A stretch of DNA of 64,000 bases. Origin: Hexactinellida sp. DTS-2022. Lineage: Eukaryota; Porifera; Hexactinellida. Positions 1-64,000 of this stretch are shown one piece after another. Below the pieces are notes generated by a model. The model had not been told where the DNA came from and made no database searches. It was given only the letters and a program-made list of their open reading frames with translations. Position 1 is the stretch's first letter. Each line of letters starts with the position of its first letter. The translations under genes and the position numbers were made by a program. The stretch is taken from assembly GCA_028753945.1 (NCBI GenBank), contig JAPNXP010000014.1, positions 186,001 through 250,000 on the forward strand, in the 5' to 3' direction.

Positions 1-3000
1 ACCGAAATACGAACACCAAGAGCGGTATCGAGGTGGCTCAACTCTAGATGGCCAAATGCGACAGTCCCATACCTAATCGACAGTTCTGTTGGTAAGTTAT
101 TATTTATCAATAAACCAATCAGTGTATAAACAAAGAATTATCCAGGAGCGCGAGACGCACCTTTTGGAGTATGATTTTAAGAAAAAATTAAATTAAATAC
201 CGGAAAATTTGAAAATTTTAATTTAGAAGCGCGAAAAATTGGAATCTTCTCCTATACCGTAACATTAATTTGTGATTTAGGCGTATGTAATTTGGATCAT
301 ATCAGGATTAGGAGTGTATTTACAAATGGCTGTATAATACACTGGTGTAAAGACAAAATTATATAATAAATAAGTGCTATTTAATAATATGTAATACAAT
401 AGAATAGAACAACAAATAACATTATAAAAAGACTGATTAATAAACGATTATTTAATACAAAGTTAATTTACGTAGCAACCAATAATTGACGAAGGAATGG
501 CACCCAATAGTTTAGAACTTTAATTTGATTATAAAATTCAAACCGTGTTATTATGGACCTATATACGGCTGATTAATTACAAATTAAACAGAGTTATAGT
601 CAAATAAAGTATAGTGGATACAAACTGTTAATTGATTCTAAATTAATAGTCAATTGTATATCTAATTCCGATAAACTTGATTGGTCAGTTTACAACAGCT
701 TATAATGACAATCCATATTTGTCCAGCTGATTATCTCTATGGAGACAAAAGCTTGGCGTAGGAATGTGAATATTTGTGAGTGGTATATTACGAATGGGTT
801 TTGATTTGATGAGAATATCAATTTAATTATTGCCATAATTGTGTATTATTGATAATTAATTCGAAAATATGGGTTCACTCCAAATAAGAAAATGTAAACA
901 TTAAACCATTTTTGCTAAAATGTAAACAGTCTTGTTTTCCACAGAACTGTTTCATATTAAAATTTGGAACTTGTACAATATATGTTTAGCCCTTTTGCAA
1001 CCTTTTCCCATGTTTATAAATGTGTTTACAAAGCTATAGATTATTCATAGATGAAATTCAATACAATAGATAATTAGGAACTCTATTTGATATTGTCGAC
1101 TAATTATTGAAACCAACTTGGCTACCTATTCAATTAACGAACAATTAATAACCAATTAAGAATTGAGGGTACTCTAATACCCATTGGTCAACACATCCAA
1201 TTAATTTCACGGAAAATCCTCAATTAACTAATTGCCTATAATTGTGAACAGTTTTTTGTCTGCTTATTGTGAACTTTTCATCATGAACAAGCCAAATGGT
1301 CCCAATTTAACAACTTACATAAGGTTTCTATTAAGTTGAGTTCGCTTATTATGAAGTCTCTCTATTATGAACACAATTTTTGGTCCTTTGAATGTTCATA
1401 ATATAAGAACCTGACTGTACCCTGAAATTTTATATTATTTATAGAAATAACTTATATGTAGACCGTCTATTTCTAGACCAGGTTTTCTTACATATACAAT
1501 ACTATTACCCATAGACGGCAGGGCTTTTGGTCTACAAAATTTTAGCTTATTTGTATGGGCTTTTATAGACCGTCTACATATAAGGATGCTCTATAATATA
1601 TACTAAATCGTTTGTATTTCTATTTCATATTATGCTATTTATAGGCATCCGTACAAAAGACCGTATATTTCGCGCCATGCAACACATCTCAATTCGGACC
1701 TGCATTCGGTTTGTAGAACGGACACAGGAAGATAACTATGTGCTATTCGAGGGAAACAACTTCATGTAAGTTCAAATTCCAATGGTGCATTCTCGTAGCT
1801 AACCAGGATATACAGTCGACTCCGCTTAATAGAGTCACCTCGGGACCAGGTTACTTTGACCCGATTAAGCGGAGAAATCTATTAACCGAAATATTTTAAG
1901 CCAAACTGTAATTCAGTCCTATAAATCCTGTTAAATTTTGACCCGATTAAGCGGAGAAATATATTAACCCGAAATATTTTAAGCCAAACTGTAATTCCGT
2001 CCTATAAATCCTGTGAAATTTTGACCCGATTAAGCGGTCAAATCTATTAACCGAAAATATTTTAAGCCAAAATGTCATTCCGTCCTATAAATCCTGTGAA
2101 ATTTTGACCCGATTAAGCGGAGAAATCTATTAACCGGTGGCTCTATTAAGCGGAGTCGACTGTACTTAAAAGGCAACGCAAATTCCTGGAAAATAATACC
2201 TTTCTTACGTCAGTAGTTTTCCACCTGTTTGCAATATAAAACATAACACATTGATTAACCCTCTCTCTTGGAGCATTACGTTTACATTAGAAAGCTCCCA
2301 AATATTTATTACAAATTTACAATTACAATTCCATATTTACTCGTCGCTATTACTATGAATAAATCTACAAATTAATGTAGCTTTGTATAGGTGGCAAACG
2401 TGTAATTATAATGCTTACAATTTATAATTTACTTTTAACAACTTTGTAGTTTACTTAACTATCAGCAAAAATCGAAGTAATAAAATTACATTCGCGATAG
2501 CTCGATTACTATTCTTTCAAAAATGCAATTATAACTAAAGTAGACTCGTTAATAGGAACACGGTTAAGGATTACAAGGTTAATTCCCCTAGCCTATACAA
2601 ATGCATGCAAGTGACTCCGGTTAATACGAATTCCGGAAAATACGAACATATTAAGTGTATGCCGGTTACAAGACATCGTCGGGAACTGCATATAATGTTC
2701 TTATAACCGACAAAATTATATAGGGTATATGGCAACCGTTTTCCAGTAGAATGTTCTTATAACCGGCATCTACTGTATAACCTGTGTTCCTATAACAGGA
2801 ATGTTCTTATAACCAGTGTTCTTATAACAGGAATGTTCTTATAACTGGTGTTCTTATAACCGATGTTCTTATAACCGACATGTTCTTATAACCAGTGTTC
2901 TTATAACCGACATGTTCTTATAACCTGTGTTCTTATAACCGGTATCTACTATAGTAGCTAACAACATAAACACATGTGACTCCCAATATAACACATTCCA

Positions 3001-6000
3001 ATGTACCAGGTGTGCATCTAACGTTGGGATGCAGGGTCGCGGTCAACAGATAATATCGGTTCGCTTCTGCGACAGCAAGGGTATGCTCATTCACGAGATT
3101 TGTCACACACTAGGATTCTGGCACGAACAGTCCCGTCCTGATAGAAGCCAACACGTTAGGATACTATGGCACAATATTATACCGGAGAAGAGAATTAATT
3201 TCGCGAGACACACTTACACATCTATTGACAGTCTACGAGTTGATTATGATCTAGGTAGGTCAGGGGATTTAATGTATGATATACAGTCGACTCCGCTTAA
3301 GGGTATCTTGTATTGATATTCGGGCGTTCACGGTGAATCTCAGAATTCCATAATTTACTACTAGGAATACTCTAGATGAGATAGAGATTGACTTCTATGA
3401 TTTTTTTTTTCTTAATTTTCAATCAAGATGGTGTTTTTTAATATAATAAGACGTCGACTTCCTTATATGGGCATGACATTTTTTCAAAATTGTTGAATCT
3501 TTTTGAATTTTTGAACATATTATTATGAGACTATTTCCTCTCAGTAATAATTTTTATTTTATTTATTTTTGCAGAAGAAACGATGCTAAAGGGCATTTTT
3601 TCAAAATAATCATAAAACGCAGTCGTGCACTAAACTATCGTTATAAAATGTTATAAGAAAAAATTTTCAATTCTAGTTCAAGGGTCTGAGGATGTATCAT
3701 GTGTTACCCCAGAGAAATTTTTTGACTTTCTGATAATTATTTTTGGTTTTATAAGCATTCTAAGGCTGCGGCCCACGAATTTTTCCGAATTTCAACATCA
3801 AAAGAGGTGATAAAATTCTGCACTGCCATATATTGTTCCCAAAATTAAAAAATTCGGAATCTACAGGTCAAAATATATAGGTTCACGTCAAAAAGTTCAG
3901 GAATATGTCAAAAATTAGGAAATTAGGGGCATAAAAGAAGATGAAGGCTATGCCAGTACCCGGTGATCATATATTACTGTGGTAAATTGAACTGCAGTAT
4001 AATTCTGTTATTCTTCATAAAAATGCGTTAGCTTCTTATCTATACGTAGCATTTGGTTTCAACACTTTTACATTAATATATCATGAGTTATGACCAATTT
4101 ATGACTATCGTTTTGTCTGTTTTGTCATATTTTCACACCTCAAGGCCCTCAAATATGCAATAATGTATTATATAAATCCCCAATTTGGTAATACAAAGAT
4201 GGAAATAGCATTTGCGCACAAAATGAGACGTTATACGACACGATCCAATCATTATTCGTTCGGTTATGGACTTTTGGGCCACAGCAGGGGGCAAAAAATC
4301 ACACATTTCACACCTGTTGATATTTCAGAAACCCTTTGAGATATAATGATTATAGCCATCAGAAAAAACTGTAAATACCTGACTTTCTATACGTTTATAA
4401 TACATTTTCGGACTCTAGGAGTCATACTTTTTAACATGACCATATATGGTAATTTGATGTGCCCAATTTTGATGACGAAGCAAATTTTGTAACTCTTGAT
4501 CTCTGGACAGCAGAGACTAGCTCTAAAATTCTAATCACATCATGATACTATTTCTTACTCATTGGATAAACTTTTGGGATTATATTATGAATCGAATGAT
4601 GTTTTCTGATTTCAAATGCCCAAATATGGTGGTGTCAAAGTGTCAATTTGTTAAAAAGCTGACAAAAATCCAACTTCTGATCCAAATGAGATAGAGCTTA
4701 GCTCTAAATTGATAAAAATAGTCTAATTCAATTTCAAATGACATTATCTATTTTATGCAGTTTAGGAACTCCTTTTCTTCGCACTTTCATATTCTGGACT
4801 CAGCCACTTCGACACAAATTAATTAAATGCTAATTATGAAGGTGTAAAAAAGACCATTTGGGCATATGGATGTAAAAAAGAGAATTTTTATTCTAGAAAG
4901 TCAAACTTTTTTTTAAAATGCTCAGGATAAGTAGGCGCATGTTTTAAAAGACCTGAGTATAGCCATAATAATACAAAAAAATTGAATTAGTATACTTTTA
5001 ATGAAAAAAAGTGGTTTTTTTTGACCAATTTCACAAAAATGACAATAACATAGAGTAGATTAAAGAAAAAGCATATTTCGAGATCTTTTAAAACATTGAG
5101 TATTGACTCAGGTATAATTTATAATTGACATGTTTCGCGCTAAATACTAACATAAATTTTTTTTGTAATTTCTTGGCTAGTATGGATTAGGCCTATATTG
5201 ACATTGTCTAGTTCATAACTAGGGATATATACATAGTAGAACTCTAATATTCTCAGGGATATCTTAGAATATTTAGTACTATCCAAAAACGCAATAAAAA
5301 CATTAGGTCGTCGGGTGTCAAAATATCAGTACAGGATACCCTTAATAGAGTCACCTCGGGACCAGGTTGCTTTGACCCGATTAAGCGGAGAAATCTATTA
5401 ACCGGTGGCTCTATTAAGCGGAGTCGACTGTATTTGAATTTATCGGGAAATGCAAATCTAACTCAAATTGTATGAGTGATAGCTATTGAATATACTTTGC
5501 AATATTACGTCGAAATAACTACGATTTTGTAATAGATTTCGCCTTTTTCTAATATGTAGTAAAACAACTTAAATAAATTGATTTTATTTTAATAATTGTG
5601 TGTTACTATTCCTGTATTTTTTATATTTTATATTACTTGTTACTACCCTAGGCAGCATAATGCACTATGACCTCATGGCATTCTCTGCCAACGGTAGGCC
5701 TACAATGGAGGTCTTAAACGGGAGCTACAGGGGTCGGGTGGGACAGAGGAACGGACTCAGCACCAAGGACACTCAGCAGCTTAATACCATGTACCAGTGT
5801 TCGAGTAAGCAAAGTTATAGGCACAGTAATTTCAGTAAACAGTAAACAAACTAGTAAACAACTACAGTCAAAACCGTTAATTCAAATACCAGTTAATTCG
5901 AACTTAGTTATATAAGACAACCGTTAATCCGAATACAGTCGAAACCGGGTTTATAACCAATTCTTTGCATGGAAATAAAGTAAGAAAAATCCGATAGTTA

Positions 6001-6396
6001 GAATAAACCGATTTCAACAGTACCATTTAATTCGACCAAATATATTTTTCCCTTGAGTGTTCGAATTAACATAGGTATTTATCTGATGCATTCCTAGGTG
6101 ACTATTCGGTAACCAGAGCACCGACACCACCTCCGGCACCTCAAGGCCCTCTGTACATACAAACAGGTAAACAACAACAAACCAATAAACAAACATACAC
6201 ACAAACAACAAACAAACAAACAACAACAAACAACAAACAAACAAACAAACAAACAAACAAACCAACAAACATACAAATAGGTAAACAAACAAACCAACAT
6301 AGATACAAACAGGTAACAAACAAACAAAGATACATACAAACAACCAAACAAATAAACAAACCAACAAACAAACAACTACCCAACCAACCAACAAAC

Positions 6397-6443
<47 letters not shown>

Positions 6444-7206
6444 CCTATATATTTACTACTGTCCTAACTAGGTACGCCAATAGCACTAAAGTCTGCAGAC
6501 AGGAATCAATGGGCCCTGTGTACCGGTTTCAAATGCTTCACCAATGGGTGTCCAGGGAAAATATTCAAAACTAAAAACGTAAACAAATGTCCCTCAAATA
6601 TATTCTCATTGGAATTAGTGGGACGACAATCAACCGACCAATCGTATGTTCGGAATGGTAACCTGGTAGTTCTCAAAAGAATGTACCGCGGGAGAGAAGA
6701 CACCTCTGGTGACAAATGGATTTATTGCGAATCGACACATTGCTTCGTGACAGATTACTGCGACAGAAACGGCCGCTTCGATATGTCGCACTGCCACCAT
6801 CAGGTGAGATATGCCACTTGTGCCACTTTATATGATCTGATAATGCAACTTGCTAATACAGTCAGAGTATTATCAATTTGTAAATACATTCCTAATCAGT
6901 GTATTAACAGGCATTTGTAAATACATTCCTAATCCTGGTCTCATGCAATTTTCATACGCCTAAATCACAAATTAATATTACAAACGAAGACTGGTTATAA
7001 GAAAATTCTACTGGAAAACGGTTGCCATATACCCTGTATAATTTATGCCGGTTATAAGAACATTATATTCCACTGTATTATATAATAATGCAACTTATTA
7101 ATTATTGTTGTTTACATCTGTAGGTGTTAAAAATAACAGTTGAAGGAAAATCAGTTGGAGAGAAAGTGGAATCACTCGACACAATTAAATTAGTATACAC
7201 CGACCC

Positions 7207-7250
<44 letters not shown>

Positions 7251-7390
7251 AACAGTTCAGTTGTTTCGACAACAAAGGCTCAATCGATAGATGTAGTAAG
7301 CAAACACCTTGCAGTTTCAACAACAACCAACATCCAAATTGCCAGCAAAATAGATTCAACATAGTTAGTGTCCCTATGCCACTAAGCTGA
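1..7390 (+). CDS. Astacin-family zinc metalloprotease (5' end outside window)
   Basis: Predicted secreted zinc endopeptidase of the astacin (M12A) family. Exons: 1-91, 1645-1765, 3010-3254, 5652-5804, 6098-6166, 6472-6803, 7124-7390 (stop TGA 7388-7390). All junctions are GT-AG with matching phases, giving 425 visible residues. The first exon has the astacin N-terminal motif RWPNATVPYLID. Exon 3 has the zinc-binding helix HEICHTLGFWHE (visible residues 99-110), and exon 4 has the Met-turn SIMHYD (154-159). A Pro/Ala/Gln-rich linker follows, then an unassigned Cys-rich region (exon 6), and a short Cys-rich tail behind 14 consecutive Thr codons (ACA repeat, 7208-7249). The signal peptide and most of the propeptide lie upstream of the window. 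Introns 2 and 3 carry mobile elements, one of them nested. The protease identity is secure. The C-terminal domain is not recognised. Confidence 0.93.
92..1644 (+). other. Astacin intron 1, repeat-containing
   Basis: AT-rich intron. Positions 130-345 hold a copy of a dispersed repeat seen again at 29265-29440 and, in inverted and shortened form, near 6900-6990 and 48840-48985. Positions 1240-1424 hold a degraded P5 element (see 34202-34515). Confidence 0.7.
1813..2162. mobile_element. P1 MITE, expanded copy
   Basis: Starts CAGTCGACTCCGCTTAATAG and ends with its reverse complement, flanked by TA on both sides. The middle holds about three tandem copies of a roughly 90-bp block (GACCCGATTAAGCGGAGAAA ... 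CCTATAAATCCTGT). The TA target and CAGT ends suggest a non-autonomous pogo/Tigger-like element. No transposase is present. Confidence 0.75.
2538..2955. mobile_element. Composite P2/P3 MITE remnants
   Basis: A partial P2 element (TAGACTCGTTAATAGGAACA) runs into P3 sequence. It ends in a series of tandem short repeats of the type TGTTCTTATAACCGACA and TGTTCTTATAACCAGTG. It lies in astacin intron 2. Confidence 0.6.
3284..5430. mobile_element. P1 MITE split by a nested TTAA insertion
   Basis: The left piece is 3284-3300 (CAGTCGACTCCGCTTAA). The right piece is 5342-5430, resuming at TTAATAGAGTCACC and ending GAGTCGACTG. Outer flanks are TA. Removing 3301-5341 plus one TTAA restores an ordinary short P1 copy. 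Confidence 0.8.
3301..5341. mobile_element. 2.04-kb TTAA-flanked element, piggyBac-like, non-autonomous
   Basis: Flanked by direct TTAA (3297-3300 and 5342-5345). The ends are inverted repeats: left GGGTATCTTGTATTGATATT, right (reverse complement) GGGTATCCTGTACTGATATT, 18 of 20 matching. TTAA duplication with a GGG/CCC terminus is the piggyBac superfamily signature. The interior is AT-rich and has no long reading frame, so it would depend on a transposase from elsewhere. It sits in astacin intron 3. Confidence 0.75.
5936..6020. mobile_element. P7 MITE
   Basis: Reads CAGTCGAAACCGGGTTTATA at the left and ...CGATTTCAACAGTA at the right, with the internal word TTTGCATGGAAATAAAGTAA. Related copies lie near 19780-19815, 28646-28731, 35985-36125 and 47445-47510. 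Confidence 0.5.
6169..6443. repeat. AAAC/CAA microsatellite in astacin intron 5
   Basis: Long run of AAAC-type repeats followed by (CAA)n just upstream of the exon 6 acceptor. Cys/Val/Leu-rich reading frames on the opposite strand here are simple-repeat artefacts. Confidence 0.9.
6890..7085. repeat. Dispersed-repeat fragment plus degraded P3
   Basis: Positions 6900-6990 match, in inverse orientation, the dispersed repeat at 130-345 (TCCTAATCCTGGTCTCATGC, TAAATCACAAATTAAT). Positions 7000-7085 hold a damaged P3 element (GGAAAACGGTTGCCATATAC). Confidence 0.5.
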
Positions 7391-7536
7391 CACAAATGCC
7401 ACTAACACTTATTCAATTTCACTTTTTTATTTTCTAGCGAAAATGTTATTTATTCCTCTAAACGAAACAAATTATTTATCTCATCTAATTTCAAGTTAAT
7501 GGGACATTTAAGGGGTATGTATAAAGCACATAAATA

Positions 7537-7695
7537 CAGTTAATTAACTCTCGTTATAACGAAGTGCTTGGGACCTGTAAATCCCTTCGTTATATCCGGA
7601 TATTCGTTATAAGCGGATAATAATGCATTTAGTGCTCTGGGGAAAAATCTCCATTTCGTTATAAGCGGTTATTTCGTTATAACGGGAGTTTACTG
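7537..7695. mobile_element. P4 MITE
   Basis: CAGT-ended element (CAGTTAATTAACTCTCGTTA ... GGGAGTTTACTG) flanked by TA. Internal words are CGAAGTGCTTGGGACC and ATAAGCGGATAATAATGCAT. Other copies: 15884-16039, 17344-17445, 49474-49557, 53385-53455 and 54782-54917. Confidence 0.65.
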
Positions 7696-7764
7696 TATAA
7701 ATATAGTTCCTATAGGAACTAATAAATAGGGAGTAGAGCAATGGTTATTAGCATAAAGGATATA

Positions 7765-7966
7765 CAGTCGACTCCGCTTAATAGAGTCACCTCGGGACCA
7801 GGTTACTTTGACCCGATTAAGCGGAGAAATCTATTAACCGAAAATATTTTAAGCCAAAATGTAATTCCGTCCTATAAATCCTGTGAAATTTTGACCCCAT
7901 TAAGCGGAGAAACCGATTAACCGGTGAATTCTATTAACCGGTGGCTCTATTAAGCGGAGTCGACTG
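7765..7966. mobile_element. P1 MITE, complete copy
   Basis: Both ends are intact (CAGTCGACTCCGCTTAATAG and its reverse complement) with TA flanks. This is the best reference copy of P1 here, about 202 bp. Confidence 0.8.
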
Positions 7967-8864
7967 TATATAATAATCAAATTATATACAGTATACTCTA
8001 TAGTATTGCTTACATATATATTGTAATTTGAATTACATCAGCCACCTTGAAGTGGCAGCAAAAGTGTCCACGAAAGCTCAGATGGCATAAACTAAACCAG
8101 AAATTAAGCAACATAAAATAACTTTGTAACATACCAGTACACCTATCCTGTAACTAGGATAGTTCTTTGATCTGTTGTAAAACTTTTATGTTATAGAACA
8201 CAACTGATTATAAGACAGGGACACAAAAATAAAAGACATTTTTAAAATAGTATTGTCAAATATAATTATGTAAACAATACATATTTGTTTACTAGCCTAG
8301 TTGCGATGGAATTTAATGAAAGTAAACAACAAAACAACAAATAATGTTTTGAAGATCAAAAGTAGAAGCATTTAGGTGCCAAAAACAACAACTTTGTGTG
8401 TGGACCCTGAAGTTTGATTGGCCAATTGATAAACATAATAAAATTAGAAAACTAAAATCAAGAAAACTTCAATAAACAACTGTAATGTGATAAATATTAC
8501 AAATGCATGAAAATTTCAAAACTTACACATAGTTCGTATTAGAACTATTATCTTATTATTCAAATAAATGTAAATTATTCTTACCATGAAGGTTGGATTA
8601 AATTAGTGTTTAAACAGTAGCCAATAATTGGATTCTTAGAAAGACACAATAACAATATAACTCGGTTAATTAGAGTAAGGATTAGCAGGCTTGATAGCAA
8701 TATTTGTAATTGAACTCCAATAAAATAATTGAAATTCCATTGCACAGGTGATGGTAAATAATGAAATATTATAATTGATAATGCTAAGTAATTGTGTTAT
8801 AAATGAGCAACGAATCTTGTTATTGGAATCTGCTTTTTATCTAACTAATAACTGATTTAGGAAT

Positions 8865-9078
8865 TTGTTTGTTCGTTTGTTTATTTGTTTGTTTGTATAT
8901 TAATTTGTTTGGTTGTTTGGTTCGTTGTATATTAATTTGTTTGTTTGTTTGTTTGTTTGTTTGTTTGTTTGTTTGTTTGTTTGTTTGTTTGTTGTTTGTT
9001 TGTTTGTTTGTTTGGTTGTTGTTTGTTTGTTAGTTTGTTTGTTTGTTTGTTTATTGGTTTATTTATTTGTTTATTTGC
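8865..9078 (+). repeat. TTTG tetranucleotide microsatellite
   Basis: More than 40 TTTG/TTGT units with occasional TTGG and TTAT variants. Cys/Leu/Val/Phe reading frames across it are artefacts. Confidence 0.95.
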
Positions 9079-9432
9079 CCTGCCATATAATGACAAATAT
9101 AGAAGAATTAAACATCCCTTATCAGTTAATAATTACAACTATCATATTAAGATAAAGTAAGTGGCAGATCTAGTAACAAACAATAAAATAAATTATAATA
9201 TTCATTGCTTTGGGGCTCGAGTCATATATACGGTATGTGTGATGGAATATAATATGTGCATATTAAATGGAATAAATTAAATATACATTATACCAGTTGT
9301 CAGGTTATTATAGGGAGGTTTTGGGAGGAGCAAATGTTAATTAAAGATGGCAATCTAGCCTAGAGTGACTTTATGATAAATTCTAATTTAATAAACAAAG
9401 TATTTGAAATCAATTGCATTAATATGGTATTA

Positions 9433-9626
9433 CAGTAGACCCTCGTTAATACGAACATAAGTGTTCCGATTCAAAAAAATTATGTTCCGATTAGTGAAAT
9501 ACAGTAGATGTTGGATATAAGAACATTCTACTGGAAAACGGTTGCTATATACCCTGTATAATTTATGCCGGTTATAAGAACATTATATGCAGTTCCCGAC
9601 GATGTTCTTATAACCGGCATCCACTG
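9433..9626. mobile_element. P2 fragment next to a complete P3 MITE
   Basis: 9433-9498 begins CAGTAGACCCTCGTTAATAC (P2). 9502-9626 is a full P3 copy starting CAGTAGATGTTGGATATAAG and ending AACCGGCATCCACTG, flanked by TA. Confidence 0.65.
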
Positions 9627-9654
9627 TAATACATTTTCTATAGGCCTGTTGTAT

Positions 9655-10336
9655 GACAGTTTAACTTCCTTGTATTAATACAACCATGGATATTATAGCC
9701 ATGACAGTTTAACTTCCTTGTATTAATACAACCATGGTATTATAGCCATGACAGTTTAACTTCCTTGTATTAATATAACCATGGATATTATAGCCATGAC
9801 AGTTTAACTTACTTGTATTAATATAACCATGGATATTATAGCCATGACAGTTTAACTACCTTGTATTAATATAACCATGGATATTATAGCCATGACAGTT
9901 TAACTTCCTTGTATTAATATAACCATGGATATTATAGCCATGACAGTTTAACTTCCTTGTATTAATATAACCATGGATATTATAGCCATGACAGTTTAAC
10001 TTCCTTGTATTAATACAACCATGGATATTATAGCCATGACAGTTTAACTTACTTGTATTAATATAACCATGGATATTATAGCCATGACAGTTTAACTTCC
10101 TTGTATTAATATAACCATGGATATTATAGCCATGACAGTTTAACTACCTTGTATTAATATAACCATGCTGGATATTATAGCCATGACAGTTTAACTTCCT
10201 TGTATTAATACAACCATGCTGGATATTATAGCCATGACAGTTTAACTTACTTGTATTAATATAACCATGGATATTATAGCCATGACAGTTTAACTTCCTT
10301 GTATTAACACAACCATGGATATTATAGCCATGACAG
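9655..10336. repeat. 48-bp satellite, about 14 units
   Basis: Tandem array whose unit begins GACAGTTTAACTTCCTTGTA and ends GATATTATAGCCAT. Starts are spaced 48 bp (9655, 9703, then 9750, 9798, 9846 ...), with 47- and 50-bp variants. Many units contain the perfect palindrome TTGTATTAATACAA. The array decays after 10331. Confidence 0.95.
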
Positions 10337-11031
10337 TTCTAAACAGTAGAACCATGGATACACAAGTTGGTTTAAGATTTGTAGGAAATAACAAGTTGTA
10401 TAATTGTACCGTGGATATACAAGTTATATCCATGGAACAATTTTATAATTTAACTTCAGTTCCGATAACTTAGTTCATACTAGAACCGAGCGGGAAAATA
10501 TTTGGCGCCTTTAATTAAAAATTTAGGCGCCTAAATACAAACAATCCAATTTTGCGCCATAATGAAAACAGACTTTTTTAATTATTAACAAACCAAGGAT
10601 AGCAATATTAATATTTTCTCTACCAAGAACGGTTTTGAAAAATCAGGCGCCAAAGTAGCTGTATCATAAATCGACAAGAAATAGGCGCCAAAAAGGAATC
10701 AAAAGCTGAGTGATGTCAACAGCGTGTCAGTAGGTACATAGTTTGACGGGATTGTGTTGCCAAGGAGCGTGCATACCAGTGCACCATAATGGTATCTAAG
10801 TTGAAGTTTTGATCATTTTTTCACCGCAATGTCATCCATCTCCTAGCGAATATTCAGCCACATAATTGTGTCGCTATTCTGAGTGGCGCGAACCTATAAA
10901 TAGAACTGGTAACAAATAAAATTTAAAACATTGCCGTTCAAACGTTGGGTAACGTAAATTCCATAATATTAGACACCCCCTCCCTATTTTACACTTTTTG
11001 GGTCATTTATCGGTCACAAATTGATCATTTA

Positions 11032-11185
11032 CAGTAGAACCTCGTTAGTAGGAACACCAGGGGACCGTCAAAATGTGTTCGCCTTATCCGGAATCGTACT
11101 AACCAATATAATTTGTAATGAAAAGGCTTTGAAGGGGACTGAAATAGTGTTCGTATTAACCGTGTTCGTATAACGAGGTTCTACC
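11032..11185. mobile_element. P2 MITE
   Basis: Starts CAGTAGAACCTCGTTAGTAG and ends near CGAGGTTCTACCATA. Contains the P2 word CCAGGGGACCGTCAAAATGT. Confidence 0.65.
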
Positions 11186-11373
11186 ATATTTTAGGTATGG
11201 ATAAGATAAGTGAACTAAGTTTAAGAATGTTTGTATGTCGGCATTCACTAGCTCTAAAAGGTGTTAATAACTGGAACTATAAAGTTTAGAGCCAACACAG
11301 CAGTATTTCAATTGCCCAATCAGTACAAGAGTAGCAACTATATAAGCACTAAATAATAACTGAAATAAATAAA

Positions 11374-11619
11374 ATGGAACTCAAGTTGTTATTCCACAAA
11401 TCGGTCCGGACTTTGGACAGAAAATGCAATTTGGAACCAAAATCGGTTCTAAAGAAATCTCACACATTCTCAGAGGGAGCGGACCTAGCAACGAGATCTG
11501 CGAATGGAATGTCAAAAGTGAAATCGCTTAGAAGAAAGAATTCTTGTAGAAAAGCAGTTCGACCGGAAATTTCGGCGCCAAATAATTTTGTTCACGTCAT
11601 ACATTGGCCTTACAAATAG
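11374..11619 (+). CDS. Possible small basic protein, unrecognised
   Basis: An 81-residue frame begins ATGGAACTC after an A-rich leader and ends TAG. It is rich in Lys, Arg and Ser (for example KSLRRKNSCRKAVRP) with no recognised motif, signal peptide or membrane span. AATAAA words lie downstream near 11735 and 11880. It stands out only because the surroundings are repeats. It could equally be chance. Confidence 0.25.
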   Translation: MELKLLFHKSVRTLDRKCNLEPKSVLKKSHTFSEGADLATRSANGMSKVKSLRRKNSCRKAVRPEISAPNNFVHVIHWPYK

Positions 11620-13189
11620 AGTAAACAAATCATCCATTTTGTTGTTGTTGTTGCTAATTCGAATTAAATTCACATATTACTGTTTGTATTTGGGGTTGTT
11701 TACAGGAAAATATAAGTGTTGTTTGAATTTTCATAATAAACAACAAACATTTTGTGCATATTTGAAAGGAATATTGACATTATATTGTCTCAATTTAGTT
11801 AACAAACAAATAAATAAACAAAAATCACAAATAATTAATGTAAGATTTTTTGTATTGAAAGTTAATTTGAAAGTAAAATAATAAAAAAAGGCGTAAACTT
11901 AAAATTGACTCCTCCCAAATTGGAACTATACCTAACTTAGTTCCATTTAAGTACAAATTGTTAATTTGCAAATAGTAAGGGTTAGTTACACAACTTACTT
12001 ACATGTCAGGGTTCAAGGAATTCTGTTATCCAACATATAATTGCACTGTGACACAATTTACAAATGTCAGGTGCTTAGTTAACTGCAATGGCGACATTTT
12101 GAATCCTTATAGACTATAGTTCTAATGACATAATCAATAGCAAAATAATAATTGCCAGAATATGGTTCAAATTAGGTCCCATACATAAAACGCGCCTAAA
12201 ATTTTAGCGCCTGAATTTAAGCACCTAATAATTGTATTTTTTTATCGTCTTTCCAATTTGGCGGTAAACAAATCTCGATTTAAGTACTGTCTTTAAGATT
12301 TAATCGGGAAATTTGATTATACAAATCGTCATTTTACCCCCCTCAAGTGCTTATATGTTGTATAATACAGTCGACTCCGCTTAATAGAGTCACCTCGGGA
12401 CCAGGTTGCTTTGACCCGATTAAGCGGAGAAATCTATTAACCGATAATATTTTATGCTAAAATGTAATTCCGTCCTATAAATCCTGTGAAATTTTGACCC
12501 CATTAAGCAGAGAAATCTATTAACCGGTGGCTCTATTAAGCATTTATTCGCTATTATTAATGTAAACCCCTTAGGGGGCAATTATTTCATTTATTTGTGT
12601 AAATATGATACTGTTATCAGTTTCAATTCTGCTAAATAACAAAACGTTAACATTCCAACTAAGCATTACATCACCATGGCTACCATATGTAATACGTAAT
12701 ATTTCAGATAAAACTGTTTTTATAAAGAATGCATTATAAGCAGTATTTACAAATATATTATCATTGTGAGATTACGTTAAATATACGTTATTTGGTGACA
12801 CAATTTGGACACAATCACAGAATTAAAACTGGCATTGAAATTGGACCACAATTAGTGTAACAATAGACTAATACAATACTGTAATATACAGTTAGTTGAT
12901 GTTAATAAATTATAGGAATCAGGGTTAGTAAACAACAACAACAATAACCACAACAAGTAAGTAAACAAATAAGTTATATATCAAACATTGTCTTATAAAT
13001 GCAATATTTAATGGCTGCTAATTTTAAGAATTCTGCCATTAAAGGAGACATAGTAATTGGAACGGAAATTATATTCTGTAATCAAATTGCATTCTTTGTT
13101 GTTTATTCAAGTTATTGCTTATGTTTGTTGTTTATTCATGTTTGTTGTATATTCAAGTTTATTGCATTTGTTTGTTTGTGTTTATATTC

Positions 13190-13420
13190 AAGCTTATTTC
13201 ATTTGTTTGTTGTTTATTATTCAAGTTAATTGCATTTGTTTGTTGTTTATTCAAGTTAATTGCATTTGTTTGTTGTTTATTCAAGTTAATTGCATTTGTT
13301 TGTTGTTTATTCAAGTTTATTGCATTTGTTTGTTGTTTATTCAAGTTTATTGCATTTGTTTGATTGTTGTTTATATTCAAGCTTATTTCATTTGTTTGTT
13401 GTTTATTATTCAATTTACTA
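13190..13420. repeat. 30-bp minisatellite
   Basis: About six tandem units built on TGCATTTGTTTGTTGTTTAT followed by TCAAGTTAAT. Two consecutive units at 13261-13320 differ by a single base. Confidence 0.85.
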
Positions 13421-13483
13421 TAGTTTATTTACTGTTGTAGTTGTTGTTATTTTTGTTTACTAAAATTTTATGTACTAGTTGTG

Positions 13484-13800
13484 TACTCTAGTCTGTTTAC
13501 TAGTTGTTTACTAGTCTATTCACATATTATTGTTTACTCTATTCTGTTTACTAGTTGTTTACTAGTCTATTCACATATTATTGTTTACTCTATTCTGTTT
13601 ACTAGTTGTTTACTAGTCTATTCACATATTATTGTTTACTCTAGTCTGTTTACTAGTTGTTTACTAGTCTATTCACATATTATTGTTTACTCTATTCTGT
13701 TTACTTGTTGTTGTTTACTCTCTCTGTTTACTCTATTCTGTTTACTTCTTGTTGTTTACTCTAGTTGTTTACTCTATTCTGTTTACTTGTTGTTGTTTAC
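13484..13800. repeat. 51-bp minisatellite upstream of TBC1D13
   Basis: Four to five units with the core CTGTTTACTAGTTGTTTACT then AGTCTATTCACATATTATTG, decaying into shorter TTTACTC repeats. It ends 25 bp before the TBC1D13 start codon, so it may lie in a promoter or 5' intron. Confidence 0.8.
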
Positions 13801-13823
13801 TCTCTCTGTTTACCAGTTACAGC

Positions 13824-15404
13824 ATGAGCAACAAGCCCGGTGCTTCCTTCAACAAGCATCCGGTGTCGGCTGTACAGACAGTCCTATCGGAACCGGAAGT
13901 GGAACTGAAACTACTCAACAACATATGTTTCACTTCCGGTATAGAGGGACAGGAGAACAGGAGTCTGGCCTGGAAACTGATGCTGGGGTACCTCCCGCCC
14001 AATAAGGGGGCCTGGGAAGAGAAGGTGTGAAAATATGTATAATAGGAACTACAGTAGACTCTGTTAAAATATAGTAAAACCTTCATAAAGTGAAAACCCT
14101 GGGGACCAGCCAAAATGTTCATAACGTTTGCCTAAAGCAATGGGAAAATTTTGGGACCGAGAAAAAGTGTTCACTTTTGGAGGTTTTACTGTATGAATAT
14201 ACAGTAGACTCTCGTTAATAGAAACACGGATAAGGGAAATATCGGTTAAGGAGTACAAGGTTTAATTCCCCTAGCCTATACAAATGCATGCAAGTGACTC
14301 CGGTTAATACGAATTCCGGATAATACGAACATATAAGACGGTCCCCTGGTGTTCCTATAACAGAGCTACTGTATAATTTAACGTGTTAATCTATTCTATT
14401 TTTAGCTACAAGTTTCCCGGAAATGCTACTGGTCGTTTGTCCAGGACCTGGTTATAAACCCAGGCATAATACAAGCTCCAGGGGACCATCCCCTTAGTCA
14501 GGACACTGCTTCCAATTGGAAATGCTTTTTCGAGGAAAACAAAGTTCTGCAACAGATTAACTTTGACACTCGTAGGTTGTACCCGGATATTTCATTCTTT
14601 CAGCTAAAAACAGAATTCCCGTGTATAATAGAAGGAATCGGTAAGTTGAGGGAAAGAGTCGAAAGTGACGTAGTTATGACACAAGAAGTTTGGGAATCAA
14701 GGAAAGGTATACAAAACGTGTTAAAACCGAAGAATTTCGATTTATTCAAATCAATTTCGAAGGATGAAAAGGCTAACGAGGCACATTGGGAAGTTGTCGA
14801 GAGAATTCTATTTATTTACGCAAAGATAAATAAGGGCATCGGGTATGTACAAGGGATGAATGAAATAATCGGTCCCATTTATTACGTGTTTGGAAATGAT
14901 CCAAATATTGAATGGCGAGGTCATTCCGAAGCGGACACATTTTTCTGTTTCACAAATCTCATGTCGGAAATAGGTGACAACTTCTGTAAATCAATGGACA
15001 ACACACAATATGGAATACAAGCCATGATGAGTAAACTAATGGCGACACTTAATAGAGGCGATCCAGAGCTTTATAAGAACCTAATCGATAAAAATATTGA
15101 TCCGCATTACTTTAGCTTTCGATGGATAACCTTATTACTTTCACAGGAATTTTTCCTTCCGGATTTAATAGAGTTATGGGATCACTTGTTTTCGGATGAA
15201 AACAGGTTTGAATTCCTTTACGATATTTGTTGCGCTATGTTGATGCTGCAAAGAAATGCATTATTGGAGGCTGATTTTGCAAATACAATAAAGTTGTTGC
15301 AACATTATCCCGATACTCCAGTTCCTAAAATAGTTCGTACTGGCATAGAGTTTAGAGAGTGTTTGAAAAGTAGGAAGAGAAAGAAATCTAGTCGTAGTTC
15401 CTGA
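13824..15404 (+). CDS. TBC1D13: TBC1 domain family member 13-like Rab GTPase-activating protein
   Basis: Two exons, 13824-14024 and 14406-15404 (phase-0 intron, GT-AG), give 399 aa, close to the roughly 400 aa known for TBC1D13. TBC proteins stimulate GTP hydrolysis by Rab GTPases in membrane traffic; mammalian TBC1D13 has been linked to Rab35. The arginine-finger region is visible as NFDTRRLYPDISFFQ near residue 120 and the glutamine finger as GYVQGMNE. The C-terminus is short and basic (SRKRKKSSRSS). The start ATG lies one base after TTACAG, so an upstream leader splice is possible. The intron carries one P6 and one P2 element. Nearest downstream gene is the convergent MAP2K. Confidence 0.92.
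14073..14191. mobile_element. P6 MITE inside a P2-like remnant
   Basis: AGTAAAACCTTCATAAAGTG ... CTTTTGGAGGTTTTACTG. It carries two GGGACC words. Left flank 14052-14070 is a P2 start (CAGTAGACTCTGTTAAAATA). Confidence 0.6.
14202..14371. mobile_element. P2 MITE
   Basis: Starts CAGTAGACTCTCGTTAATAG and ends AACAGAGCTACTG with TA flanks. It includes CCTAGCCTATACAAATGCAT and AATACGAATTCCGG, common to the longer P2 copies. Confidence 0.7.
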
Positions 15405-15883
15405 TTGGTTGTTGTTGTTGTTGTTTGTTTGTTTTGTAAATTGTTTATTTTTGTACTTGCAATTTGTTTATTTATTCGTGTATTTGATTGTTTATTTGTG
15501 TGTTTGTATATTTGTTTGTTTGTAATTTAGCTAGTATGTTGTTGTTTTTAATTTGTTCATATTGTATCTACAACTGATTAATGTATCATATATTGCATAA
15601 TCTGATTTCATTTCAGCAACACAAACGACACAATTTAACACCTTAAGTCGCACACAAATTACGACACGATTACATTAAATTAAAAATTAACTATTTGTAA
15701 GTAATCCCCCAGACAATTATATGATGCCATACAGTGTTTTATAAATAATGAAGTTAGTTCCATATTCACAATATCTCGTTTCACTGGATCTCCCTACATC
15801 ACAAATACTACAACATAAAATGAGAATAACTATCGACGTATATTTACCCAAAGGACTGTATCATTAAAATTGAATTTAAAGCA

Positions 15884-16039
15884 CAGTCAACTCTCGTTAT
15901 AACGAAGTGCTTGGGACCTAGAAATTCCTTCGTTATAAGCGGATAACAATAATGCAATTAGTACTCTGGGGAAATTTTCATTACGTTATAAGCGGTTATT
16001 TCGTTATTATATCTGACTTGGTTATAACAGAGTTTACTG
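15884..16039. mobile_element. P4 MITE
   Basis: CAGTCAACTCTCGTTATAAC ... AACAGAGTTTACTG. Internal GTGCTTGGGACC. Confidence 0.6.
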
Positions 16040-16084
16040 TAATTAAATAATACATTGTTTATTATTCAGTTTAGAATGACTATA

Positions 16085-17298
16085 CAGTAGATACCGGATA
16101 TAAGAACATGCCGGTTATAAGAACATGATATGCAGTTCCCGACGATGTGCTTATAACCGATATCCACTGTACAGTAGAACACACACAACACATAGCGACA
16201 CAATAATACAGTTCACAAATAGGAGATATGTAGCAGGTGATAACACTTGTCAAATGGAATGCATTCATAAGACAGTGGATGAAATCACAGTTTGTGGAAT
16301 AGTAAAGTTCCTGCTTAAACCATTAGCTGTATTCAATTAATATTAATTTGAAACTAAGGATAACTATAGTTCCAGTTTGCTTACACTGAATAGAGAGTGG
16401 CTTATGTCACAATATTCATTTGTGCCAATAGCGACACAAAGCAGCCATTATTCAGGACACAATTCCAACAGGTAAGTTTCAAAGGAGGAATGTGTCGGCA
16501 TATAGCGACACATTTGTGCCAATAGCGACACAAATTAGCCATTATTCAGGATAACTCCCAATCGATTCACTAGCGACAGAAATAGAAATGGGAATGTGAA
16601 TCCTTGGAGAATGGCGCATAAAATCCTCTAATAATAGCAACAAATAATCGAAAAGGACACTAATTTGAATAGCAGTTTGGTAACCAGGATTTATTTATAA
16701 CTGGCGCCTGTTATAAAATATACAAAGTAAATTACACTTTTAAGAAAGAACTATAATTCGAACTGGCAAATTTTAATCACTTAGGAAATACGCTGTCGGC
16801 ACAGGTATAATTTTAGATTTTGTCTAAAATTACAACACATACAAATTCAAGCAAAACTTTCGCAGTTTCCGCAAAATACATTTGTACCAATTTAGGTTAT
16901 AGTTCCGTATACCCGACACTTTGAAACTTACCTGTTGGAATTGTGTCCTGAATAATGGCTGCTTTGTGTCGCTATTGGCACAAATGAATATTGTGGCATA
17001 AGCCACTCTCTATTCAGTGTAAGTAAACTGGAACTATAGTTATCCTTAGTTCCAAATTAACATTAATTGAATACAGCTAATGATTTAAGCAGGAACTCAA
17101 CTATTCCACAAACTGTGATTTAATCCACTGTCTTATGAATGCATTCCATTTGACAAGTGCTATCACCTGCTAGATATCTCCTATTTGTGAACTGTATTAT
17201 TGTGTCGCTATGTGTTGTGTGTGTTCTACTGTACAGTGGATATCGGTTATAAGAACATCGTCGGGAACTGCATATAATGTTCTTATAACTATCTACTG
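16085..17298. mobile_element. 1.2-kb foldback element with P3 ends
   Basis: Two long inverted arms, about 16085-16500 and 16907-17298, surround a spacer of roughly 400 bp. The arms match almost throughout, for example GGACACAATTCCAACAGGTA on the left and its reverse complement near 16931-16950. Each arm ends in a P3 MITE, and TA flanks both outer ends. The spacer repeats part of the arm (TTTGTGCCAATAGCGACACA). A transcript would fold into a long hairpin. Confidence 0.8.
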
Positions 17299-17746
17299 TA
17301 TAGTCCCTCTAAACTGAATCACAAACTATGAATTATTTAATTACAGTAAACTTCCGTTATACCAAAGTCGGATATAATGAAATAACCGCTTATAACGCAA
17401 TAGACATTTCCCCCAGAGCACTAAATGCATTAATTGTTAAATATCTTAGTTAGTTACTTAGTTAGATAGTTAGTTAGTTAGTTAGTTAGTTACTTACTTA
17501 GTTAGTTTATTTAGTTGTTAGTTGCTTGTTTGTTTACATCTACAACAATTAGTTTTTGTTTACACATTATTTACTGGCCGGAAATACCATAAAAGGTGCG
17601 AAAATATGAATATTTATCCCAAAGTTAAAATAAACATAATTGGTAGAACCTGAGATATAAACTCCAAACACGTAAAAAGATTTCACCACACAAACAATCC
17701 AACCACTTTAACACCAAACATTCCATACTACCACTTTGGTAACCAA

Positions 17747-19258
17747 TCAGTCAGCTCCATGTTGCGACACATTAATCACCCATTTTGCCATATCTACTTT
17801 GGGATCTGTGGTTATGAAAATGTGCTCCATTAACCCCTCAACATGCGCTCGTTTGTCAGGGTCCCTTTTAAGACAACAATCTACAAATTCGCATAATTCA
17901 TAAGAAAAGTATTCTTGAGGCATTGTAGGTGGTTCCTCCATTGCGACATATTGTAGCATTTCGAAAGGTGCCATTATAGGGTGGTCCAAGTGGTTAGGTG
18001 GCAGAGGTGTTTGTTCGTCGCTTCCTGCAGGTGGCAGTGCCATAGAAGTGGAGATTTGGTGGTTGGTAAGTGGCGGAATTGGATAGTTCCCAATCGCCAT
18101 TTCTATTAAAGATATTCCCAAACTCCATAGGTCACTCTTTAATGAATAGTCGGATCCTAAAGCACAGTATTTGATTGGGTAAATAGGTGTCAAATACAGT
18201 GACTCCGCTTAATAGAGTCACCTCGGGACCAGGTTACTTTGACCCGATTAAGCGGAGAAATCTATTAACCGAAAATATTTTAAGCCAAAATGTAATTCCG
18301 TCCTATAAATCCTGTGAAATTTTGACCCGATTAAGCGGAGGAATCTATTAACCGGTGGCTCTATTAAGCAGAGTCGACTGTATATATATATTTAATACTC
18401 TGATTAAAAAGGTGTCAAAATATGTATAATCTCACCCTTGAGTCTCTCAGGAGCCATATATGAACGTGTGCCCACAAATGAGTTAGCAACACCTTTCGTG
18501 TCGAGGAGCTTCTTACTGACTCCAAAGTCACACAGCTTAACTTCTCCCAGGGAGTTAATAAGAATGTTAGAAGGCTTCACGTCTCTACAAATGTAAATTG
18601 GAAATAACTTCCGGAACCAAACTTTATATGTACAGTCAGGTCTGCTTATTGTGAACTTTATATTATGAACAAGCCCTATGGTCCCAATTAACAACTTACA
18701 TAGGGTTTGTATTAAGTTGAGTTCGCTTATTATAAAGTCTCTATATTATGAACACAATTTTTGGTCCCTTGAACGTTCATAATATAAAAACCTGACTGTA
18801 TTATACTCTCGTTAATAGGAACACAAATATCGGTTAAGGAGTACAAGGTTAATTCCCCTAGCCTATACAAATGCATGCAAGTGACTCCGGTTAATACGAA
18901 TTCCTGATAATACGAATTCCTGATAATACGAACATATTAAGACGGTCCCCTGGTGTTCCTATTAACAGAGTCTACTGTATGTACCTGTGTAGAATGTTTA
19001 GTTCTCTAAACAGATAGTAGAGTCCTTGTAGCACTGCTCTCGTTATAACCGCTATAACGTCCTCCTTTATACGACCCCAGTGTCTGTAAACAACAATAAT
19101 AACAACAACAACAACAATAAACAAACAAATACACCAAAAATAATACAACAACAAACATACAAACAAACAACAACAAACACAAATACACCAAAAATAATAC
19201 AACAACACAACAAACAAATACAACAACACCAAACAAACAAATAAACAAATACAACAAC

Positions 19259-19299
<41 letters not shown>

Positions 19300-21639
19300 C
19301 ACCTTATAACTTGATCTAGACTCCCTCCATCCATGAATTCCATACATATTTCCAGATCCATGTTATAGCAGAACGACCCGAAGAACCCTACTATGTACGG
19401 AGAGCTGCAATCATGCAACACGTGTAGTTCCGATAGAATGGCATTCCTTTGTGCCTCTTTGATCTCCAGCTTTATAGTCTTGCAGGCCATTATCACACCC
19501 GAGGGAATGTGTCGCTTCTTGGACACATTTCCACTGTTCCCAAACCCCAGTTCCTAAACGCAGTTTATAAGGTAAAGCAGTGTCGTGACCTACGTTATAA
19601 TAAGCCTATTCAGTGTTATCAAAATGTGGACTATGGATACTTTCGAAGGCCATTGTAAAATAGAGGGTACTTCACTTATTCGTCACATTGCCACTGTTTC
19701 CAAACCCTAGTTCCTAACGCAATGTATAAGGTAAAGCTGTGAAATGTGTGTGTTAATGATTATGGGAATTATTGGGATTTAATTATTTGCATGGAAATAA
19801 AGTAAGAATAAACCGATTGAAAATAAATCAAAATTGTCTAAAAAATCTAAAATTAAGCTGTGCCGACAGCATATCCTTTTAAAAGAAATAACGTTGGCAC
19901 AGCTGCAATTTTAGATTTTTCTTACTATTTTATCTGAAAAGAAATGGTTAGAAGAACCGGTTTCAACCGTACTATTAAATTTCACTCAATATAAAGTGCC
20001 TTCAATTGCATGCTGTCGCCACAGCTGTAATTTTAGATTTTTCGTATTATTTTATCCGAAAAGAAATGGTTTAAATAACCTGTTTCAACTGTACTGTTAA
20101 TGTCACTCAATATATAGTGCCTTAAAAGGACATGCTGTAGGCACAGCTGTAATTTTAGATTTTTCGTACTATTTATCTAAAAGAAATGATTTTAAAAACC
20201 TGTTTGACATGCTATCGGCACAGCTGTAGTTTTAGATTTTTCCTACTATTTATCTCAAAAGAAATGGTTAGAAAAAACCGGTTTCGACTGTACTACTGTC
20301 GAGTGGCAGCCTATAAAGTGGCACTGCCACTTAACACCTTGAGACATACCTTCTGTTTCTCTAGATCGCTAATACACAACTCTCCACATTTCAGAATGGA
20401 CCCTTTATCGTCGAGGAACTTCTTAATAGCCGCCTTATGTTCCTCACTTATATCCTCTAACTTAGTTTCCGTGGCTCGTATTTGCACCAACTCCTGCAGC
20501 TGCTCCCGAGTGTAAAGTTTGCTCTGTCGCTTCTGCATAGCTTGGAGAGGCGGCTTCCTCATGGAGGGCTCGTTAAGAGGCACAGGTCCACCTGAATGGG
20601 TATATATATATCAGGGTGTGATACAGAGGGGCGCCCTGGGATTTCCCCCCCCCCCCAAGGAAAGATGCCCCCATCCCAGGAATTGTCTTAATTTTGGCCT
20701 ATGCATGTATAGTATATGCTGCTCCTTTATCCAAGGGAACAGTCTGTTTCTAGGAAAGTTTCCCCCCCAGGAAAATTTCTGTATCAAACCCTAGTACCCT
20801 GTATATATAACTACATTCCTAACTAGGGAGCCGTTGTCAACCTGGGAACTGGTTGTATATACAGTAGAGCTTCGTTAGTAGGAACACCAGGGGTCCGTTA
20901 AAATTTGTTCGCTTATCCGGAATTCGTATTAATGATTGTCATTTGTATTGAAAAGGCTTTGAAGGGGACTGAAATAATGTTCGTATTAACTATACTGTAT
21001 ATAGTGCCACAATAAATGAATAATGTATATTAATAGTATACCAGCTATTTATTTATTCAATTTATTTCTCCCCAATAGAAAAATGTGTCTCCTGGTGGCA
21101 CATAAAGTGGCACGTAAAGTGGCACAGTCCAACTAACCTAGATTTAGTGTCGGTTTGAAATTCCTTCTTCCAGAAGAGGTTACGGTTGTCGGGGAAGTGA
21201 AAACAGGAACTGAGTCATTCATTGCTACTTTGGAACTAGCGGAGGAGTTGGTTCCATATTGCTTTATGCCCGAGTAGTAGGGATGGGAGGGCGACACCTT
21301 AGAAGGCTGCTCTGATTTGGAACCGGAACTGGAACTGGAACTATACTTGGGTGAGGTTCCAATTTGAATATTATCCATCTTAAGTGTGATAGAAGTGGCA
21401 GAAAGTGGCGTGGTGGCCTGCGACACTCTGGGACTGGTGTTTGTATTTGGAACTATGAGAGGTGTTAGTGTCAGTGGAGGAGGTCGCTTCGCATCCAGGA
21501 TACGCTTGGGAGGGTCTGGAATGTAGTCGTCATGGAAACCGAAGGAATGTGGAGTTGGAGATGTTTCGGGCGGGGAATTAGAGGAAACACTTGAAGTAAT
21601 GTTAACTTTAGTCGCTCTGTGCGAATCTAGATTTGCCAT
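17747..21639 (-). CDS. MAP2K: MEK1/2-like MAP kinase kinase
   Basis: Dual-specificity kinase of the Ras-Raf-MEK-ERK type. Exons: 21639-21138, 20591-20350, 19553-19303, 19083-18985, 18584-18436, 18156-17747. All are GT-AG and in phase, 550 aa. Residues 1-150 are a Ser/Pro-rich extension not found in vertebrate MEKs, followed by a docking-like site, R158-R159...KPTLNL. The P-loop is GFGNSGNV (251-258), catalytic Lys is K273, then HRDVKPSN (364-371), DFG (384-386) and [16 protein letters not shown] Pro-rich insert before the last helices, as in MEK1/2, separates it from MKK3/4/6/7. The activation loop is two residues longer than in vertebrate MEK, with Thr near the usual first Ser. The ATG lies four bases after TTAG. 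Confidence 0.92.
18197..18380. mobile_element. P1 MITE in MAP2K intron 5
   Basis: Near-complete copy, CAGTGACTCCGCTTAATAGA to CAGAGTCGACTG, TA flanks. It lies just inside the intron before the last exon. Confidence 0.75.
18633..18976. mobile_element. Adjacent P5 and P2 MITEs in MAP2K intron 4
   Basis: P5 occupies 18633-18798 (CAGTCAGGTCTGCTTATTGT ... CCTGACTG). P2 occupies 18801-18976 and has lost its first bases (CTCTCGTTAATAGGAACACA ... AGAGTCTACTG). Together they fill most of the intron. Confidence 0.7.
19088..19302. repeat. CAA microsatellite filling MAP2K intron 3
   Basis: The whole intron is (CAA)n, AAAC and related repeats on the + strand, so (TTG)n in the transcript. The poly-Val/Cys/Leu frames here are intronic artefacts. 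Confidence 0.9.
19660..19745 (-). other. Second partial copy of the MAP2K P-loop exon start
   Basis: About 65 bp repeat the acceptor and first codons of the P-loop exon (true copy 19520-19580). Read on the minus strand after AG it encodes [11 protein letters not shown] and then a stop shortly after. Relative to the true exon there are three synonymous changes and one Ser-to-Thr change. It looks like a truncated tandem duplicate of an exon edge inside intron 2. Confidence 0.7.
19840..20245. repeat. Cluster of 'TCTAAAATTACAGCTG' palindromic repeats
   Basis: Several copies of AAAATCTAAAATTACAGCTG followed by TGCCGACAGCAT, in both orientations, each arm facing a partner. 19840-19923 is one complete inverted pair. 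The family recurs at 16785-16835, 47827-48192 and 55690-55829. Confidence 0.6.
20862..20996. mobile_element. P2 MITE in MAP2K intron 1
   Basis: CAGTAGAGCTTCGTTAGTAG ... ATGTTCGTATTAACTATACTG, TA flanks. Confidence 0.6.
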
Positions 21640-22000
21640 ACAGCTAACAAACAAGTAAACAACAACAACAATGAGTAAACAACAACACGAGTAAACAACA
21701 ACACAATAATACGTAAACAACAATAATAACTAAACAACACAACAATTAGTAAACAACACAAATTACATAAACAACACCAATAAGTGTCAATAAAGTGAAC
21801 ACAACAACAACAACAATAAGTAAACTATCCGACATCTTAATATGGAACTAAGAATTGATTAGATCCATATAGTAACAAGAACACATATATATCATATATA
21901 ATTAACCCAGTGAAATATGTGAAAATAGCATTAATATATTAATAAGTTAATTAACAGAAATGAGAGTTTGAATAAAAAGTGAACAAACAAACCATGGATA

Positions 22001-25000
22001 TTACAATTTGTTCCGTCTCTTAGCAACCTGTTCCTGCAGAAGAATGCAGCGCTCATTTAGAGATGCCACTTGTGCCTTTAGCGACACAATTGTGTCCTCC
22101 AATTCCTTGCGAATGGAATGTGGCAGCAAACCCGACAACTTCTCTTCAAACCGCAAACGTGCCTGGCTTAGTTTCTGTTCCGATTCAACCTCGAGCTATT
22201 GAATATGGAACTAACACCTCTCTTATGACACCTTAAAACTACAGTAGAACCTCGTTAGTACGAAGATACGAACACGGATAAGACGAACAAACAGTTCCAC
22301 AAAATCAGGTCCCTACAATGGCTATTCAATTGGTATTACTCCGGATAATACGAACAAATTTGTACCGTCCGTTGGTGTTCGTATTAACCTGATTTTGTGG
22401 AACTGTTTGTTTGTCTTATCCGGAAATTCGTATTTACCGTGTTCAACTAATGAGGTTCTACTGTACATTGAATTGGAATAACCTAGCTACAAGTATGCCG
22501 CTATGGAATGTCTGCTATAGCTACATACCTGATGACACCTCTTCTCTATCTGAGTGGCCATGTCTCGGTTGGTGTCGCTCTCCTGCTGCAGAGAGCGCAC
22601 GGCCGCCTCGTGACTCTTCCTGACCTCTGTCATTGAGTGTTCGTGGTGAGTGCCACTCTCTGTTAGGTGGTCCTCGTAAGTGGCCTGGAGACACAATTAT
22701 AGGGACAGGTTAATGTGTACAGTCGACTCCGCTTAATAGAGCCACCGGTTAATAGATTTCTCCGCTTAATCGGGTCAAAATTTCATAGGATTTATAGGAC
22801 GGAATTACAGTTTGAAACAAAATATTTTCGGTTAATAGATTTCTCCGCTTAATCGGGTCAAAGTAACCTGGTCCCGAGGTGACTCTATTAAGCGGAGTCG
22901 ACTGTATATATAGAAAAGGTATAAAGTAAAGGTATTTTTTAACACCTAAATTATAATCGTTTGATTAAAATAAGCTTAAAGTTACTAAAATATATTTTAC
23001 CTTGCTTCGCAACAGATCTTCCTTCAGGTATTTAACTTCGCTTTCTAGAGAACTCATTTTCTGCTGAGTCCGCATTTGTCGCTCCTGGTGGTTCGACTCT
23101 AATTCCTGAACCCTGCCACTTGTCTGTTCCTGGAGCTGGTGAGTCCTGTCGAGGTGTTGCGCCTCCAGCTGTCTCCTCTGCTCGTCTATCTCCGCCTAGA
23201 AATGTGGCATAAGTGGCACAAATGTGGCACAAATGTGGCAGAAAAGTGGCACAAATGTGGTATAAAAGTAGTATAAAAGTGGCATGTTACATAAGTGTTT
23301 TTAAACGTGACAAAATGTGGTATAAAAGTGACAGAAAAGTGATAGAAATGTTGAATGTAACATGTGTCACAAACGTGACAAAATGTGGTATAAAAGTGGC
23401 AAAGTTTAAAGCAAGGGTTCTCATAACATGTATAACGACACAAAGTAGGGTCGCGACAACATTTTTGAGGTCACTGGATTGTCTATGGCAAAAATTATAT
23501 TTTGAAAATTAATTGATGGATTTTGGAATCAAGGAAATCGACCCGAAAAATAGGGAAATAAAAGGTTGATTACTAAAATGGGAAAATCTAAAATTAGAGG
23601 TGTGCCACTGTGCACAGTATAATGTTTTAATACCTAGGGTATAAAGTATAAATTCTCGCTATTAAAGACACAGTTATTATTGGAACAAACTTTGAATTTG
23701 TTTATTAGATTCTGTTGGTTCCTGTTGTTGTTTTGTTTTTCTTCTTCTCGCAGCATGCTCAGTTCCAAAAGCTGACTTTTGTGTTGGCTCTGTTGGGAAG
23801 TCAGCTGTTCTCTGCTCTCTCTCAACTGACATTCCAAATGCCCGATTCGGTTGCCATCTTCCTGATTCTTAAGCCTATCAGTACACAGGTAGATATGGCG
23901 CTCAAAAATACTCAAAAATACACAAAAAAATCATTTTTGGCGCTTAAAATACTAAATTATTACTTTTGGCGCGTAAATACAAAAAATATTATTTTGGCGC
24001 GTAAAATACAAAATTATCATTTTGGCGCGTAAAATTGACGCGCCTGTATTATAATCTACTGGTTTTGTTGTTGTTTACAAACACTATGACACCTGAACTC
24101 ATTCTCATTCCTTGACACGGTCTCCTGAGTGGACCTGAGTATCTTATCTCTCTCTTCAGTTAGTTTCAGTTCCACTTTACTTCTCACCTCTTCTGATTCC
24201 TTCAAAACCAGCTGTCTCTCCTTCCCAAACTTAGCTTTTAATATTTCTAATTCTTTGCTGCTCTGCTTTCTCTCTAATTCCCTCTGTCGGACATATTCCT
24301 TAGATTGTTTCTCTCTCACCTGTCTACTCGTGTCCAGATCCTGTTCCACCTAGAGGTGTGAAAATATGTATATAAAGAGGACACAATCTGTAACAATATA
24401 CATTAGACTCTTGTTAGTATACAATATGTAGAGGTGTTATAATATGTATATAAAGAGGACACATATGTGTGTAACATACAGTAGACTCTGTCAATATAAA
24501 AACGGTTAAGGGGTACAAGAATTAGAGGTGTCAGAATATGTATATAAAGCAGTGTATTATACTACCGTTTGTAAATATTATATATAGAGAATGATATAAA
24601 GAGGACACAATGTGTGTAACAATACACAGTAAATAGGAACACCAGGGGACCGTCTTAATTTGTTCGTATTATCCGGAATTCGTATTAACCGGAGTCACTT
24701 GCATGCATTTGTATAGACTAGGGGAATTAACCTTGTACTCCTTAACCGATATTTCCCTTATCCATGTTCCTACTAACAGAGAATACTGTAGTAATCCATA
24801 GTCCATATATAGTTAAAATTGTTTACCTTTTCGAGTTGTTGTTTCATTTGTTTGTAAACTTCAGTTGAATTTTTCTCGAATTGGCTTTTGAATTGATCTA
24901 ACGCTTGTTGTGCTTGTTGTGTTTGTTTGTTGTTTATTTCCTGCAACTCTCGAATCGCGTCTTCTCTCTGTGTCAATAAACCGTCTGCTTTTCTCAGTCT

Positions 25001-25386
25001 CTGTTTGTACCGACTCTCTATCTACATATTGTAAACACAAACAAACAAACAAATAAACAACTTACCTACCATAAAACTAACTAACTAGCTAACTAGATAA
25101 CTAACTAGCTAGCTAACTAATAAACAAATAAATAAACAAACGAAAAGATTTCTCAGAACTATTAATTTGGCGCCAAACATAAGATATGATATGATTGGTT
25201 GTTACCTGTTCTATTTCTGTCTTAGCCTGAGTGACTTTGCATTCCAATTGGGAGTCTCGGTTTCTAAGCTCCCTGGTCAGCTGATCCAGCTTAGACTCCA
25301 GCTGCTGTATTTCTGTCTTGGAAGCTTCTAGAACATTCCGGCACTGTACCAGCTGTTGCTCCAACTCCTAAGGGGCAATCAGATCG

Positions 25387-25432
<46 letters not shown>

Positions 25433-28400
25433 TTAATTGAATAATATACTATACATCTGCCAACACCTTTTCTAATGAAATTATCAGGATAGGCAAGGTC
25501 ATTTCTTAGCATCAAAAATTTCCGGTTTGCCGATAAAAGTAAACCTCAAAATATGTACTTTGTTATAGCAGTTGTGTAGAAAATATTTACTAGTTGTTTA
25601 CCAGTTGTTTACTTGTCTTTACCGGGTGTTTATAACTTGTTTACCTGTGTTTACCAGTTATTACTAGCTGTTAACTAGTTATTTGCCAGTTGTTTACTAC
25701 TTGTTTACTACTTGTTTACCATTTGTTTACCAGTTGTTTACTACTTGTTTACCTGTGTCCTGGAGTTGTATTTACTAACACAATTGCTCTGTTCCTGTTT
25801 TGCCAGTTGAATAGTGTGCTCCAACTGATTCTGCAGCTTAATAAGGTTGGCTTCATAGTCAGCTAAGTATTCTCTCTTCTCAGACTCCAGATCCTCCGAG
25901 TGGCACACAGAGGTGTCGCACTGGTGGCGGAGAGAGGACACCTTGTGCTCCAGGTCAGATTTATCCTTCAGGAGACGCGTACGAGACTATTGTGCATAGA
26001 GTAGTTATGCTAATAGCTAATTAGTCAGTTTGTTTGTTGTGTAGTTGTTTGTTTGTTTATGTAGTTGTGTAGTTGTTCATGTAGCTGTTTGTTTGTTTGT
26101 TTGTTTATGTAGTTTGTTTGTTTGTTTGTTTGTTTATGTAGTTTGTTTGTTTGTTTGTTTGTTTGTTTGTTTGTTTGTTTGTTTGTTTGTTTGTTTGTTG
26201 TGTTGTGTTGTTTGTTAGTTTGTTTGTTTGTGTAGTCGTTTGTTTGTTTGTTTGTTTGTTTGTGTAGTTGTTTGTTGTTTGGAACTTTATTCAAAGTTTG
26301 TTTGTTAGTTAGTTAGTTAGTTTGTCTGTTTGTTTGTTTGTTTGTTTGTTTGTTTGTTTGTTTGTTTGTTGTGTTGTTTGTTAGTTTGTTTTGTGTTGTA
26401 TCTATTGTTTTGCTGTATATTTGTTAGTTTGTCCACAAATTTGTTCAAAGTTTCTTTGTTAGATAGTAAGATTGTTTGTTAGTTAGTAAATTTGATACTG
26501 GGTGTTTGTTTGCTTTGCTTTGCTAGTAAGTTAGTAAGTAAATAAGTCTGTTAGTCTATAACAAAGTTAGTTCCGTATATAGTTCCATATACCTTTGCCT
26601 CATTGGCCACCTCCTCTGTGAGCTGCTTGACCCTAACCTCGAGCTCCTGTACGATCTTATTGGTGGAGCGGGCTTGCTTTGCGAACTCAGTTTCCAGCTT
26701 AAGTCTCTGTTCCTGCGTAGAGCTCATGACGTCACCCAGCTTCTTCGCGTGCTGCTTGTGGATGTCCCCCTTCTCTGTCTCGTTATCCTCTATGTACTGT
26801 GTACACGTAAACAACAACAACAACAACACAACAGGTAAACAACAACAACACAACAGGTAAACAACAACAACAACAACAACAACAACACAATAATAACATA
26901 ATAATAACAACAGGTAAACAACAACAACAACACGTAAACAACAATAACAACAACAACAACAACAACAAAACAATAATAACATAAAAATAACAACAGGTAA
27001 ACAACAACAACAACAACAACAAGAACTACCTTAAATAAATACTGACCAACTACGTAGTAATTTGCACAGTAAAACCAACCAACAAACACCAAACACACAC
27101 AAACAAACAAACAACCAACCAACCAAACACAAACAAACAAACACCAAACAACCAACCAACCAAACACAAACAAACAAACAACCAAACACACAACAAACAA
27201 ACAACCAACCAACCAAACACAAACAAACAAACAACCAAACACACAAACAAACAAACAACCAACCAACCAAACACAAACAAACAAACAACCAAACACACAA
27301 ACAAACAACAACAAACAACAACAACAACAACACCAACACCAACAAGAACAAGAACAACAACAACACAACAACAGCTAACATACGTTCTGCATCTTCAGTT
27401 CATACTCCTTGAAGAGAGCAGAGTGTCTCTTATCATACACATTCCTTTGCTCCTCTACGGTATCCCTGTTCCCCTCTCTCTCTCTCCCCAGGTCTCCCTC
27501 ACATTTCCGGAGTCTCTCCTCCAGCCTCCGACACCTATTCCCCGCCTCCTGCAGGCTGGCAGCCTGGCTCTGTCTACTCGACTCCAGCTCGTGGCTCTTC
27601 TGCTCCAGCATCTACACACACACACGTTATGATACTATGCTATGTGTCCCTGCCACTTATGGTATGTGTCCTATGCCACTTATACTGTCTATACATACAC
27701 ATACAAACGTTATGACACACGTTATGATAATATGCCACTTGTAATGTGTCGTGTGCCACTTATACTGTCTATACATACACATACAAACGTTATGACACAC
27801 GTTATGATAATATGCCACTTGTAATGTGTCGTGTGCCACTTATACTGTCTATACATACACATACAAACGTTATGACACACGTTATGATAATATGCCACTT
27901 GTAATGTGTCGTGTGCCACTGATTAAATGTGTCCTATACTACATGTGTCCCTGCCATATGTGCCACTATACCATGTGTCACATATATACCACTTATGCCA
28001 CATGTGTCCTATACCACTTATGCCACATGTGTCCTATGCCACTTATGCCACATGTGTCCCTGCCACTTATGCCACATGTGTCCTATGCCACATGTGTCCT
28101 ATGCCACTTGTGTCCTATGCCACTTATGCCATACTAACCATTCTGAGACTGTCATCCGGTTGGTTGGGCCGGCCGGTACTATTCCGGTCAGCTGATCGCA
28201 GATGTCTGTCAGCCAATCGGCGCCTGCCTTGGAATTTGGCGCCTAAATTTCCACCAATCAACTCATTGACATCCGACTGTCGCTTCTTGGTTGAAAACGA
28301 AACCTGTCCGTCACCTAGGCGACAACAAATATATATAACAAACTGGAACCAACAAGTGTTAGTTCCAATAAGAACTACCGAGACTATGGTCCGATAATAT

Positions 28401-29762
28401 TAGCTCTGGAGAGGATAAGTTGCGGTCATAGAGGGACGGAAATTGTCCCAACGTCAAATCCTCCTCATCGATAACAAGGGAATTCTGAAAAGTGTCCGTA
28501 TGACCATCTAAATGGTACTGTTATAAAGTGGAACCAAGTTTAGCCATCGAAATGGTACTGTTATAAAGTGGAACCAAGTTTAGCCATCGAAATGGTACTG
28601 TTATAAAGTGGAACCAAGTTTAGCCATCGAAATGGTACAATAAAACAGTCGAAACCGGTTTTTCTAACCAATTATTTGCATGGAATTAAAGTAAGAATAA
28701 ATTGTTAGTTAGAAAAAACCGGCATCCACTGTATAAAGTGGAACTAAGTAGTTCCATAGTTACAGACAAACCTCTTTGGTATTTCCGTGAATAATCTGGC
28801 GGTTTCGTTTTGGATAAAAGGCGCTCAGTCGAATCCAACAAATCCTCATATCCTCGCGACGGGGTCTGTAGAATGGAATGCTTAATACGAACATAGTATC
28901 AGTTCCATAATAGGTAGTTATTGTAGGAATATGTTCCTCTTATAATAAATGGGTTTGAAATTAACCGTAACTGAGTATGTATAAATAGGAACTATAACCT
29001 ACAAACCGGAACTATGACCTTTAAACTGGAACTATAACCTATAACCGGAACTAAGTACCATATTGTGTGTGTGTCTGTGACGGGACGGAGGTGTGAGATT
29101 AGAATTTCCGTTATGAAAAGGAAGCGACATTTCGTTGCTGAAACTTCTTCTGTGATTAAATTGTGTCGCCTCAAGGTGTCGCAGAGGTGGTGTGATGGAA
29201 TTTTGTGCAAAAACAGAATGTTTTGTAGCTATAAATAGAACAGGTGTTACATTCAAGGAATTATCCAGGAGCTCGAGACGCTCCTTTGGAACATGATTTT
29301 GGAAAATTTGAATTTAGAAGCGCGAAAATTTGGAATCCTCTCCTATACCGTAACATTAATTTGTGATTTAGGCGTATTATAATTGGATCATACCAGGATT
29401 AGGAGAGTATTTACAAATGGCTGTATAATACACTAGTCACATTCCTGTACGAAACATAACTACGGTTAAATCGCACACAACTAACCGAGTGGCAGAAGTG
29501 GCTGGTTAAGTGGTTGTTCAAGAAATGGGTTTGTAAGAATACTTTCGCTAAGCTGAGAGAATAACAGTTGTATATATTGATCCCTGATAGTCGATTGGCT
29601 GTCGGATTTTCTCAGTTTTGTGACCCACTGGCAGGCAAGTAGCCTTTCTGGCGATTTTTGAGGTAATTTGCTGATCAAAACATTTATTTTTTTAATAGTT
29701 TCAGTTCCATTTTGCTGGGTGTTTTCACCAACTCCAGCGAGTAAGGGACACGAGTCAAACAT
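22001..29762 (-). CDS. CEP112: Centrosomal protein of 112 kDa (CCDC46-like)
   Basis: Fifteen exons: 29762-29486, 29228-29059, 28865-28764, 28484-28379, 28314-28139, 27611-27384, 26796-26593, 25986-25753, 25367-25206, 25021-24827, 24349-24093, 23874-23691, 23195-23001, 22684-22529, 22195-22001. Phases match at every junction and the product is 946 aa; human CEP112 is about 955. The N-terminal part (WVTKLRKS ... RDQYIQLLF ... NPFLEQP) resembles the conserved globular start of CEP112. From about residue 275 the protein is almost continuous coiled coil rich in E, K, Q and R. The C-terminus has the family block RKELEDTIVSLKAQVASL. CEP112 locates to centrosomes and is needed for sperm formation in mammals. 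Three exons are exactly 195 nt. Most junctions are phase 0. The donor of exon 12 is the weak GTTTGT. Confidence 0.9.
22242..22463. mobile_element. P2 MITE, near-palindromic, in CEP112 intron 14
   Basis: CAGTAGAACCTCGTTAGTAC ... AATGAGGTTCTACTG with TA flanks. The halves mirror each other (ACAAACAGTTCCACAAAATC and its reverse complement). Confidence 0.7.
22720..22904. mobile_element. P1 MITE in CEP112 intron 13
   Basis: Complete copy in inverse orientation, CAGTCGACTCCGCTTAATAG at both ends, TA on the right flank. Confidence 0.8.
23215..23410. repeat. Short tandem 'AAGTGGCA/TGTGGTATA' repeats
   Basis: Irregular 10-12-bp units (AAATGTGGCAC, AAATGTGGTATAAAAGTG) in CEP112 intron 12. Frames rich in His/Cys/Thr here are not genes. 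Confidence 0.6.
23925..24040. repeat. About 35-bp tandem units carrying TTTTGGCGCG
   Basis: Four to five units, each with TTTTGGCGCGTAAAATAC or a close variant, in CEP112 intron 11. Similar words are scattered in other spacers (10500-10700, 29935-30060, 33890-33960, 34980-35060, 36960-37240). Confidence 0.65.
24626..24788. mobile_element. P2 MITE in CEP112 intron 10
   Basis: AGTAAATAGGAACACCAGGG ... AACAGAGAATACTG. Partial copies also lie at 24402-24540. Confidence 0.55.
25392..25432 (+). repeat. TTG microsatellite
   Basis: About 13 TTG units in CEP112 intron 8. Confidence 0.9.
26030..26400 (+). repeat. TTTG microsatellite in CEP112 intron 7
   Basis: TTTG runs with GTAGTTG and GTTAG interruptions. 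Lys/Gln/Thr/Asn frames on the minus strand are artefacts. Confidence 0.9.
26806..27372. repeat. CAA and AAAC/ACCA repeats filling CEP112 intron 6
   Basis: (CAA)n blocks to about 27025, then after a short unique stretch AACCAACC/AAACACAAAC repeats to 27372. No coding signal. Confidence 0.9.
27640..27925. repeat. 80-bp tandem repeat, about three units
   Basis: Unit contains TATACTGTCTATACATACAC and GTTATGACACACGTTATGAT, starts spaced 80 bp. It is followed to 28135 by irregular TGCCACATGTGTCCTATGCC repeats of about 25 bp. All within CEP112 intron 5. Confidence 0.85.
28503..28640. repeat. 40-bp tandem repeat, about 3.5 units
   Basis: Unit CCATCGAAATGGTACTGTTA followed by TAAAGTGGAACCAAGTTTAG, in CEP112 intron 3. 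It abuts a P7/P3 chimeric element at 28646-28731. Confidence 0.85.
28646..28731. mobile_element. Chimeric P7/P3 MITE
   Basis: Left end is P7 (CAGTCGAAACCGGTTTTTCT), right end is P3 (CCGGCATCCACTG). Confidence 0.45.
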
Positions 29763-30835
29763 TCAAAATATAAAGAATTATATTGTTTTATTGTTTAGAT
29801 CCAATTTAAATCTATGGTTCCACTCACTCTATGCATAATATAGTTTGCACGAATGTCTATCCATTGTTGTAAGTGGAATAGGGAACTAAGTTATCAATCT
29901 GGAATAAGAACTTGAAAATTCGATTAAAATACCTTTGGCGCTCAAATTTTGGCTCCAAATAACTTTATTTCATTCTGGCGCGTAAAACAGATGTTTCTTT
30001 TTAAGCGCGTAAATTTTAAACTTTAGGCGCTATAATTAAGAGTCATTGATTTAGGCGGTCAATTTATTAATTATAGTTATCCATGGAAGAAACCTTGATT
30101 TTAATAGGTCAAACAAAACACATCTAATATCACCTTACACTATTATCAACCAATCAAATGCAGGTCTGTACTTGACTCATGTTTGTGTTGAAAGAATTCA
30201 TAAATAAAGTGGCAATTTGGCGCCATATGCCAGTTAATTGTTCCGAGAAAAATGAAACAATGATTTAGAATTAAATTAGAAAAGTGAGTATATTTATTAG
30301 AAATGAAGCTACTAAACAAATACTTTGTGTAATTCAAAAAAATTGTCTGGGAATTTGAAATTTCATTGATTACTATGGTAACAGACAGGAATGCTTAAAA
30401 ATTCATTTTATTAGTCAAGCAAAGATGTAATTGAGATATAATTCATTGAAATAGGTCAAGCAATCAAAATGCTTATAAGTTAAAACACCCGTTAAATTGA
30501 TGAGATGAACTATGACCTAAAATCTAAGAACCACCCATCAATAAATACTGTCCACAAAGCAAATAATAAGAACGATTATCAAATCCAGCACTTTGAAATA
30601 TGAACCAATTTACACGTGCTAAATAGTATTACAAATTAATGAATTTAGTCATCAGTAGGTAGTGATACATAGTGTGTAATGGAATGTGACTCTATAGTAC
30701 AGTAGCCAATGAAATCACTCGGTCATGCTATTGTTGTAAGCAATCCTATTGGCTGAATAGTATAAATACAGAGCTAGTTATAGATATGCAAACTTGTTAT
30801 TTCAACTACAAACAACAACAACAACAACAATAATA
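29763..30835. other. Divergent spacer between CEP112 and the 198-aa gene
   Basis: About 1.07 kb between two start codons on opposite strands, so it probably holds both promoters. It contains GGCGCC-type words at 29935-30060 and the left arm of the large inverted repeat from 30592. Confidence 0.55.
30749..30772 (+). promoter_or_regulatory. Core promoter-like CCAAT and TATA boxes
   Basis: An inverted CCAAT (CTATTGGCTGA) followed about 10 bp later by TATAAATA, some 70 bp before the ATG at 30836. Another CCAAT lies at about 30712. The spacing fits a conventional RNA polymerase II promoter, unlike the AG-adjacent starts of other genes here. Confidence 0.5.
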
Positions 30836-31432
30836 ATGACAGAAATGGAACCCAAATCCTGCATTCAATTTGAGGAGACATACAGTCATCTGATGAAGGG
30901 AGACTTCAACCAATCAGTGACTCTCTTTGCGAAACTAATGAGCGACAATTCTCTGGAAATACTAGACTTGGCCGAGGCTGAAACGGACGCGTCCATTGGT
31001 CCATCTCTCTCCCAGTCGAGTGTCTCCCTCTGCTCGGGAGGCTCGGGCGGGTCCGCGCTCAGCTCTGGCTCGGACAGCAGCGGTTCTCTCTCGGAGCGGG
31101 GGCATGTCCGGACGCGGCGGCTGAAGAGGAGGTTCCGGAAAGCCGTGAAAAGCCGCGAGGCCCCACTTAGCGCGGAGCTCTATCGACACCTGAAGCGGGC
31201 GCTGCTGCTCGCCACCTGCAAGCTGCAAGCGTTTCCTGACCAATCAGAGGGCTACCTGGAGGCAGCGGCCGTGATGAGTCTGCTCAGCCAATGGGATGCC
31301 GCGGAGCAGATATATGAAATAGGCCTCGCAAGGTGCGAAGATTCCGCGAATCGGATTGCGATTGAGAGACACCTGGGGCAACTGAGAGCCATAAACCGAC
31401 ACATTTGCGACACTCTTACCCGCACCACCTGA
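30836..31432 (+). CDS. Intronless GC-rich orphan protein, 198 aa
   Basis: I do not recognise this gene. It is a single exon from ATG 30836 to TGA, with much higher GC than its surroundings. The N-terminus (about 1-45) looks helical (FEETYSHLMKGDFNQSVTLF). Residues 55-90 are Ser/Gly-rich. A basic run RTRRLKRRFRKAVKSR (near 95-112) could be a nuclear signal. The C-terminal half is helical and reads like one or two tetratricopeptide-type helices (YLEAAAVMSLLSQWDAAEQI). CCAAT and TATA boxes lie just upstream. The gene with its promoter sits in a segment that interrupts a repeat whose uninterrupted copy lies inverted at 33065-33330. A real gene seems likely from base composition and promoter. The function is unknown. 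Confidence 0.7.
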   Translation: MTEMEPKSCIQFEETYSHLMKGDFNQSVTLFAKLMSDNSLEILDLAEAETDASIGPSLSQSSVSLCSGGSGGSALSSGSDSSGSLSERGHVRTRRLKRRFRKAVKSREAPLSAELYRHLKRALLLATCKLQAFPDQSEGYLEAAAVMSLLSQWDAAEQIYEIGLARCEDSANRIAIERHLGQLRAINRHICDTLTRTT

Positions 31433-34400
31433 CCTCCTGATTGGCCAATTGTATCTACTGCGAATAGTGTACATGTGTATATTGTATTTTTAACCGAATC
31501 TCTTCGATTAAACTAACCTCTTATATTGTGCTATAATTAGTAACATGGCAACCGGACTAGCAATCGGTATGCGACGTATAACCGTATGATAGAAGTGATG
31601 TTATTAACCTAGTTACCCAACAGGTCACAAGGAATGTAGTCTGTAGCATGAGGCAGTATACTGTTAATCCCTGCTTAACAACATTCTGTAAGATTGGCAT
31701 GCAACATATGGTATTCATTGAAATTGTGCCAATATAATATTAGTTGTAATTTTAACAAAAGTAATGTCACGAATTGTGTCTTGTAAATATTTCTTAAAAC
31801 GAATTATAATATTCGCTAAATTTGGATTTCCTTTAGACAAATAATAATTAATTAAAAATATTTTCTTACGGAATCTGTACAAATTAGAGCTGAAATTTAA
31901 TATTTAAACAAATTCCTAGAAAAAAATGATTGGTTTACTATAATTTGTCTATTGAACTCTTGGTAATCCTAGTGATACAATGGAATGTTAAATAAATAAA
32001 TCACGAATTTCGATTGGTTAAATCCGGTTATAACGAAAGTCGTCATTACTGCGTGATATCTTTTCTGAGCCAATAAAGACGAAATGTGACAGAAAGTGAA
32101 TTTGGAAATTATAATGCATATTTTCAAAGGAAATGGTTGCTTAGCGAATGTTCCAAAGTTTCTTACAACTTTTAAGGGCAAAAGGAATGCATTAAAATGG
32201 AACTAACTTATCATACAAGCTTTACATAACGTAGAAATTAAATAATTAAATGGAACTACGTATGTAGAAAATCCTAAAATGTCCTTTTAAAGAACTGAAG
32301 CAGAATTACCGAACAAAATTTTGTAGAAATAATTCTTAATTAAAATAAATAGTAAGCAAATAATCTAGTTCCATTTCTACGATCTTTGATTTTTCTAGCA
32401 AGAATTCTACCAATCAAATTTCGGGCATAAAACAAGACATTCTGCCTCTAACATACGGACACTAAAACTCCCAAAACAAGGGCCAAATAGCTAGAATTAA
32501 AATCAACCTACAAATCTATATTTAACATTTCTACGCTAATTTAATTGGTCCACAAATCATACGCGTTTTCTCCTAATATAGAAATTATAGCAAATGGAAT
32601 TAACTTCCAATTCTGTATCAGTAATTTGGGAGCAAATATCAATACAATTAGAAAAGTGCTTTGTACCTGATTGGTCAATTCAGAATCGTATGATTTGTTA
32701 GACCAGCTGAGGATTTGATTGGTTATGGAAGAACAATAATTATTCATAACAACCCAAATGGTAAAAGGAATTTATTTGTATTCAATAGAATATCACAGTG
32801 GGTGGAGTCCAAACAAAGGAAAATAAAATTATTTTTATGTCAGAAATAGAACACGCTATAAACTAGGTACATTCCTTGTGGAGTACTGGTAACTAGGAGG
32901 AATCACAATATGTACCTTATGATAAGATTTCATTGAATAGATTTGTTTATGATTAATCACCTATTTGTATTTCATTAAGAGTTCTTAAAATGAGTTAAAA
33001 TGTGATTGGATAATTAATATAAATTAATCAATCAAATTTTGGGAATTATTCTAAATGATTTTATAAGACTAATGTGCAAATTATATATTTGCAATGAATA
33101 CATATGTTGCATACCAATCTTACATAAAGTTGTTAAGCAGGGATTAACAGTATCTGCCTCATGCTACAGACTACATTCCTTGTGACCTGTTGGGTAACTA
33201 GGTTAATAGTATAACCTGTACATAGAGTCACATTCTATTACACACTATGTATCACTAGCTACTGATGACTAAATATATGTACTTGTAATGATAACATGTA
33301 CACATGTATTAACACGTGTTAGTTCATATTTCAAAGGTTTGAGTTTTAGAACAAAAACAAAAGAACATTAATTGTTCAAAAGCATTTGCACTTAAACAAA
33401 AAATACTTAATTTCTTGCCTAATTTTAGTGAAAACGTAGCTGATTGACCAATCAGTTATAACCTCCCACTAAAGATTCCTTAGTAATCATAGTGAGAATC
33501 ATGTTACTTATAAGTTATTACTTATTAGCCAATAATAATGTGTGATTTTCTTTGTAAACTTATCTGCTTTACGAAGAAATCTCATTGGCTAATGCTTCTA
33601 TGAATAACAGAAGTTTCTCTATATAGAGCGGATATATAAGTTGAAAATATGCACAATATTTGGAATTATTATGATTTGAGCACAAATTAAAATTAATAAT
33701 TGTTGTAACGTTAATTAATTACACTGAATTTAGACTAGTCTATAACAAAGTTTCATTGACACTAAAAGGATAGATTGGTTTAGAACTGAATTAAAAAATT
33801 TAAATTCTTTCAAAAAATATTATAAATTAATTAATTTCAATTCCTAATATCTCCAAAATAATTAAAAATTCATGAAATTAGTTTCATCCAAGCGCGTTAT
33901 TTAATTCGCTCCTATTTTAGGCGCGAAATATGTTTTGCTCACACATTTAGGCGCGCAGTTCATCAAAGCAGTTCACACGTTGTTTGAACTTCAACCAACA
34001 AAAGCTGCATAAATAAAACCAACTTCTTCCACCAACATAATTATTCAGCTGTATAATTAGTGATGAATGTCTTATGCCAGAACTGCAAGGAAAGTCAGTA
34101 ATTTTAACTTTCAAAATACCAAAATCCACAACCAACCAAACATATCACGAAAACCATATTCGTTATACGTATCAACCAATAATAATTTCGTTATTAATAT
34201 ACAGTCAGGTCTGCTTATTGTGAACAATATTTAGTCTGCTTAATATGAAATTTTTATTATGAACAAGCCCTATGGTCCCAATTTAACAACTTACATAGAG
34301 TTTGTATTAAGTTGAGTTCGCTTATTATAAAGTCTCTCTATTATGAACATTCAAGGGACCAAAAATTGTGTTCATAATAGAGAGACTTCATAATAAGAGA

Positions 34401-36607
34401 ACTCAACTTAATACAAACCCTATGTAAGTTGTTAAATTGGGACCATAGGGCTTGTTCATAATATTAAATTCATATTAAGCAGACAAAAAATTGTTCACAA
34501 TAAGCAGACCTGACTATATTTCCTCACATACATGTGAAAATTAAACTGTATAAAATTAGCAGAATAAATACAAATTCGACATAAATTATCCGTGTTAATA
34601 ATATAAAATATAAAATGATATATTAAAATGAGAAAATGTTGAATTTAATTGCTTACTGATAGCAGTAGAGAATTTTTAACCCAAATATTGTCTCATTTTA
34701 TTCAAAAAGGAAATGGCAAATATGACAGTATTATTATCAAATTAAATTATAGTATATAAAAAATGAATTTCAGCAAAATGACCCACAAATAGTGAAAAAA
34801 TTAAGTAATTATTTTTATATAAGACTAACGTGACCTACTTATACACCTGTGTTAACAAATGAAATACAGAAGTCAATAAATAATGCATTACCTAAGACAC
34901 GTTTGTAAATCCAACCAATCAAGAATTAGAGTTGTGACTATAATTAAAACTATTTTGATAATCAAATTGGAAATAATTTGCGCCCAAATTATACTTTATT
35001 TTAGGCAATGGTATTATAATTTGCGCGCCAAATAAAAAACAAGCTCAAATATTACGCGCCATAATATATCCTCATTGAAACCAACTAATAATTAAATTAA
35101 TAATATGTTCGTAAAGCAATAATTAACTTTTCAATTACTAATCTTTTAAGTCGCATTTAACATTGAATCGATAAAATATTACAATTTATATCGACAGGTG
35201 TTAATATATGGAAATATGTTTCCGTAGCCCTCAAATGATTTGATTGCGTTAATTAAAGAACTGATAAAAACTAACGTGTTCAAGTTTACTATAATTTCTT
35301 GTTGAAACTAAAAACCTGGTTTAGTGCTTAGTATATAGAAAGGTACGAACAGATTGGTTAGAATTCCATCACTATGTGTGATGTTCATAATTAAATTTAA
35401 GATTAGAGCCACAATTGTGTAGTGACCTAAACAAATTAGACGGGCTATCGTTTAACCAATCAGTTTACTTAGTTAACATGCGATATGACGATCATAAGTT
35501 AGTTCTATATGGAACTATAGTATACTCCGCTTAATAGAGCCACCGGTTAATATAATTCTCCGCTTAATCGGGTCAAAATTTCACAGGATTTATAGGACGG
35601 AATTACAGTTGGACTCGAAATATTTTCTGTTAATAGATTTCTCCGCTTAATCGGGTCAAAGTAACCTGGAACAAAACTGACCCTATAAATATTAAGCGGA
35701 GTCAACTGTGTTTATATTTTTGGTGGACAAGGTTAGTATTCAAATATAATTTGTGATAAATTGAGGGTCGACAAATATATATGTACGTGTTATTCTTGCC
35801 ATTCAACCAATGAGATTGCTGGCTACACACAACACAAAATATAGCAAAAGTCGTAGTCCTTAAAGACGGAGTCTTGAAGGTAGAATCCTCTGCAGTGATT
35901 GGTCAATCTAACCACTATGTTATCTGTCAAACTATTCATAATACCATTTGGTTGCATAATATGTAGTCATATTTTAAATAATCGAAACGGGTTTTTTCTA
36001 ACACCGGTTTTTCTAACTAAATTTATTCTAAATGTGGAAGAAATTCCAATTTTGTTGTATTATAAATCGGATTTTTCTTACCTTATTTCCATGCAATGAA
36101 TTGGTTAGAAAAACCCGATTTAACCTGTCTAATATGGAACTGAACTTACAAGGTTTCAGTTTGTTCAAAGGCTAGACAAGACGAATAATTTATTTCGGTA
36201 TTTGGCATATATGGATATACTGTATAATTTGATTATGTATCCATAAATACCAGGAAATATGATTTTTGATTGGTCAACAGACAGAGAGAAAGTGTAACGG
36301 TCATCTAATCCGGTTTTTCCTAAACAGACTAATTATATTGCATTCCTTTATCCTATTATATCACCAAGGAACAATGATATATTTGCATATTAAAACAGTA
36401 ATGTTATACTGTGCCAACTATACTATAGTATAGTGGCCCAGTTCTAATCTTAGTGCTTTGGTTATTATATTTCAAAAAGACTGTTGGCTTGAATTAAAAG
36501 TTTGCCTATTCAATAATTGGAACCTTATTTCCCAAATAACAACTGTAGATATACAAAATAATAAATGATACTTCTGCTCTAACACAACAAATACGAAATC
36601 TTAACAC

Positions 36608-36650
<43 letters not shown>

Positions 36651-36676
36651 CTACAACAACAACAACAACAACACTT
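31433..36676. other. AT-rich gene-poor region
   Basis: Over 5 kb with no convincing exon. Short frames lack splice sites, composition bias or homology that I can see. It holds the inverted repeat partner above, the palindromic P5 at 34202-34515, a degraded P1 (about 35517-35710), P7-like sequence (35985-36125) and a (CAA)n tract (36608-36672). Confidence 0.6.
34202..34515. mobile_element. P5 MITE, full palindrome
   Basis: Starts CAGTCAGGTCTGCTTATTGT and ends with its near-complement. The two halves meet near 34360 and mirror each other (GTTCATAATAGAGAGACTTC). About 314 bp, TA-flanked. Shorter P5 copies: 1240-1424, 18633-18798, 44426-44586, 47524-47684, 55997-56152. Confidence 0.8.
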
Positions 36677-39600
36677 CTATTTCAGATCATATAATTCAGT
36701 TAGGTCCGGATTAGAGAGAGATCTCTGCTTATATAGGCCCAGGGTCCGTTTCTGTCTGTTCGCTAACAGAAAGTCATCTGTCACCGAGAAGCTCTGTTCA
36801 TTGGTCTCCAGATTAGGCGCGGGACTGGTGAACATACCCGGCTCCAGGAACGCGGCTATAAATAGAACAAATAGGCGCCATAACTAACCTAAGCTATAAA
36901 TAGAACAAATAGGCGCCATAACTAACCTACACTGTAAATAGAACAAGTCTCTTAAAGGAGCGCTAATTACATTACACTCCATTATAAAAGCTACAAAATT
37001 TTTAAGCGTGCTAAATTGAAAATTTAGGCGCCAAACCAAGGATTTTAAGCGCCAAATTTAATATTTTAAGCGCGCCAAATTAAGGCAGTATGGATTTTAG
37101 GCGCCAAGAATTATAAGCGCAGAAAATAAAGCGACATGGATTTTAAGCGCCAAATTGAAAATTTAGGCGCCAAGTATTATAAACGCTCGAAATTAACGCG
37201 CCAAGAATTCCCCCTTGTTACCCTATAATTAGGCGCCAGGTGTCTAACAGGTAGCACATTACTCACTGTTGGTTCTCTCAATGCCGGATATAATATTACG
37301 CATGGGCATAAACCCGAAGGGATTAGACCCCCCGCCGGTCCCAAAAGTGTCCTGTCGAGAGGTGTTATGTCCCACAAAGGATTCCTGATGGTCCAGAGTC
37401 GGTTTGTGGGACTGTGTGGGGGAATGTGGGGGAGGCGAGGTGTGAGAATCGTAGAATGATTGCTGATTGGTTAGAGAGGGGCGTGAGTGAGTAGTTGGCA
37501 TGTATCTATAAATAGAAGTGACAAGTGGCACAAGTGGCAGAAATAACAACACAGGAAACTCTATACAGTAGAACCTGTTAATACGAACACTATTTCAGTC
37601 CCCTTCAAAGCCTTTTAATACAGTAGATGCCGGATATAAGAACACCAGTTATAAGAAGTTCTATTGGAAAACGGTTGCCATATACCCTATATACTTTATG
37701 TCGGTTATAAGGATATTATATGCAGTTCCCGACGATGTTCTTATAACCGGCATCCACTGTATAAATGACACCGGTTAATACGAATTCCGGATAAGGAGTA
37801 CACATTAAGACGGTCCCCTGGTGTTCCTACTAACGAGGTTCTACTGTACTTAACACCACATTCCAACCTGTCAAGTAGATCTCTAGGGTTCTCTGCAAAT
37901 GTCATAGTTTTAGCCGGTCTCATTGTGGGTGGAGAAGTGGCATAATTGTGTCGCATTTCCCTTTGTTTAAATTCCCACTCAACTTTCGACAGTTCATGAA
38001 ATTCCTTCCTCACCAACATCAACAGACTCCCTAGCCTATTCTTACCAGAACCAGCGATCCCATATCCCCAATATTCGTCCCTTTCTGTGTCATATATAAG
38101 CGTCATATTTCCGGATTGTATTAGAAAGTGACGTAATTCGTCATGCTGTTCGAACTTAAGTCTCAATCCGTGTAACATGTAATTATCTTTAACTTGACTG
38201 AAGTCAGAACGAACTTGCCGCTGGTACATGTTTGAATACACCAGTTTACGCACCTATATGGAACTATAAATAGGAACCAATATCCATGGCAAGCTCTGGA
38301 AATAATTAAGTATGTCATTTCCAGAAAATTTTGTTGGTAAACTGGTGTATTCAAACCAGTTTACCAAAAAATTTGTTCAAAGATTTTTACCAAAAAATGT
38401 TTGTAAAATTTGTTCCCTGAATTACAAACATTAGTTATCTTTCTACTGTAATAAGTGTGAAATTATGAATACAGTAGATGTCGGATATAAGCTTATAACC
38501 GGCATCCACTGTATAACTACTGTAATAAGTGTGAAAATATGAATATAAAGTTGTTTACCTCCTCAAGAGAAGTCTCTTTACTAATCATATCATCGAACTG
38601 TCCCCCATGGAATTTGGAGGCGTGATAAAAGTGTTCCACAGTGGGCCACTTTCTGCCATCTTGTGTCACAATTTGGTGTTCAGAACTCGGCAGGAAACAC
38701 GAATAAGTTCGGTCCAAAGCTGAGAACCGAAGTCTGTCGGAGTGTGTTGTGTCTGTGTAGGTGCTAGGAGCATTCCTGTGGTAAGGGAGGGTTGTCATGG
38801 AGCGGGTGATAGCGGGCTGGTCGAGAGGCGCGGATCTGTAGTAGGTGTTGCGAGGATCCTAGTTACGGAATGGGGACATGGAATGCTTGGCACAAATGTC
38901 ACAAATGGCAGAGGTGGTATAAGTGGCAAAAATGGCACAAATGTTACTAGGTAGCATAAATACGACAAATGGCACAAGTGGCAGAGATCTCACAAATGGA
39001 CAAATGTAACAAATGCCACTTATGCCACTTAACACTTAACAGCTACCTGGTTTAGAGTGACTCCTCTCTGCAGATCTATCTTCAGATCCTCCAGCATGGC
39101 TCCCAACCTATTCTGACCGGTCCCATCCCCCCCGTCTCCATAATACGGATCCTCTTCCGAGTGGAACACAAGTTTCCTTTTAGTTCCGATTAGCAGCTCG
39201 CATAGTTCCGGGTGTTGCTCGAATTTCGCGTGAATCGCTTGTGACATAACTCGGTCCCGCTTTTCGGGCCACCCCTTTTGCACCCCCTCCCGATGTTGGT
39301 ATGCCACATATGGCACCTCGTCTGGGGACACAATTGTCCGGATTTTATCCTCAAGACGAGTGCCCTCGAATTTCATTGCGTTGTAAAAGTGGGCAACTGA
39401 TGGCCATCGTTTGTGGTCAATAGTGATCGGGTGATGAGAGTATATTGATAGGGAGCTGTTTGTGTTTGTTTTGTCTGTTGTTATTATTGTTGTGTTTGGG
39501 TCTCGTTGGAGTTTTGTGAAGTATTGGGATTTCCGCGCGTCTTTTGTTGGGCTGTGGACTTGTTGGGGACCGATTGCTTGCAGGATAGGTCTAAACAACA

Positions 39601-39923
39601 ACAACAATAAGTAAACAAACTAGTAAACAAACATATATACAAACAACAAACCAACCAAGCAAACAAACAAACTTGAAAACGAATAAACAAACAAACATAC
39701 TGTATATACGTACATACATACAAAAAAACGAATAAACAAACAAACAAACAAACAAACAACCAACCAAACAAACAAACAAACAAACAACCAACCAACCAAT
39801 TAACCAAACAACAACAACAACAACACTACCTAACATCGGAATCTCTCTCTTGCAGTTCCTTCCTAATATCCATAAGGAAGTTACCCAGCATATTCTGTCC
39901 CTCCTCGCTAATGCCATCTCCCC

Positions 39924-39955
<32 letters not shown>

Positions 39956-40307
39956 CTACCTAACATCGGAATCTCTCTCTTGCAGTTCCTTCCTAATATC
40001 CATAAGGAAGTTACCCAGCATATTCTGTCCCTCCTCGCTAATGCCATCTCCCCAAACAACAACAACAACAACAACAACAACACTACCTGACATCGGAATC
40101 TCTCTCTTGCAGTTCCTTCCTAATATCCATAAGGAAGTTACCCAGCATATTCTGTCCCTCCTCACTAATGCCATCTCCCCAAACAACAACAACAACAACA
40201 ACAACAACACTACCTAACATCGGAATCTCTCTCTTGCAGTTCCTTCCTAATATCCATAAGGAAGTTACCCAGCATATTCTGTCCCTCCTCACTAATGCCA
40301 TCTCCCC

Positions 40308-40342
<35 letters not shown>

Positions 40343-40440
40343 CTACCTAACATCGGAATCTCTCTCCTGCAGCTCCTTCCTAATATCCATAAGGAAGTTC
40401 CCCAGCATATTCTGTCCCTCCTCGCTAATCCCATCTCCCC

Positions 40441-40505
<65 letters not shown>

Positions 40506-40603
40506 CTACCTAACATCAGAATCTCTCTCTTGCAGTTCCTTCCTAATATCCATAAGGAAGTTACCCAGCATATTCTGTCCCTCCTCGCTAATGCCATCTC
40601 CCC

Positions 40604-40635
<32 letters not shown>

Positions 40636-40733
40636 CTACCTAACATCGGAATCTCTCTCTTGCAGTTCCTTCCTAATATCCATAAGGAAGTTCCCCAGCA
40701 TATTCTGTCCCTCCTCACTAATGCCATCTCCCC

Positions 40734-40765
<32 letters not shown>

Positions 40766-40863
40766 CTACCTAACATCAGAATCTCTCTCTTGCAGTTCCT
40801 TCCTAATATCCATAAGGAAGTTACCCAGCATATTCTGTCCCTCCTCGCTAATCCCATCTCCCC

Positions 40864-40895
<32 letters not shown>

Positions 40896-40993
40896 CTACC
40901 TAACATCGGAATCTCTCTCTTGCAGTTCCTTCCTAATATCCATAAGGAAGTTCCCCAGCATATTCTGTCCCTCCTCGCTAATGCCATCTCCCC

Positions 40994-41025
<32 letters not shown>

Positions 41026-41123
41026 CTACCTAACATCGGAATCTCTCTCTTGCAGTTCCTTCCTAATATCCATAAGGAAGTTCCCCAGCATATTCTGTCC
41101 CTCCTCGCTAATGCCATCTCCCC

Positions 41124-41173
<50 letters not shown>

Positions 41174-41401
41174 CTACCTAACATCAGAATCTCTCTCTTG
41201 CAGTTCCTTCCTAATATCCATAAGGAAGTTACCCAGCATATTCTGTCCCTCCTCGCTAATGCCATCTCCCCAAACAACAACAACAACAACAACAACAACA
41301 AAACTACCTAACATCGGAATCTCTCTCTTGCAGTTCCTTCCTAATATCCATAAGGAAGTTCCCCAGCATATTCTGTCCCTCCTCGCTAATGCCATCTCCC
41401 C

Positions 41402-41448
<47 letters not shown>

Positions 41449-41676
41449 CTACCTAACATCAGAATCTCTCTCTTGCAGTTCCTTCCTAATATCCATAAGG
41501 AAGTTACCCAGCATATTCTGTCCCTCCTCGCTAATGCCATCTCCCCAAACAACAACAACAACAACAACAACAACAAAACTACCTAACATCGGAATCTCTC
41601 TCTTGCAGTTCCTTCCTAATATCCATAAGGAAGTTCCCCAGCATATTCTGTCCCTCCTCGCTAATGCCATCTCCCC

Positions 41677-41723
<47 letters not shown>

Positions 41724-41821
41724 CTACCTAACATCAGAATCTCTCTCTTGCAGTTCCTTCCTAATATCCATAAGGAAGTTCCCCAGCATATTCTGTCCCT
41801 CCTCGCTAATGCCATCTCCCC

Positions 41822-41868
<47 letters not shown>

Positions 41869-41966
41869 CTACCTAACATCAGAATCTCTCTCTTGCAGTT
41901 CCTTCCTAATATCCATAAGGAAGTTACCCAGCATATTCTGTCCCTCCTCGCTAATGCCATCTCCCC

Positions 41967-41998
<32 letters not shown>

Positions 41999-42096
41999 CT
42001 ACCTAACATCAGAATCTCTCTCTTGCAGTTCCTTCCTAATATCCATAAGGAAGTTACCCAGCATATTCTGTCCCTCCTCACTAATGCCATCTCCCC

Positions 42097-42128
<32 letters not shown>

Positions 42129-42226
42129 CTACCTAACATCAGAATCTCTCTCTTGCAGTTCCTTCCTAATATCCATAAGGAAGTTACCCAGCATATTCTG
42201 TCCCTCCTCACTAATGCCATCTCCCC

Positions 42227-42258
<32 letters not shown>

Positions 42259-42356
42259 CTACCTAACATCAGAATCTCTCTCTTGCAGTTCCTTCCTAAT
42301 ATCCATAAGGAAGTTACCCAGCATATTCTGTCCCTCCTCGCTAATGCCATCTCCCC

Positions 42357-42406
<50 letters not shown>

Positions 42407-42631
42407 CTACCTAACATCGGAATCTCTCTCTTGCAGTTCCTTCCTAATATCCATAAGGAAGTTACCCAGCATATTCTGTCCCTCCTCACTAATCCCATCT
42501 CCCCAAACAACAACAACAACAACAACAACAACACTACCTAACATCAGAATCTCTCTCTTGCAGCTCCTTCCTAATATCCATAAGGAAGTTCCCCAGCATA
42601 TTCTGTCCCTCCTCGCTAATGCCATCTCCCC

Positions 42632-42684
<53 letters not shown>

Positions 42685-42782
42685 CTACCTAACATCGGAA
42701 TCTCTCTCTTGCAGTTCCTTCCTAATATCCATAAGGAAGTTACCCAGCATATTCTGTCCCTCCTCGCTAATGCCATCTCCCC

Positions 42783-42829
<47 letters not shown>

Positions 42830-42927
42830 CTACCTAACATCAGAATCTCTCTCTTGCAGTTCCTTCCTAATATCCATAAGGAAGTTACCCAGCATATTCT
42901 GTCCCTCCTCGCTAATGCCATCTCCCC

Positions 42928-42959
<32 letters not shown>

Positions 42960-43057
42960 CTACCTAACATCGGAATCTCTCTCTTGCAGTTCCTTCCTAA
43001 TATCCATAAGGAAGTTACCCAGCATATTCTGTCCCTCCTCGCTAATGCCATCTCCCC

Positions 43058-43089
<32 letters not shown>

Positions 43090-43314
43090 CTACCTAACAT
43101 CGGAATCTCTCTCTTGCAGTTCCTTCCTAATATCCATAAGGAAGTTACCCAGCATATTCTGTCCCTCCTCGCTAATGCCATCTCCCCAAACAACAACAAC
43201 AACAACAACAACAACACTACCTAACATCGGAATCTCTCTCTTGCAGTTCCTTCCTAATATCCATAAGGAAGTTCCCCAGCATATTCTGTCCCTCCTCACT
43301 AATGCCATCTCCCC

Positions 43315-43346
<32 letters not shown>

Positions 43347-43444
43347 CTACCTAACATCGGAATCTCTCTCTTGCAGCTCCTTCCTAATATCCATAAGGAA
43401 GTTCCCCAGCATATTCTGTCCCTCCTCGCTAATGCCATCTCCCC

Positions 43445-43494
<50 letters not shown>

Positions 43495-43592
43495 CTACCT
43501 AACATCGGAATCTCTCTCTTGCAGTTCCTTCCTAATATCCATAAGGAAGTTACCCAGCATATTCTGTCCCTCCTCGCTAATGCCATCTCCCC

Positions 43593-43627
<35 letters not shown>

Positions 43628-43725
43628 CTACCTAACATCGGAATCTCTCTCTTGCAGCTCCTTCCTAATATCCATAAGGAAGTTACCCAGCATATTCTGT
43701 CCCTCCTCGCTAATGCCATCTCCCC

Positions 43726-43778
<53 letters not shown>

Positions 43779-46160
43779 CTACCTAACATCGGAATCTCTC
43801 TCTTGCAGTTCCTTCCTAATATCCATAAGGAAGTTACCCAGCATATTCTGTCCCTCCTCGCTAATGCCATCTCCCCAATATGTGTCGTTACAATGGTGCA
43901 CCAATCTACGGAGTCCGGTGGACAGCAGTAAGTGCTTAGCCTCTGGGTACTGAAGGAACTTAGCCTTTAGACCAGTCTTCATAACAGGATCCTATAGAGG
44001 GGATAATAATATGGGGGGGGGGGGGGGGGGGGGCAGGGTTGTATCAACTCATTTTGAGTTGGCAGAATCAACTCATTTTCTTGAATGAGTTGAATGAGTT
44101 GGTAGACAAAAAATGAGTTAATACAACCCTACTTCCGACCATGGCCAGACAACTTTCACTTTGTCGTAACATTAATGCGTAGGGAGATCCAAATTTGGCC
44201 GGATCACTTTTGAGAGCCGACAGACGCAGCTGTAAATGTATTATTAAACTGAAGATTTAAGATATACGTTAGTTACAATTAGTTTAATAAAAAATGAGTT
44301 GGCAGAATCAACTCATTTTCTTGAATGAGTTGAATGAGTTGGTAACAGCAAAATGAGTTGTTTTGCCAACTCAAAATGAGTTGATACAACCCTGGCCCGG
44401 CCCGGGGGGGGGATAATGTATAATACAGTCAGGTCTGCTTATTGTAAACAACTTTTCGTCTGCTTAATATGAAAACTTTTTATTATGGACAAGCCCTATG
44501 GTCCCAATTTAACAACTTACATAGGGTTTATAATAAGTAGAGTTCACTTATTATAAAGTCTCTTTATTATGAACACAATTTTTTGTCACAGGTGTTCACA
44601 TAAGTGGAACTATACTATACTATACAGAGAATAACACCTGTTACTGCTATACTATGTATACAGCAATAACTTCTGCTATTCTTTACATAAAACATCTGCT
44701 ATTCCTTCAGAACTACAGAGCACGAAAAGTATAAATAGAGACAAGCCTATAATAGTATCACCTTAACTTCCTTCCAATCTTTCCTAACAAAATCTTGGTT
44801 TTCTTGACTGTAAGCTAACTTCATTGCTTCATTCGCCGTTCCACATTCCTGTATCTTTCCTTCCAGCTTTGAACCAGTGAATCTCTGTCCCAAATAATAA
44901 TGCGAGACAGTAGGCCACTTAACACCATTTATTCGCACCTCGTGTGGGAAATAAGGCGAGAATTCAAAGAATGGATATTTATCGTCGTGAAAGTAAATCG
45001 ATCCTTTTGGTGGTTTATCGGGTAAAACAGAGTTAGGTGACAAATCTAGGAACTAAAAAATGTAGGTAAACAACAATAATATTACATTAGAACCTCGTTA
45101 ATACGAACACCAACAGACGGTTAAAATGTGTTCGCTTTATCCGGAGTTCGTATTAACCGGAGTAATACCCATTGAATAGCCATTGTAGGGACCTGATTTT
45201 GTGGAACTGTTTGTTCGTATTTCCGGAAATTAGTATTAACCGTGCCGTACTAACGAGGTTCTACTGTAGATATAAACAAACTGGTACTAACTTCAGAGTT
45301 AATATCAGTTTCAGTTCCAATAGGAGTAGGTTTCTTTCCTTGCAGCTCTACGCGTGTTCGCATTAACAGCTGTCCTAGCTTGTTAGCTCCCATACCGTCG
45401 CTACCTTTGCCCCAGTAGGAACCTGCAATTGAGTCCTGAAATACAATCCTTCTGTTTCCAGTTCGTAATAGGAGCTTCTTTAGGTCCTTGTGTTGAGAGA
45501 ATTTGGCGCGCAAACCTTCTAGCATTATCTCATCTTTGATCTAAAGATAAAAATAGAATAAATTTCAGAATATGAATATAACGAAACCAAAAAATGTCTG
45601 CCAAAGGTATTTGAACAAAAAATATTTGTATTCATGCAATCAAGCTTCAGGCAGCATAATAACATTTGTAGATGCTTAAAGTTTAGTATAATAAAATTGA
45701 AAATTTAGAATTTACATTTTTATGGAACAATCTAAAAATATAACACATTTAAAATCAAAGTAAAATACAGTAACTAAATTTTTTTTCATCAACAAGTTTT
45801 CATGCACAAAAATCATGAATTTTTTCGAATTTAATGTATAATTTAACCGAAAACAGTTGAAACATTAAATCTATAGTTCTATATGGAACTAACTTTATGC
45901 CAGTCATGCCTCACGAAATCTAGCACAGCTGAATTTCTCTCTAATTCCTTCGCCTGTTCTGTGTCATAAGTCTTCTGTATTTTGGTTGCTAGGGGCGTTC
46001 CCTGGAATTTCTGTGATTGCACATAATTCTCGACGCTTAGCCACAAAACAGATTTTATTAAGATTGGATAATTAGGATTTCCGTTAACCAACTCGTGATA
46101 GTGTCCTTCTGTGTCTTTTGTGTCTGTGAATACCAGCGGGTCTAAATCGGAACTAGCCAT
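36677..46160 (-). CDS. Four-domain NADAR protein
   Basis: Nine exons: 46160-45894, 45540-45292, 45052-44762, 43991-43783, 39590-39047, 38858-38559, 38253-37868, 37505-37267, 36855-36677. Phases match, 887 aa. NADAR (YbiA-like) domains are N-glycosidases acting on ADP-ribose-linked or riboflavin-pathway substrates; some reverse guanine ADP-ribosylation. Four copies are seen: exons 1-2, exons 3-4, exon 5, exons 6-7. Each has a W-[LP]-[ST]-V-x-[NH]-[YF]-Y/V element and a C-terminal [WY]-G-x-G...N-x-L-G motif. The candidate catalytic Glu of the first element is kept in domains 1 (WLSVENY) and 4 (WPTVEHFY) but is Ser in 2 (WPTVSHYY) and Ala in 3 (WPSVAHFY). The tail (exons 8-9) is Ser/Pro/Asn-rich. 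Intron 4 holds the 29-copy exon array. Homology is strong; the substrate is unknown. Confidence 0.88.
37565..37845. mobile_element. P2 MITE interrupted by a P3 MITE
   Basis: P2 pieces 37565-37618 (CAGTAGAACCTGTTAATACG) and about 37762-37845 (GAGGTTCTACTG). P3 lies at 37621-37759 (CAGTAGATGCCGGATATAAG ... GGCATCCACTG) with TA on each side. Located in NADAR intron 7. Confidence 0.75.
38472..38511. mobile_element. 40-bp minimal P3 element
   Basis: CAGTAGATGTCGGATATAAG joined directly to CTTATAACCGGCATCCACTG, TA flanks. It is practically two terminal repeats with no interior. Confidence 0.6.
39597..39826. repeat. AAAC/CAA simple repeat at the 3' end of NADAR intron 4
   Basis: Simple repeats between the NADAR exon 5 acceptor and the exon-edge array. 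Confidence 0.85.
39827..43880 (-). repeat. 30-copy array of the NADAR exon 4 3' edge with (TTG)n spacers
   Basis: Unit on the minus strand: (TTG)n, then about 97 nt encoding WGDGISEEGQNMLGNFLMDI and RKELQERDSDV, then the donor AG|GTAGTG. Copies end at 39826, 39956, 40083, 40210, 40343, 40506 and so on to 43628; the most upstream copy (43783-43880) is the 3' part of true exon 4. Unit spacing is 127-163 bp, set by the length of the TTG tract (commonly 130, 145 or 148). The coding part varies at only seven positions, all synonymous. Each unit keeps a donor but no clear acceptor with a good pyrimidine tract directly before it. Confidence 0.95.
44034..44394. mobile_element. hAT-like non-autonomous element
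   Basis: Perfect inverted ends: CAGGGTTGTATCAACTCATT left, AATGAGTTGATACAACCCTG right. It is bordered by long G runs (44013-44033 and 44402-44412), so no target duplication can be read. It sits in NADAR intron 3. Internal ATGAGTTG repeats add further hairpins. Confidence 0.6.
44426..44586. mobile_element. P5 MITE, right end damaged
   Basis: CAGTCAGGTCTGCTTATTGT at the left. It follows P5 to GAACACAATTTTTTGTC and then stops. Confidence 0.6.
45085..45265. mobile_element. P2 MITE in NADAR intron 2
   Basis: TTAGAACCTCGTTAATACGA ... AACGAGGTTCTACTG. Contains the GTTCGTATTAACCGGAG block. Confidence 0.65.
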
Positions 46161-46240
46161 TTATAGTTCCAATTCGAATTGCTAGATTGAGTATAAAGCT
46201 TTGCATACATTAACCGTAACCATAGAGATACAGAGTAGAA

Positions 46241-46365
46241 CAGTAAAACCTTCAAAATATGAACACTTTTTCTCGGTCCCAAATTCCCCATTGTTTTAGA
46301 GACACGTTATGATAAATCATGAAAAGTGAACGTTTTGGCTGGTTCACTTTCTGAAGGTTTTACTG
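46241..46365. mobile_element. P6 MITE
   Basis: CAGTAAAACCTTCAAAATAT ... CTGAAGGTTTTACTG, located between the NADAR and SLC27A genes, upstream of the NADAR start. Confidence 0.65.
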
Positions 46366-46584
46366 TACTAATGTAGTAGCATTTGTGTCCTTGTAATGTG
46401 GCACAAGTGGCATAAGTGGCACAAAATTCCGATTGTAAAAATATTTTTTTTGGTCCGGTATAATAAATATAGATATGGATATACTGATGATCTATATATC
46501 AGCTAAAAATAAGAATCTTCAAACAACAACAACAACATAAATCCTGTATAATACATGCTAGAACAGAGGTGTTAAAACTACACT

Positions 46585-49500
46585 TCACAAACGTATAGTT
46601 CCAGATTGAATACCATCCCGTGCCACTTTATCCAGCTCGACATAAACACCTCTCTTCGTGTCGAGATAAAACAGCTGATCCGACACCTTATCAATATCAA
46701 ATCCCTCCTCCTTGAGTTTAATCTTCTGCAGCTTAAATGTACCTGTTATACAGTAGTGGATATAATGTTCTAGAAAGTTCTTATTCTTATATCTACTGTA
46801 CAGTGCATGACAAAATGAAATTTGGAAAAAAATGGAAAAAATTTGAATTTGAAAATTTTATATAATGTTCTTGTAACCGGCATAAATTCTCGTTAATAGG
46901 CAAGTGACTCCGGTTAATACGAATTCCGGATAATATGAACATGCTAAGACGGTCCCCTGGTGTTCCTATTAACAGAGTCTAATGTATATTGTTACACACA
47001 TTGTGTCCTCTTTATATACATATTTTAACACCTCTAAATCTTGTACTCTTTATCCGTTTTTATATTAACAAGAGTCTACTGTATGTTGCTAAATACATAG
47101 TGTCATCTTTATATACATATTTTAACACCTATAAATATACTTGTATACTAACTTACCTGTAATATCAACCGAAGGCAGCAGGCGTATAAACAGAGGTCTG
47201 GCATAAATGGGCAGAGAGGGACTAATCTCCTTATAGAGCGTAGAGGGGTCCAGATAGGGGTCCGCAATCGCAGCCATGCCCGCCTTCCCGTCTGTGCCTG
47301 TAGAGACAGATGTAAACAACAACAACAACAACAACAACACAATAATAACACAATAATATATCACAATAACACAACCTTTAAAAGGTTGATAATAAACTGA
47401 TTGAAAATATAACAAATTTGGAATTTGTTAAATAATTAGAATAATAGTTAGTAGGAAAAACCGATTAGTTAGAAAACCGGTGTGGAAAAAACCGGTTTCA
47501 ACTGTACTTGTTATTACAAAATACAGTTAGGTTCTTTTATTATGAACATTCAAGGGACCATAATTGTGTTCATAATAGAGAGACTTTATAATAAGCGAAC
47601 TCAACTTAATACAAACCCTATGTAAGTTGTTAAATTGGGACCATAGGGCTTGTTCATATTAAGTATATTAAGCAGACTTGACTGTATTTGATAATAAGTT
47701 TGTTGTTGTTTACCTGGCACCTCTACACCATACACAACCACATCTTTAAGCTTCAGAACTGAAGTGATTATACTCTCCACTTCTGCAGTGCTCACATTCT
47801 CACCTAAGTTGAGTAATAGTAAGAAAAAGCTAAAATTACAGCTGTGCCGACAGCATGTCCTTATAAGTTATAGTTAGAAAAAACCTAAGTTGAATAATAC
47901 GTATGATGTATTATACGTAATATTACGTAATGCCTATTATATAGTAAGAAAAATCTAAAATTACAGCTGTGCCGACAGCATATTCTAGTTGAGGCACTAT
48001 TTGTCATTAAACCACCAAATATTTTTTTATTCCATAACAACGACAGATTAGATTAAGTGAATATATTAAGATGATATTACAAAAAATCTAAAATTACAGC
48101 TGTGCCGACAGCATATTCTTCTGGAGGCACTACCAAATATTGTGCCTCCAAATGAATATTCAGTCGGCACAGCTGTAATTTTAGATTTTTTCAATATGAC
48201 ATTAATACGATTGATTAATATGATGTCGTTAATACAGTAGATGCTGGATATAAGAACACCGGTTATAAGAACATACCGGTTTTAATAATACCGCATATAA
48301 GAACATTCTACTGGAAAACGGTTGCCATATACCCTGTATAATCTATGCCGGTTATAAGAACACTATATGCAGTTCCCGACGATGTTCTTATAACCGGCAT
48401 CACTGTACAAATGAATGGTTTACCCCTCTTATACGCATGTTTACTGTTGTTGTTTACCCCTGTTATACGTATAAAGATATTCTCACCTTTCCACCGAAAC
48501 GTGTCGCCGCCCCTATCACAGAACCGGAAGTACCCATATTCGTCCTGCACCAATATGTCGCCTGTCCGGAAATATCTGTCCCCTATCCTCTCCACGTCTC
48601 GTATTATGCGACCGCTCGTCGCCTCTGTGCTCAGGTACCCGTCGAAACGCCGGTCTAGTCAAGGTACGTATAGGCATAGATAATAGTAGAACTTCGTTTG
48701 TAGGAACATTCTAAACCTCGTTAGTAGTTAATACAAAATTCCGGTTAATGCGAAACACAATACAGTGGGGGAAATAACAGTCATTTGGAACTGAAATAAG
48801 ACGTTTCTGAAAAATATAGTACCAGCGTATTATAAATACGCTTAAATATGCAGGCATTTGGAAATATGCTCGTAATCCTGGTCTGATCCAATTTCATACA
48901 CCTAAGTCACAAATTAATGCTCCTAAAATTCAAATTTCCCAAAATTATACTCCAAAAGGAGCGACATAATTCCTTGTAGATATACAATCGACTCCGCTTA
49001 ATAGAGTCACCTCGGGACCAGGTTATTTTGACCCGATTAAGCGGAGAAATATAGAATTATAAGATTCTAAAATACAAGAATACAAAACTAACCAATTTTA
49101 TTCGTAATGCGACCAATCAGCTCTCCGGGTTCGCCTGGCTTACACATAACACAAGTCCTATCCACATTCCTTTGCAGCTCTCCCGTAACCAGGTCTATCT
49201 TAACTAGAGAGACGGTTAAAGCTATTTTCTTCAGAAACGGAATATCCCGAAACGAAATGGGAGAATATCCCACACATCCCGGCATATTCATGTTATTCAG
49301 AATATTCGCATTTCCCTCCGTCGCTCCATAGAACTCTCCTATACTTCCTATCTGTGGAAACAGTAAACAATAACACAAACAATATGTTGTTGTTGTTTAC
49401 TATACTTTCTATCTGTGGGAACAGTAAACAATAACACAAACAATATGTTGTTGTTGTTGAAATAAATTCTGTACAGTGAACTCCCGTTATAACCAAGTCA

Positions 49501-51514
49501 GATATAACGAAGGGATTTACAGGTACCAAGCACTTCGATATAACGAGAGTTCAATGTAGACTATAGTATAACCTCGTTAGTAGAAACACGGTTAATACGA
49601 ACACTATTTCAGTCCCCTTCAAAGCCTTTCAATACAAATTATATGGTTAATACGAATTCCGGATAAGGAGTACATATTATGACGGTCCCCTGGTGTTCCT
49701 ACTAACGAGGTTCTAATATACCATGCGCTATAAATAGAACTACTATATAACTATAAGCAATATATTAACTCACATTAAATCTCGTTTGGAAACTATTCCA
49801 TATATTGGGTTTCAACCCATTACCAAAAGCGAGTCTAATATTATGCGTGGAATCAATATCTTTCGTTGGCTGAGCTAACAAATAGCGACACAATTCTCCT
49901 ATGTATATAAATACTGTACAATTGTGTGTTTTACAATCTGACCAAAACTGTGACGCACTAAACTTTATCCTAAGAACATTTTGGCATCCGAATATTATGG
50001 TTTGTCCCATGGCTAACACATTTCCATTAGTGTGGTATAACGGTAGTACGTTATATATGACGTCACTTGTTCTGAGACGTAATAACTTGTGTATAGAGCA
50101 TACCAGATTCCTATAAGATATAGGATAGGTAAATATAGTTGTTTGTTGTTTGTTGTTTGTTTGTTTGTTTGTTTGTTTGTTTGTTTGTTTGTTTGTTTGT
50201 TTGTTTGTTGTTTGTTTGTTTGTTTGTTGTTTGTTGTTTGTTTGTTGTTTGTTTGTTTGTTTGTTGTTTGTTGTTTGTTTGTTTGTTTGTTTGTTTGTTT
50301 GTTTGTTTGTTTGTTGTTTGTTGTTTGTTTGTTTGTTTGTTTGTTTGTTTGTTTGCTCGTTTGTTTGTGTATTTGTTTGTTTATTTGTGTATTTAGTTGT
50401 TTGTTTGTATATTTGTTGAAATAGTATTTGTTTGATCGTTTGTTTGTATATAGTTTGTTCATTAATTCATTAATTTGTTTGTTTACTTGTTTGTTTCAAT
50501 TAATAGACTACCTTTCAGAGGTGTGACATACCTATATTTAATATGTGTGAATTTACAGGCCTTCGGCATGCCGGTGGTGCCAGAAGTATAAATATAGAAA
50601 ACAGGATCCGTGCTCTTAATATTAACATTCCTAGATACAGGCTCCGTATCCAGGCAACTCTCTGATGCAACAAGAATGTCTGTAAACTCGAAATGAACAT
50701 CTAAACAAAAATAAAATTTCATTTAAAAAAAATAAAAATTCACAAAAATAAAATAATCATAAAATTAAAAAATAGCTAAATAAATAAGCAAAATTACATA
50801 GAAAAAATACAAAATTTCATAAATATTTCAAAAAAGTTAAATAATAACAGAATTACATAAAAAATTACAAATGTGACATATAATATATTTCTCACCTTCG
50901 CTTATTGTCCCAATAGAATAATACGTCACACCATTTCCCAACTCTTCGAATACATCAGCCACACCCGCGACACAATTTGGTGAGAACACAACCACTTTAC
51001 AAGATGCCACTTGTATAGAATGTACCAAGGATTTCCCTTTCAAATTATTATTAATTAAAGCGGTTACAATTCCAATCTTCGCCATTGCCAACCACATACA
51101 AACATATTCAATCCTATTTTCGCTATAAAGTGCCACAGTTCCATTATTCGACAAACCAACTGACAGAAAATAATGCGAAAACCTATTTATAACAGAATTC
51201 ATTTCACCAAAGGTTATTTTCCTATCACCATAAGTAATAGCTATCTTATTTCTGTTATTATTCACAGTCTCATTCCAAATATGGTGTAGTTGTATGTTGT
51301 TTTTAACCATTAAATCGCCCTGTATGTTTATTTTTAGATAATTATAGGCTATAAATAGATCTCTTGGGAGGGTATGGCATAGTATGCGTAACCAGGGCAA
51401 CCCTCCTAAGATGAGGTATGTGAGTGTAAGAATTGGGAAATATAACAAACATGTTATAGAAAGTGAGTAGGTGATAGCAATTGATAGAGTAATGGCTATA
51501 ATAAACCGCTTCAT
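46585..51514 (-). CDS. SLC27A: Long-chain fatty acid transport protein / very-long-chain acyl-CoA synthetase
   Basis: Eight exons: 51514-50896, 50700-50532, 50110-49774, 49351-49093, 48654-48487, 47803-47714, 47297-47157, 46742-46585. They are in phase and give 646 aa, the usual length of SLC27A1. Members activate fatty acids to acyl-CoA with ATP and promote uptake at membranes. An N-terminal hydrophobic segment (about 2-40) should anchor it. The AMP-binding signature [12 protein letters not shown] spans 242-253, and EFYGATE lies at 381-387. The blocks [23 protein letters not shown] and the C-terminal [15 protein letters not shown] are typical. The ATG directly follows TTAG, so a leader exon or trans-splicing is possible. 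Which vertebrate paralogue it matches cannot be said. Confidence 0.93.
46886..46984. mobile_element. P2 MITE fragment in SLC27A intron 7
   Basis: TTCTCGTTAATAGGCAAGTG ... AACAGAGTCTAATG. Further degraded P2 pieces follow to 47090. Confidence 0.5.
47524..47684. mobile_element. P5 MITE in SLC27A intron 6
   Basis: CAGTTAGGTTCTTTTATTAT ... AGCAGACTTGACTG, TA flanks. Confidence 0.65.
47827..48192. repeat. Cluster of 'TCTAAAATTACAGCTG' elements in SLC27A intron 5
   Basis: Three copies of AATCTAAAATTACAGCTGTG plus CCGACAGCAT. 48082-48192 is a full inverted pair ending GCTGTAATTTTAGATTTT. Confidence 0.65.
48235..48405. mobile_element. P3 MITE in SLC27A intron 5
   Basis: CAGTAGATGCTGGATATAAG ... 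AACCGGCATCACTG, TA flanks. Longer P3 form including GGAAAACGGTTGCCATATAC. Confidence 0.65.
48840..49052. repeat. Dispersed repeat and truncated P1 in SLC27A intron 4
   Basis: 48840-48985 is the inverse of the repeat at 130-345. 48987-49052 is a left-end P1 fragment (AATCGACTCCGCTTAATAGA). Confidence 0.55.
49380..49460 (-). other. Duplicate of the SLC27A exon 4 acceptor region
   Basis: The about 60-bp segment around the exon 4 acceptor (49340-49395) is repeated in tandem upstream in the gene. The second copy also offers CCCACAG followed by ATAGAAAGTATAG (true exon ATAGGAAGTATAG) and the same TAAACAATAACACAAACAAT. Confidence 0.75.
49474..49721. mobile_element. Adjacent P4 and P2 MITEs in SLC27A intron 3
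   Basis: P4 at 49474-49557 (CAGTGAACTCCCGTTATAAC). P2 at about 49566-49721 (AACCTCGTTAGTAGAAACAC ... CGAGGTTCTA). Confidence 0.6.
50137..50430 (+). repeat. TTTG microsatellite in SLC27A intron 2
   Basis: Long TTTG/TTG run. Overlapping frames of Cys/Leu/Phe/Val on + and Lys/Gln/Thr/Asn on - are artefacts. Confidence 0.95.
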
Positions 51515-51830
51515 CTAACAACAACAACAACAACAACAAGTAAACAAATGTATAAGTAAATAAGTAAATATAAATGATAAAATAATAAACAAGGAAGTGG
51601 TATTAACTAAACGAATAAACATGTAAACAAAATAAACAAATAATCGAGTAAATAAGTATACAAGTTATAAAACACACAAATAAAAATATTAGTCTTTTAT
51701 GAATAACGAATGAGCTAAAAATACCGAAAGTTAATAGCTAAAAATAATCCTAATTATAACCGAAACTATAAAATCAAACTGAAACTATAAAATCAAACTA
51801 GAACTATGATATTCAAACTGGAACTATCTG

Positions 51831-52523
51831 TTAATCAGCTGATTTGATTGGTCCAGGGTCGGACCCCAATTGTCCACTCTCTTTGAGCTTAATAAGAGCC
51901 TCGTGATGTTTGTCGAAATATGGATTTAACAACGTGATACATTCCTTTACCCACTTTTCAATGTTAGGAAAACCTTCGTAAATATTCTTGTTTACAGCCC
52001 AGAATTCGACTAGCTCACACAACAATTGAACATCAGCAATCGAGATCTCATTTCCTACTATAAATTTGTTGTTTTTCAAGGTAATAGTGTCAATAAAAGT
52101 CAATGATTTAACCAACTTTTCTTTCAATCCAACAATTTCAGGATCAGTAGAAGGTTTACCCATAACATATTGTTTCATGAACCAAGGTGTTGAAATACGA
52201 ATACAGGAATGATGCCAATCTAAATATTGGTCAACAAGAGCTCGAGTTTTAGGGTCCTTAGGATACCAATTATCACTTACAGAATTTGTATTACAAATAT
52301 ACTTTAGAATGGCATTACTTTCATAAAGAGAAAATTCACCGTCCAAAAGTGTTGGTATTAGGCAGTTCGGGTTTGCAGCTCTTAGTTCCATATTGGTTTT
52401 CTGTTCCTGTTTAAGTATTTGTATTAGGATGGTATCGAATGGGATTTTATTTATGTCCAATACAATCATTACTGCCCTACAAGGTTGTGAAATAGGATCG
52501 GTGAATAATCGCAAAGATAACAT
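51831..52523 (-). CDS. GSTT: Theta-class glutathione S-transferase
   Basis: Single-exon 230-aa protein. Cytosolic theta GSTs conjugate glutathione to electrophiles. The N-terminal thioredoxin-like domain shows DPISQPCRAVMI (theta-type SQPCRA, with the catalytic Ser in this stretch), then the cis-Pro region NPNCLIPTLLDG and the glutathione-binding ESNAILKYI. The C-terminal helical domain has YPKDPKTRALVDQYLDWHHS and ISIADVQLLCEL. Length and motif order are normal for the class. The ATG follows ATAGG, so an upstream splice acceptor is possible. Intronless in its coding part, unlike most neighbours. Confidence 0.92.
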   Translation of the reverse strand: MLSLRLFTDPISQPCRAVMIVLDINKIPFDTILIQILKQEQKTNMELRAANPNCLIPTLLDGEFSLYESNAILKYICNTNSVSDNWYPKDPKTRALVDQYLDWHHSCIRISTPWFMKQYVMGKPSTDPEIVGLKEKLVKSLTFIDTITLKNNKFIVGNEISIADVQLLCELVEFWAVNKNIYEGFPNIEKWVKECITLLNPYFDKHHEALIKLKESGQLGSDPGPIKSAD

Positions 52524-52570
52524 CCTATTGGTTGGTTGAGTTCTAATTATAGTATCAAGAAAATATTATA

Positions 52571-52930
52571 CAGTATAACATCGTTAGTAGGAACACCAAC
52601 GGACGGTAAAAATGTGTTCGCTTTATCCGGAGTTCGTATTAACCGGAGTAATACCCATTGAATAGCCATTGTAGGGACCTGATTTTGTGGAACTGTTTGT
52701 TCGTATTATCCGGAATTTCGAATTAACAGTGTTCCTACTAACGAGGTTCTACTGTATATTTACTAGTAAATATAAGTACAGTTTATTTAAATAATACAGT
52801 AGAACCTCGTTAGTACGAACACCAGGGGACAGTCAAAATGTGTACTTATCCGGAATTCGTATCAACCAATATCATTTGTATTGAATAAGCTTCAAAGTGA
52901 CTGAAATAGTGTTCGTACTAAGTATGTTAT
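52571..52930. mobile_element. Two P2 MITEs upstream of the GST gene
   Basis: First 52571-52754 (CAGTATAACATCGTTAGTAG ... CGAGGTTCTACTG). Second from 52797 (CAGTAGAACCTCGTTAGTAC), decaying near 52930. Confidence 0.65.
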
Positions 52931-53188
52931 TTGTTTGTCACATTTAATAACAATCCACTTAAATCCACATTCAAATATCTGCCATTATAATAAAGCAAAT
53001 ATAAACTGAGTAACAATGGAATCGAACAAAGCATGTTTGGTCTTAACACGACACAATAGCCACTAACAGTTATGAATGGAACTATAGTGATAAGTGGAAC
53101 TATAAATACAGGAACTGAATATAAACCTAACTAAATTTATTCAATCACACAGATCATATACGTAAGTTAAATTTGTTGTTGTTTACTA

Positions 53189-53455
53189 CAGTAGACTCTG
53201 TTAATAGGAACACGGATAAGGGAATATCGGTTAAGGAGTACAAGGTTAATTCCCCTAGCTTATACAAATGCATGCAAGTGACTCCGGAAAAATACGAACA
53301 TATTAAAACGGTCACCTGGTGTTCGTACTAACAGAGTATACTGTACTTATTAATGTTCTTGTTATTATTGTTGTTATTAGTAATATAGTGAACTCCCGCT
53401 TATAACGAAGGAATTTACAGGTCCTAAGCACTTCGTTATAACGAGAGTTCAATCT
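53189..53455. mobile_element. P2 MITE followed by a damaged P4
   Basis: P2 53189-53343 (CAGTAGACTCTGTTAATAGG ... AACAGAGTATACTG). P4-like 53385-53455 (GTGAACTCCCGCTTATAACG). Confidence 0.6.
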
Positions 53456-53545
53456 ACTATTAATATTGTTGTTACTACTATTATCATTGTTGTTATTATT
53501 GTGTTGTTGTTGTTATTGTTCCCTGTATCCACATATAGACACAGG

Positions 53546-56479
53546 ATGGGAGTTACAGAGAGCGAGGGACCTAACATAAGCGCTAAGCTGCGGGGCCCGG
53601 GCCCTGCCAGATACGCCCTGCCTAACACAAGTGGGTTCACAGGTCACGACGCTACCAAGAACAGACTGCCCGCCTACTCGTTCGGACTCAGGACTGCTCT
53701 GCTGTACAGGAAGGCCAATACACCCGGTTAGTAGAGAGATATGTAGATTAATGAGTAAACAAACGAGTCAACAAACGAGTCAACAAACAAACAAACAAAC
53801 AAACAAACAAACAAATAATCAATAAGTAAACATACAAACATTAAAAATCAAATACACAAGTTAATAACAACAGATCATTTTCAATTTATACAGTGGATGC
53901 CAGTTATAAGAACATCTTCGGGATTTACATATAGTGTTCTTATAACCGACATCTACTGTATGAATTATTTCTAAGGACAATTATTTGTTTATTGTTGTTG
54001 AATACCCCAGGTATACACATGTTTACTGTTGTTGTTTACTACTTTGTTTACCGCTATTATACACATGTTTACTGTTGTTGTTTACTACTTTGTTTACCGC
54101 TATTATACACATGTTTACTGTTGTTGTTTACGTCAGTTATAAACATGTTTACTATGTACTTTGTTTAGGCCTGTTAAACACATGTTTACTGTTGTTGTTT
54201 ACCCCTCCTACACACCTATTTACTGTTGTTGTTGTTGACAGGTCCTGCTCACTTTATCGACTCTACAATGTCTCGCTTCGGAAAGGAGGGCTCCTCTAAG
54301 TACTCAATGCAGTCCCGTAATCCGATGGGAAAGCACTTCCAGACCCCGGCCCCCAACGCTTACGACGCGGAGAGAGTGCACCCCCAGCGGGAGCCTAATG
54401 CCCCCAGCTATACCATGGGGACACGGAACAGGTCCAGGAAGTCGGATAGTGTCCCTAGTCCCAATTCCTATACCCTGCCCTCTCTCATAGGTAAACAACA
54501 ACAAACTAACTGATTAAGTAACTAACTAACCGACAAACTAATCAACAAACTGACAAACTGATTAAGTAACTAACTAACCGACAAACTAATCAACAAACTG
54601 ACAAACTGATTAAGTAACTAACTAACCGACAAACTAATCAATTAATTAACTAATCAACAAACTGACAAACTAAGACTAGTAAGTAACAAACAAACAGACT
54701 AACATACAAACAAATAAAATAACACCCAACTAACCAACCAAACAAACAAACAAACAAACAGATTACTAACAAACAAAAAGACAATATATTCGTTATATCC
54801 GGATATTAGTTATAAGCGGATAATAATTAATGCATTTAGTGCTCTGGGGTAAATATCTATTTAGTTAAAAGCAGTTATTTCGTTATATCCTACTTCGTTA
54901 TAACGGGAGTTCACTGTACAATATGTACGGCTATAATGCTTATATACCTACAAACAACAACAACAACAACAACAACAACACATGAGTATATACTCCCTAG
55001 GTCCTAGGATAGTTAACAAGGATGCCTCCTCTGCCTTCACGATGACTAACAGAGCTAGCGTGGGGGCGTTTGACGAGGATCTCGCCAGGACCCCGGGGCC
55101 CTGTCATTACTCTATCATACAACCAGATGTCTACAAGGCAAAGCGACCCACATACTCACTACAGGGCAGATCATATATACCAGGTAACGTAATGTGTGTA
55201 GTGATCATATATACCAGGTAACGTAATGTGTGTAGTGATCCTATATACCAGGTAACGTAATTTGTATAGTGTATAGATCATAGAAATTACTTATAGAGCT
55301 CAGCTCTAGTAGAGTTCAGTTCTAGTAGAGTTCAGTTTTTCACTATGTGTATTCAGGCACTGAGAAAGGTCAGTTTTTTTCCAGAGTTTGAAATTGACCT
55401 TTAGAAAGTAAGCCTGGGCTTTTAGTATGGGAAAAATCTGAACTCTACTAGAGCTCAGCTCCATATAAGGATTCTCTAGTCTAGATCATATATACCAGGT
55501 AATGTAATGTGTGTATATAGTGTCTGTTGCAGTATAGTTACTGTTATAGTATAGTTACTGTTATAGTATAGTTACTATTATAACTTATAACTATAGTTCA
55601 AATTATCAAAAGTTAATGTCACAACTTAGTTCAAAAAGCAGTCCATAGTTACTCGACTTTTGTTCCCAATTATAAATGTTATGTTAGTAGCAATTTTAGT
55701 TAAAAAATCCCAAATTGCAGCCTGTGCCGACGCATTTCCCTTTGGAGGCACTACATTTTGTTGTTGGGTAACTAGTAGTGCCTCCAAAGGAAAATACTTT
55801 CGGCACAGGCTGCAATTTTAGATTTTTCGACATGTCATGAACGCATCAAGGTGTTTACACACATTTATCACTTTGGACAAAGGAACGATTTAAAAATTTG
55901 CAGTTTGTTTCTATCATACACAATTTTGAATTTAATGTCATTCATTCATTATGTATAGATAATAAATTATAAGCTCGCCCATTAAAAATATAACTACAGT
56001 CAGGTTCTTTTATTATGAACATTCAAGGGACCAAAAATTGTGTTCATAATAGAGATACTTTATAATAAACGAACTCAACTTAATACAAACCCTATGTAAG
56101 TTGTTAAATTGGGATCGTAGGGCTTGTTTATAATAAAAAGCAGACCTGACTGTATACATACATTATACATATACTATTGAAATTGAACCTATGCTATAAG
56201 TTATTTTTCGATTTATGGCGATTTCCTTTCCCATTAACCTTTCCAATAGAACTGAAAATTAGAAGTATTTTCACGTTTTTCCTATGACATTACATGTAAC
56301 ATTCCTTTGCTATATATTAACATTCCTTTCCGTTGCTAGGAGACACAGCCCAGAAGCCTGGGCCCGGAGCTCATTCGCCGGAAAAAGTAGAAATGAACAG
56401 AAGACGAATGCCCGCCTTTTCTATGGGAGTTAAACATTCAGAATATTTATGTCCGCTTATAGTAGAAGGATTGTATTAA
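53546..56479 (+). CDS. ODF3: Outer dense fibre protein 3 / CIMAP family, ciliary microtubule-associated
   Basis: Four exons: 53546-53726, 54242-54490, 55001-55183, 56340-56479. All introns are phase 1, giving 250 aa; human ODF3 has about 254. The protein is built from short Pro-Gly-Pro repeats typical of sperm-tail and ciliary microtubule proteins: [50 protein letters not shown]. The N-terminal [17 protein letters not shown] and the C-terminal [15 protein letters not shown] match the family. The ATG comes one base after ACACAG. Just after exon 3 the donor region is repeated in tandem (55184-55262), with a further copy near 55484. CEP112 is the other cilium/sperm-linked gene in the window. Confidence 0.92.
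53891..53958. mobile_element. P3 MITE, short copy, in ODF3 intron 1
   Basis: CAGTGGATGCCAGTTATAAG ... TATAACCGACATCTACTG. Confidence 0.55.
54500..54670. repeat. 48-bp tandem repeat in ODF3 intron 2
   Basis: About three units of GATTAAGTAACTAACTAACC + GACAAACTAATCAACAAACT, followed by AAAC repeats. A P4 element is at 54782-54917. Confidence 0.75.
55178..55262 (+). repeat. Triplicated ODF3 exon 3 splice donor
   Basis: The edge ATCATATATACCAG|GTAACG plus TAATGTGTGTAGTG occurs three times in tandem (36-bp spacing; donors at about 55184, 55218 and 55254). A fourth diverged copy lies near 55484. The three donors are identical in the first six intron bases. Confidence 0.85.
55690..55829. mobile_element. 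Palindromic 'GCAGCCTGTGCCGAC' element
   Basis: Inverted arms AAATTGCAGCCTGTGCCGAC and GTCGGCACAGG-type partner (here TTCGGCACAGGCTGCAATTT), with inner arms GGAGGCACTAC and GTAGTGCCTCC. Related to the clusters at 19840-20245 and 47827-48192. Confidence 0.6.
55997..56152. mobile_element. P5 MITE in ODF3 intron 3
   Basis: CAGTCAGGTTCTTTTATTAT ... AAGCAGACCTGACTG. Confidence 0.7.
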
Positions 56480-56989
56480 CCGCACTTTGTGATACATTTA
56501 TTCACGCTTCTATTTATAGTATCAGTATATTGTGATATTAAACTAACTCGTTCCAATATAATAATGTATTAACTTATTTATAGTCACAATATTAGTTACA
56601 ATAAATTACAAAATTTCGTAAATAAAGCATTTCGGAATAATTTTAGTTCAAATTATAAAAAATTTGGTAAAATAAGACAATTTTTAAAGAATTTTAGCTA
56701 AAAAAAACTACAAAATTTGACAAAAACATACAATTTTGGAAGAAGTTTTGTTCTAATTAACTCTAAAATTTCGTAAAATATACCCTATATAAAGAATCTA
56801 AGTTCTAATGAGCTTCAAATTTCGTAAAAACAGACCATTTAAAAATATATAAATATCCATGATTGATAAATAAGACCATCAAGGACTATACTGTATATAC
56901 AAATTGTTAAGCAAACAACAACAACAACAAACACTTTCTAAATATAGTTCTAACAAAGCTGGTAGTTAGCCTCTCTCAAATCTGATTGG

Positions 56990-58626
56990 TCATTTACCAC
57001 AGTTGCCACTCCCACAAACAGCTCCAACGATTATTATCAAAAGCAAAACTATAAATAGAATTAGTTCCTATTATAAGGCGATAGTTCCAGTTTAATTAAT
57101 ATATACAGTCGACTCCGCTTAATAGAGACACTGGTTAATAGATTTCTCCGCTTAATCGGGTCAAAATTTCACAGGATTTATAGGACGGAATTACATTTTG
57201 GCTTAAAATATTTTCGGTTAATAGATTTCTCCGCTTAATCGGGTCAAAGTAACCTGGTCCCGAGGTGACTCTATTAAGCGGAGTATACTGTCAAGAGTAA
57301 ACAACAACAACTTACGAATCAATCCGACTACAACAGAAACGATTACGCATATTAAGATCAGGAGCATCTAAAAAGAACAATAAATATAATAATTCCGTTA
57401 AATACAGTAGACTCTGTTAGTAGGAACACCAGGGGACCGTCTTAATATGTTCGTATTATCCGGAATTCGTATTAACCGGAGTCACTTGCATGCATTTGTA
57501 TAGGCTAGGGGAATTAACCTTGTACTCCTTAACCGATATTTCCCTTATCCGTGCTCCTATTAACAGAGTCTACTGTATATCCATAAATGGAATTATAATA
57601 AGTTGGTTCTAACTCTATAATTGTCCCAACAAGTTTTCCGCTTTAGTCTCACAGCTTGCTTCTGGAAAACTCCCGCTTGTTCGTCCATCCGAGCTGAAAA
57701 ATAAACGCAATTATCATAGCTATAAATAGAACATAATGGAACTAATTAGGCGCCGATCTATCAAGAAGAGTTTGGCGCTTAAAATTCGTACAAAAATAAT
57801 TATCAGAAAAGTATAATTTCCGATATTTCGAAAGTTTTGTCTGTGTAGTTGGTTGGTTTATTTGTTAGATTAGTTTCTTAGTGAATTGGTTTATTTGTTC
57901 GTTATTAGTTAGTTAGTGATTAAATTGGTTTATTAATGTGTTTGTAAGCAGGTGTTATTCTCTGTATAGTCTATAGTTCCACTTATGTGAACACCTGTGA
58001 CAACTCAGAGTATTTATACAGAAGTTAGTTTGTCTGTTTGTTTGTGTAGTTAGTTAGTTAGTCAATGTGTTAGTTTATTTGTTCATTATTAATTAGTTAG
58101 TGATTAAATTGGTTTTTTTAGAGATTTATTAATGTGTTATAAGTTGTTTGTTCATAAGGTGGTTATAAGTGTGCTTAATTAACTAACAAGCTCTCTCTTC
58201 TATGTTCCCTAGAGCCTGGTCTCTGTCCAGAGCTTTGTTCAGATTATCTTTAACCACATTCCTAACCTCACCCGTCTTCTTCTGTAGATCCGATACGTTA
58301 GACCTAAACGGTAGAACAGTTAGCTAAACATATAAAGTAATAGTCAAACGGTTAGTTAAACAGCTAAACACACAGTCAAACGGTTAGTTAAACAGCTAAA
58401 CACACAGTCAAACGGTTAGTTAAACAGCTAAACACACAGTCAAACGGTTAGTTAAACAGCTAAACACACAGTCAAACGGTTAGTTAAACAGCTAAACACA
58501 CAGTCAAACGGTTAGTTAAACAGCTAAACACACAGTCAAACGGTTAGTTAAACGGTAAAACAGATAGTCAAATGGTTAAACACACAGTCAAACGGTTAGT
58601 TAAACGATTAAATTAATAACTTACAT
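56990..58626 (-). CDS. VAMP/synaptobrevin R-SNARE
   Basis: Vesicle SNARE that pairs with Q-SNAREs to fuse membranes. Exons: AT of the start codon at 58626-58625, then 58303-58188, 57693-57614, 57367-57316, 57048-56990. This gives 102 aa, like VAMP8 (100 aa). The SNARE helix covers about 8-68 with the central Arg in LNKALDRDQAL, ends in RLKRKTCWDNY, and is followed by a tail anchor (MLLILICVIVSVVVGLILLL). The ATG is split by intron 1 (AT|GTAAGT, then AG|G). The upstream bases are TTTTCAG + AGCTTTTAAA, so the first exon after that acceptor would be 12 nt. Intron 1 carries a 32-bp minisatellite. HYPK ends only about 100 bp upstream. The exact VAMP subtype cannot be assigned. Confidence 0.87.
57106..57290. 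mobile_element. P1 MITE in VAMP last intron
   Basis: CAGTCGACTCCGCTTAATAG ... AGCGGAGTATACTG. It fills most of the short intron. Confidence 0.75.
57405..57575. mobile_element. P2 MITE in VAMP intron 3
   Basis: CAGTAGACTCTGTTAGTAGG ... AACAGAGTCTACTG, TA flanks. Confidence 0.75.
58341..58560. repeat. 32-bp minisatellite in VAMP intron 1
   Basis: About seven units of CAGTCAAACGGTTAGTTAAA + CAGCTAAACACA, starts spaced 32 bp. Confidence 0.9.
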
Positions 58627-58731
58627 TTTAAAAGCTCTGAAAATGAGTTATGAATAATATCTAGCTAAGTAAATAAACAAACAAACAATATCAACAACAA
58701 CAAATAACCCCTCAATAACCTATCAAAAGTA

Positions 58732-59585
58732 TCATGAATTAATTAACGCAACCAAAGTGTTATACAAATCTCCGTTTTCCCGAAGTGCCTTTTCCGCGAC
58801 AACTTTTGTCACCTCCATATGTCCCATAATACTCTCCACGTCATCTCTGTTGAGAACCACTCTCTCCTTACTACTCTCGGTATTAACCGGCTTGCCTTTA
58901 ACAGACATTTTCTGTAGCAAAGTAGCCGCCTTGCCTATATTAACACAAATATAATGCAATGTAAATGTATACAGTATAACCTCGTTATATACGGAAATAA
59001 GTACAAATTAAGTTAAGGCCCTAATATAATGGAATTTCGGCAAATATACGAACATTATTTCAGGCCTGTCACGGAAATTTGTCCCTCTGAGGTTTGTTAC
59101 TAGAATAGTTGCCTAGGCGATTTTTCGCCATATTGGGACCAAAATCTTTTAGGAATATTAAAGCCTAGCTGTCACTGGAAAATTGTCCCCGATAAACTGA
59201 TCCGGACCAAAATTCCATGGAAAACTGAATCCTAGGACTATTTTTCCATGGAATTTTGGTCCAGGACCAATTTTTCGGGCCCTAAATTTCCAGTGACAGT
59301 CCCATTAAAAGCGTATAAACTGGCTGTCTTGCCTAGATTATACACAGTTAAATCCCTAATATAATTGAATTCCGGCTAACTACGAATACTATTACAGTCC
59401 CCTTCAAAGCCTATTATAAGCCAATTAACTGGAGTCTTGCCTAGATTATGGCTCTCTTTCTCTGTCGACATGTCCGTCACATGTTGCAGATCTGCGCCTG
59501 TGACATTAGCGTGAGTGCGCATGGAGGCAGCGGAGGATCTGATTGGTTCAGGGCTGTCCGGGGGGGAGGGGTCTCTATGAGCCAT
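58732..59585 (-). CDS. HYPK: Huntingtin-interacting protein K-like (HYPK)
   Basis: Two exons, 59585-59441 and 58934-58732, give 115 aa (human HYPK about 120-130). HYPK binds and regulates the ribosome-associated N-terminal acetyltransferase NatA. The N-terminal half is Pro/Ser-rich, then GADLQHVTDMSTEKE matches the conserved ADLERVTDYAEEKE of the family. The C-terminal UBA-like domain reads VVLNRDDVESIMGHMEV...AEKALRENGDLYNTLVALIN. The intron appears to start with GC rather than GT (CTAG|GCAAGA) and ends TATAG|GCAAGG; only this junction keeps the frame. A 16-bp copy of the exon 1 edge is repeated at 59329-59345. The ATG directly follows CTAG. Confidence 0.85.
59169..59299. mobile_element. Short inverted-repeat element in HYPK intron
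   Basis: Ends CTGTCACTGGAAA and TTTCCAGTGACAG, with inner inverted words AATTCCATGG and CCATGGAATT. About 131 bp, family unassigned. Confidence 0.5.
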
Positions 59586-60700
59586 CTAGCTAACCAATCA
59601 GATTAGAGAGTTAATTATATATACAGTAGAACCTCGTTAGTACGAACACGGTTTATGCGAATTTCCGGATAAGACGAACAAACAGTTCACAAAATCAGGT
59701 CCCTACAATGGCTATTCAACGGGTATTACTCCGGTTAATACGAACTCCGATAAAGCGAACATATTTTTACCGTCCGTTGGTGTTCGTATTAACGAGGTTC
59801 TACTGTAATACCGTATTGCTTCGAATAAGAAAAAAATATTTTCGTGAGCCAAAATTGGCCTGATTTTTTTTGAAAAATTCAGAAAATAATATTTAGGTCG
59901 GTCCTAATGGTTCTCACCAATAGTATACTTTTTCATTTGTATTGACCCGGCGCTTATTCGGGGAAATACGGTATACAGTAGAACCTTGTTAATGGAGCGT
60001 GATAAAATTGATATTCTCATTAATACAGTAGAACCTCGTTAAATTGGGACAATAAGGCTTGTTCATATTATAAAGTTTTTCATATTAAATAATATTCAAT
60101 TGTTTTTATAAATTCCTGATAGTTAATCTAAGCTATTTTTTCTGCTTTATTAACCATTGCATAATTATATATGCTAATTAGTTACCTATATTATGTACTA
60201 TGTGTTATTCTCCATAAAATTTGTGCCAAGAATTTGTGCCAACAACCACAGTTAATTTACGTATTTGTATTAAGTACCTTGTTAGATATTATATTTACAA
60301 GTCGAACATTCAGGGTTAAGCAAATACAGTATAACCTCGTTAGTACAAACACGGTTAATACGAACACTATTCAGTCCCTTCAAAGTTTTTTCAATACAAA
60401 TGATATCGGTTAATACGAATTCCGGATAAGGCGAACACATTTTGATGGTCCCTTAGTGTTCCTATTAACGAGGTTCTACTGTATACAAACTTTAAACAAG
60501 AACAAAACTCTCTATAAGGTTCGTTCAAGTAAAGTAGCGATTTGAAGGGGGGGGGGTTAAACAATGTGAATCATTTTTGTATTTCAAAATCGTCAAAATG
60601 TGTGACATAGATGGGTGTGTATAATTGCCTATAAATTACGTAAACACAAAGTAAACATATCGGAATAATTAATAAACAAACAAACAAAACAACAACAAAT
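59586..60700. other. Intergenic region with two P2 elements
   Basis: P2 copies at 59624-59805 (CAGTAGAACCTCGTTAGTAC) and 60327-60481 (CAGTATAACCTCGTTAGTAC), and a partial one near 59980-60050. No gene seen. Confidence 0.6.
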
Positions 60701-61441
60701 TCAACTGTTTTTCGTGTGTTTAGTTCTTTCGTTCTTCTCCATTTGATATATTTTGACACAACAACACATCATGTAAACAACTAATATAAACACAAATGAC
60801 AAAACAAACCATACATATTTCAAAAAATATAACAAAAAATCTGTCATAGAATATTTGTGTACATCGTAGTACTTTTGACACCTCAAATCTGAACACAATA
60901 AATCTTCACTTGTGTTCATGAATATTTCAACATTCCTTTCGTCCAAACTGGTATCTAAGCAACTTTCTAAAGTCCTTATACATTTCTGTCTCAAACTATC
61001 GAATTTAGCTTCAACACAAAGTGCCATTTCCCAATAACTAGCCTGTAAATACTCATTCACAATGTCACATCTCAAAATCTCACAAAAATCAGCCAAACAT
61101 GCAACTTTTGGGCCACTTTTTCTCTCAGAATCATGTTTACGATCGAAATGTAAATCTAAAAAATGTTCGTTTGCAAAGAATTTCCCACAAAAGCCACACC
61201 CCCATTGGTTCATAGAATCGTAGTACTTGTGGTCCTCTTGTAACCCGAAGATGTCATTGGTCGGTTTAAGAGGACAGCCCTCAGGAATGCTATATAAGGC
61301 GAGAAATTCTAAAATTCCTTTTTGTTGCAGAATGTTTCGAGCGGCTTTAGAATAAGATCTGGAGCAACAAAGCGAAATGGGCGCCAAAACAGACAATAGG
61401 CAGAGAGTTAGTATAAATAGCTTCGAAAATACTAATCGCAT
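60701..61441 (-). CDS. Membrane protein with one C2H2 zinc finger, unassigned
   Basis: Single-exon 246-aa protein from ATG 61441. A longer frame opens 24 bases earlier but only at GTG. The first 25 residues are hydrophobic (LFILTLCLLSVLAPISLCC) and look like a signal peptide or anchor. Around 85-105 is a finger with C-x2-C-x12-H-x4-H spacing in WGCGFCGKFFANEHFLDLHF. Some ten further Cys follow. A strong membrane span lies near the C-terminus (FVLSFVFILVVYMM), then a short Lys-rich tail. If the N-terminus is a signal, the finger and cysteines face the lumen or outside, unusual for C2H2 fingers. I do not recognise the family. The open frame, its composition and the two hydrophobic ends support a real gene. 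Confidence 0.75.
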   Translation of the reverse strand: MRLVFSKLFILTLCLLSVLAPISLCCSRSYSKAARNILQQKGILEFLALYSIPEGCPLKPTNDIFGLQEDHKYYDSMNQWGCGFCGKFFANEHFLDLHFDRKHDSERKSGPKVACLADFCEILRCDIVNEYLQASYWEMALCVEAKFDSLRQKCIRTLESCLDTSLDERNVEIFMNTSEDLLCSDLRCQKYYDVHKYSMTDFLLYFLKYVWFVLSFVFILVVYMMCCCVKIYQMEKNERTKHTKNS

Positions 61442-61465
61442 TTGTATCGCTAAATCAGTTGTCAC

Positions 61466-63210
61466 AAATATTATTTATTTTGAGGACAAAAGGCACTCAA
61501 AAGGTAGGTAACGCAATTTCGCTCATTATATGTCGCATTTTTTACCTTTTATAATGCATAATGATGGTTTGTTCACAATGTTTAACACCTCCCCTTGGAA
61601 GTGTTACGTAATGTTTGAACGACCAAGGTCATACCTACCAACTGTCCAGAGATTTACTATAATTGTATTGGGATTTTAATTGAAACAAACAAATTTTGTT
61701 TCAACTTCAAAATACCCAATTCTTGATTTTATAATTATTGCATTTATAATAGTATACTCTTGGTTTGTCAAATAAACTGTAATTATTCGTGCTTCCAAGG
61801 GATTCCCTAGACATCCATTTCTTAAAAATATAATTTATACCAGCTACTAATGAATGGCACATAAATATATTTCTTGATATGCATGTCTCAATTAACACCG
61901 AGCGAACGAAATTTTGAGACGTTCGAGCCATCTAGAAAAATGTCCGAAGAAATGAGCCAATATCCAAGGAATTATAAGCTATTATGCAGGGATTTATCTT
62001 TACTGAGTTGGCCAAAAACATACCACATGATAAAAATACTGTATACCAACTTTAAATATGCAAAATATGCAGGGATTGTCTGGACTTTGTTGGCAGGTAA
62101 AGGAAACATTTGTATTCCAAAAATATAATACAGTCTCCAGGATTAAGATTGGGTTACTCAAATGGACCTGAACCAGAGACAAGTGGATATAATTAGCCAC
62201 TATAATAAGCGGGCTGGACCGGCCCAAATTATCGATTTAACGGTCCAGACCGATCCAATGTTTTGATCATACTGTCTCTGGGCCGTCCAGAAAAAATCAA
62301 TGACGGTTCGGTTCTTCGTGCTTATTTAAAGTTGGTATACAGTATTTTTATCATGTGGTATGTTTTTTGGCCAACTCAGTAAAGATAATTCCCTGCATAA
62401 TAGCTTATAATTCCTTGGATATTGGCTCATTTCCTTGGACACTTTTCTAGATGCTCGAACGTCTCAAAATTTCCCTCGCTCGGTGTTAATTGAGACATGC
62501 ATACTAACTTAATAAGAAATATATTTATGAGCCATTCATTAGTTGCTGGTATAAATTATATTTTTAAGAAATGGATGTCTAGGGAATCCCTTGGAAACAC
62601 GAATAATTACAGTTTATTTGACAAACCAAGAGTATAACTATGCAATAAATATAAAATCAAGAATTGGGTATTTTGATGTTGAAACAAGGTTGGTTTGTTT
62701 GTTTCAACAGGAAATCCTTGTACGCCTGGACAAAGGGATAAATCCCTGGAAAGTTGGAAGTAAAATTTTCAGGAATTTGGAGTCACTCGAAGATTGTACG
62801 GCGTCATCGCATATATAATTAATTTAGGCGCCAATATTGAGATTTAATTGTGTTTAGGCTGGAAGATACAAACATACAAAACTATCCATTAAGTGTACCA
62901 AATTAGGCGCGAATAATTATAATCATGAATTTAACAAAATGTAATGTCTGTAGGATAAGAACTGGTATTGTTTGTGGCAAAACAGGGAATTTTATAAAAA
63001 CTTATGAAATACAAATTTAAACCGATTAACAATCTATTGTGTCATAGACTCATAGTAGACACATTAACCAAGAAAAATTCCCCAATTTTCCAGATATCAC
63101 CATAGCAACCATTGACGTACTTTGGTATTCTCAAGTTACACAAGTATAAGATCGATCTGTATAAGATTAATTATATTATTTGAATAAACTCAATTCATAA
63201 CTAAACCTAA
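61466..63210. other. Intergenic region with foldback
   Basis: Dominated by the foldback at 61636-62760. The rest is AT-rich with GGCGCC-type words at 62826 and 62905. The two open frames inside the foldback arms are not supported as genes. Confidence 0.6.
61636..62760. mobile_element. 1.1-kb foldback element
   Basis: Inverted arms of about 400 bp (about 61636-62060 and 62328-62760) around a 270-bp spacer. Shared words include TACCCAATTCTTGATTTTAT, GGGATTCCCTAGACATCCAT and GTATACAGTATTTTTATCAT. Ends lack the CAGT motif of the P families, so this is a different element. Confidence 0.8.
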
Positions 63211-64000
63211 ATGGCCACTAATATGCCTACAAATGTAACTTTCGATAAAATGACACGATTCGACAATGTCGCCACTAAAATCCACCAAACATTCGATCCC
63301 CTAATCGATCAGCTGATCGCGAGGAGGGACGCTCTCCTCCAGAGGGTCCGTGAGCTGCGAGAGGACCACAGGAACAAAGAGGCCACTCGTATCGCTGCCA
63401 TAGAAGAACTGGAAAGGGTACAGCAACAAATGATGGAAATGAGCATAAAGGTTAACCCAAACCTAGAGTTCCATGAACAGGCCAAACAAGCCTACCAACA
63501 GGGCATTGAGAAACTGAGATTATCTGCCACATTCCTATGTCCCGTCTTAAGGTGTGAAAATACGGACACAATCCGACAGCTGATATCCGAGCTAGGAGAG
63601 ATAGTCCCGTGTGAGAAACCGGACTATTCTCTCAAGCGAGAACCGGTTTTAACAGCTCGGTGGTTTGGTGATGGGGCAATAATATTCGATGAATCCACTG
63701 AGCTAATGTACGTAGCAGATTGTTGGAGTAGTCGTGTGCAATTAGTGTCGATGAAGGGAGAGTTTGTGGCACAATTCGGTAATGATAAGCTAGAACGTCC
63801 ATGGGGAATAGCCGTCAATGATGAATCCATATTCGTAACCGATACAGGGAAACATGCATTGTTCCAGTTCCGAAAGAAAGATTTCAAATTCATCAATAGT
63901 ACCGGAAATTATGGCGACAATGAAGGAGAATTTAAATTTCCAAATGGACTTTGTATCGACACTAACGGAGATGTGTTAGTTGCAGATAACAACAATGACA
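63211..64000 (+). CDS. Coiled-coil/NHL-repeat protein (3' end outside window)
   Basis: Open from ATG 63211 to the window end (263 codons) with no intron. Residues 15-105 form a coiled coil (DPLIDQLIARRDALLQRVRE, ...IEELERVQQQMMEMS) like the region after the B-box in TRIM proteins, but no RING or B-box is present. From about residue 150, NHL beta-propeller blades follow: MYVADCWSSRVQLVS, PWGIAVNDESIFVTDTGKHA, PNGLCIDTNGDVLVADNNND. NHL propellers bind RNA or protein. Such RING-less coiled-coil/NHL proteins are numerous in some early-branching animals. Further blades must lie beyond the window. Confidence 0.85.
   Translation, partial: MATNMPTNVTFDKMTRFDNVATKIHQTFDPLIDQLIARRDALLQRVRELREDHRNKEATRIAAIEELERVQQQMMEMSIKVNPNLEFHEQAKQAYQQGIEKLRLSATFLCPVLRCENTDTIRQLISELGEIVPCEKPDYSLKREPVLTARWFGDGAIIFDESTELMYVADCWSSRVQLVSMKGEFVAQFGNDKLERPWGIAVNDESIFVTDTGKHALFQFRKKDFKFINSTGNYGDNEGEFKFPNGLCIDTNGDVLVADNNND

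Follow-up and report, generated by a model that had tools for sequence, protein, structure and literature searches.

A tandem array of exon-end copies with putative splice donors in intron 4 of a sponge NADAR gene

The window, a stretch of 64,000 nt of glass-sponge DNA, carries on its minus strand a gene predicted to encode four NADAR domains, with an array of repeats in the fourth intron. The splice chain of this gene was assembled by phase and homology. The features are as follows.

36677..46160, minus strand: host gene encoding 887 aa in nine exons, with four NADAR domains (splice chain by phase and homology; Pfam)
46160-45894, minus strand: exon 1; exons 1-3 contain NADAR domain 1 and the first half of domain 2
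45540-45292, minus strand: exon 2 (gene model)
45052-44762, minus strand: exon 3 (gene model)
43783..43991, minus strand: exon 4, 209 nt, with its end in phase 2, carrying the latter half of NADAR domain 2 (tatag acceptor ahead of 43991; donor, TAG/gtagtg)
43783..43877, minus strand: unit 1, the coding copy, formed by the final 95 nt of exon 4, WGDGISEEGQNMLGNFLMDIRKELQERDSDVR (direct parsing)
43779..43781, minus strand: in-frame TAG overlapping donor 1 (AG/GTAG); the ORF ends at 43779
39591..43782, minus strand: intron 4, which runs for 4192 nt between donor 1 and the exon 5 acceptor (gene model)
39830..43726, minus strand: units 2-30, which repeat the exon edge 29 more times, always with a putative donor and (TTG)n (TRF, parsing, DNA search)
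39591..39829, minus strand: the 239 nt that start at donor 30, presumed to be the ancestral intron 4 (coordinates of parsing and gene model)
39804..39807, minus strand: TTGG microhomology in intron 4, matched by the TTGG of exon 4 at 43875-43878; the founding duplication is presumed to have joined the two
39047..39590, minus strand: exon 5, 544 nt, starting in phase 2, NADAR domain 3 (gene model, Pfam, ORF list)
38858-38559, minus strand: exon 6; exons 6-9 contain NADAR domain 4 and the C-terminal tail
38253-37868, minus strand: exon 7 (gene model)
37505-37267, minus strand: exon 8 (gene model)
36855-36677, minus strand: exon 9 (gene model)

Pfam matches to NADAR (PF08719) were found in all four segments, with E values of 7e-22 to 4e-28 and scores of 79-99 bits against a curated cut-off of 35.1, and the exon junctions of the gene model matched in phase (8/8). 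The homologue from the glass sponge Oopsacas minuta (LOD99_3823) has 883 aa, compared with 887 here, and was 80% identical across 98% of a draft of the protein with 766 aa; its exon 4/5 junction is the same, DSDVR/PILQ. A second homologue, of 927 aa on a 3068-base contig, reads DSDVR/SII at the junction. Both proteins hold the repeated segment once and join exons 4 and 5 exactly at the donor 1 junction, in agreement with the initial annotation, which had placed the end of exon 4 of a NADAR gene at this donor and the copies within intron 4. Guanine ADP-ribosyl hydrolase activity is described as established for other NADAR members (PMC11833690).

The array was also considered as a 3′ untranslated region, with domain 3 belonging to a gene of its own. 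This was rejected as the main reading because the homologues run through the exon 4/5 junction, the exon 5 ORF has no ATG upstream of the NADAR core, and the distance from the last donor to exon 5 is only 239 nt, rich in TTG and TTTG. Termination at the donor TAG is possible as an isoform of the host gene.

TRF and direct parsing both gave 30 head-to-tail units on the minus (coding) strand, the number annotated initially, each made up of 95 nt from the end of exon 4, a putative donor and a (TTG)n tract. By direct parsing, the exon part was 95 nt long and without indels in every copy, and the exon copies span 39830-43877; the earlier description, about 97 nt of exon edge within 39827-43880, was right in the copying and its location and is corrected here in length and exact ends. 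The edge of the exon copy was AG/GT in 30/30 units (TTAG in 29, TCAG in 1), followed by the hexamer GTAGTG in 28 and GTAGTT in 2. The TTG count was 8-20 in units 1-29, which are 127-163 nt long, and 5 in unit 30. Intron 4 is thereby lengthened from about 239 to 4192 nt, the other seven introns of the gene being 188-770 nt, and 29 putative donors are added. An intron of about 4.2 kb, its acceptor at 39592-39591 and the 29 extra donors had been annotated before, and all three were borne out, with AG/GTAG at the edge of all 30 copies.

In a DNA search of the assembly, which comprises 112.4 Mb in 18 contigs, every one of the 30 matches listed lay at the array locus, this count being a lower bound; they were 96-100% identical to the query unit, so chance resemblance is not an issue. 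A second locus with the same array was not seen among the matches listed, for which repeat counts are likewise lower bounds. No known RNA family reached its gathering threshold at positions 35000-47000.

The internal unit junctions were identical in 29/29 cases, with a 4-nt microhomology to both parents. The exon pair of units 17-18 recurs as units 19-20, and all four combinations of variants were present at 9 of 21 site pairs, indicating exchange between units. From these patterns, the array probably arose by one duplication at the 4-nt microhomology and then grew by unequal exchange.

A TAG directly follows the copy in all 30 units, as every tail begins with GTAG. Judged from the reading frame, splicing from donor 1 would give the full-length protein of 887 aa with four NADAR domains, and splicing from donors 2-30 would lead to a stop after domain 2; since the TAG of unit 1 stays in the mRNA, the product of any later donor would end at 339 aa with two NADAR domains. 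Donor 1 scored -0.76, the lowest of the eight donors of the gene (others, 0.32 to 2.71), with a human matrix. In a compact genome, splicing by intron definition could favour donor 30 and make the truncation the main product. When the 339-aa product was searched against approximately 5.8 billion proteins, the best of the 70 matches listed was P0020 (269 aa, 41%), and neither a near-identical nor a recognisable shortened sponge protein was among these 70; the short isoform is neither supported nor excluded by this search. Recursive splicing at TTAG/GTAG, with the unit as a zero-length exon, was set aside as a remark, there being no polypyrimidine tract before the AG.

Across the 30 exon copies, all seven variable sites are third-position and synonymous, and one peptide is encoded by every copy. 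This pattern and the in-frame TAG of the donors are additions to the initial annotation. The mean difference between copies was 1.87 sites, approximately 9% per synonymous site. Under neutrality, the probability of 7/7 synonymous sites ranges with the assumed mutation model from 8e-6 to 5e-4, for a small sample (n = 7 sites) and a test chosen after the data were seen. Arrays were also sought near 25 of 38 NADAR-match loci, 81 kb in total when overlaps are counted; the remaining 13 belong to the array locus and were left out. Arrays of approximately 141-nt units were found at four of these loci (L018, L022, L025, and L029), and L018 and L029 overlap and hold the same array, giving three places; the L022 array, with 2 copies, was unscored. 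The larger control arrays, which had enough variable sites, varied in all three phases (5/5/6, 18/17/15, and 20/24/16), two of them (L029 and L025) having been compared ungapped, which may smear the phases. The units of these two have stops in all six frames. The synonymous-only differences suggest that the array copies are other than ordinary junk DNA; they look as if they had either been derived from coding alleles or been held under coding constraint.

The explanation favoured here, to which we give an even chance, is that a minisatellite grew out of the exon end, that its 30 donors compete, that use of the later ones truncates the protein, and that the synonymous variants were fed in by coding alleles. 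As the joint suggests, a tandem duplication would have connected TTGG of intron 4 to TTGG of exon 4, so that the final 95 nt of the exon were copied along with the donor and the (TTG)n tract. Unequal exchange, to which the block structure and mosaics point, would then have amplified the unit to 30 and intron 4 from 239 to 4192 nt. For its single acceptor, the spliceosome would have to pick one of 30 almost equivalent donors, and nonsense-mediated decay would be likely to act on mRNA from a later donor. The array would thereby serve as a graded brake or a switch between isoforms, and is most likely a tolerated by-product rather than an adaptation. Decoy action, a changed isoform ratio and slower splicing, proposed initially, are candidate effects. 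Because the copies differ only synonymously, their variants probably date from a time when the sequence was translated; most likely, exchange with many coding exon 4 alleles fed a young array. Feeding by alleles demands very high synonymous diversity (approximately 9% per synonymous site), and this was counted against the explanation, together with the low score of donor 1, the possible preference for donor 30, the seven-site sample with its post hoc test and the ungapped comparison of two controls.

Several other origins of the pattern were weighed. A young, neutral minisatellite passed over by splicing from donor 1, with the synonymous pattern a coincidence, would fit the abundance of tandem arrays, both within the window and around other NADAR loci, and the presence of only seven variable sites; with the above probability of 8e-6 to 5e-4 and no phase bias in the larger control arrays, it is unlikely. 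Rapid exchange among copies could also carry amino-acid changes to the coding position of unit 1, where they would be removed, and exchange between units is indeed visible. However, of 300 runs of a single-lineage simulation, 169 had 7 or more variable sites at the end, and none of the 169 was all-synonymous. A population simulation with exchange and selection gave at least 7 variable sites in 138 of 144 samples, again none all-synonymous (8 runs per setting with 6 non-independent samples each; 200 chromosomes, very large populations being outside the range). Policing by the functional copy alone thus fails to yield the synonymous-only pattern in small simulations, and we regard it as quite improbable. 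An earlier, noisy population simulation with one run per setting had given 0 of 74 samples (at least 5 synonymous variants) without amino-acid changes. Since the copy number of 30 comes from the assembly only, an artefact or a collapsed or inflated number was also considered. TTG counts from 5 to 20 and mosaic exon variants argue against an assembler stamping out one copy, without thereby fixing the number 30, and errors would have hit amino acids too; such an artefact is very improbable.

The synonymous-only variation would be explained directly if the copies were translated, each unit serving as an in-frame cassette exon. An acceptor at ATTAG/G, preceded by a branch-site-like GGTAAC and by CTTCCTT, would define 33-nt exons of 11 codons (KELQERDSDVR, the R codon shared across the junction) with introns of 94-130 nt, and one at ATTAG/C would define 78-nt exons of 26 codons, covering 6 of the 7 variable sites. 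Both fit the phase-2 donor, so that the reading frame would be kept however many units were spliced in. Against this, the 33-nt exon takes in only 4 of the 7 variable sites, 20 of the 30 copies have GGTAAC and the other 10 GGGAAC, and the (TTG)n tails have no A beyond GTAG in 29/29 units, leaving the 78-nt exon without a near branch site. In addition, about one-third of AGs would be in phase by chance, and the segment is single-copy in the two homologous proteins. Translated cassettes are improbable. Equally doubtful, and given little credence, is a live coding bank of 30 copies under selection, in which the 11- or 26-residue cassettes would be spliced in-frame or otherwise translated and the repeat number between NADAR domains 2 and 3 would vary by splicing and allele.

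The array amounts to a natural experiment on spliceosome choice, with one acceptor facing 30 nearly equal donors approximately 130-150 nt apart; since all donors but the first leave the TAG in the mRNA, this choice would be readable as full-length versus truncated product. The synonymous-only pattern either dates the array as young relative to allele diversity or shows that supposedly intronic copies are translated.

The repeat unit of the minisatellite in human IFI6 (6-16) is approximately 12 nt long. Its downstream units are reported to serve as splice donors, giving three mRNA species (PMC4526556). The sponge array is likewise a tandem repeat that overlaps the 3′ end of an exon and offers a GT donor per unit, here in the same context AG/GTAG in 30/30 units; use of repeat donors is reported for IFI6 and is predicted from sequence here. 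The array is related to this known donor-providing minisatellite, and what sets it apart is that its 30 units each hold 95 nt of conserved domain sequence and an in-frame stop at the donor, and that they vary only synonymously. Boundary tandem repeats across exon-intron edges in human segmental duplications are also reported to create new introns or alter gene structure, the internal tandem repeats averaging 30-bp units repeated 4 times (PMC2812944), compared with 95 nt plus a tail, 30 times, in the sponge. With these two precedents in print, the initial claim that nothing like the array had been described lacks support in that form. Among the publications listed in our literature searches, no report of exactly this arrangement of an exon-edge and donor array in an intron was seen.

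Tandem duplication of a segment containing AG/GT, with introns running across several duplicates, is described in fission yeast, and duplication of an existing intron-exon structure in the potato RdRp gene (PMC4974935). The duplicated sponge segment also contains AGGT; the outcome in those cases is a new intron, whereas here the exon-donor edge was duplicated into the following intron in 30 copies. Arrays of the Dscam type consist of complete exons with their own acceptor and donor, which encode different peptides and are spliced mutually exclusively. They share with the sponge array the tandem copying of coding sequence inside one gene, but here no full exon was copied, the first 114 nt of exon 4 with the acceptor lying outside the repeat so that only internal AGs remain, and all copies encode the same peptide.

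On the minus strand at 39830-43877, repeat search and direct parsing revealed a 95-nt exon edge in 30 copies, arranged head-to-tail, each followed by its splice donor and (TTG)n, in agreement with the array described in the initial annotation. Unit 1 is the coding copy at the end of exon 4 of the NADAR gene. The copies ended in TTAG (29/30) or TCAG (1/30), and the sequence after them began with GTAGTG (28/30) or GTAGTT (2/30), followed by (TTG)n. The exon part was constant in length in all 30 copies and length variation was confined to the tails, with units 1-29 measuring 127-163 nt each, all 1 modulo 3. When the 112.4-Mb assembly was searched with the unit, a search in which repeat counts are lower bounds, all 30 listed matches fell in this locus.

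Exon chaining of the host gene gave nine exons, 8 of 8 junctions in phase, and 887 codons with one stop. The Pfam NADAR profile scored 79-99 bits on each of the four segments of the protein, above its cut-off of 35.1 bits. A protein search with a 766-aa draft as the query yielded 19 matches, 17 of them distant; the close homologues were LOD99_3823 (883 aa) of the glass sponge Oopsacas minuta, with 80% identity over 98% of the query, and a 927-aa protein (56% identity) on a 3068-base contig. In both, the exon-4 edge is single and domain 3 follows directly at the predicted junction; together with the in-phase exon chain, this showed that exon 4, its donor and its acceptor had been assigned correctly. 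The homology also points to a glass sponge, or a close relation of one, as the source of the genome. In bacteria and phage T4, NADAR enzymes are described as taking ADP-ribose off guanosine bases in RNA (PMC11833690). The sponge protein is a family member by domain match, with putative enzymatic activity. A TTG run (AAGTGTTGTTG...) starts immediately past the NADAR stop codon (36603-36683) and is similar to the tail of the exon-4 units.

Elsewhere in the assembly, a 74-kb region of contig C8 (619074-692877) contains 16 of the 32 NADAR matches (L008, L011, L014-L019, L021-L023, L025-L027, and L029), apparently an expanded gene family. Four matches on contig C5 (4558948-4568600) each lie within one open frame, 765-934 aa in length. 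A tandem repeat of 141-142 nt (about 3 to 6.7 copies) carries short TTG/AAC runs, and stops interrupt each of the six frames of its unit. It is shared by three places in the C8 cluster:
L022, 732-1149
L025, 1943-2725
L029, 317-1271 (overlapped by L018, 1-276)

Exon 4 before unit 1 reads ATATTGGGGAG, the intron past unit 30 reads (TTG)5TTTGGTTAA, and the internal junctions read TTTGGGGAG in 29/29 cases. Because TTGG is common to both parents, these sequences suggest a single founding intron-exon joint, all later steps being amplification. Exon copies 17-18 are repeated as 19-20, the tails measuring 35/50 nt in the first pair and 35/53 nt in the second, and all four combinations were present at 9 of 21 variable-site pairs; therefore, sequence was exchanged between units. 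Intron 4 measures 4192 nt from donor 1 and 239 nt from donor 30, the latter resembling the seven other introns of the gene (188-770 nt). Introns of O. minuta are reported to average 341 bp (PMC10280926), and 194 bp on one scaffold (PMC10282587).

Only 7 of the 95 exon positions varied among the copies, all seven at third codon positions and synonymous, and one peptide is encoded by all 30. Mutations hitting non-translated copies would be expected to be synonymous in 19-34% of cases, giving P = 8e-6 to 5e-4 for 7/7 under 12 mutation models, CpG excess included, in a test picked post hoc with the data already known. The only two CpGs of the segment are among the seven sites. In control arrays, a 48-nt array of the window (14 copies) had 16 variable sites, 5/5/6 by phase, and two of the arrays with 141-142-nt units near other NADAR matches, of 6 and 5 copies, had 50 (18/17/15) and 60 (20/24/16), in an ungapped comparison where small indels may add sites and smear phases in both. 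Four other small arrays, with 5, 2, 2, and 1 variable sites, gave little information. Sequencing or assembly errors would not leave the amino acids untouched.

In simulations, this pattern did not arise from selection confined to unit 1 whose effect reached the other units through exchange. At least seven variable sites arose in 169 of 300 single-lineage runs and in 138 of the 144 samples drawn from populations in which both exchange and selection operated, none all-synonymous (0/169 and 0/138); populations of only 200 chromosomes were simulated, and controls without exchange (48/48) and without selection (48/48) had the same outcome. Two readings are left. One of them, translation of the array copies themselves, would be helped by two TAG-type acceptors in the unit, both matching the phase of the donor:
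ATTAG|G, 33-nt exon (11 codons), preceded by a short pyrimidine run and by a branch-like GGTAAC that is present in 20/30 copies
ATTAG|C, 78-nt exon (26 codons)
However, the synonymous variation extends to sites upstream of each candidate acceptor, the branch-like motif is absent from 10/30 copies, and a branch-site A is absent from the tails (29/29). We loosely prefer a young array fed by diverse coding alleles, although about 9% synonymous diversity, a high value, would be required because the exon copies differ by a mean of 1.87 sites.

An in-frame TAG lies within the donor sequence AG|GTAG. Splicing at donor 1 would remove it; with any of donors 2-30, the TAG of unit 1 would stay in, and the predicted product, the same for every later donor, has 339 residues and two NADAR domains. 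Scored with a human matrix on this sponge gene, the array donor was the weakest of the eight (-0.76), below a second GT within the unit, TGG|GTAACT (1.34). Exon definition would favour donor 1 (209-nt exon), and intron definition donor 30 (239-nt intron).

By sequence arrangement, the array appears to work like the donor minisatellite of human IFI6, two downstream repeat units of which are reported to serve as donors, yielding three mRNA species (PMC4526556), and seems related to duplication-driven intron gain (PMC4974935, PMC2812944). A Dscam-like exon array was ruled out, as the copies are partial exons encoding a single peptide. Compared with the literature searched, the coding length per unit, the copy number, the donor-embedded stop, and the coding signature of presumed intronic copies appear to be new.

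Other repeats were also observed. The 14-base end ACAGTAGAACCTCG of a dispersed element occurs in 10 exact copies over both strands of the window, at positions within 11031-60469, e.g. at 37834 and 45254, and two copies follow the donors of NADAR exons 2 and 7 at a distance of 20-25 nt; the element looks like a small inverted-repeat transposon. At 44013-44390, within intron 3, AACTCATTTTGAGTTG occurs twice, inverted, adjoining a long poly-G run, possibly a further small mobile element.
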